Source: Pseudomonadota bacterium (GTDB lineage Bacteria > Pseudomonadota > Gammaproteobacteria > Burkholderiales > Burkholderiaceae_C). Taken from it: 35,651 nucleotides of DNA. Position numbers and translations under genes: made by a program. The notes under the pieces were generated by a model. It was not told where the DNA came from. It saw only the letters and a program-made list of their open reading frames with translations, and did no database searches. Positions within the stretch are counted from its first letter, which is position 1. Each line of letters starts with the position of its first letter. Shown here piece after piece: positions 1-35,651 of the stretch. Location: positions 1 through 35,651 of the forward strand of contig JAIUPH010000024.1 in assembly GCA_020161065.1 (NCBI GenBank), given 5' to 3'.

Positions 1-107
1 GGCGCAACTCAATCAGCGCCAGCGCCCTGAGCGGCAAGACGTAATTGCAGGGCCGCCGGAAAGACGCAAACCCATTACATCGACGGGCTTGTCCAACAAA
101 CGGATCA

Positions 108-127
108 GATCGCGGCTGCGCGCGATC
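108..127 (+). terminator. Possible stem-loop terminator at left edge
   Basis: GATCGCG (108-114) and CGCGATC (121-127) form a perfect 7-bp stem with a 6-nt loop. On the + strand it is followed by a T-rich stretch (about 128-145), as in a weak intrinsic terminator for something left of the window. It also lies about 20 nt past the stop of the minus-strand gene at 149-844, but has no T-run in that direction. An open frame runs from the left edge to a TAA at 134-136 (44 codons) but I do not recognise it. Confidence 0.25.
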
Positions 128-148
128 TATCCTTAATCGTTTTAGGCC

Positions 149-844
149 TCACTTCGGCACGATGGCTAGAGCCATGTTCTTGTACAACTCCGCATAGGCC
201 GCGAAGTGGTTGTGATTGCCTTGCTTGAAGGCATGTGGGAACAGCTGGGTTACTGGAGCCAGCAATAGGTTGCCTGGCATATAGCCTTTGGTCAGCTTGC
301 CGTTTGGCGGCTGCAGGAATGCTAGTGCTGTGGCCTTAAAGTCCGCGCGGCACTTCTCCGAACTGTGCGCAACACGATTTCGAATGGATGTTGCATGCTC
401 TAGGAGGACTGTTTGGGCGTGCGGCACAGAAAACTGATGCTGCCTAAAGAAATAGTCAGCGTTGTTCTTCACCCACTTTGTATCGGTGACCTTCAAGTAG
501 TGCTTGAGGGGGTCGTAGTTGGAGTTGCCGGACAGTAAGGCGTAGGCGTGCGCAATGTTGTTTGCCTGACCGAACTTTGGCGTGGGCGCGTATCCATTCT
601 TGGCCTTTGCGCCAGCAACATATCGGACCAGGGCTCGCTCCAAGAACTCTTCCCACGACGCGACCATTGCCATGAATGCAAGCTCAACCACCTGCAACTG
701 GTGTTTCGGGTGGATGCCGGCCGGGGCATTTGGGTTGACCTGTACCGGAAGCGCTCGAATTGCGGCCACTAGCGAGCTGGCCTTGTCGATCTCGTAGTAC
801 AGCTCATCGCGTGTGGGATCAACCTCAGGTGGCCTTCCTGGCAT
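149..844 (-). CDS. HEPN-like (RiboL-PSP/MAE_28990 type) hypothetical protein
   Basis: 231 aa. The helical protein has an RNRVAH motif at residues 155-160, which fits the Rx4-6H signature of HEPN nuclease domains. An acidic WEEFLE stretch near 64-69 could be the partner helix of the fold. HEPN proteins of this type are often RNases in defence or toxin-antitoxin systems, but no partner antitoxin is visible next to it. The ATG at 844 is preceded by GGAGA six bases upstream, so the start is well supported. Codon use is clearly less GC-biased than in the metabolic genes further right, and an IS91-type transposase lies 370 bp away, suggesting acquisition by transfer. The HEPN assignment rests on the short motif and helix pattern only; nuclease function is inference. 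Confidence 0.6.
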   Translation of the reverse strand: MPGRPPEVDPTRDELYYEIDKASSLVAAIRALPVQVNPNAPAGIHPKHQLQVVELAFMAMVASWEEFLERALVRYVAGAKAKNGYAPTPKFGQANNIAHAYALLSGNSNYDPLKHYLKVTDTKWVKNNADYFFRQHQFSVPHAQTVLLEHATSIRNRVAHSSEKCRADFKATALAFLQPPNGKLTKGYMPGNLLLAPVTQLFPHAFKQGNHNHFAAYAELYKNMALAIVPK

Positions 845-1214
845 CGAGAGTCTCCAATCGGTAGTGTGTGAAACGAATAGCGTTTATCAGCCGCGTCTCC
901 GAGTTTGCCCGGGGCGCGGTGTGGGTCGCGGCGGATAAACCTCGTTGGACTTGGCCGCCGCGCCGACGGTTGAAGGGGAATGTAAGGTCAGCGGCCTGAT
1001 CGGGCAATTGCGCGGGGGTGGCAGGCGATCGATGGAAGTGGCGGCTGACGCCGGATGGTGTGGCTTTTGCTTCGCTGAGCGGCTGCGTTGCGGTGATCGC
1101 CGGCTGCGGCTTGCAGTGGCCAAGGTGGCGCGCGGTGCCGCACGCGCAGAGGTGCCCAGCGACGGCACGATCCGCCGCGATGTCCGTCTGCGGTGGTGGC
1201 AATGCGCAAGGGCG
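845..1214. other. Intergenic stretch, no gene seen
   Basis: This 370-bp gap lies between the HEPN-like gene and the 3' end of the IS91-type transposase. The open frames crossing it have no recognisable protein similarity and run antisense into the transposase. It should contain the 3' end (oriIS side) of the IS91-type element if that end is intact, but I cannot define a terminus with confidence. Confidence 0.5.
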
Positions 1215-2432
1215 TCATGGTGGCCCCCTTGGTGCGTGGGCGCACGCCGTTGCGCTGGCCGCGCGCGCAGGCGCCTGGCACGCCACGGCCTGCCAGCGGC
1301 CGTGGCCGCAGTGCGTGCATGTCTGGATGTCGATGGTGGCCACGCGGCGCATGAACTGCGCCACGTCCTCGGCCACGGCGGGGTTGGCTGCAGGCATGCC
1401 CAGCAGCGCTCGCGCGCAGGCCAATCGCTCGGTCTTGGCTGCGGGGGCCAACAGCCCGTAGTGGCGGATGCGCTTGAAGCCGCGCGGCACCACGTGTTGC
1501 ATGAGCCGCTCGATGAACTGGACGCCTGGCAGTTGGGTGATGCGGCTGCGCGGGGCGTCGGCGGTCGCGTCTGATGACGGGTGCTTGCGGTTCACCCGCG
1601 TCCTGAACCAGACCTGATCGCCATGGATGCCCAACAGCCGCTCGTTGCCGATGGCGGTGCGGTGGGTATAGCGGCTCAGGTAGTCGAGCACCGCCGCGGG
1701 GCCTGCCAGCGGCGTCTTGGCATAGACCACCCAGGGCTTGGCGCGCAGTTCCTGCAAGGGCAGCGCAATCGGCGGCGCAATCGGCGGCGCAGATGGATCG
1801 GCGCGCAGGCGCTGGCTGTCCTGCGCCTGGATCAGCACGTCGACGAATCGCGCGCGCCAGACCTGCGACAGAGCGCGCACCGGGAACAGGAAGGTGGGGC
1901 TGCGCCGCGGCGCCTGCCATTGCGGCTGGCCCTGCGCATCGGTGCTCAGCGCGCCGCAGGCCATCAGCACATGCACATGCAGATGGCGGCTCAGGTCCTG
2001 CGCCCAGGTGTGCAGCACCAGCGTGAACGCGCCTGTGCCGCCCAGCCACCTGGGATCGGCCGCAAACGTCGTCAAGGTGTCGGCCACGGTGTCCAGCAGC
2101 GTGTCGTACACCCAGCGCGGCCGCACGGCGGCCAGGCGGTTCAGCTCATGCGGCAGCGTGAACACCAAGTGGCAGTACGGCACGTTGAGCAGTTCGGCCC
2201 CGCGTGCGCGGCGCCAGGCCTCGCGTTGGCGCGTCTGGCACTGCGGGCAGTGGCGGTTGCGGCAGGCATGCCAGCGCCATTGCTCGGTCTGGCAACCGTC
2301 GCAGCGCAGCAGTTTGCCGCCCAGCGCCGGCGTGCGGCAAGTGCGGGCGAAGCCCGGCGCAGCGAACACTTGACGCCGACGGGGCGGCCCACATGCTTGT
2401 GGCCGTCGAATGCCGCCGGCACACCGGCGCAT
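1215..2432 (-). CDS. IS91-family Y2 (HUH) transposase, N-terminus probably replaced
   Basis: 405 aa. A Cys-rich N-terminal zinc module is present (C44, C47, C57, C62, C65 in a CDGC...CRNRHCPQC pattern). It is followed by the HUH motif HLHVH (His152/His154) and the Y2 motif YLSRY (Tyr251/Tyr255), all diagnostic of IS91-type rolling-circle transposases. The C-terminal part carries PRGFKRIRHYGLL and a CTHCGHG knuckle typical of the family. The family normally has about 35-40 residues of recognisable sequence before CRTPALGG; here the first 30 residues are low-complexity Arg/Pro/Gly sequence overlapping a different transposase fragment. The 5' end is therefore probably rearranged, although all catalytic residues remain. 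The ATG at 2432 is the first in frame and has no clear ribosome site. Confidence 0.85.
   Translation of the reverse strand: MRRCAGGIRRPQACGPPRRRQVFAAPGFARTCRTPALGGKLLRCDGCQTEQWRWHACRNRHCPQCQTRQREAWRRARGAELLNVPYCHLVFTLPHELNRLAAVRPRWVYDTLLDTVADTLTTFAADPRWLGGTGAFTLVLHTWAQDLSRHLHVHVLMACGALSTDAQGQPQWQAPRRSPTFLFPVRALSQVWRARFVDVLIQAQDSQRLRADPSAPPIAPPIALPLQELRAKPWVVYAKTPLAGPAAVLDYLSRYTHRTAIGNERLLGIHGDQVWFRTRVNRKHPSSDATADAPRSRITQLPGVQFIERLMQHVVPRGFKRIRHYGLLAPAAKTERLACARALLGMPAANPAVAEDVAQFMRRVATIDIQTCTHCGHGRWQAVACQAPARAASATACAHAPRGPP
1759..1794 (+). repeat. Three 12-bp tandem units inside the transposase
   Basis: Three near-identical 12-bp units (GGCRGCGCAATC type; 1759-1770, 1771-1782 and a diverged 1783-1794) add a PPIA/PPIAL repeat to the transposase around residues 216-224. 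The period is a multiple of three, so the frame is kept. This is probably simple slippage expansion. Confidence 0.6.
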
Positions 2433-2449
2433 TCGACGTGGAAAGCCTG

Positions 2450-2581
2450 CGGCGGGTCCTCAGCACGCCGTGCGTTCCAGCGCACGTGCATGCGCCCGCC
2501 CAGCGTGTCCACCACCTGCGGCGCGCTGCCCGCCGCCTCGGCCGCCAGGGCCACCTCGCGCTTGCGCTTGCTCTCACCCAT
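2450..2581 (-). pseudogene. N-terminal fragment resembling a DDE-type transposase
   Basis: A minus-strand frame opens with ATG at 2581 and begins MGESKRKRE; at residues 23-35 it has VVDTLGGRMHVRW. From memory this resembles the start of IS4/IS1380-like transposases common in Burkholderiales. After about 40 residues the similarity disappears and the frame runs out of phase over the IS91-type transposase. It reads as a 5' transposase stub joined to the 5' end of the IS91-type gene. The family assignment is by recollection of the opening motif and is tentative. Confidence 0.35.
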
Positions 2582-2725
2582 CGGGTGAGTGTGCCAAGAC
2601 CGAGCAAGGCCGCGCCAGTGCTCGCTCAGCGCTCGATCACGGGCAGGGAACTGCCGGATCCAGGATCACTGGCTTGCGCCTGGGTGCCAAGCAATCCTTC
2701 AAGTCGCCGCTAGACTTTGCCGCGT

Positions 2726-5434
2726 ATGGAGGCGCGAACCATTTCGCCGTCGCCGCTGCGTTTCGGGCGCTTCGAGTTGCGGCCGGCGGAGCGTGTGCTG
2801 CTGGACGGCGGCCTGCCGGTGCCGCTGGGCGGGCGTGCCTTCGACGTGCTGGTGGTGCTGGCCGCGCATGCCGGCCGCCTGGTGCCCAAGAGCCAACTGC
2901 TCGACGAAGCCTGGCCCGGCCTCGTGGTGGAGGAAGGCAATGTCGCGGCGCAGATCATGGCGCTGCGCAAGGCCCTGGGCGGCGACGCGATCGCGACGAT
3001 CGCCGGGCATGGCTATCGCTTCACCCTCGCCGCCGAACCGCTTGCGCCGGCCGAGCCGGCGCGCCCCGCCGCAGCGCCGGCGCCGCACAACCTGCCTGCC
3101 GCGACGACCTCCTTCGTCGGGCGCGCGGCCGAGTTGGCCCAGATCGCCGGGCTGCTGCAGGACCACCGCCTGGTCTCGCTGCTCGGCCCGGGCGGCATCG
3201 GCAAGACGCGGCTGGCGCTGCAGGCGGCGACGGGCCAGCTCGGTCAGGCCGGGGCCTTCGTCGACGGCGTTTGGTGGATCGAGCTCGCGCCGCTGTTCGA
3301 GGCCTCGCTGGTGGCGGCGCAGGCCGCGTCGCTGTGGGGCCTGCGTGCCGGTGACGGCGCGTCGATCGAGGCGGTGCTGCTGCGCCACCTGGCGCCGCGC
3401 CGCCTGCTGCTCGTGCTGGACAACTGCGAGCACCTGCGCGAGGGCACCGCCGCGCTGGTGCGCCGCGTGCTGCGCCAAGCGCCCGGCGTGACGGTGCTGG
3501 CGACCTCGCGCGAGTCGCTCGGCGTGGCCGGCGAGGTGGAGCTTCGCGTCGGCACGCTGGCGCTGCCGGCCGAGGGCTGCGCCGACACCGACAGCGACGC
3601 GGTGCGCCTGTTCGTGGAGCGGCTGCAGGCGGTCCGCCCGGGCGCCGCGCTGTCGGGCGACGAACTGCTGGGCGTGCTGCGCGCCTGCCGGCGCCTGCAG
3701 GGCATGCCGCTGGGCCTGGAGCTGGCCGCCGCGCGGCTGCGCACGCTGACGCCGCAACAGCTCGCGGACCGGCTGGACGAATCGTTTCGCGTGCTCGGCA
3801 CGGCGGCCAAGGACGCGCCACTGCACCAGCGCAGCCTGGACGCCGCGCTGGACTGGTCGCACGCGCTGCTCGCGCCCGACGAGCAGGCGCTGCTGCGCCG
3901 CTTGTCCGTCTTCGCGGGCGGCTTCGATCTCGAGGCCGCCGAGGCGGTGGGCGCCGTCGACCCGGAGGCCCGCGCGGTGCCGCTCGAGGCGGTGGTCGGC
4001 CTGCTCGACGCCCTGGTGGACAAGTCCCTCGTGCTGCCGCTGGCCGGCGCCGCCGGGCATGCCCGCTTCCACCTGCTGGAGCCCACGCGCCAGTACGCGC
4101 TGCAACGCCTGCGCGCCGCGGGCGAGGAGCGCGCGGTGGCCGCCGCGCATGCGCGGCACTTCGCCGCCTTCGTCGCCGCCGCCGCGCCGGGGCTGCGCGG
4201 GCCGGCGCAGGTGCAGGCGCGCCAGCGCATCGAGCGCGAACTCGGCAATGTGCGCGTGGCGCTGCGCGCGCTGCTGGCCCACGGCGAGCACGAGCGCCAG
4301 CTGCGCCTGGCCTTCGACCTGTTCGGCTTCTGGTGCCATGCCGCGCTGCACGTGGAGGGCTTGGGCGTGCTGCTGGAGGGCCTGCGCGAGGCGGGCGAGG
4401 ATGCGCCCGCCGCGGTGCGCGCACGGGCCTGGTTCGTGGCCGCCGAGCTGGCCGCGCAGTTGAGCGACCCACGCTCGGTCGAGCATGCGCGCGCGGGCCT
4501 GCGGGTCGCCTCGGCCGCCGGCCTGCCGGCCGAGGCCGCGCGCCTGCGCCTCGAACTCGCGGCGTCGCTGCACCGCACCAGTACGGACTTCGAGGCCTTC
4601 CGCCGCGAGCTCGACGCGGCCGAACGTGCGCTCGCCGAGCACCCCGGCCCGCCGTGGTGGGAGCCGGCCTGGGACGCCGCCTACCTGCACCTGCTGCTCG
4701 TGAGCTCGGAGTGGAGCGCGCACCCGCAGTACGAAAGCCATCAGCGCGCGGCACTGCAGGGCTTTCAGCGTGCGGGCGACGTGGCGATGGCGGCACTCGC
4801 GCTCGCCTACAGCGCGATGCTGGCGGGCCGCGTCGAGGCCGCCACCATCGTGGCCAACCTGGAGCAGACGCTGGCCATGCTCGCGGCCTCGCCGTCGCCG
4901 CACATCGAGGGCCACTGCGAGCTCATCCTCGGCCGCGTGCTCGCCGCCCGTGGCGACGGCGAGCCCGCCGGCCGCTACCTCGCCAGCGCGATGCGCAAGC
5001 TCATCGGCCTGGGCGACGTGAACTGCTGGTCCAACGCCTGCCGCACGCTGGCGGCCATCCAGCTCAAGCGCGGCGATGCGGCGACGGCCTGCGAGCACGT
5101 GGAGGCCGCGCTGCGCGCGCTGCCGCAGGTGCTGTCGCCGACGGCGGCGGCGGCGCAGTCGCTGGACCTGGCGGCCGAGGCCCTGCTGGCGCAGGGGCGC
5201 CTCGACGAAGCCGCGTTTGCGCTCGGGCTGGACGCACGCCGCATCGACTTCGGCGCCCGCGCCGAGCAACCGCCCGTCGCCTGCGAGCCCGCCCCGCGGC
5301 AGCGCCGGCTGCGCGTGCGGCAGGCGCTGGAGCAGCGGCTGGGCGCAGACGGCGTGCAGCGGCGCGTGGACGAGGCGGCGGCGCAACCGGCCGACACGGC
5401 GCTCGAGCGCGTCATCGGCTGGCTGCGCGGCTGA
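2726..5434 (+). CDS. Winged-helix / NB-ARC ATPase transcriptional regulator
   Basis: 902 aa from the ATG at 2726; a TTG three codons upstream (2717) is also possible. Residues about 11-101 form an OmpR/PhoB-type winged helix (FGRFELRPAERVL ... GHGYRFTL). A STAND/NB-ARC ATPase follows, with Walker A GPGGIGKT at 154-161, Walker B LLLVLDN at 227-233 and the TSRESLG sensor segment. The second half is long and Ala/Leu/Arg-rich with helical repeats, as expected for a TPR-like sensor region. The order matches predicted ATPase regulators of the COG3903 type, which use an inducer-binding helical domain to control ATP-dependent oligomerisation. There is no receiver domain. Its 3' end converges on the CMD-family gene (12-bp gap), so its target is not obvious from context; the neighbouring CMD/hydrolase pair is a guess. 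Confidence 0.85.
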   Translation: MEARTISPSPLRFGRFELRPAERVLLDGGLPVPLGGRAFDVLVVLAAHAGRLVPKSQLLDEAWPGLVVEEGNVAAQIMALRKALGGDAIATIAGHGYRFTLAAEPLAPAEPARPAAAPAPHNLPAATTSFVGRAAELAQIAGLLQDHRLVSLLGPGGIGKTRLALQAATGQLGQAGAFVDGVWWIELAPLFEASLVAAQAASLWGLRAGDGASIEAVLLRHLAPRRLLLVLDNCEHLREGTAALVRRVLRQAPGVTVLATSRESLGVAGEVELRVGTLALPAEGCADTDSDAVRLFVERLQAVRPGAALSGDELLGVLRACRRLQGMPLGLELAAARLRTLTPQQLADRLDESFRVLGTAAKDAPLHQRSLDAALDWSHALLAPDEQALLRRLSVFAGGFDLEAAEAVGAVDPEARAVPLEAVVGLLDALVDKSLVLPLAGAAGHARFHLLEPTRQYALQRLRAAGEERAVAAAHARHFAAFVAAAAPGLRGPAQVQARQRIERELGNVRVALRALLAHGEHERQLRLAFDLFGFWCHAALHVEGLGVLLEGLREAGEDAPAAVRARAWFVAAELAAQLSDPRSVEHARAGLRVASAAGLPAEAARLRLELAASLHRTSTDFEAFRRELDAAERALAEHPGPPWWEPAWDAAYLHLLLVSSEWSAHPQYESHQRAALQGFQRAGDVAMAALALAYSAMLAGRVEAATIVANLEQTLAMLAASPSPHIEGHCELILGRVLAARGDGEPAGRYLASAMRKLIGLGDVNCWSNACRTLAAIQLKRGDAATACEHVEAALRALPQVLSPTAAAAQSLDLAAEALLAQGRLDEAAFALGLDARRIDFGARAEQPPVACEPAPRQRRLRVRQALEQRLGADGVQRRVDEAAAQPADTALERVIGWLRG

Positions 5435-5446
5435 AGCGCGGCCGGG

Positions 5447-5908
5447 TCACTTCTCCCCGCCGAAGTCGCGCTTGAACTTCTTCAGGTCGACCTGCTGGCC
5501 GTAGAAGATGGCGCTCCACTGGCGCGTCATCCCCGCCACCGTGATGGCTTCGCTGATCTCCTGGTCGCTGGCCCCGGCGCGGCGGGCGTCCGCCGTGTCC
5601 ATCGCCACGCAGTATTCGCAAGGGATCTGCGCGGCAACGGCCAGCGAGATCAGCGAACGGTACTTGGGCGGCAGCTGGGTGTTCGGGCCGTACAGGCCCT
5701 TGTAGGCCGACCAGATGCCGGGCAGCGCCGCCGGTGGCAGCTTGGCCATGAAGTCGGGCACCATGCCCAGCGTGGCCCGGATGTCCTGCAGGGTCGCGTC
5801 GTAGGTCTGCGCGTGGGCCGGCAACACGGCCAGCGGGGCCGCGGCCATGACGGCGATGGTGGCGGCGCGGCGCAGGATGCGGTGCAGGCGAGTGGCTTGG
5901 CGGTTCAT
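5447..5908 (-). CDS. Exported carboxymuconolactone decarboxylase/AhpD-like protein
   Basis: 153 aa. Residues 1-33 form a signal peptide (basic start, Ala/Val-rich core, AHA cleavage site), so the protein is probably periplasmic. The rest is a CMD/AhpD-like helical domain with CEYC at 97-100, the redox-active CxxC of AhpD-type peroxidase adaptors. The His that normally follows four residues after the second Cys is Asp104 here, so the AhpD proton relay is altered. ATG at 5908 has AAGGA six bases upstream. It lies 39 bp downstream of the hydrolase-like gene at 5948-6610 on the same strand and may be co-transcribed with it. Substrate unknown; a peroxidase or redox role is inferred from the CxxC. 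Confidence 0.8.
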   Translation of the reverse strand: MNRQATRLHRILRRAATIAVMAAAPLAVLPAHAQTYDATLQDIRATLGMVPDFMAKLPPAALPGIWSAYKGLYGPNTQLPPKYRSLISLAVAAQIPCEYCVAMDTADARRAGASDQEISEAITVAGMTRQWSAIFYGQQVDLKKFKRDFGGEK

Positions 5909-5947
5909 GAGGTTTCCTTTCGGTGCTCAGGGGACGGATAGCCGGGC

Positions 5948-6610
5948 TCAGGCCGCGGCGGCGGAAAAAGCGTCGGCCGGCGCCAGCGCGCCGGTGAAGA
6001 AGTCGCGCACGCGGCGCACGTAGCCGTCGGGATCGCTGCGGTAGGACGAGAGGTGGCCGGTGCTCGGCGTCGTCCACAGCGACGCCCCGAACGCGCGCGC
6101 CAGCCGGTGCGCGTGCTCGCAGGGCACGACGCGGTCGCCTTCGCTGTGGATCAGCAGCACCGGCCGCGCGGCCAGCGTGGCCGCCAGGTCCAGCGGGCGA
6201 AAACGCCGCAGGTTCACGCCGGTGAGCCACTGCGCCACCAGCGCCGAGGCCGGGAACAGCGCCGCCGGCAGATGCGTCAGGCGGCGGTAGTTGCGCTGCA
6301 GGACCTCGCCCAGGTCGGCGAACGCGCTGTCGGCAAGCGCGGCGCTGGGCGCCCCGAGCGCGTTGCCGCGGCAGGCGTCCTTGCCGTGCACGATGACGAT
6401 GGCCGGTGCGCCGGGCCGGGCGCCCAGATAGCTGCCCTCGATGCGCGTGAGGCCGTCGCGTGACGGGAAGCCGACCGCCCGCGCATCCGCCTGGCCGTCC
6501 GAGGCCGCCGGCAGGCGCTGGCGGCGCGGCCGGGTGAAACGCGATCCGACCAGGGTGCTGCACGCCGCGTAGGCGGTCAGGCCGAGGCCAAGAACGTCGG
6601 GAATGAACAT
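5948..6610 (-). pseudogene. Alpha/beta hydrolase with in-frame loss of the nucleophile segment
   Basis: 220 aa. The N-terminus (MFIPDVLGLGLTAYAACS) resembles a membrane anchor. Residues 70-82 (AIVIVHGKDACRG) are the beta-strand and oxyanion HG motif of an alpha/beta hydrolase. In complete homologues about 90-100 residues follow, including the GxSxG elbow, before a DSAFADL motif. Here DSAFADL (94-100) comes only 12 residues after the HG motif, and no GxSxG is present. The acid (EGDRVVP, Asp159) and base (TGHLSSY, His186) remain. The frame is intact and the ATG at 6610 has AAGGAG seven bases upstream, so it may still be expressed, but it should be catalytically dead. Family homologues are usually about 300 aa. 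Confidence 0.7.
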
Positions 6611-6688
6611 CGTGCGGCTCCTTCCTGTTCTGCCAGCGGATGGGCTGGCTGAGCCGCACTGTCGGCCTGCGGGCGCGCCCCGTCATGA

Positions 6689-7204
6689 AGGCGCGATGAA
6701 ACGTGCATCAAGCGTCTCGCATGGCGCTTCATCGACGGGCTGTCGCCCGCCAGCCGGCACCGGCGCTTCCATGCGGGTGTCGCGCGCTGCTCAGCCGCAT
6801 GGGCCGAGCAGCTCGTCGCGAGCGACGGCGTGCGCCGCTTCGTGGTCGTCGCCGAGGAGGCCGCCTCCTGCGCCCTGCTCGGCGAGGCGCGCTGGGTGCG
6901 CGACCGGGCAGACCCCGCGCAGGCCGAGATGGCCATCGCCGTGGCCGATACCTGGCAGGGTCGCGGCGTGGCCGACCAACTGATGGCGCCGCTGCTGTCC
7001 AGCGCCTGCGGCGCCGGCATCTCGCGCCTGGTGGCCAACGTCCGGTACGACAACGAACAGGTGCAGGGCTTCCTGCATCGCCACGACTTCGAGGCCGCCG
7101 CCGCCGAAGGCGACGACGACTTGCGCCTGCTGCGGGCGCTCGGCCCCCAGGGCTGGCCGGCGGGCGCCAGGCGAGCCCGAACTTTGACGGCATCCTCGGC
7201 GTAA
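6689..7204 (+). pseudogene. GNAT acetyltransferase lacking its start
   Basis: After a TGA at 6686-6688, an open frame reads through a GNAT fold without any ATG: FIDGLSPASRHRRF, then FVVVAEE, ARWVRDRADPAQAEMAIAV and the acetyl-CoA loop-like DTWQGRGVADQLM. Next come a conserved NVRYDNEQVQGFLHRHDFE segment and a stop at 7204. The only usable start is GTG at 6830 (124 aa), which would omit the first strand and helix of the fold. Related proteins normally have more sequence before the LSPxSR motif. I read it as 5'-truncated, probably by the rearrangements in this zone. If expressed from a non-standard start it would be a protein N-acetyltransferase-like enzyme of unknown substrate. Confidence 0.6.
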
Positions 7205-7246
7205 GTCCTTGCTCCCGCTGCGAAAGCGGGTTCAGGCAAGCGGGGT

Positions 7247-7345
7247 TTACTGGGAACCGTTCGGGTTCAGCCCGAGCAGCTCGAAGGCCTTGGCCTGGAT
7301 CGGTGTGGGCCGTGCGGTGACGACGATGGCGGCGTTGGGGTTGGC
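7247..7345 (-). pseudogene. C-terminal tail resembling a transposase
   Basis: On the minus strand a frame ends PTPIQAKAFELLGLNPNGSQ with TAA at 7247-7249. The PTPIQ..AFELLG pattern resembles the last residues of IS4/IS1634-type transposases. The upstream frame runs straight into the amidohydrolase gene without further similarity, so only about 30 codons survive. It sits between the broken GNAT frame and the amidohydrolase stop and is consistent with an old insertion that was mostly deleted. Recognition is from memory and is weak. Confidence 0.3.
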
Positions 7346-7418
7346 CGGCGGCGCCGTGCGGTCACCGCTGGATGCGCTGGCCGACCGGGGCCGCTGACCC
7401 GCCAAGGAAGTCCGCCGC

Positions 7419-8690
7419 TCAGCCGCCGCCTTCCAGAAAATCGCAACTCAAATGCAGCAGCGAACGCAGCCCCAGCACCAGCGCGCTCTCGTCGACCGCG
7501 AAGCGCGGTGAATGGTTGGACGCGGCCTTGGCCGGGTCTTGCCCGGGCGGCGTGACGCCGACGAAAAAGAACAGCCCCGGCACCAGGCGCTGGAAGTACG
7601 AGAAATCCTCCGAGCCGGTGACCTTGGGCACGTTGTGCACCTGCTGGTCGCCGCCGGCCACGCGCTGCAGCGTGGGCAGCATCAGCGCGGTGAGTTGCGG
7701 GTCGTTGACGGTGACCGGGTAGTTCTTCTCGATGCACACCTTGCAGCCGGCGCGCGAGCCGCGGGCCACCGCCTCGGCCAGCGTGGTCACGCGCTCGTGC
7801 ACCTCGTCGCGCATCGCTTCGTCGAAGGTGCGGATGGTGCCGCGCATCTCCACGCTGTCGGGGATGATGTTCTCGCGCACGCCGCCCTTGATCATGCCCA
7901 CCGTCAGCACCGCCGGCTCGCGTGAGATGTCCAGCCCGCGGCTGACCACGGTCTGCAGCCCCAGCACCACCTGGGCCGAGGTGACGATGGGGTCGACGCC
8001 CAGCCAGGGCGCGGCGCCGTGCGTCTGGCGGCCCTGCACGGTGATGCTGAAGCGGTCGGAGCTGGCCATCGTCGGCCCCGAGCGGTAGCCCAGGAAGCCG
8101 GCGTTCTGGCGCGAGGTGACGTGCAGCCCGAAGATGGCCTGCGGCACCGGGTTCTGCAGCGCGCCTTCTTCGATCATCATCTTGGCGCCGCCGTTCTCGC
8201 CCTGCGGCGGCATCTCCTCGGCGGGCTGGAAGATGAACTTGACGCTGCCGCGCAGTTCACTGCGCAGCCCGGCCAGCACCTCGGCCACGGCCATCAGGAT
8301 GGCGGTGTGGCAGTCGTGTCCGCAGGCGTGCATGGTGCCCACGGCCTCGCCGTTCCAGGTGCTGCGCGCCTTCGACGCGAACGGCAGGTCGACCTCCTCG
8401 GTGACCGGCAGCGCGTCCATGTCGGCGCGCAGCGCCACCACCGGGCCCGGCAGCGCGCCTTTCAGCAGCCCCACCACGCCGGTGTGCGCAACGCCGGTGC
8501 GCACCTCGTCGAAACCCAGCCCGCGCAGGTGCTCGGCGACGATGCCGGCGGTTCGCGTCTCGCGGTTGCCCAGTTCGGGGTGCTGGTGGAAGTCGCGCCG
8601 CCAGGCGATCAGCCTGGGTTCGATGGCGGCGGCGGCAGCATCGAGTTTGGCGCCCAGGCGGGTGGGGGTGATGGTGGTGGGCAGGGTCAT
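7419..8690 (-). CDS. M20-family amidohydrolase (hippurate hydrolase-like)
   Basis: 423 aa from ATG at 8690 (MTLPTTITPT). Zn-dependent M20D peptidase/amidohydrolase: RRDFHQHPELG near 31-41, ADMDALPVTE (89-98), the metal-binding HACGHDCH with Cys123 and His125, QPAEE with Glu158/Glu159, GLH at 188-190 and a C-terminal NHSPRF metal-ligand region. These enzymes cleave N-acyl or N-aroyl amino acids such as hippurate to the free acid and amino acid; they are usually cytoplasmic. It follows the 2-aminobenzoate-CoA ligase-like gene by 23 bp on the same strand, so it may release an aromatic acid that the ligase then activates. The ribosome site is weak. The exact substrate cannot be read from sequence. 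Confidence 0.88.
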   Translation of the reverse strand: MTLPTTITPTRLGAKLDAAAAAIEPRLIAWRRDFHQHPELGNRETRTAGIVAEHLRGLGFDEVRTGVAHTGVVGLLKGALPGPVVALRADMDALPVTEEVDLPFASKARSTWNGEAVGTMHACGHDCHTAILMAVAEVLAGLRSELRGSVKFIFQPAEEMPPQGENGGAKMMIEEGALQNPVPQAIFGLHVTSRQNAGFLGYRSGPTMASSDRFSITVQGRQTHGAAPWLGVDPIVTSAQVVLGLQTVVSRGLDISREPAVLTVGMIKGGVRENIIPDSVEMRGTIRTFDEAMRDEVHERVTTLAEAVARGSRAGCKVCIEKNYPVTVNDPQLTALMLPTLQRVAGGDQQVHNVPKVTGSEDFSYFQRLVPGLFFFVGVTPPGQDPAKAASNHSPRFAVDESALVLGLRSLLHLSCDFLEGGG

Positions 8691-8713
8691 GAGGCGCACC
8701 GTAGCACAAGGCG

Positions 8714-10342
8714 TCAGGCCGGATCGCGCAACCTGAACCGCTGCAGCTTGCCCGTCTCGGTGCGCGGCAGGCTCGTTCGGAACTCGATGGCGCGCGGGTA
8801 CTTGAAGGGGGCGATGGTCTGCTTGCAGAAGTCCTGCAGTTCCTTGACCAGCGCGGCGTCGCCGTTGAAGCCGGGCTTCAGCACGACGACGGCCTTGACG
8901 ATCTGGCCGCGGGCTTCGTCGGCGGCGCCGATCACGCCGCATTCGGCCACCGCGGGGTGCAGCAGCAGCGCGCCTTCGACCTCCGGCCCGGCGATGTTGT
9001 AGCCGCCGCTGACGATCATGTCGTCGGTGCGCGCCTGGTAGACGTACTGGCCGTCGGCGTCGACGAGGTAGGCGTCGCCGGTCAGGTTCCAGCCATTTTG
9101 AACGTAATGCGCCTGGCGCTCGTCGGCCAGGTACTTGCAGCCGGTGGGGCCCTTCACCGCCAGGCGGCCCACCTGGCCGGGCGGCAGTTCGCGGCCCTGC
9201 TCGTCCAGCACGCAGGCGCGGTAGCCGGGCACCGGCACGCCGGTGGCGCCGGGCCGGGCCTGCGCTTCGTCGGCGCTGATGAAGATGTGGAACAGCTCGG
9301 TGGAGCCGATGCCGTCGATCAGCTCGATGCCGGTGGCCTGCTTCCACAGCAGCCGCGTCGCCGCCGGCAGCGCCTCGCCGGCGGAGACGCATTTGCGCAA
9401 GGACGACCAGTCGTGCTGCGCGGCCTGCGCCGCCATCGCGCGGTACGAGGTGGGCGCGGTGAAGCACACGCTGGCCCGGTACTGCGCAATGGCCTGCGGC
9501 AGCACGTCGGGCGAGGCCTTTTCCACCAGCACGGTGCTGGCGCCGATGGCCAGCGGAAACATCAGCAGCCCGCCCAGCCCGAAGGTGAAGGCCAGCGGCG
9601 GGCTGCCGATGAAGACGTCGTCTGCCCGCGCGCGCAGCACGTGCCGCGGCCAGCAGCGGCAGGCGGCGATCACGTCGCGGTGGAAGTGCATGGTGCCCTT
9701 GGGCACGCCGGTGGTGCCGGAGGTGAAGGCGATCAGCGCGCAGTCGTCGGCCGCGGTGTCGACGGTGGCGAAGCTCGGTGGCTGCGCGGCCATCGCCGCT
9801 TCCAGGCTGCCGGCGCCGCCGCCGCCGTTGAAGTGCAGCACCTGCGCCAGCCGCGGGCGGGCGGCCTGAACGGCGTGCAGCGCGTCGGCCAGCCGGGCAT
9901 CGCACAGCGCGTGGGTGATCTCGGCCTTGTCGACGATGGGCAGCAGCTCGCGCTCGCGCAGCAGCGGCATGGTGCCCACCGCGATGCCGCCGGCCTTGAT
10001 GACGCCGAACCAGCAGGCCGCCAGCATCGGCGAATTGGCGCCGCGCAGCAGCACGCGGTTGCCGCTGACCAGCCCCATCTCGTGCACCAGCACGCGGGCG
10101 ATGCGGTTGGCGCGCTGCTGCAGCTCGGCATAGGTCCAGCGCACGGGCTGGCCGTCGATCTCGCCCTGCACGCACAGCCGGTCGCCCTGGCCTTGCGCGA
10201 CCCAGGCGTCCAGCAGTTCGGCGGCCACGTTCAGCCGCGGCGGCAGCTGCAACTCGGGCCGATCGAACAGGAATTCGGGCAGCGCCGAAGGCGGCGGCAG
10301 GTGGTCGCGGGCGAAGGTGTCGACGTGGGCGCTATCGGCCAT
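8714..10342 (-). CDS. Benzoate/2-aminobenzoate-CoA ligase family protein
   Basis: 542 aa, full length for the family. AMP-forming acyl-CoA synthetase: P-loop-like FTSGTTGVPKGTM at about 206-218, GIGSTELFHIF, the TGDAYL and YQARTDDMIVSGGYNI hinge regions, and the C-terminal lysine segment PRTETGKLQRFRL. GSTELFHIFIS and overall organisation match the benzoate/2-aminobenzoate-CoA ligase group, which forms aroyl-CoA from an aromatic acid, ATP and CoA. It is divergent from the kynurenine operon that makes anthranilate, which favours anthranilate as substrate. It starts at ATG 10342, 83 bp from kynB across a palindrome. No 2-aminobenzoyl-CoA monooxygenase gene is present in the window. Substrate is inferred from context. 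Confidence 0.85.
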   Translation of the reverse strand: MADSAHVDTFARDHLPPPSALPEFLFDRPELQLPPRLNVAAELLDAWVAQGQGDRLCVQGEIDGQPVRWTYAELQQRANRIARVLVHEMGLVSGNRVLLRGANSPMLAACWFGVIKAGGIAVGTMPLLRERELLPIVDKAEITHALCDARLADALHAVQAARPRLAQVLHFNGGGGAGSLEAAMAAQPPSFATVDTAADDCALIAFTSGTTGVPKGTMHFHRDVIAACRCWPRHVLRARADDVFIGSPPLAFTFGLGGLLMFPLAIGASTVLVEKASPDVLPQAIAQYRASVCFTAPTSYRAMAAQAAQHDWSSLRKCVSAGEALPAATRLLWKQATGIELIDGIGSTELFHIFISADEAQARPGATGVPVPGYRACVLDEQGRELPPGQVGRLAVKGPTGCKYLADERQAHYVQNGWNLTGDAYLVDADGQYVYQARTDDMIVSGGYNIAGPEVEGALLLHPAVAECGVIGAADEARGQIVKAVVVLKPGFNGDAALVKELQDFCKQTIAPFKYPRAIEFRTSLPRTETGKLQRFRLRDPA

Positions 10343-10383
10343 GCAGCAATCGCTTCCGGGGCAAGGCGTTCGGCGGCATTCTT

Positions 10384-10410
10384 TGGCGATATAGTTTAGT
10401 TGTCAACTAT
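10384..10410. promoter_or_regulatory. Divergent kyn/aroyl-CoA ligase promoter region with palindromic operator
   Basis: The intergenic gap is AT-rich against its surroundings. TAGTTG-T-CAACTA (10397-10409) is a perfect 6-1-6 inverted repeat, of the size expected for a dimeric MarR/GntR-type repressor. On the minus strand TTGACA (10401-10406 complement) followed after 17 bp by AAGAAT (complement of 10378-10383) makes a good sigma-70 pair whose -35 lies in the palindrome. On the plus strand TATAGT (10390-10395) is a -10 candidate that places the palindrome at the transcription start of kynB. One bound regulator could thus control both directions. The regulator itself is not in the window. Confidence 0.6.
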
Positions 10411-10425
10411 CTGCAGGAGACCGCG

Positions 10426-11073
10426 GTGCGCTCGGCACGACGACTGTGGGACATCTCGCCGCCGGTGCACGCCGGCTCGCCGGTGTTTCCCGGCGATACC
10501 GAATACCGCCAGACGTGGAGCGCCACGCTGGGCCCGGGCTGCCCGGTGAACGTCAGCGCGATCACGCTGTCGCCGCACGTCGGCGCGCATGCCGACGCGC
10601 CGCTGCACTACAGCGCCGACGGCGCGGCCGTCGGCGCGCTGGACCTCGAGCCCTACCTCGGCCGCTGCCGCGTGATCCACGCCATCGGCCGCGGGCCTCT
10701 GCTGCAGTGGGACGACCTGGCGCATGCCATCCCGGCGCTGCACGAGCTGCCGCCGCGCGTGCTGCTGCGCTGCTACCAGCGCATGCCGCAGGACCGCTTC
10801 GACGCCGATCTGCCCGCCTTCGCGCCGGAGACGATCGAGCGCCTGGCCGACGCCGGCGTGCGGCTGATCGGCATCGACAGCGCCAGCATCGACCCCGCCG
10901 CGAGCAAGGCGCTGCCCAGCCACCAGGTGATCCGCCGCCGCGGCCTGCGCGTGCTGGAGAACCTGCTGCTCGACGCCGTGCCCGAGGGCGACTACGAGCT
11001 GATCGCCCTGCCGCTGAAACTGAGCACCGCCGACGCCTCGCCGGTGCGCGCCGTCCTGAGGGAACTGCCATGA
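10426..11073 (+). CDS. kynB: Kynurenine formamidase (arylformamidase)
   Basis: 215 aa, typical length. Hydrolyses N-formyl-L-kynurenine to kynurenine and formate, the second step of tryptophan breakdown, in the cytoplasm. The cyclase-family metal motif is seen as HVGAHADAP (His51, His55, Asp57); the usual HxGTH Thr is Ala. The N-terminus [19 protein letters not shown] and the C-terminal [16 protein letters not shown] are characteristic of bacterial KynB. Start is GTG at 10426 with AGGAGA ending five bases upstream. It is the first gene of a kynB-kynU-kynA operon and its TGA overlaps the kynU ATG in an ATGA, indicating translational coupling. Confidence 0.93.
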
Positions 11074-12365
11074 CCGCCCTGCCCTTGCCCACCACCCGCG
11101 ACGCCGCGCTGGCGCTGGACGCCGCCGACCCCTTGCGCGGCTTGCGCGATCAGTTCGAGATCCCGCCGGGGCTGATCTACCTCGACGGCAATTCGCTCGG
11201 CGTGCTGCCGCGCGCCACCGCGGCGCGCGTGCAGCAGGTGGTGCAGGACGAATGGGGCCGCGGCCTGATCGGCAGCTGGAACCAGGCCGGCTGGATGGCG
11301 CTGCCGCAGCGCGTGGGCGACAAGATCGCGCGCCTGGTCGGCGCCGGCGCCGGGCAGCTCGTCTGCGCCGATTCGACCTCGGTCAACCTCTTCAAGGTGC
11401 TGGCGGCGGCGCTGGCCATCGCGGCGGCCGACGCGCCCGCCGCGCGCGCGATCGTGTCGGAGCGCAGCAACTTCCCCACCGACCTGTACATCGCCGAGGC
11501 GCTGGCGCGCGAGCGCGGCTGCACGCTGGAGCTGGCCGAGGCCGACGAGCTGCCGGCGCGGCTGGCGCGCGGCGGCGTCGCGGTGCTGATGCTCACCCAC
11601 GTCAACTACCGCACCGGGCGCATGCACGACATGGCGGCGCTGTCGCAGGCGGCGCATGCGGCCGGCGCGCTGGTGATCTGGGACCTCGCGCACAGCGCCG
11701 GGGCGGTGCCGGTGGACCTGCTGCGCGACGGCGCCGACTTTTCGGTGGGCTGCGGCTACAAGTACCTCAACGGCGGCCCCGGCGCGCCGGCCTTCGTGTG
11801 GGCGCACCCGCGGCATGCCGATCGCTTCTGGCAGCCGCTGGCCGGCTGGATGGGGCATGCCGCGCCGTTCGAGTTCAACCCCGGCTACCGGCCGGCCGTC
11901 GGCATATCTCGTTATCTGTGCGGCACGCCGGCGGTGCTGGCGATGAGCGCGCTGGAATGCGGCGTCGACAGCGTGCTGGCCGCCGAAGCCTTTGGCGGCA
12001 TGGCCGCGCTGCGCGCCAAGTCGCTGGCGCTGACCGACTCGTTCGCCGGCCTGGTGGCCGCGCGCTGCGGCGGCCACGGGCTGCGCCTGGTGTCGCCGCA
12101 GGCCGCTGCGCAGCGCGGCTCGCAGGTCTGCCTGGCGCGCGACGAAGGCGCATACGCCATCGTGCAGGCGCTGATCGCGCGCGGCGTGGTCGGCGACTTC
12201 CGTGCCGGCGACGGCGCCGCCCTGCCCGACATCCTGCGCTTCGGCTTCACGCCGCTGTACACGCGCTTCGTCGACGCCTGGGATGCCGTCGAACACCTGC
12301 GCCAGGTGCTGGCGTCGGGCGAATGGCACGAGCCGCGCTTCAACCAGCGCCACGCGGTCACTTGA
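11070..12365 (+). CDS. kynU: Kynureninase
   Basis: 431 aa. PLP-dependent fold-type I enzyme that cleaves L-kynurenine to anthranilate and alanine. Visible landmarks: YLDGNSLG (37-44), the phosphate-contacting DSTSVNLFK (101-109), [15 protein letters not shown] with Asp205 and His208, and the Schiff-base lysine in [12 protein letters not shown] (Lys231). These are the standard residues of bacterial kynureninases and the length is normal. ATG overlaps the kynB stop by 4 bp, and kynA begins 14 bp after the kynU stop. The product anthranilate is the likely substrate of the divergently encoded CoA ligase. Confidence 0.95.
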
Positions 12366-12379
12366 ACGAGGAGCCACCG

Positions 12380-13258
12380 ATGTCCAACCCCAGCCCCGGC
12401 GCCGAACCTGCCGAACACGCCGCACGCGGCGAAGACGTGGTGCGTGCCGAGCACGCCCAACTCGACTTCAGCCGCAGCATGAGCTATGGCGACTACCTGC
12501 ACCTCGACCAGGTGCTCTCGGCCCAGCACCCGCTGTCGCCCGGCCACGACGAGATGCTGTTCATCGTGCAGCACCAGACCAGCGAGCTGTGGATGAAGCT
12601 GATGCTGCACGAGCTGGGCGCCGCCATCACCAACGTTTCACAAGACCGCATGGCGCCGGCCTTCAAGATGCTGGCGCGCGTCTCGCGCATCATGGAGCAG
12701 CTGGTCCACGCCTGGGACGTGCTGGCGACGATGACGCCGCCCGAGTACAGCGCCATCCGCCCCTACCTGGCGCAAAGCAGCGGCTTCCAGAGCTGGCAAT
12801 ACCGCTGCATCGAATTCAGCCTGGGCAACAAGAACGCCGCGATGCTGCGCCCGCACGAGCATGCGCCCGAGCGCCTGGCCCAGGTGCGCGCGGCCTACGA
12901 GTCGCCGTCGCTCTACGACGAGGCCTTGCGGCTGCTGGCGCGCCGCGGCCTGCCGGTGCCGCAAGACCATCTGCAGCGCGACTGGACCCAGCCCTACGTC
13001 GCCAGCGACGCGGTGGAAGCCGCCTGGCTGCAGGTCTACCGCAACCCCGAAGCGCACTGGGACCTGTACCAGCTGGGCGAGGAACTCACCGACCTCGAAG
13101 ACGCCTTCCGCCTGTGGCGCTTCCGGCACGTGACGACGGTGGAACGCATCATCGGCTTCAAGCGCGGCACCGGCGGCACCAGCGGCGTGGGCTATCTGCG
13201 CAAGATGCTCGACACGGTGCTGTTCCCGGAGATCTGGAAGCTGCGCACCGATCTTTGA
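12380..13258 (+). CDS. kynA: Tryptophan 2,3-dioxygenase
   Basis: 292 aa. Haem dioxygenase that opens the indole ring of L-tryptophan to N-formylkynurenine. The distal site VQHQTSELW contains His65, matching His55 of the Xanthomonas enzyme; Tyr123 and Arg127 in PEYSAIRPY match its substrate-carboxylate contacts. The proximal haem ligand is His250 in [12 protein letters not shown]. The constant offset of ten residues to the Xanthomonas numbering supports the ATG at 12380, which has ACGAGGAG just upstream. [11 protein letters not shown] and the C-terminus [10 protein letters not shown] are family hallmarks. It is the last gene of the kyn operon although it performs the first reaction. It ends 9 bp from the convergent DHFR-like gene. 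Confidence 0.96.
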
Positions 13259-13267
13259 CGGCAAGCC

Positions 13268-13936
13268 TCAGGCGCGCTCGATCACCACGTGCGTGGCGCG
13301 CTCGCCGGCTTCCACGCCGGCGCAGCGGTAGCCCAGCGCCGGCAGGTCCAGGCCGGTCAGCAGCGGCTCGCCCTGGCCCAGCAGCACCGGCGCCAGCGCC
13401 AGGTGCATGCGGTCGACCAGCCTGGCCTGCAGCGCCTGGCGGATGCTGGCCATGCCGCCGCCCAGCCGCACATCGAGCGCGCCGGCCGCGGCGCGGGCGC
13501 GCTGCAGCGCCACGCTCAGGCCTTCGGTGACGAAGTGGAAGGTGGTGCCGCCCTGCATCGCCAGCGGCGGCCGCGGGTGGTGCGTCAGCACGAACACCGG
13601 CACGTGGTACGGCGGCTCGTCGCCCCACCAGCCTTGCCAGCTTTCGTCGGGCCAGGGGCCGCGCACCGGGCCGAACATGTTGCGGCCGAGGATCCAGGCG
13701 CCCAGGCCTTCGAATCCGCGCGCGGCAAAACGCTCGTCCACGCCTTCGGTGGCGCCGCCATCGCTGCCCAGCGCGCGCTGGTGGAAGGTGCGCGTGGCCA
13801 GCGCCCATTCGTGCAGCGCCATGCCGCCGCGGCCCATCGGCTGCTGCAGGCTCTGGTCGGGGCCGGCGCCGAAGCCGTCGACGGACAGCGAGACGCTTTC
13901 AACGCGCAAACGAGACATCGGGGACATCGGTGACAT
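13268..13936 (-). CDS. RibD C-terminal/DHFR-like reductase domain protein
   Basis: 222 aa from ATG 13936. Single-domain member of the RibD_C/dihydrofolate reductase-like superfamily: N-terminal SLSVDGFGAGPDQ, central ILGRNMFGP, VFVLTHHPRPPL, and the nucleotide-binding LGGGMASIRQALQARLVDRMHLALAPVLLGQGEPLL. Such proteins are NAD(P)H-dependent reductases of mostly unknown substrate; there is no deaminase domain as in true RibD. Three in-frame ATGs 9 bp apart (13936, 13927, 13918) come from a tandem repeat. The outermost is chosen because AGGAGA lies six bases before it. It is divergent from the MFS gene and convergent with kynA; no functional link is evident. Confidence 0.82.
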   Translation of the reverse strand: MSPMSPMSRLRVESVSLSVDGFGAGPDQSLQQPMGRGGMALHEWALATRTFHQRALGSDGGATEGVDERFAARGFEGLGAWILGRNMFGPVRGPWPDESWQGWWGDEPPYHVPVFVLTHHPRPPLAMQGGTTFHFVTEGLSVALQRARAAAGALDVRLGGGMASIRQALQARLVDRMHLALAPVLLGQGEPLLTGLDLPALGYRCAGVEAGERATHVVIERA

Positions 13937-13940
13937 CGCG
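13914..13940 (-). repeat. Three 9-bp units at the start codon
   Basis: GACATCGGG, GACATCGGT and GACATCGCG follow one another and encode, on the minus strand, a Met-Ser-Pro/Met-Ser-Pro/Met-Ser start. Each unit supplies its own ATG. Changes in unit number would move the ribosome site relative to the core start without a frameshift. Confidence 0.75.
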
Positions 13941-14029
13941 GATCTCCTGGAAGTGGACGTTGCGGCATCACGGCCACGACGCGGCAGCCGCCGCGGATTC
14001 GACACGATGCCGGCAGAATCGACCCCATC

Positions 14030-15262
14030 ATGTCGACTTTCCGCGCCCTGCGCCCGGGCCTGGCCATCCTGATCGGCGCCTCGGTGATGCTGAGCCTGGC
14101 GATGGGCTTGCGCCAGAGCCTGGGCATCTTCATGCCGCCGCTGACGCGCGACCTGGGGCTGCGCGTGTCCGACTTCACCGTGGCCATCGCCGTGCAGAAC
14201 CTGGCCTGGGGCCTGTTGCAGCCGCTGGCCGGCGCCTGGGCGGTGCGGCTGGGCATGCGGCGGCTGATGGTCGGCGGCGCGCTGCTCTACGCGCTGGGGC
14301 TGGTGCTGCTGGCCACCGCCGGCGGCGTGCTCGGCGTGGTGCTGGGCGCCGGCGTGGCCATCGGCGCCGCGCTGGCCTGCAACGGCAGCGCGCTGGCGCT
14401 GGCCGCGGCTTCGCGCCCGGTGCCGGTGGTCATGCGCAGCACGGTGCTGGGCATCGTCTCGGCCGCCGGCTCGGTGGGCGCGATGATCGCCGCGCCCATC
14501 GGCCAGGCGCTGGCGCAATCGCAGGGCTGGCGCGTCGGCGTGTGGGGCTTCGTCGCGCTGTCGCTGCTGATGATCCCGGCCGCGTGGACGGCCGGCAAGG
14601 TCGACGCGCTGCCGCTGCCGCACCAGGCCGGCGAAGGCGACAGTGCGCGCCAGGCGCTCGGCGTGGCGCTGCGCAACCCGTTGTTCGTGGTGATGTCGCT
14701 GACCTACTTCGTCTGCGGCATGCAGCTCGTCTTCCTGACCACGCACCTGCCCTCTTACCTGGAGATCTGCGGCATGGACCCGATGCTCAGCGCGCAGGCG
14801 CTGGGCGTGATCGGCGGCTTCAACGTGCTGGGCAGCCTGTTCTTCGGCTGGGCCGGCGGCCGCCTCAACAAGCTGATGCTGCTGGGCCTGATCTACAGCC
14901 TGCGCTCGGCCGCGCTGGCCTGGTACTTCGTCGCGCCGCCCACGCCGGCGGGCACGCTGGCCTTCGCGGCCGTGATGGGCTTTCTGTGGCTGGGCGTGGC
15001 GCCGCTGGTCTCGGGCTGGATCGCCGACACCTTCGGCCTGCGCTGGCAGGCCATGCTGGGCGGCACGGCCTTCGTCTGCCACCAGCTCGGCAGCTTCGTC
15101 GGCGCCTTCGGCGGCGGCTTGATCTACGACGCCGCCGGCTCCTACGACCTGGCGTGGAAGGCCGGCGTCGCGCTGGGCCTGACGGCCGGCATCGTGCAGA
15201 CCGGCTTCGCCTGGTGGCGCGGCGGCCGCAGCGGCCGGCCGCCGGCGCCGCTGCCGGCCTGA
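14030..15262 (+). CDS. MFS transporter
   Basis: 410 aa with about 12 hydrophobic segments, the normal size for a major facilitator. The first segment ends in LRQSLGIFMPPLTRDLGL, and the loop 2-3 signature is reduced to RLGMRRLMVGG. A central cytoplasmic loop is at about 190-212 (GKVDALPLPHQAGEGD), and WIADTFGLRWQAMLGG follows in the second half. The pattern resembles OFA/monocarboxylate-type MFS proteins found beside acyl-CoA synthetase genes. The downstream ligase gene starts 11 bp after its stop, with the stop codon built into the ligase ribosome site, so the pair is probably an uptake-and-activation unit for a carboxylic acid. Direction of transport and substrate are inference. Confidence 0.88.
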   Translation: MSTFRALRPGLAILIGASVMLSLAMGLRQSLGIFMPPLTRDLGLRVSDFTVAIAVQNLAWGLLQPLAGAWAVRLGMRRLMVGGALLYALGLVLLATAGGVLGVVLGAGVAIGAALACNGSALALAAASRPVPVVMRSTVLGIVSAAGSVGAMIAAPIGQALAQSQGWRVGVWGFVALSLLMIPAAWTAGKVDALPLPHQAGEGDSARQALGVALRNPLFVVMSLTYFVCGMQLVFLTTHLPSYLEICGMDPMLSAQALGVIGGFNVLGSLFFGWAGGRLNKLMLLGLIYSLRSAALAWYFVAPPTPAGTLAFAAVMGFLWLGVAPLVSGWIADTFGLRWQAMLGGTAFVCHQLGSFVGAFGGGLIYDAAGSYDLAWKAGVALGLTAGIVQTGFAWWRGGRSGRPPAPLPA

Positions 15263-15273
15263 AGGAGCTGAGC

Positions 15274-16872
15274 ATGACGGCCTTGTCGCTGGCCCGCGGC
15301 CCCGATCAACCGCCGCTGCTGGAGCTGACGATCGGCGCGCTGCTGCAGCGCGCCGCGGCACAGGCGCCGCAGGCGTTGGCGCTGGTGGCCGGCAGCCCCG
15401 ACCCCGCGCAGCGCCGCCAATGGACCTATGCCGAGCTGCTGGACGAAGCCACGCGCTGCGCCCACGCGCTGCTGGAGCGCTTCGAGCCCGGCGAGCGCGT
15501 GGCCGTGTGGGCGCACAACATCCCGCAGTGGCTGGTGCTCGAGTTCGGCGCCGCGCTGGCCGGCGTCGTGCTGGTCACCGTCAACCCGGCGCTGCGCGCG
15601 GCCGAGGTCGAATACGTGCTGTCGCAATCGCGCGCGGCCGGCGTCTTCACGCTCGACGGCCTGCGCGGCTTTGCGATGCTGGAGGCCGTGCAGGCCCTGC
15701 AGCCGCGCTGCCCGGCGCTGCGCCACGTGATCCGCTTCGCCGAGTGGGACGCCTTCATCGCCGGCGCGGCGCCGCGCCCGCTGCCGGCGGTGCAGCCCGG
15801 CGACGCGGCGATGATCCAGTACACCTCGGGCACCACCGGCTTTCCCAAAGGTGCGCTGCTGCACCACCGCGGCCTGGTCAACAACTCGCTGATGGTGCAC
15901 CAGCGCATGGGCCTGACCGAGCCGCCGGTGTGGATCGGCACCATGCCGCTGTTCCACACCGGCGGTTGCGCGCTGGCGGTGCTGGGCACGGTGGCGCGCG
16001 CCGGCACCCTGGTGCTGGTGGAAAGCTTCGAGCCCGGCCTGGTGCTGGCGCTGACGCACCAGTTCGGCGGCCACGTGGTGACCGGCGTGCCGACCATGCT
16101 GATCGCCATGCTCGAACACCCCGACTTCGAGCGCACCGACTTCAGCCGCGTCAAGGCCATCTGCTGCGGCGGCAGCACCGTGCCGCCCGAGCTGGTGCGC
16201 CGGCTGGAGCAGCGCCTGGGCGCGCCCTTCACCATCGTCTACGGCCAGACCGAATGCTCGCCGGTGGCGACGATGACGCACCCCGGCGACCGCATCGAAG
16301 ACAAGGCCGGCACCATCGGCCGGCCGCTGGCGCACGTGGAGATGAAGGTGGCCGATCCGCTGGACGGCCGGCCGCTGCCGCAGGGCGAACTGGGCGAGCT
16401 GTGCACGCGCGGCTTCCACGTGATGCGGGGTTACTTCGACATGCCCGAGGCCAGCGCCGCCGCCGTCGACGCCGAGGGCTGGCTGCACACCGGCGACCTC
16501 GGCCGCATGGACGCGCGCGGCTTCTGCACCATCGAAGGCCGGCTCAAGGACATGATCATCCGCGGCGGCGAGAACATCTACCCGCGCGAGATCGAAGACC
16601 TGCTGTACCGCCACGCCAGCGTCGGCGAGGTGGCCGTGCTGGGCCTGCCCGATGCGCGCTGGGGCGAGCAGGTGGCGGCCTTCATCCGCCCGGCGGCCGG
16701 GCAGCGCGTCGACAAGGACGAGCTGTTCGCCTGGCTGCGCGAGCAGCTGGCGCCGCACAAGACGCCGCGGCTGTGGTTCGAGCTGCAGGCCTTTCCGCTG
16801 ACCGGCTCGGGCAAGATCCAGAAGTTCAGGCTGCGCGAGATGTGCGGCAGCGGGGCGTTGCGGCCGCTGTAG
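15274..16872 (+). CDS. AMP-binding acyl-CoA synthetase (medium/long-chain type)
   Basis: 532 aa. ATP-dependent acid:CoA ligase with IQYTSGTTGFPKGALL, VYGQTECSPV, TGDLGRMDARGFCTIEGRLKDMIIRGGENIYPREIE and the C-terminal catalytic lysine region LTGSGKIQKFRL. All core motifs are intact and length is normal. WVYGQTE-type and GYF/RGYFDMPE motifs resemble fatty-acyl-CoA synthetases of the FadD3/AcsM-like group more than benzoate ligases. ATG 15274 is preceded by AAGGAG, which overlaps the TGA of the MFS gene. The transporter partner suggests an imported carboxylate; the precise substrate is unknown. It converges on the CoA-transferase gene. Confidence 0.88.
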   Translation: MTALSLARGPDQPPLLELTIGALLQRAAAQAPQALALVAGSPDPAQRRQWTYAELLDEATRCAHALLERFEPGERVAVWAHNIPQWLVLEFGAALAGVVLVTVNPALRAAEVEYVLSQSRAAGVFTLDGLRGFAMLEAVQALQPRCPALRHVIRFAEWDAFIAGAAPRPLPAVQPGDAAMIQYTSGTTGFPKGALLHHRGLVNNSLMVHQRMGLTEPPVWIGTMPLFHTGGCALAVLGTVARAGTLVLVESFEPGLVLALTHQFGGHVVTGVPTMLIAMLEHPDFERTDFSRVKAICCGGSTVPPELVRRLEQRLGAPFTIVYGQTECSPVATMTHPGDRIEDKAGTIGRPLAHVEMKVADPLDGRPLPQGELGELCTRGFHVMRGYFDMPEASAAAVDAEGWLHTGDLGRMDARGFCTIEGRLKDMIIRGGENIYPREIEDLLYRHASVGEVAVLGLPDARWGEQVAAFIRPAAGQRVDKDELFAWLREQLAPHKTPRLWFELQAFPLTGSGKIQKFRLREMCGSGALRPL

Positions 16873-16886
16873 CGGGCGCGGTGGGT

Positions 16887-16934
16887 GATCGGCGCGGCGA
16901 TCAGCGCGGTGATCAGCGCGGCGATCAGCGCGGC
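16887..16934 (+). repeat. Four 12-bp tandem units between convergent genes
   Basis: Four units of GATCRGCGCGGY (16887-16898, 16899-16910, 16911-16922, 16923-16934). The last unit contains the stop codon of the minus-strand CoA-transferase (TGA complement of 16925-16927). Because the period is 12, every unit carries a TGA in that same frame, giving serial stops. Confidence 0.8.
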
Positions 16935-18343
16935 GGCCAGGCCGCGGGGTGCGAGCCCGGCGGCATCGACGGCCGCAGCGTCGCCGACCACGGTGGCGAG
17001 AAGCGCGCCGCGTGGCGCACCGCGACCAGGCGGCCGAAGCCGCTGTCCAGCGTCTCCAGGTGCGGCTCCAGCGCCGGCTTGGCCACCGTCTCGAAGCCTT
17101 GCACGCGGCCCAGGCTGCGCAGCCACGAGGCGGTGCGCGCCAGCGTCAGCCGCGCCTGCCAGAAGCCGCCTTGCTGCGCACGCCGCAGCAGCGCCGCCTG
17201 CACCGCAAAGGCCATCAGGAAGCCGGCGCTGTAGTCCAGCGCCTGCAGCGGCAAGGCGCGCGGCTCGGCACTGCCGAAGGCTTCGGCCTCGGCCAGGTTG
17301 AGCCCGCTGGCCGTCTGCACCAGCGAGTCGAAGCCGCGCCGGCCGGCCCAGGGGCCGCTGTCGCCGTAGGCCGACAAGGCCACGTCGACCAGGCCCGGGT
17401 TCAGGCGCTGCAGATCGGCGCGGCCGAAGCCGAGCGCCGCCAGCGCGCCGGGGCGATAGGCGTGCACGAACACATCGGCCTCGCGCAGCAGCGCGCGAAG
17501 CTGCTCGCGGCCGGCCGCCGTCTTCAGGTCGACATGCGCCGACCGCTTGCCGCGGCTGGTGTCGGCGATCGATTCGATGTTGGGCAGCGTCGGCGAGTTG
17601 ACCAGCAGCACGTCGGCGCCATAGGCGGCCAGCACGCGGCCCGCGGTGGGGCCGGCGAGGATGCGCGTCAGCTCCAGCACGCGCAGGCCTTGCAGCGGCG
17701 GCGCGCCCGGCGGCAGCGGCGCCCAGGGGCGCGGCGGGCCGCCATCGAGCCGCTGCAAATGCAGCAGCGGCTGCGCCGCCACCGCCGCGGCTTGCGGATG
17801 CGCGTCCCATTCGTCGAGGCGGCGCGCCGCGGCCACCACCAGGCCGGCATCGGCCGCGGCCTGCTCGAAGTCCAGCGCGCGCCGCTGGGCCAGCGCGGCG
17901 GCCACCGCGGCGCGCTCGGTGGCATCGCCCGGCGGCAGGCCCAGCAGGCGCAGCACGCCGTCGCGGTGGTACGCGAAGTTGGCATGCACGCGCAGCCAGC
18001 CGTCGGCCGCGCGGTACAGGCCCGACAGCTTGTCCCACACCGCCGGCACGCGGCCGTCGACGCTGAAATGCGCGCTGGCCTCGGCCGCCACGGCCTCGGC
18101 ATCGACGCTCACCTGCTGCGCCGGCCCGCCGCGCGCCAGCCCGATCTGCGCCGCCGCCAGCGCCGCCGCGCCCAGCGCGGCCTGCAGCGCCGTGGCCAGC
18201 GCGAACGACGACGGCAGCACCGGCGGACCATCGGCAGCCGGGCCTGGCAGTTGCAACGGGTCCAGCGCCGCCGGCGGCAAGCCGGCCTCGCGCCACAGCG
18301 CGGCGGCAGCGTCGAGGGCCGCAGGCGTGCTTTCGGTGGCCAT
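16925..18343 (-). CDS. CaiB/BaiF (class III) CoA-transferase, permuted-looking
   Basis: 472 aa from ATG 18343; ATG 18358 or TTG 18367 are alternatives. Class III CoA-transferases move CoA between carboxylic acids through an Asp-bound intermediate. The canonical N-terminal half lies in the C-terminal part of this protein: LQGLRVLELTRILAGPTAGRVLA, RGKRSAHVDLKT, then RRGFDSLVQTASG with the catalytic Asp. The first about 200 residues instead resemble the usual C-terminal half (ALAAAQIGLARGG, VSVDAEAV, DGWLRVHANF). The order thus looks circularly permuted relative to the 395-aa enzyme at 31791-32978. It converges on the acyl-CoA ligase gene; no operon partner is on its own strand. Substrate unknown. 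Confidence 0.85.
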   Translation of the reverse strand: MATESTPAALDAAAALWREAGLPPAALDPLQLPGPAADGPPVLPSSFALATALQAALGAAALAAAQIGLARGGPAQQVSVDAEAVAAEASAHFSVDGRVPAVWDKLSGLYRAADGWLRVHANFAYHRDGVLRLLGLPPGDATERAAVAAALAQRRALDFEQAAADAGLVVAAARRLDEWDAHPQAAAVAAQPLLHLQRLDGGPPRPWAPLPPGAPPLQGLRVLELTRILAGPTAGRVLAAYGADVLLVNSPTLPNIESIADTSRGKRSAHVDLKTAAGREQLRALLREADVFVHAYRPGALAALGFGRADLQRLNPGLVDVALSAYGDSGPWAGRRGFDSLVQTASGLNLAEAEAFGSAEPRALPLQALDYSAGFLMAFAVQAALLRRAQQGGFWQARLTLARTASWLRSLGRVQGFETVAKPALEPHLETLDSGFGRLVAVRHAARFSPPWSATLRPSMPPGSHPAAWPPR

Positions 18344-18397
18344 CAAATCAGCGGCCATGCCCAGCAATGCAATGTGGCGTGCACGCGCAGCCGGCGC

Positions 18398-18817
18398 TCA
18401 GGCACTTGGACTCGGCGCCAGCCAGTTGTCCAACTGCAGCCCGGGCACACGCTGGAACTCGCGCAGGTTGTCCGTCACCAGGGTCGCCTGCATCTGCAGC
18501 GCCTGCGCAGCGATCCACAAGTCGTTGGCGCCGATCGGCGTTCCCTGGCGTTCGAGATGCGCGCGGATCGTGGCGTAGTGCCGCGCCGTACCGTCGTCCA
18601 CGCCGACCAGCGGCAAGCGCTGCACCAGCGCCGCCAGATGTGCGCGGTTGCGGTCGCCGTGGGCGCTCTTCTCCGCGCCGAAGGCCAGTTCGCCCAGCAC
18701 GATGGCCGACAACCTAACAGCGGCCAGCGCAGTGGCTTCCAGACGACTGCGCACGTCCGGATGCCCCTTGAGGGCGGCGATCAAGATGTTGGTATCCAGA
18801 AGGTACAGCGCCGCCAT
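18398..18817 (-). CDS. vapC: Type II toxin VapC (PIN-domain RNase)
   Basis: 139 aa. PIN-domain endoribonuclease. The four acidic metal-binding positions are Asp8 (LLDTNILIAAL), Glu43 (LGELAFGAE), Asp99 (GANDLWIAAQAL) and Asp116 (LVTDNLREFQRV). VapC toxins cleave tRNA or rRNA and are held inactive by VapB. The gene starts three bases after the vapB stop, the normal antitoxin-first order. The motif GANDLWIAA and C-terminal FQRVPGLQLDNW are typical of the VapC group close to FitB. Active site appears complete, so a functional toxin is expected. Confidence 0.92.
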   Translation of the reverse strand: MAALYLLDTNILIAALKGHPDVRSRLEATALAAVRLSAIVLGELAFGAEKSAHGDRNRAHLAALVQRLPLVGVDDGTARHYATIRAHLERQGTPIGANDLWIAAQALQMQATLVTDNLREFQRVPGLQLDNWLAPSPSA

Positions 18818-18820
18818 GCC

Positions 18821-19054
18821 TCAATCATCCAGGCTGGCCACGTCCTCGACCGGCATGTCCGGCGGAGACTGCAACTCGATGTCGCCGGCCCGCCAGAAGT
18901 CTCGGAAGGCATCGGCGGCAGGCCGCGGACGGTCCGGCACCAAGCGGGCCACCACCTTGCCGTGGCGAGTGACGGCAATCTCCTCGCCCTGCTCGACCTC
19001 TGCCAGCAGGGCAGCAAGGCGGGACTGGGCTTCAGCAACGGAAATGCTCTTCAT
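18821..19054 (-). CDS. vapB: Phd/YefM-type antitoxin (VapB-like)
   Basis: 77 aa from ATG 19054 (MKSISVAEAQSRL), preceded by GGGAG. The N-terminal half has the Phd/YefM DNA-binding pattern (VAEAQSRLAALLAEVEQGEEIAVTR, HGKVVARLVP). The acidic C-terminal tail (PPDMPVEDVASLDD) is expected to wrap the toxin. It neutralises the downstream VapC and, with it, represses the operon. An in-frame GTG/ATG extension to 19087 is possible but lacks family similarity. It is not next to a gene of related function. Confidence 0.9.
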   Translation of the reverse strand: MKSISVAEAQSRLAALLAEVEQGEEIAVTRHGKVVARLVPDRPRPAADAFRDFWRAGDIELQSPPDMPVEDVASLDD

Positions 19055-19147
19055 CGGGCCGGCTCCCAGGGTTGACCAAGAGGCCACTCTATCGGAAGCC
19101 TGCGCACCCCCGCCAGCGCTGCGCGCAAAGGGCCTGGCGAACTTCGC

Positions 19148-20092
19148 TCAACGCCGCAGCAACGCTTCCAGCCGCTGCATCGCCCATTCCATCGCTGCCG
19201 TGCCGTCGGCCTTGACGGCCACTTGCGCGTTGGCGCGGGGCAGCGCCGGGGCGCGCAGGTCGCAGACGGTCATGCCGCGGGTGAAGCGGCCCTGCAGTTC
19301 GACGTCCACGCGCGCCGGCTGCAGTTCGAACAGTTCGGGCCGCGCCAGCCAGATCACCGGCGTCGGGTCGTACAGCGACTGCACCGCGCGCCCGCGGCGG
19401 CGGCCGATCTCGACGTAGCCGTCGACATAACCGGCGAACAAGGCGGCTCGATCGCCGCCCAGCGCCTTCAGCCGGTCGACCTGCGCCTGGCCGATCGGCA
19501 CCTGGCGGCAGACGTTGAGGCCGAACATCGCCACCGGCACGCCGCACTCGAAGACGCGCACCGCGGCTTCGGGGTCGGCGTGGATGTTGAACTCGGCGGC
19601 CGCGGTGGCGTTGCCGCCGACGGTGGAGCCGCCCATGATGACCAGGCCGGCCAGGAGCGAGGGCAACTCGGGCGCCAGCGCGAAGGCGGCGGCCACGTTG
19701 GTCAGCGGCCCCACCGCCAGCAGCGTGACGCGGCCAGGCCGCGCGCGCACGCCGTCGATCAGCGCCTGCACGCCGTGGCCGGGCGCCGGCTGCGCGGCGG
19801 CGCCGCTGGCCGCCGGCAGCGCGGGGCCGGTGGTCTCCATGCCTTGCGCGCCCAGCACGTCCTGCGCGGTGACCTGGGCCTGCGCCAGCGGACGGTCGCA
19901 GCCGGCGTGCACCGGCGCCTGGAAACCGTGGAAGGCCTTGATCGCCAGCGCATTGGACAAGGTCACCGGCAGCGGCGCGTTGCCCGCCACCACGCTGACG
20001 CCCAGCAGCTTGAACGCCGGCTCGGACTCGATCAGCGCCCAGGCCATCCAGTCGTCGAAGCCGGGGTCGGTGTCGTACCAGATTTCCATCAT
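19148..20092 (-). CDS. Nucleoside hydrolase (IunH family)
   Basis: 314 aa. Cleaves N-glycosidic bonds of ribonucleosides to base and ribose. The Ca-binding N-terminus is YDTDPGFDD (Asp7, Asp9, Asp13, Asp14), followed by VGPLTNVA, a GG.. core and AEFNIHADPEAA with the substrate Asn169. In the protozoan inosine-uridine hydrolase a His241-Asp242 pair provides general acid and Ca ligand; here the same positions are Tyr241-Asp242 (SLYDPTPV), so base-release chemistry may differ. ATG 20092 overlaps the ATPase stop in an ATGA, making it the last gene of the ABC operon; an ATG one codon later is possible. This suggests the transporter imports nucleosides or a related glycoside. Confidence 0.9.
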   Translation of the reverse strand: MMEIWYDTDPGFDDWMAWALIESEPAFKLLGVSVVAGNAPLPVTLSNALAIKAFHGFQAPVHAGCDRPLAQAQVTAQDVLGAQGMETTGPALPAASGAAAQPAPGHGVQALIDGVRARPGRVTLLAVGPLTNVAAAFALAPELPSLLAGLVIMGGSTVGGNATAAAEFNIHADPEAAVRVFECGVPVAMFGLNVCRQVPIGQAQVDRLKALGGDRAALFAGYVDGYVEIGRRRGRAVQSLYDPTPVIWLARPELFELQPARVDVELQGRFTRGMTVCDLRAPALPRANAQVAVKADGTAAMEWAMQRLEALLRR

Positions 20093-21114
20093 GCGCGGCC
20101 TCCTTCGGCGATCAACGCGGCGCGCGCCGGGTCGAGCACGACGCCGACGCTGGTGCCTTCGAGCCATGGCGAGTCGAGCGCGCCGCTGCCCTTGATGGCG
20201 CCCAGCGGCGTCTGCACCAGGAACTCGATGCGCTCGCCCAGGTAGCTGCGCGCGCCGACGCGGCCGTCCAGCGTGCCGCGGCCGGCGTCCACCACGGCCA
20301 CGTGCTCGGGCCGCCAGGCCAGGTGCGACGCGTGCCGCGGCAGCGCCAGCGGCACGCGCGCGTCGCCGGCGTGCAGCGCGCCGTCGCGCCAGGCCAGCAG
20401 GTTCTGGTAGCCCATGAAGGCGGCGACGAAAGCGGTGGCCGGCCGGTGGTACACGGCTTCAGGCGTGCCGTCCTGCTCGATGCGGCCTTCGCGCATCACC
20501 ACGATGCGGTCCGACAGGCTCAAGGCCTCTTCCTGGTCGTGCGTGACGTAGAGCATGGTGATGCCCAGCTCGCGCTGGATGCGGCGCAGCTCGGCGCGCA
20601 TCTCCACGCGCAGCCGCGCGTCCAGGTTGGACAGCGGCTCGTCCAGCAGCAGCAGCCGCGGCTCGATGACGATGGCGCGCGCCACCGCCACGCGCTGCTG
20701 CTGGCCGCCGGAGAGGTTGGCCGGCAGCCGCGCCTCGAAGCCCTGCAGACCGACCGAGGCCAGCGCCGCGGCCACGCGGCGCTCGATCTCGGCGGCCGGG
20801 CGCTTGCGCAGCTTGAGGCCGAAGGCCACGTTGTCGCGCGCGCTCAGGTGCGGGAACAGCGCGTACGACTGGAACACCAGCCCGATGTCGCGCCGGTGCG
20901 CCGGCTTCGTGGTGATGTCCTCGCCGGCCAGCCGGATGCGGCCCGACACCGGCGGCAGCAGCCCGGCCACCGCCCGCATCGTCGTCGTCTTGCCGCAGCC
21001 CGATGGGCCCAGCAGGCTGACGAGCTGGCCCTGGTCAATGGCGAGGTCGAGGTCGCGCACCGCGGCGGCCTTGCCGTAGGCGAGGTTGAGCTGTTCGAGG
21101 GTGAGATGGCTCAT
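20089..21114 (-). CDS. ABC transporter ATPase, spermidine/putrescine-iron type
   Basis: 341 aa. Walker A GPSGCGKTTT at about 36-45, Q-loop VFQSYALFPHL, signature LSGGQQQR, Walker B LLLLDEPLSNLD and the His switch YVTHDQEEA are complete. The C-terminal third (from about residue 235) is a TOBE-like regulatory domain (HLAWRPEHVAVV...). It matches PotA/FbpC-type importer ATPases. Translation is coupled at both ends: its ATG overlaps the permease stop and its stop overlaps the hydrolase start, both as ATGA. It energises uptake by the two permeases encoded upstream. Confidence 0.94.
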   Translation of the reverse strand: MSHLTLEQLNLAYGKAAAVRDLDLAIDQGQLVSLLGPSGCGKTTTMRAVAGLLPPVSGRIRLAGEDITTKPAHRRDIGLVFQSYALFPHLSARDNVAFGLKLRKRPAAEIERRVAAALASVGLQGFEARLPANLSGGQQQRVAVARAIVIEPRLLLLDEPLSNLDARLRVEMRAELRRIQRELGITMLYVTHDQEEALSLSDRIVVMREGRIEQDGTPEAVYHRPATAFVAAFMGYQNLLAWRDGALHAGDARVPLALPRHASHLAWRPEHVAVVDAGRGTLDGRVGARSYLGERIEFLVQTPLGAIKGSGALDSPWLEGTSVGVVLDPARAALIAEGGRA

Positions 21115-21893
21115 ACGTATTTGGAGATGCCCAGCAGCTTCTCGGTGGCCGCCACCAGGGCGATCGTGAACAGCACCAGCAGCGTCGACAGCGCGGCGAT
21201 CGACGGGTCGTAGCTGGTCTCCATGTAGGCCATCATCTCGATCGGCAGCGTGCTGACGCCGGGCCCGGTGAGGAACAGCGACACCGGCACCTGGTTGAAG
21301 CTGGTGATGAAGGCCAGCACGAAGGCGGCCGCCACGCCGCCGCGGATGTTGGGCAGCACCACCTGGAAGAAGGCCTGCAGCCTTGTCGCGCCCAGCGTCA
21401 CTGCGGCGTCGTCGATGTCGAGCCGCAGGTTGGCCAGGCTGGAGGAGACCACGCGCACCGCATAAGGAATCAGCAGCGTGGTGTGGCCGATCAGCAGGCT
21501 CAACGTAACGGGCAGGTTCAACGCCAGCACGCCATGGTTCAGCAGCGCCAGGCCGACGATGATGCCGGGCACGATGAGCGGCAGCGTCAGCACCAGGCGC
21601 ACGGCCTCGGCGCCCGGCAGCCGCGCGCGCGACAGCGCATAGGCCACCGGCACGCCCAAGGCCAGCGCCAGCAGCGTGCTGCCGAAGGCCACCACCAGGC
21701 TGGTGAGCAGGCTGCGCTGGAAGGCCTCGACCGTGAAGACATGCGCCAGCCAGCGCAGCGAATAGCCTTGCGGCGGAAAGCGCAGCGTCTCGTCGGCCGA
21801 GAAGCCGGCGACGAAGATCACGACGAAGGGCCCCAGCAGGAACAGCAGCGCCAGCACCAGCATCAGCAGCGTGGCCTTGGAGAGGCGGTTCAT
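21111..21893 (-). CDS. ABC transporter permease (PotC-like)
   Basis: 260 aa from ATG 21893, which overlaps the preceding permease stop. Six hydrophobic segments are seen. The EAA loop is recognisable as LRLDIDDAAVTLGATRLQAFFQVVLPNIRGGVAAAF, typical of binding-protein-dependent inner-membrane permeases, and contacts the ATPase. Length and order match the second permease (PotC type) of polyamine-like importers. The frame extends upstream of 21893 but without permease similarity, so the coupled ATG is preferred. Confidence 0.92.
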   Translation of the reverse strand: MNRLSKATLLMLVLALLFLLGPFVVIFVAGFSADETLRFPPQGYSLRWLAHVFTVEAFQRSLLTSLVVAFGSTLLALALGVPVAYALSRARLPGAEAVRLVLTLPLIVPGIIVGLALLNHGVLALNLPVTLSLLIGHTTLLIPYAVRVVSSSLANLRLDIDDAAVTLGATRLQAFFQVVLPNIRGGVAAAFVLAFITSFNQVPVSLFLTGPGVSTLPIEMMAYMETSYDPSIAALSTLLVLFTIALVAATEKLLGISKYV

Positions 21894-22696
21894 CGCGCCA
21901 CCCGCTTCAGCAACTGGTTGACCACCAGCGTCGTCACCAGCAGCAGCACGGCGATGACGCTGGCCGCCGCGGGGTCGGACATCACGTTGACCTTCTGGTA
22001 CAGCAGCGTCTCCAGCATCAGCACCTGCGGCCCGCCCAGCAGCGCCGGCGTGATGTAGGCGGTGACGCAGCCGGTGAAGACCAGCGTGCCGCCGACGATC
22101 AGCCCTTCCTGCGTGAGCGGCAGCACCACCTTCGTGAAGGCCTGCCAGCGGTTGGCGCCCAGCGTGGCGGCGGCGGCCAGCACGTCGGCCGGCAGGTTCT
22201 CCAGCGCCGACACCAGCGACAGCAGCATCAGCGGCATCATCAACTGCAGCAGGCCGACGAAGACCGCGCCTTCGGTGAACAGCAGCTTCAGCGGCTCGTC
22301 GGCCAGCCCGGTGGCCTGCAGCAGCGCGTTGACGCCGCCGTTGCGGCCCAGCAGCACGATCCAGGCGTAGGTGCGGGCGATCGGCGAGACCATCAGCGGC
22401 AGGATCACCAGCCCCGTCAGCAGCCCGCGCCAGCGCGGCGAGACGCGCACCATCGCCAGCGCCGCCGGGTAGCACACCAGCGCGCTGGCGATCGTCGCCA
22501 GCCCGGCGATGCGCAGCGTGCGCCAGTAGACCTCGCGGTGCAGCGGCTCGTCGAAGAAGGCCACCAGCGGCGACAGGCCGAAGCCGTCGCCGACGCGGAA
22601 GGCCCCGGCCAGCAGCGCCAGCACCGGCGCCACGAAGAAGGCCGCGATGAAGATCAGCGCCGGCGCCAGCAGCGCCCAGGCCAGCTTGCGCCTCAC
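21890..22696 (-). CDS. ABC transporter permease (PotB-like)
   Basis: 268 aa, six hydrophobic segments, starting with MRRKLAWALLAPALIFIAAFFVAPVL. The EAA-type loop is NLPADVLAAAATLGANRWQAFTKVVLPLTQEGL. It pairs with the PotC-like permease to form the membrane channel. The start is GTG at 22696, seven bases after the binding-protein stop and without a strong ribosome site, so its expression probably depends on translation of the upstream gene. Confidence 0.9.
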   Translation of the reverse strand: MRRKLAWALLAPALIFIAAFFVAPVLALLAGAFRVGDGFGLSPLVAFFDEPLHREVYWRTLRIAGLATIASALVCYPAALAMVRVSPRWRGLLTGLVILPLMVSPIARTYAWIVLLGRNGGVNALLQATGLADEPLKLLFTEGAVFVGLLQLMMPLMLLSLVSALENLPADVLAAAATLGANRWQAFTKVVLPLTQEGLIVGGTLVFTGCVTAYITPALLGGPQVLMLETLLYQKVNVMSDPAAASVIAVLLLVTTLVVNQLLKRVAR

Positions 22697-22703
22697 GGCG
22701 GCG

Positions 22704-23759
22704 TCACTTGGTGCTGATCATCCGGTTCCACTGGTTGACCCAGCCGGTGCGCTCGCGCACCACCACCTCGGGCTTCATGAAGACCAGCGAATTGATCTGC
22801 GCGGTGCCCACCGTCAGGCCGTCCAGCGCGTCGGGCCGCGGCTGCACGTTGCGGTTGATCGGGCTGTCGACCTGGTCGTTGGCCAGCGCGGTCTGCACCG
22901 GGCGGCTGAGCCAGAAGTCGATGAGCTGCTGCGCCAGGTCGGCGTTCTTCGCGCCCTTCGGAATCGCCAGCACGTTCATCATGCCGAGCTGGCCTTCCTT
23001 GGGCACCACCCATTGCAGCGGCTTGCCGGTCTTCTTCAGGTTGGGCCAGGCGAAGCGGCCCACGGGCGCGACCCAGGCTTCGTCCTGCGCGAACAGCGCC
23101 GTCATCTGCGCCGTCTGCGTGTAGAAGGTGACGGCGTTGCCCTTGATCTCGGCGATCTTGGCGATGCCGGTGCTCATGTCGGTGGCCAGTCCGCCCCAGG
23201 CCTTGTCGGCCATGAACAGCGTGGCCAGGCCCTGGTTGCCGCTGATGTTGGCCAGCATCAGGTGGCCTTTCAGGTCGGGCTTCCACAAGTCCTTCCAGCT
23301 GGTGATGCCGGCGCTGGCCGGCTTGTCGCTGCGCACCACCAGGCCCACGGCGTAGACGGTATAGGCCACCGCTTCCTGGTTGCGCAAGGGGTCGCGGCCG
23401 AAGTCGTAGACCTCGCCCAGGTTCTTCAGCTTGGCAAAGGCGATCGGCTGCAGCAGGCCCTTGTTCGAGGCTTCCAGCGCCGTGAAGTCAGGCATCTGGA
23501 TCAGGTCCACGCTGGGGTTGGCGCGCCGCGCTTCCAGCTTGGCCATGCGCTCGGCGACGTTGCCGGTCTCGATCACCAGGTCGCACTTGCACATCGCCTT
23601 GAACGGCTCGTAGACATGCTTCTTCAGCAGCTCGCCGTTGAAGCCGTAGGTGCTGATCACCAGGCTGCGGGACTGCGCCTGCGCGGCGCCGGGGGCAGCC
23701 AGAGAAACGGCCAGGGCCAGCCAGGCGGCGGTGAACAGGGCGTGGCGAAAAGGTTTCAC
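22704..23759 (-). CDS. Extracellular solute-binding protein (PotD-like)
   Basis: 351 aa. GTG at 23759 is chosen: GGAGGA lies eight bases upstream and a clean signal peptide begins there (KPFRHALFTAAWLALAVSLA..., AQA cleavage site near residue 29). The mature part starts LVISTYGFNGELLKKHVYEPF and includes NPSVDLIQMPDF, SGNQGLATLFMADKAWGG and IPKGAKNADLAQQLIDFWLS, features of the PotD/SBP_bac_8-type periplasmic receptors. It is the first gene of the operon and delivers ligand to the permeases. Ligand is unknown; the nucleoside hydrolase in the operon points to a nucleoside or purine-like compound rather than a polyamine. Confidence 0.9.
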   Translation of the reverse strand: MKPFRHALFTAAWLALAVSLAAPGAAQAQSRSLVISTYGFNGELLKKHVYEPFKAMCKCDLVIETGNVAERMAKLEARRANPSVDLIQMPDFTALEASNKGLLQPIAFAKLKNLGEVYDFGRDPLRNQEAVAYTVYAVGLVVRSDKPASAGITSWKDLWKPDLKGHLMLANISGNQGLATLFMADKAWGGLATDMSTGIAKIAEIKGNAVTFYTQTAQMTALFAQDEAWVAPVGRFAWPNLKKTGKPLQWVVPKEGQLGMMNVLAIPKGAKNADLAQQLIDFWLSRPVQTALANDQVDSPINRNVQPRPDALDGLTVGTAQINSLVFMKPEVVVRERTGWVNQWNRMISTK

Positions 23760-23880
23760 GTTCGGGGTCCTCCAACGCAGCCGACGATAGCAGCGCGCCG
23801 GCGGCCGCGGCCGCCGCCCCGCTGCCGCTACCATTGCCACCCTTGTCAAGCGAGCGCCTCCGGCCCCAAGCAGTACCGCC

Positions 23881-24825
23881 ATGCGCCACCACCGCCGGTT
23901 TTCGCCCGTCTGGCTGCAGGCGCTGGGGGTCGTGGCCAGCCTGCTCGCCGGGCTGATCGTCGAGCTGTTCGTGGGGCTGTTCGTCGGGCTGATGCCAACA
24001 CCCGTGCACGCGGCCGAGGGGCCGCGCATCACCATCGTCGATGGCGACGCGCTGCTGGTCGACGGCAGCCGCGCCTGGCAGGCCGCCGAAGGCCTGGGCC
24101 TGGGCCCAGCCACCCTCGTGCACACGGCGGTCGGCAGCCGCTTGCTGCGCGTCGAATGGCCCGACGGCACGGCCGCCGACTTCGGCCCCGACACGCAGGC
24201 GATGGTGGCGCCGCCGGCCCTCGGCGGCCGCGCCAAGCCGGCCGCGGTGTACCTGCTGCGCGGCTGGCTGAAGCTCAGCAGCCTGGGCAGCGGGCCTGCT
24301 TCGATGTCCCCGGGCGCCACGACGCCGGCGCTGGAGTTGCTGGCCCACCAGGGCGCGGTGGTGCTGATGGTGGCCGGCGGCGAGACCTGGGCCTTTGCCG
24401 AATCGGGCCGCGCGCCGCTGCAGGAGCGCGAGGCCGCGTCGCCCGCGCGGCCGGTGCTCAAGCCCGGCGAGGTCTACCGGCGCGACGGCCAGGCCGCCGG
24501 CGCCGTGGCGCCGCGGCCGACGCCGGCGCAGATGCAGCGCGTGCCGCGCGGCTTTCGTGAATCGTTGCCCTTGCGGCGCGCCGCCGTCGCCGGCCGCGCC
24601 GTGACGCCGCGCGCCGCGCCGGCGCCGCGCTACGCCGAGTTGCGCGACTGGCTGGTGGCCACCGACCCCGCGTTGCGGCGGCCTTTCGCGCGGCGCTTTG
24701 CCGCCCGCGTGCGCGAGGCCGACTTCCGCAGCGGCCTGCTGGCCGACCTGCCGCGCCACCCGGAGTGGGAGCCGCTGCTGTTCCCCGAACGATCCCCCGC
24801 CAAGCCCGCCACCGCCACCCGCTGA
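23881..24825 (+). CDS. Exported FecR-like protein of unknown function
   Basis: 314 aa. A hydrophobic segment at about 13-38 ending PTPVHA is a signal peptide or anchor. The following beta-rich part (ITIVDGDALLVDG, GDG-like turns, VEWPDGTAADFGPDTQAMV) resembles a FecR domain, which usually senses or transmits envelope signals. The C-terminal third is Arg/Ala/Pro-rich with RYAELRDWLVATDPALRR and has no recognised domain. No strong ribosome site precedes the ATG. It is 24 bp upstream of the haem-sensor gene and in the same direction as the kinase, so the three probably act together. FecR assignment is by pattern only. Confidence 0.65.
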   Translation: MRHHRRFSPVWLQALGVVASLLAGLIVELFVGLFVGLMPTPVHAAEGPRITIVDGDALLVDGSRAWQAAEGLGLGPATLVHTAVGSRLLRVEWPDGTAADFGPDTQAMVAPPALGGRAKPAAVYLLRGWLKLSSLGSGPASMSPGATTPALELLAHQGAVVLMVAGGETWAFAESGRAPLQEREAASPARPVLKPGEVYRRDGQAAGAVAPRPTPAQMQRVPRGFRESLPLRRAAVAGRAVTPRAAPAPRYAELRDWLVATDPALRRPFARRFAARVREADFRSGLLADLPRHPEWEPLLFPERSPAKPATATR

Positions 24826-24849
24826 AGGCCGCGCAGAAAGCCCCATCGC

Positions 24850-25725
24850 ATGAAGCTGCTCGTCAAGTTCAACCTCATCTACGTCGGCGTGATGGCGCTC
24901 GGCCTGGCCGTCAGCGGCCTGATGGCGCGCAGCCTGCTCGTCGACAACGCGCAGGAAGAGGTGCTCAACACCGCGCGCATGCTGATCGACAAGGCCAACG
25001 CGGTGCGCGGCTACACCACCAACCAGATCACCAAGCTGCTGGACACGCAGATGAAGTACGAGTTCCTGCCGCAGTCGGTGCCCAGCTACTCGGCCACCGA
25101 GGTGCTGGGCACGCTGCAGAAGACCTACCCCGACTACCTGTACAAGGAAGCCGCGCTCAACCCCACCAACCCGCGCGACCGCGCGGTCGGCTGGGAGGTC
25201 GACGTGGTCAACCAGTTCCGCGCCAACCCCGATCTGCCGGAATACAGCGGCCGGCGCGAGACGGCCACCGGCGCCTCGATCTACCTGGCCAAGCCGCTGC
25301 GCATCACCAACCCGGCCTGCCTGCAATGCCACAGCAGCGTGGACGCGGCGCCCAAGACCATGGTCGACCGCTACGGCGCGGCCAACGGCTTCGGCTGGAA
25401 CTTCAACGAGGTGATCGGCGCGCAACTGGTCTCGGTGCCGCTGGCGCTGCCGATGCAGCGCGCCGAGAAGTCGTTCAAGGTGCTGATCGGCTCGCTGGTC
25501 GGCGTCTTCGTCGTCGTCGGCATCGTGCTCAACCTGATGATCTGGCTGGTGGTGGTGCGGCCGGTGACGCAGCTGTCGGCGCTGGCCGACCGCGTGAGCC
25601 AGGGCGACTTGGCGGCGCCCGAGTTCCCGGCCACCGGCTCGCGCGACGAGATCGGCGTGCTGGCGGCCAGCTTCTCGCGCATGCGCACGAGCGTCGTGCA
25701 GGCGATGAAGATGCTCGAGCCCTGA
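24850..25725 (+). CDS. DUF3365/Tll0287-type c-haem sensor with HAMP, no output domain
   Basis: 291 aa. TM1 at about 7-28, a periplasmic domain 30-208, TM2 at 210-235 and a HAMP linker 236-285, after which the protein ends. The periplasmic part has the DUF3365 pattern (ARMLIDKANAVRGYTTNQI, YPDYLYKEAALNPTNPRDRA) and a c-type haem motif CLQCH (Cys157, Cys160, His161), placed where Tll0287-like domains bind haem covalently. Related receptors usually continue into a histidine kinase, methyl-accepting or cyclase domain; here no such domain follows. The next gene, 31 bp away, encodes a Ser/Thr kinase that could serve as the missing output. Redox, oxygen or NO sensing is inference from the haem. Confidence 0.88.
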   Translation: MKLLVKFNLIYVGVMALGLAVSGLMARSLLVDNAQEEVLNTARMLIDKANAVRGYTTNQITKLLDTQMKYEFLPQSVPSYSATEVLGTLQKTYPDYLYKEAALNPTNPRDRAVGWEVDVVNQFRANPDLPEYSGRRETATGASIYLAKPLRITNPACLQCHSSVDAAPKTMVDRYGAANGFGWNFNEVIGAQLVSVPLALPMQRAEKSFKVLIGSLVGVFVVVGIVLNLMIWLVVVRPVTQLSALADRVSQGDLAAPEFPATGSRDEIGVLAASFSRMRTSVVQAMKMLEP

Positions 25726-25756
25726 GGGGCGCCTCGGCCCTTTGCAGCGCGCCGCC

Positions 25757-27163
25757 ATGAACCACCCCGAACGCCTGGGCAAGTACCGCATCACCGACGT
25801 GCTCGGCGAAGGCGCGATGGGCATCGTCTACAAGGCCTTCGACCCCGACATCCGGCGCGCGGTGGCGTTGAAGACCATCCGCAGCCAGGTGGCCGACAGC
25901 GGCAGCGCGCAGGCGCGCTTCCGCAACGAGGCGCAGGCGGCCGGCCGGCTGGCGCACCCGGGCATCGTCGCGGTATACGACTTCGGCGTCGATGCCGACG
26001 TCGCCTTCATCGCGATGGAGTTCGTCGAAGGCCACACGCTGGCGCACTACCTGCTGAACCGCGTGCGCTTCACCGACGCCGACATCCCCGGCGTGATGTG
26101 CCAGGTGCTGGACGCGCTGGACCACGCGCACGAGCAAGGCGTGTGGCACCGCGACGTCAAGCCGGCCAACATCATCATGGCCAGCAACGGCCGGCTGAAG
26201 GTGGCCGACTTCGGCATCGCGCGCATCGAGGACACCCAGCTCACGCAGGCCAACGTGATGATCGGCACGCCGACCTACATGGCGCCCGAGCAGTTCCTCG
26301 GCACGCCGATGGACCGCCGCGTCGACGTCTACAGCGCCGGCGTGCTGCTGTACCTGCTGCTGACCGGGCGGCCGCCGTTCCTCGGCAACCAGGAGCAGCT
26401 GACCTACAAGGTGGTGCACGAGGCGCCGCTGATGCCCAGCCAGATCGAGAACGCCGACCGCCCGCGCTTCTACGACGCCATCCTCGCGCGCGCGCTGGCC
26501 AAGCACCCGGACGAGCGCTACGCCAGCGCCGCGGCCTTCAGCGACGCCATCCGCCACGGCGTGGGCCAGCCCTTCGACACCACGGCGTGGGAGCAGACGC
26601 TGGTCAAGGCCGCCGGCCGCATCGCCAAGCCGGCGGCGCCGGCCGCCGGGCGCGCCGGCACCGGCGGCAGCAGCGCCGGCTGGTCGGGCGTGCCGGCGCA
26701 CTGGGACCTGGCGGCGCTCAAGCGCGCCGAGCAGTCGCTGGCCCGCCACGTGGGCCCGCTGGCCGGCGTGATGGTGCGCCGCGCGGCGCGCGAATGCGCC
26801 GACCTGCCGTCGCTGCTGGCGCGGCTGGCCGAGCAGGTCGGCAACCCGGCGGCGCGCAGCGCTTTCGTCGGCGAGACCACCGCGATCATTCCGCGCGGCG
26901 GCGGCGGCGTGGCGCCCCCGAACGCGGCCTCGAATGCACCGCCGCCGGCCGCGGCCGGCAACGCCGCGCCGCTGCCGCAGGCCCTGGTCGACGCCGCGCA
27001 AAAGCTGCTGGCCCAGCGCGTCGGCCCGATCGCGCAGGTGATGGCGCGCAAGGCCGCCGGCCGCAGCAGCGACGCGCAGGCCTTCTTCGTGCTGCTGGCC
27101 GAGCACCTGCCCGAAGGGCCGGCGCGGCAGCAACTGCTGGCCGAGTTGCGCCGGCTCGGCTGA
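25757..27163 (+). CDS. Hanks-type Ser/Thr protein kinase with duplicated C-terminal module
   Basis: 468 aa from ATG 25757; a TTG at 25742 would add five residues. Residues 10-270 are a complete kinase: GEGAMG (17-22), Lys39, HRDVKPAN (131-138), DFG (151-153), GTPTYMAPEQ (170-179). There is no transmembrane segment, unlike PknB-type receptors. After a Pro/Gly/Ala linker, two related 50-55-residue modules appear (about 319-370 and 408-462), each with a V-G-P-[LI]-A-x-V-M-[VA]-R-[RK]-A-A core followed by LLARLAEQ or LLAEH. This resembles the DUF8082 pattern seen in signalling proteins. Being last in the FecR-like/haem-sensor cluster, it probably receives the membrane signal. It converges on alaS (18-bp gap). 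Substrates unknown. Confidence 0.9.
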   Translation: MNHPERLGKYRITDVLGEGAMGIVYKAFDPDIRRAVALKTIRSQVADSGSAQARFRNEAQAAGRLAHPGIVAVYDFGVDADVAFIAMEFVEGHTLAHYLLNRVRFTDADIPGVMCQVLDALDHAHEQGVWHRDVKPANIIMASNGRLKVADFGIARIEDTQLTQANVMIGTPTYMAPEQFLGTPMDRRVDVYSAGVLLYLLLTGRPPFLGNQEQLTYKVVHEAPLMPSQIENADRPRFYDAILARALAKHPDERYASAAAFSDAIRHGVGQPFDTTAWEQTLVKAAGRIAKPAAPAAGRAGTGGSSAGWSGVPAHWDLAALKRAEQSLARHVGPLAGVMVRRAARECADLPSLLARLAEQVGNPAARSAFVGETTAIIPRGGGGVAPPNAASNAPPPAAAGNAAPLPQALVDAAQKLLAQRVGPIAQVMARKAAGRSSDAQAFFVLLAEHLPEGPARQQLLAELRRLG

Positions 27164-27181
27164 AGCGCCGCGCGCCGGCTC

Positions 27182-30526
<3,345 letters not shown>

Positions 30527-30597
30527 GGCCAGCGGCGGGCGGCCGCCGGGCCTTGCTATCGTGGCGGGTTTTCAAAGCCGAACCGGAGACGACGACC

Positions 30598-31782
30598 ATG
30601 GCCCGCGCTGCCGCTTTCGCCTGGGACGACCCGCTGCTGCTGGAGCAGCAGCTCAGCGACGATGAACGCGCCGTGCGCGACGCCGCGCGCGCCTACTGCC
30701 AGGAGAAGCTGGCGCCGCGCGTGCAGCAGGCCTTCCGCCACGAGCAGACCGACCCGGCCATCTTCCGCGAGATGGGCGCGCTGGGCCTGCTGGGCCCGAC
30801 CATCCCCGAGGCCTACGGCGGCGCCGGGCTCAACTATGTCTGCTACGGGCTGATCGCGCGCGAGGTCGAGCGCGTCGACTCGGGCTACCGCAGCATGATG
30901 AGCGTGCAAAGCTCGCTGGTGATGGTGCCGATCAACGCCTTCGGCAACGAGGCCACCAAGCGCAAGTACCTGCCCAAACTCGCCACCGGCGAATGGATCG
31001 GCTGCTTCGGCCTGACCGAGCCCAACCACGGCTCCGACCCCGGCAGCATGATCACGCGGGCGCGCAAGGTCGACGGCGGCTATGCCCTCAGCGGCAGCAA
31101 GATGTGGATCAGCAACAGCCCGATCGCCGACGTCTTCGTCGTCTGGGCCAAGGACGATGGCGGACAAATACGCGGCTTCGTGCTGGAAAAGGGCTGGAAG
31201 GGCCTCTCGGCCCCCGCCATCCACGGCAAGGTGGGCCTGCGCGCCAGCATCACCGGCGAGATCGTGCTCGACGAGGTGTTCTGCCCCGAGGAGAACGCCT
31301 TCCCCGAAGTGCGCGGCCTCAAAGGCCCCTTCACCTGCCTGAACAGCGCGCGCTACGGCATCGCCTGGGGCGCGCTCGGCGCCGCCGAAGACTGCCTGCA
31401 CCGCGCCCGCCAGTACACGCTGGACCGCAAGCAGTTCGGCCGCCCGCTGGCCGCCAACCAGCTGATCCAGAAGAAGCTGGCCGACATGCTGACCGACATC
31501 GCGCTGGGCCTGCAGGGCTGCCTGCGCCTGGGCCGCATGAAGGACGAAGGCATCGCTTCGGTGGAGGTCACCAGCATCCTTAAGCGCAACAGCTGCGGCA
31601 AGGCGCTGGACATCGCCCGCTTGGCGCGCGACATGATGGGCGGCAACGGCATCAGCGACGAGTTCGGCGTGGCCCGCCACCTGGTCAACCTGGAAGTCGT
31701 CAACACCTACGAAGGCACGCACGACATCCACGCGCTGATCCTCGGGCGAGCCATCACCGGCATCGCCGCCTTCGCCAACTAA
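30598..31782 (+). CDS. gcdH: Glutaryl-CoA dehydrogenase
   Basis: 394 aa. FAD enzyme that oxidises and decarboxylates glutaryl-CoA to crotonyl-CoA, in the lysine/tryptophan/aromatic glutarate routes. It has the acyl-CoA dehydrogenase layout with [33 protein letters not shown], and the catalytic base Glu372 in [33 protein letters not shown] and [11 protein letters not shown] are typical of GcdH rather than general acyl-CoA dehydrogenases. ATG 30598 has GGAGA eight bases upstream. A class III CoA-transferase follows after 8 bp, the same pairing as gcdH-gcdG in Pseudomonas. Confidence 0.95.
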
Positions 31783-31790
31783 CTGATGAG

Positions 31791-32978
31791 ATGAGCGACG
31801 CGAACAAACCACTGGCCGGCGTGCGCGTGCTGGACCTCTCGCGCGTGCTGGCCGGGCCCTGGTCGGCGCAACTGCTGGCCGACTACGGCGCCGAGGTCAT
31901 CAAGGTCGAGCGCCCCGGCGCCGGCGACGACACCCGCGCCTGGGGCCCGCCCTGGTGGGGCGACAAGGCCGACAAGATGGCCGCCTACTACCTGAGCTGC
32001 AACCGCGGCAAGCGATCGGTGGCGGTGGACATCGCCACGCCAGCAGGCGCCGAGTTCGTGCGCGGCCTGGCGCGCGATGCCGACGTGGTGCTGGAGAACT
32101 ACAAGGTCGGCCAGCTCGCCAAGTACGGCCTGGACCACGCCGCGCTGGCGGCGCTGAACCCGCGGCTGGTGTACTGCTCGATCACCGGCTACGGCCAGGA
32201 CGGGCCGTACGCGCAGGCGGCAGGTTATGACTTCGCGATCCAGGCCACCGGCGGCCTGATGAGCGTGACCGGCGAGAAGGAAGGCACGCCGGGCACCGAG
32301 CCGCAGAAGGTGGGCGTCGCGGTGGCCGACCTCTTCACCGGCCTGTACGCCGCCACCGCCATCCTGGCCGCGCTGCGCCGCGCCGAGGCCACCGGCCACG
32401 GCTGCCACATCGACGCCGCCTTGCTCGACGTTCAGGTCGCCATGCTCGCCAACCAGGCCAGCAACCACCTGGTGGGCGGCATCACGCCCCAGCGCATGGG
32501 CAACGCGCACGCCAACGTGGTGCCCTACCAGGTGCTGCCCACGCAGGACGGCCACATCGTGCTGGCGGTGGGCAACGACGGCCAGTTCCAGCGCTTCTGC
32601 CAACTGGCCGGCCACCCGGAGATGGCGCGCGACCCGCGCTTCGCCAGCAACTCGGCGCGCATCGAGCACCGCGACGAGCTGATCCCGCTTATCGCGCGCT
32701 GGCTGCTGACGCGCACGACGCAGGGCTGGTGCGACCTGCTGGAGCCCAACGCCGTGCCCTGCGCGCCCATCCTCAACCTGCCGCAGGTGTTTGCGCATCG
32801 CCAGGTGCAGCACCGCGGCCTGAAGACCACGCTGGCCGACCGCCACGGCCGCGCGATGCCGCTGGTGGCCAACCCGATGCGCTTCGACGGCCAGCGCGCG
32901 CTGGCCGCAGCGCCGCCGCCCGAGCTGGACCAGCACGGCGACGCCATCCGCGCCGGCCAGGGCTGGACCGCGCGCTGA
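31791..32978 (+). CDS. gcdG: Class III CoA-transferase, probable glutarate CoA-transferase
   Basis: 395 aa. CaiB/BaiF enzyme with LAGVRVLDLSRVLAGPWSAQLLADYGAEVIKVERPG, RGKRSVAVDI, GYGQDGPY and the predicted catalytic Asp147 in GYDFAIQATGG. Full normal length and domain order, unlike the one at 16925-18343. Next to gcdH it most likely activates glutarate, taking CoA from succinyl-CoA or another donor, as in GcdG/SUGCT-type enzymes. The start follows the gcdH stop by 8 bp with a weak ribosome site, suggesting coupled expression. Substrate is inferred from context; succinate or other dicarboxylates cannot be excluded. Confidence 0.88.
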   Translation: MSDANKPLAGVRVLDLSRVLAGPWSAQLLADYGAEVIKVERPGAGDDTRAWGPPWWGDKADKMAAYYLSCNRGKRSVAVDIATPAGAEFVRGLARDADVVLENYKVGQLAKYGLDHAALAALNPRLVYCSITGYGQDGPYAQAAGYDFAIQATGGLMSVTGEKEGTPGTEPQKVGVAVADLFTGLYAATAILAALRRAEATGHGCHIDAALLDVQVAMLANQASNHLVGGITPQRMGNAHANVVPYQVLPTQDGHIVLAVGNDGQFQRFCQLAGHPEMARDPRFASNSARIEHRDELIPLIARWLLTRTTQGWCDLLEPNAVPCAPILNLPQVFAHRQVQHRGLKTTLADRHGRAMPLVANPMRFDGQRALAAAPPPELDQHGDAIRAGQGWTAR

Positions 32979-33007
32979 TCCACAACGTTCGACGAGACTG
33001 AAACGCC

Positions 33008-34489
33008 ATGGACACCAAGACCTCTCCGCTGTCGGCACTGGCCGACCCCGGCCTGCTGAAGACCGACGCGCTGATCGGCGGCCAATGGGTGGCCGGCGGC
33101 GGCACGCGCTTCGCGGTGACCGACCCGGCTACCGGCCTGAAGCTGGCCGACGTGGGCAACCTGACGGCGGCCGACACGCAAGCCGCCATCGCCGCGGCCG
33201 ACCAGGCCTGGCCGGCCTGGCGCGCGCGCACCGCGAAGGACCGCCACGGCATCCTGATGAAGTGGTTCCAGCTGCTGCACCAGCACGCCGACGACCTGGC
33301 CCGCATCATGACCGCCGAGCAGGGCAAGCCGCTGGCCGAGGCGCGCGGCGAGGTGGTCTACGGCGCCAGCTTCCTGGAGTGGTTCGCCGAGGAAGGCCGC
33401 CGCATCTACGGCGAGACCATTCCCGCCACCGACCCCGGCAAGCGCTTCCTCGTCATCAAGCAGCCGATCGGCGTCTGCGCGGCCATCACGCCGTGGAATT
33501 TTCCGATCGCGATGATCACGCGCAAAGTGGCGCCGGCGCTGGCCGCCGGCTGCACCGTGATCATCAAGCCGGCCGAGGCGACGCCGCTGTCGGCGCTGGC
33601 GGTGGCCGAGCTGGCGCAGCGCGCCGGCATGCCCGCCGGCGTGCTGAACCTCGTCACCGCCGACGGCGCCGCTTCCATCGAAGTGGGCCGCGCGCTGTGC
33701 GCCAGCGACGTGGTGCGCCACCTCTCCTTCACCGGCAGCACCGAGGTCGGCCGGATCCTGGCCGCGCAATGCGCGCCCACCGTCAAGAAGCTAAGCCTGG
33801 AACTGGGCGGCAACGCGCCCTTCATCGTCTTCGACGACGCCGACATCGACAGCGCGGTGGAAGGCGCGATGGTCAGCAAGTACCGCAACGCCGGCCAGAC
33901 CTGCGTCTGCGCCAACCGCCTGTACGTGCAGGACAAGGTCTACGACGCCTTCGTCAGCAAGCTGGCCGCCAAGAGCCAGACCATCAAGGTCGGCAACGGC
34001 TTCGAGGCCGGCGTGGCCCAGGGCCCGCTGATCGACGACGAGGCCATCGCCAAGGTCGAGAGCCACGTCGCCGACGCCGTCGCCAAAGGCGCGCGCGTGG
34101 TCGTCGGCGGCAAGCGCATCGGCGAGCGCTTCTACACCCCCACCGTACTGGCCGACGTCACCGCCGAGATGAAGTGCGCCAAGGAAGAGACCTTCGGCCC
34201 CGTGGCGCCGGTGTTCCGCTTCAAGACCGAGGCCGAGGCCATCGCCCTGGCCAACGCCACCGAGTTCGGCCTGGCCAGCTACTTCTACAGCCGCGACGTG
34301 GGCCGCATCTTCCGCGTGGCCGAGGCGCTGGAATACGGCATGGTCGGCATCAACACCGGCCTCATCAGCACCACCGAGGTGCCCTTCGGCGGCGTCAAGC
34401 AAAGCGGCCTGGGCCGCGAAGGGGCGCGGCAGGGGATCGACGACTACGTGGAGGTCAAGTACTTGTGCTTGGGGGATTTGTTGAAGTGA
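33008..34489 (+). CDS. NAD(P)-dependent succinate/glutarate-semialdehyde dehydrogenase
   Basis: 493 aa, GabD/DavD family. Catalytic Cys299 in NAGQTCVCANR (with Cys301, the redox-switch partner known in SSADHs), general base Glu265 in LELGGNAP, and cofactor-binding TPWNFPIAMITRK and FTGSTEVGR. The C-terminus (EVPFGGVKQSGLGREG...IDDYVEVKYLCLG) is characteristic. GabD and DavD cannot be separated by motif. Following gcdH and the CoA-transferase by 29 bp, a DavD role (glutarate semialdehyde to glutarate, end of the 5-aminovalerate/lysine route) is favoured, giving the series semialdehyde, glutarate, glutaryl-CoA, crotonyl-CoA. The aminotransferase DavT is not in the window. Confidence 0.92.
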   Translation: MDTKTSPLSALADPGLLKTDALIGGQWVAGGGTRFAVTDPATGLKLADVGNLTAADTQAAIAAADQAWPAWRARTAKDRHGILMKWFQLLHQHADDLARIMTAEQGKPLAEARGEVVYGASFLEWFAEEGRRIYGETIPATDPGKRFLVIKQPIGVCAAITPWNFPIAMITRKVAPALAAGCTVIIKPAEATPLSALAVAELAQRAGMPAGVLNLVTADGAASIEVGRALCASDVVRHLSFTGSTEVGRILAAQCAPTVKKLSLELGGNAPFIVFDDADIDSAVEGAMVSKYRNAGQTCVCANRLYVQDKVYDAFVSKLAAKSQTIKVGNGFEAGVAQGPLIDDEAIAKVESHVADAVAKGARVVVGGKRIGERFYTPTVLADVTAEMKCAKEETFGPVAPVFRFKTEAEAIALANATEFGLASYFYSRDVGRIFRVAEALEYGMVGINTGLISTTEVPFGGVKQSGLGREGARQGIDDYVEVKYLCLGDLLK

Positions 34490-34589
34490 GGCGGGGGTGG
34501 TGGTGGTCCCTGTCCGCCCGTCAGACTCGATCCGACCCAAAGCAAAAGGTTAGCCGTGCGCCGGATGCCCGCAGGAACTTCCCATTCCT

Positions 34590-35126
34590 CTAGTGGCCGC
34601 GCTGCAGCCGCACCGAGAGCGATTGCTTTATCAGAAGGAGAGCCTCCTCGACGGCGCCACCAAGCGCTCCACCGATGCTCCCGGCAATAGAAGCTCCAGC
34701 TTCACAAGTTTCAATCGCGAAGTGTGCTGCCGCGTGGCGCTTCTCATCGGTGCGCGGAATTGAGTTCCAGTATTCGTAGAACGCACTCCTTAGCCTTCCG
34801 AGCAGAGACCTCTTCGCATGTCCGACGGGGCCAAGCAACTGATGGTCTTCCAGCAAGGTATGCGTGATCGCATCCCTGCGGGCGCCCGCCTTCGCTGAAC
34901 GCGGCGTATCAGCTAGTACGCGAAGTTCTTGGGCCAGTTGAGAAAACGCCTTCTGGCTGCAATTCCAAGCGGAAGATAGTTCATCCGCTGCTTCCCCAGG
35001 CAAGAGCTCAAGTCGATGCTCAACAATCACCGCCACCATGCTCTGAAGGCCAGAGAACGCCTCAGCCAAGAGACGCATTTCCTCATACTGTCCTGGCCCT
35101 GATTCGAAATTGGATTCCTCGGGCAT
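34590..35126 (-). CDS. Hypothetical protein, lower GC
   Basis: 178 aa, not recognised. ATG 35126 has GGAGG seven bases upstream, so it is a convincing gene. The sequence is acidic at the start (MPEESNFESGPGQYEEM) and then mostly helical. A Gly/Ala-rich hydrophobic stretch at about 147-165 (AGASIAGSIGGALGGAVEEALL) resembles a glycine-zipper or membrane-inserting helix. No signal peptide is present. Codon use is noticeably less GC-biased than in the adjacent metabolic operon, like the HEPN-like gene at the left end, suggesting horizontal acquisition. A toxin-like or membrane-active role can be imagined from the zipper but is not supported further. Confidence 0.65.
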   Translation of the reverse strand: MPEESNFESGPGQYEEMRLLAEAFSGLQSMVAVIVEHRLELLPGEAADELSSAWNCSQKAFSQLAQELRVLADTPRSAKAGARRDAITHTLLEDHQLLGPVGHAKRSLLGRLRSAFYEYWNSIPRTDEKRHAAAHFAIETCEAGASIAGSIGGALGGAVEEALLLIKQSLSVRLQRGH

Positions 35127-35375
35127 AGCGTTGCCTCCAATAGGGCATTATGTGAAGGGCATCGTGGGGGCCTCGCGACTTCATGCAAAGAAGCTCTGCG
35201 CCGGAGGCAGTCACCCCAATGCGCTCGAAGTCAATCGTCCGTCCTCTTGCTCCGCCAATAGCGCTGCCGTTATACGCTTCCTAGTCGGAGGCACAACATG
35301 CGCTACATCCCTAGAGTGAACTGATGTCGCTTTGCGGCTAGTCTTACTGTGTCACAAGAGCAGCTTTGCGCTTGC

Positions 35376-35405
35376 TCTGCCGCAGCAGGGGCCCCCCGCG
35401 GCAGA
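35376..35405. repeat. 8-bp inverted repeat with GC-rich loop
   Basis: TCTGCCGC (35376-35383) pairs exactly with GCGGCAGA (35398-35405); the 14-base interval contains the self-complementary GGGGCCCC. A smaller hairpin, AGAGCA/TGCTCT (35357-35362 and 35373-35378), overlaps it, so the two structures are mutually exclusive. No T-run follows on either side, so a terminator role is unconvincing. Confidence 0.6.
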
Positions 35406-35468
35406 ATAGTTGTCGCCCCGATAGGACTTGGCTCCTGTGGAGTTGAAGTCTTTAAGGATGGTGGTGGG

Positions 35469-35575
35469 AGGCTGTGGAGCGTGTGGTCGAAGGCCGGCGC
35501 GGTGGGCAACGCGACAGCGTTGTCCACGGCAAGCCGGCCGGTGCGCGAAGCGCATCGTCCACAAATCCACAGCCT
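35469..35575. repeat. 107-bp nested inverted repeat
   Basis: Four stems nest in register. AGGCTGTGGA (35469-35478) pairs with TCCACAGCCT (35566-35575). TGTGG (35482-35486) pairs with CCACA (35559-35563). GGCCGGC (35492-35498) pairs with GCCGGCC (35533-35539). GTGGGCAACGC (35502-35512) pairs with GCGTTGTCCAC (35517-35527) with one wobble around a GACA tetraloop. A side hairpin TGCGC-GAA-GCGCA (35542-35554) sits on the right arm. The whole can fold into one long branched hairpin as DNA single strand or RNA. Confidence 0.75.
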
Positions 35576-35651
35576 GGGCCTGCTGCCGCTTCAAGCAACT
35601 CGGGGGCGAAGCAAGAGACTGGGAATTGGCTCGATACGGACAAGCATTCAA

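Follow-up and report, generated by a model that had tools for sequence, protein, structure and literature searches.

Archaea already offer an example of a receptor that stops after its HAMP domain and has a separate partner gene. In Archaeoglobus fulgidus, Af1503 ends after HAMP and adjoins the gene for Af1502, which, as far as the account in PMC4834066 extends, is a lone 68-residue STAC domain without an effector, built of four helices, with GPx(x)A located between the first and the second. In the SLC5–STAC histidine kinases CbrA and CrbS, a STAC domain lies between the membrane part and the kinase and is proposed as a coupling element (PMC13022988, PMC5715377). Where these two sources take up the role of STAC they call it unknown or unclear, and the growth data given in PMC5715377 describe no obvious difference after STAC was deleted from CbrA or CrbS. 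On the sensor side, a two-TM-plus-HAMP sCache_heme protein of P. azotoformans, WP_033902098, has already been studied (PMC12889525). Its size of 34.5 kDa leaves little room for an output domain, and the main text of that study names no partner for it and contains neither 'operon' nor 'FecR'.

We analysed a 35,651-nucleotide stretch of DNA from a member of the Pseudomonadota (the window), in which three co-directional genes on the + strand, separated by gaps of 24 and 31 bp, lie between an ABC transporter and alaS. Their products are an exported FecR-like protein (314 aa, 23881–24825), a membrane receptor (291 aa, 24850–25725) and a soluble Hanks-type Ser/Thr kinase with a tandem C-terminal module (468 aa, 25757–27163). 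The receptor is the only PF11845 match in its genome and reads TM–DUF3365/Tll0287 (sCache_heme)–TM–HAMP–stop: PF11845 matched residues 33–197 (E = 1.7e-37, 129.5 bits against a cut-off of 24.1), HAMP matched residues 235–282 (E = 4e-10), and hydropathy marked hydrophobic segments at residues 1–31 and 205–243. Covalent haem is expected at the c-type attachment motif CLQCH (25318–25332, + strand), which holds the only two cysteines of the receptor; a single CxxCH was found in 117 of 118 receptor rows and exactly two cysteines in 108 of them. Thus, like WP_033902098, the receptor has two TMs, a haem Cache domain with CxxCH, no axial cysteine and a HAMP domain (PMC12889525). Unlike the archaeal Af1503/Af1502 pair, this one has a haem Cache sensor and is found in bacteria.

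HAMP is the sole cytosolic part of the receptor. The chain stops nine residues past the HAMP match, and HAMP and a short conserved tail, RMRxSxxxAMxML, run to the end of the protein (25552–25725, + strand). Consistent with the likeness to the archaeal pair, the best PDB match of the receptor profile A1 was the HAMP domain of Af1503 (E = 1e-10), in an alignment that reaches to four residues before the end of the Af1503 chain. In the 80 nearest loci, the receptor always ended 0–4 residues beyond the profile, which bears out the description in the initial annotation of a two-TM CLQCH receptor with no output after HAMP and led us to reject a one-piece receptor kinase split by a frameshift. The same annotation had taken DUF3365/Tll0287 domains to sit on one-piece receptors with attached outputs; this does not hold generally, as almost half of the domains occur on their own (PMC12889525).

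The kinase, one of 18 Pkinase matches in its genome, matched Pkinase over residues 10–255 (E = 4.8e-53, 180.7 bits against a cut-off of 31.7). It carries GEGAMG, VALKTI, HRDVKPAN, DFGIAR and APE, which we take to be the catalytic motifs. Its best NCBIfam match was PknB_PASTA_kin, with 292.9 bits, under the 450-bit cut-off. Like the one-piece receptor kinases PknB/PASTA and PpkA it is of the Hanks type, but, unlike them, its chain has no membrane segment: no 19-residue window reached a hydropathy of 1.6, in agreement with the earlier description of the kinase as soluble.

A receptor with an effector directly after it was found in 80 of the 80 nearest loci, and this shared architecture argues that the arrangement is not due to chance. 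They are the top 80 out of at least 561 confirmed stretches and are therefore a sample of the nearest relatives; they overlap the genome set of the survey described below (L033 and G026:C51 agree in place), and three full-length receptor matches (G026:C183, G004:C36 and G003:C17) were left out of the locus set.

The duplicated C-terminal module noted in the initial annotation was recovered as two profile matches of about 60 aa each, with 20 of 56 residues identical between the copies. Both are on the + strand and carry a short motif between helices 1 and 2, VGPLA in module 1 (26702–26884) and VGPIA in module 2 (26978–27154). Each module is predicted to form a four-helix bundle of two hairpins, as modelled by AF2 (pLDDT 87 and pTM 0.68 for module 1; pLDDT 94 and pTM 0.80 for module 2). 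In Foldseek searches against the PDB with module 1, the Af1502 structure 5a1q held ranks 1 and 2 (probability 0.91 and 0.89, TM 0.68, E = 1.2–1.4). With module 2, it ranked fourth and sixth by E-value (1.8 and 2.0; TM 0.61), with probabilities of 0.66, the highest of the list, at rank 4 and 0.47 at rank 6. The E-values were above 1 throughout for both modules. The STAC motif LGPx(x)A is thus present with a first position that varies between V, I and L; across 72 aligned rows, G was invariant and P and A were each kept in at least 90%. The typical nine-residue central linker of STAC is absent: in both models, helices 2 and 3 are three residues apart. Because the structural E-values exceed 1 and this loop is missing, we call the module only STAC-like.

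Profile comparisons gave a related picture. A broad module profile matched Af1502 with E = 0.015 over 25 residues, and a narrower one with E = 0.2, with seven other chains ahead; the top match of the narrower profile was a 240-residue chain, C3HR3_4r (2e-4), in which no single stretch passed. Fold and profile thus both point to Af1502, the gene partner of the HAMP-terminated Af1503, and the two proteins share a predicted or known four-helix domain with GPx(x)A between helices 1 and 2. By contrast, Af1502 stands alone, whereas the modules here come as a tandem joined to a kinase or another partner. The similarity to the STAC domain of SLC5 kinases was weak: hhalign gave a probability of 21–36% and pairwise P values of 4e-4 to 1e-3, with only the second half aligned and with one of the three module alignments containing one mistyped row. 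CbrA and CrbS also differ in being a single chain with a transporter input and a histidine kinase output, and in having the inter-hairpin loop. No Pfam family matched the module region of the window kinase to E = 1, and we therefore rejected a known Pfam domain. Among the relatives, a sub-threshold match to DUF2786 was seen in L022, and weaker, scattered ones elsewhere.

A module of this kind could serve the kinase itself, in dimerization, autoinhibition or substrate recruitment, with the receptor having an indirect role or none and the genes merely being co-expressed. Its place, C-terminal to the catalytic part, is in keeping with this explanation, as is its tandem form: the module was visible in 78 of the 80 nearest loci, with contig ends truncating the remaining two; 74 of the 78 encode kinases with at least two module matches, and 74 of 76 downstream kinases with any visible module have it in tandem. 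We also found one genome in which the receptor and the module gene lie 260 kb apart (L173/L174). The partners of the module argue against a role confined to the kinase. A search with the module only, made independently of the receptor in 369 genomes, returned 39 ORFs, of which 33, tallied by hand and including the window pair, adjoin an output-less HAMP-terminated receptor; three are at contig ends, one lies apart from the receptor, and two we called spurious (G222, a CorA-like match, and G350:C113, a 41-aa fragment). Beside HAMP-terminated receptors, dCache receptors among them, the module occurs on two types of kinase and on cyclase-like, ACT-like, DUF4388-like and small proteins. Conversely, the eight kinase ORFs that do not carry a module in a set of 88 loci comprise two partners cut by contig ends and six that are not direct neighbours of the receptor. 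We consider it improbable that the module serves the kinase only.

The module was kept when much else at the locus changed: with a kinase of another type encoded upstream of the receptor (L021), on a cyclase-like enzyme (L095, L097, L112 and L120), beside a dCache or related sensor (L177–L179 and L181), with the haem histidine missing (CATCY; L259) and with the haem segment missing (L171). What stays constant across these changes of kinase type, enzyme, sensor and haem is the pair of HAMP end and module. The guess in the initial annotation that the link is the duplicated module gains strength from the presence of this part on two kinase types, cyclase-like enzymes and small partners beside such receptors. 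Separation of the genes is likewise not the rule in related genomes, as the 80 adjacent loci and the 33 module ORFs beside a receptor indicate. In a sample of the phylum (398 genomes), seven had module matches; two (G222 and G473) were called spurious, and in all five real ones, the window's genome included, the module gene was adjacent to the receptor. In many genomes, only a fraction of the first-look candidates was scored in these surveys, which could therefore have overlooked module genes; in the window's genome, where 17 of 106 candidates were scored, both module matches fall within the kinase. Exceptions among output-less receptors were also seen: for the more distant DUF3365–HAMP receptor of L185, no module was found in 10 kb; for that of L183, no partner was found in the 2.4 kb before the contig end; and a receptor on a Rippkaea plasmid (L238) had no module nearby. 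The neighbour of the L185 receptor is a convergent kinase ORF that carries no module.

Gene order, architecture, conservation and the sharing of the module, taken with the predicted fold, lead us to propose that receptor and kinase form a split transmembrane receptor, in which the STAC-like tandem on the kinase reads the HAMP end of the receptor in trans (a probability of about 0.68). The earlier interpretation of a two-protein sensor kinase is thus supported on sequence grounds. The periplasmic sCache_heme domain, with haem expected at CLQCH and no cysteine as axial ligand, would change state upon binding a ligand or upon a change in redox condition. This change would pass through TM2 to the HAMP dimer at the end of the receptor chain; there, the tandem modules at the kinase C terminus may dock and convert the HAMP state into kinase activity. 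We infer the docking, the direction of the signal and the ligand. It is conceivable that the signal runs the other way, with a module-held kinase phosphorylating or gating a receptor that controls something else: sequence does not fix the direction, and every row of alignment A1 keeps the tail serine (RMRxS). Since no other output can be seen on the receptor, and it is the module side that carries the various enzyme domains, this reversal is very improbable.

The receptor probably senses NO or redox state. Stand-alone members of the haem-domain family behave as redox proteins (PMC12889525), and the split receptor could accordingly be a sensor of redox or electron transfer rather than of NO. 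This is possible, yet we find it doubtful, as the window receptor has TMs, a HAMP domain and no axial cysteine, like the NO-binding P. azotoformans protein. NO would be the best candidate ligand, and for a two-TM–HAMP relative without an axial cysteine NO binding is tight, with a koff of 6.25e-4 /s (PMC12889525). The pairs described here offer a candidate output for these recently described periplasmic NO-binding haem sensors.

The recurrence of the pair with different sensors and outputs suggests a general signalling route for receptors that are cut short. We lean slightly towards a Pseudomonadota-wide class of split receptors in which HAMP-terminated sensors of several kinds speak in trans through a STAC-like 'HAMP reader'. 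If so, the sensors would be haem Cache, dCache and related domains; the partners would swap among two Ser/Thr kinase types, class III cyclase-like enzymes, kinase–cyclase fusions and small adaptor-like proteins; archaeal Af1503/Af1502 would represent this device in its bare form; and STAC would have the task of reading a conformational signal on the membrane side. The pairs put a measurable enzyme activity beyond the HAMP end of a receptor, so that HAMP-end signalling and STAC function can be tested together. For the plasmid-borne cyclase relatives (78 records), no listed match extended over more than 54% of the query, and the part matched was the cyclase part.

A further possibility is that the kinase regulates type VI secretion in the manner of PpkA and takes its input from the haem receptor. 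Strict markers (TssM, TssB/C, TagF and Hcp) were present in the flanking sequence retrieved for 10 of 80 loci, or 13 of 80 when TssH matches in L099, L102 and L107 are included; we left these out because ClpB would match too. Among the plasmid loci (H1–H8, eight of 11 plasmid records, with H9–H11 left out), five of the six proteobacterial ones have strict markers, and in two of them the kinase and a PP2C precede TagF and TssM, which are on the opposite strand. By contrast, 70 of 80 loci have no strict marker in flanks of up to 6 kb, and the window operon lies between genes of another kind. In the window's genome, the type VI cluster lies on another contig and comes with two kinases, a PP2C and a TagF of its own; we therefore rejected the window kinase as a missing kinase of that cluster. 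A type VI regulator role is thus unlikely for the kinase. Where the pair lies inside or close to a type VI secretion cluster, as it does in some bacteria, it may provide a gas or redox input to that machine.

The first gene of the operon had been described as an exported FecR-like accessory. Its product has a hydrophobic segment near the N terminus (residues 7–44, by hydropathy), in keeping with export; the FecR assignment fared less well, as Pfam and NCBIfam searches of the window protein to E = 1 gave no match, that of Pfam FecR (PF04773) included. The Pfam FecR model was matched by three of 12 aligned members (best 4.5e-7). A homologue 5' of the receptor was detected in 51 of the 80 nearest loci, a count that may overlook diverged copies and that includes a few loci (for example, L049 and L073) with hardly any sequence upstream. 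The gene is optional in the system, and its product may act as an optional periplasmic accessory.

The initial annotation described three co-directional genes that together separate a haem sensor from its kinase, and the window bears this arrangement out. A FecR-like gene (23881–24825), whose product has a hydrophobic N terminus, the receptor gene (24850–25725) and a Hanks-type kinase gene (25757–27163) all lie on the + strand, separated by 24 and 31 bp. As claimed, the receptor has no output domain: its chain consists of a transmembrane segment, a DUF3365/Tll0287 domain with CLQCH, a second transmembrane segment and a HAMP domain, after which it stops. The kinase likewise has no membrane segment, and a module of ~60 residues occurs twice at its C-terminal end. 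The neighbours of the operon are alaS, in convergent orientation, and a divergent gene for an ABC-transporter binding protein (both named from reading the translations). PF11845 matches once in the window's genome and Pkinase 18 times, and both module matches of this genome fall in this kinase (17 of 106 first-look candidates scored).

Among 61 genomes, comprising the window's own and 60 relatives, we found 22 loci with near-full-length receptor relatives (L002–L023, L002 being the window). A kinase relative was present in 21, truncated by the contig end in two; at L020, which has none, the contig stops 63 bases past the receptor. At L021, the kinase lies upstream and is of another type (30% identity), yet it retains both modules. 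Kinase relatives were absent next to weaker receptor matches that lie on longer frames, for instance L024 (437 aa) and L025 (847 aa). Scanning named genomes gave at least 561 loci, and in the best 80 (from records of Burkholderiales, Rhodocyclaceae and some further proteobacteria) the receptor always ended 0–4 residues beyond the profile. The predicted adjacency held throughout, with a same-strand effector gene directly after the receptor in 80/80 loci and the module seen in 78. These effectors are 74 kinases with at least two module matches, two kinases with one, two with none visible, and two cyclase-like proteins with two modules (L095 and L097). The four kinases with fewer than two visible modules (L059, L078, L041 and L105) are all cut by contig ends. 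The proposed FecR-like accessory was retained in part: a gene was present upstream of the receptor in 51 of the 80 loci and was not detected in the others. Pfam FecR did not match the window protein and matched 3 of 12 aligned members. On a Rhodovulum sp. P5 plasmid (L237, 3942–4937), a peptidoglycan-binding-domain protein occupies the place of the FecR-like gene.

The module, searched on its own, also led to receptors. The narrower module profile, A2, matched 39 ORFs (counted by hand) in 33 of 369 genomes of the class, and 33 of these ORFs, including the window's own, adjoin an output-less, HAMP-terminated receptor; in two genomes, one receptor is common to two module ORFs. Three ORFs lie at contig ends (G147, G350:C255 and G352:C196), one is separated from its receptor by 260 kb (G345) and two matches were judged spurious. 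The G345 genome keeps both receptor and module-bearing kinase (L173/L174), with ~260 kb between them. Starting from strong DUF3365-HAMP loci in the class sample (L112–L133 and L137), 21 of 23 adjoin a kinase or module, the exceptions being a separated pair (L126) and a locus cut by a contig end (L128). Across 398 genomes of the phylum, the broader module profile matched in seven; two matches were judged spurious, and the five real ones, in the window's genome and four others, all adjoin a receptor. Two output-less DUF3365-HAMP receptors count against this pairing: L185 (4612–7086, G402), a distant one, has no module within the fetched 10 kb, and L183 has no partner visible in 2.4 kb downstream. 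The neighbour of the L185 receptor is a convergent kinase ORF without the module.

Of 11 plasmid records with a match, eight were examined. On all six proteobacterial plasmids (three Caballeronia, Paraburkholderia, Skermanella and Rhodovulum), a two-module kinase adjoins the receptor. The module was searched for and not matched at two cyanobacterial plasmid loci (Kovacikia and Rippkaea); the Kovacikia receptor frame extends well beyond HAMP and the Rippkaea frame does not. Type VI secretion (T6SS) genes in the strict sense occurred in the fetched flanks of five of the six proteobacterial plasmid loci and of 10 of the 80 loci (L061, L064, L066, L067, L075, L081, L082, L096, L103 and L106). The pair lies in or near such genes at these ten loci and at L234, L235, L236, L240 and L241. 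On two Caballeronia plasmids, TagF and TssM come after the kinase and a PP2C phosphatase, on the opposite strand; known T6SS controls, according to excerpts of one source, include a threonine phosphorylation pathway and TagF (PMC5995506). The window's genome has its T6SS cluster away from the operon, at G000:C19 (L243 and L244); this cluster includes its own two kinases along with PP2C and TagF, so the T6SS linkage gives no kinase target there.

Both sensor and partner enzyme vary. Four of the 33 receptors next to module ORFs are not DUF3365 (L177, L178, L179 and L181): the first three pass Pfam dCache_1, L178 and L181 pass HK_sensor_dom_bact, and all four stop 9–18 residues after the HAMP end. 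Their partners are proteins of 195–224 aa with a C-terminal module, and their N-terminal parts are either unassigned or weakly resemble DUF4388. The module is also present on partners matching Guanylate_cyc (E = 1.3e-7 to 6.7e-6; L095, L097, L112 and L120). One module is visible in some cyclase-like partners (L120, L123 and L171) and two in others. At L111, a single chain combines kinase, cyclase and two modules; L109 resembles this fusion by eye and has no Pfam cyclase match. At L095, L097, L112 and L114, module-bearing partners lie on both sides of one receptor, with a kinase upstream; the downstream partner is cyclase-like in the first three and another module-bearing protein in L114. At L175 (2–526, G214), a receptor broken by a single in-frame stop, possibly an assembly error, a broken gene or another code, adjoins an ACT-like protein with the module.

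AlphaFold2 predicted four helices for each module (pLDDT 87 and pTM 0.68 for module 1; pLDDT 94 and pTM 0.80 for module 2). When module 1 was searched with Foldseek against 350,542 PDB chains, both chains of 5a1q (Af1502) came out on top with probabilities of 0.91 and 0.89 and a TM score of 0.68, but with E-values of 1.2–1.4; the next probability was 0.16. For module 2, Af1502 ranked fourth and sixth by E-value, and its probability of 0.66 was the list maximum. The broader profile, A5, gave Af1502 as the best of nine PDB matches (E = 0.015), with the GPxA turn in register, and A2 placed it behind seven matches (E = 0.2; first match 2e-4). Among solved structures, the HAMP portion of the receptor profile was matched best by Af1503, in an alignment reaching four residues from the chain end. 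As described in excerpts of the source, the STAC protein Af1502 is encoded by a gene coupled to that of Af1503, an archaeal receptor whose only cytosolic portion is HAMP (PMC4834066). The loop between hairpins has three residues in the module models, whereas nine are described for STAC (PMC4834066, PMC5715377), and the module shows weak similarity to the STAC domains of SLC5 histidine kinases; we therefore call the modelled module STAC-like rather than STAC. Among the literature matches listed, in the portions available, neither STAC nor output-less DUF3365 receptors were joined to Ser/Thr kinases, which does not prove absence.

When sensor, enzyme or gene order is swapped, the HAMP end and the module stay unchanged, and the simplest reading would be that the module reads the receptor's HAMP end. 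At L171 (4315–4935, G324), a receptor without the haem-binding stretch precedes a cyclase-like protein with the module. As for the ligand, the sensor family includes a Cys-less, NO-binding Pseudomonas azotoformans protein and Cys/His redox proteins (PMC12889525). We checked the cysteines of 118 receptor rows (L126 and L174 being one gene): one CxxCH is present in 117, and exactly two cysteines in 108, including a protein with CATCY. In cysteine pattern, most rows thus resemble the P. azotoformans protein rather than the redox proteins, and purely by analogy with it NO is the leading candidate ligand. The CATCY protein (L259, 7150–8247, G751), in which this motif replaces CxxCH, has naturally lost the haem ligand and adjoins a kinase with one module.
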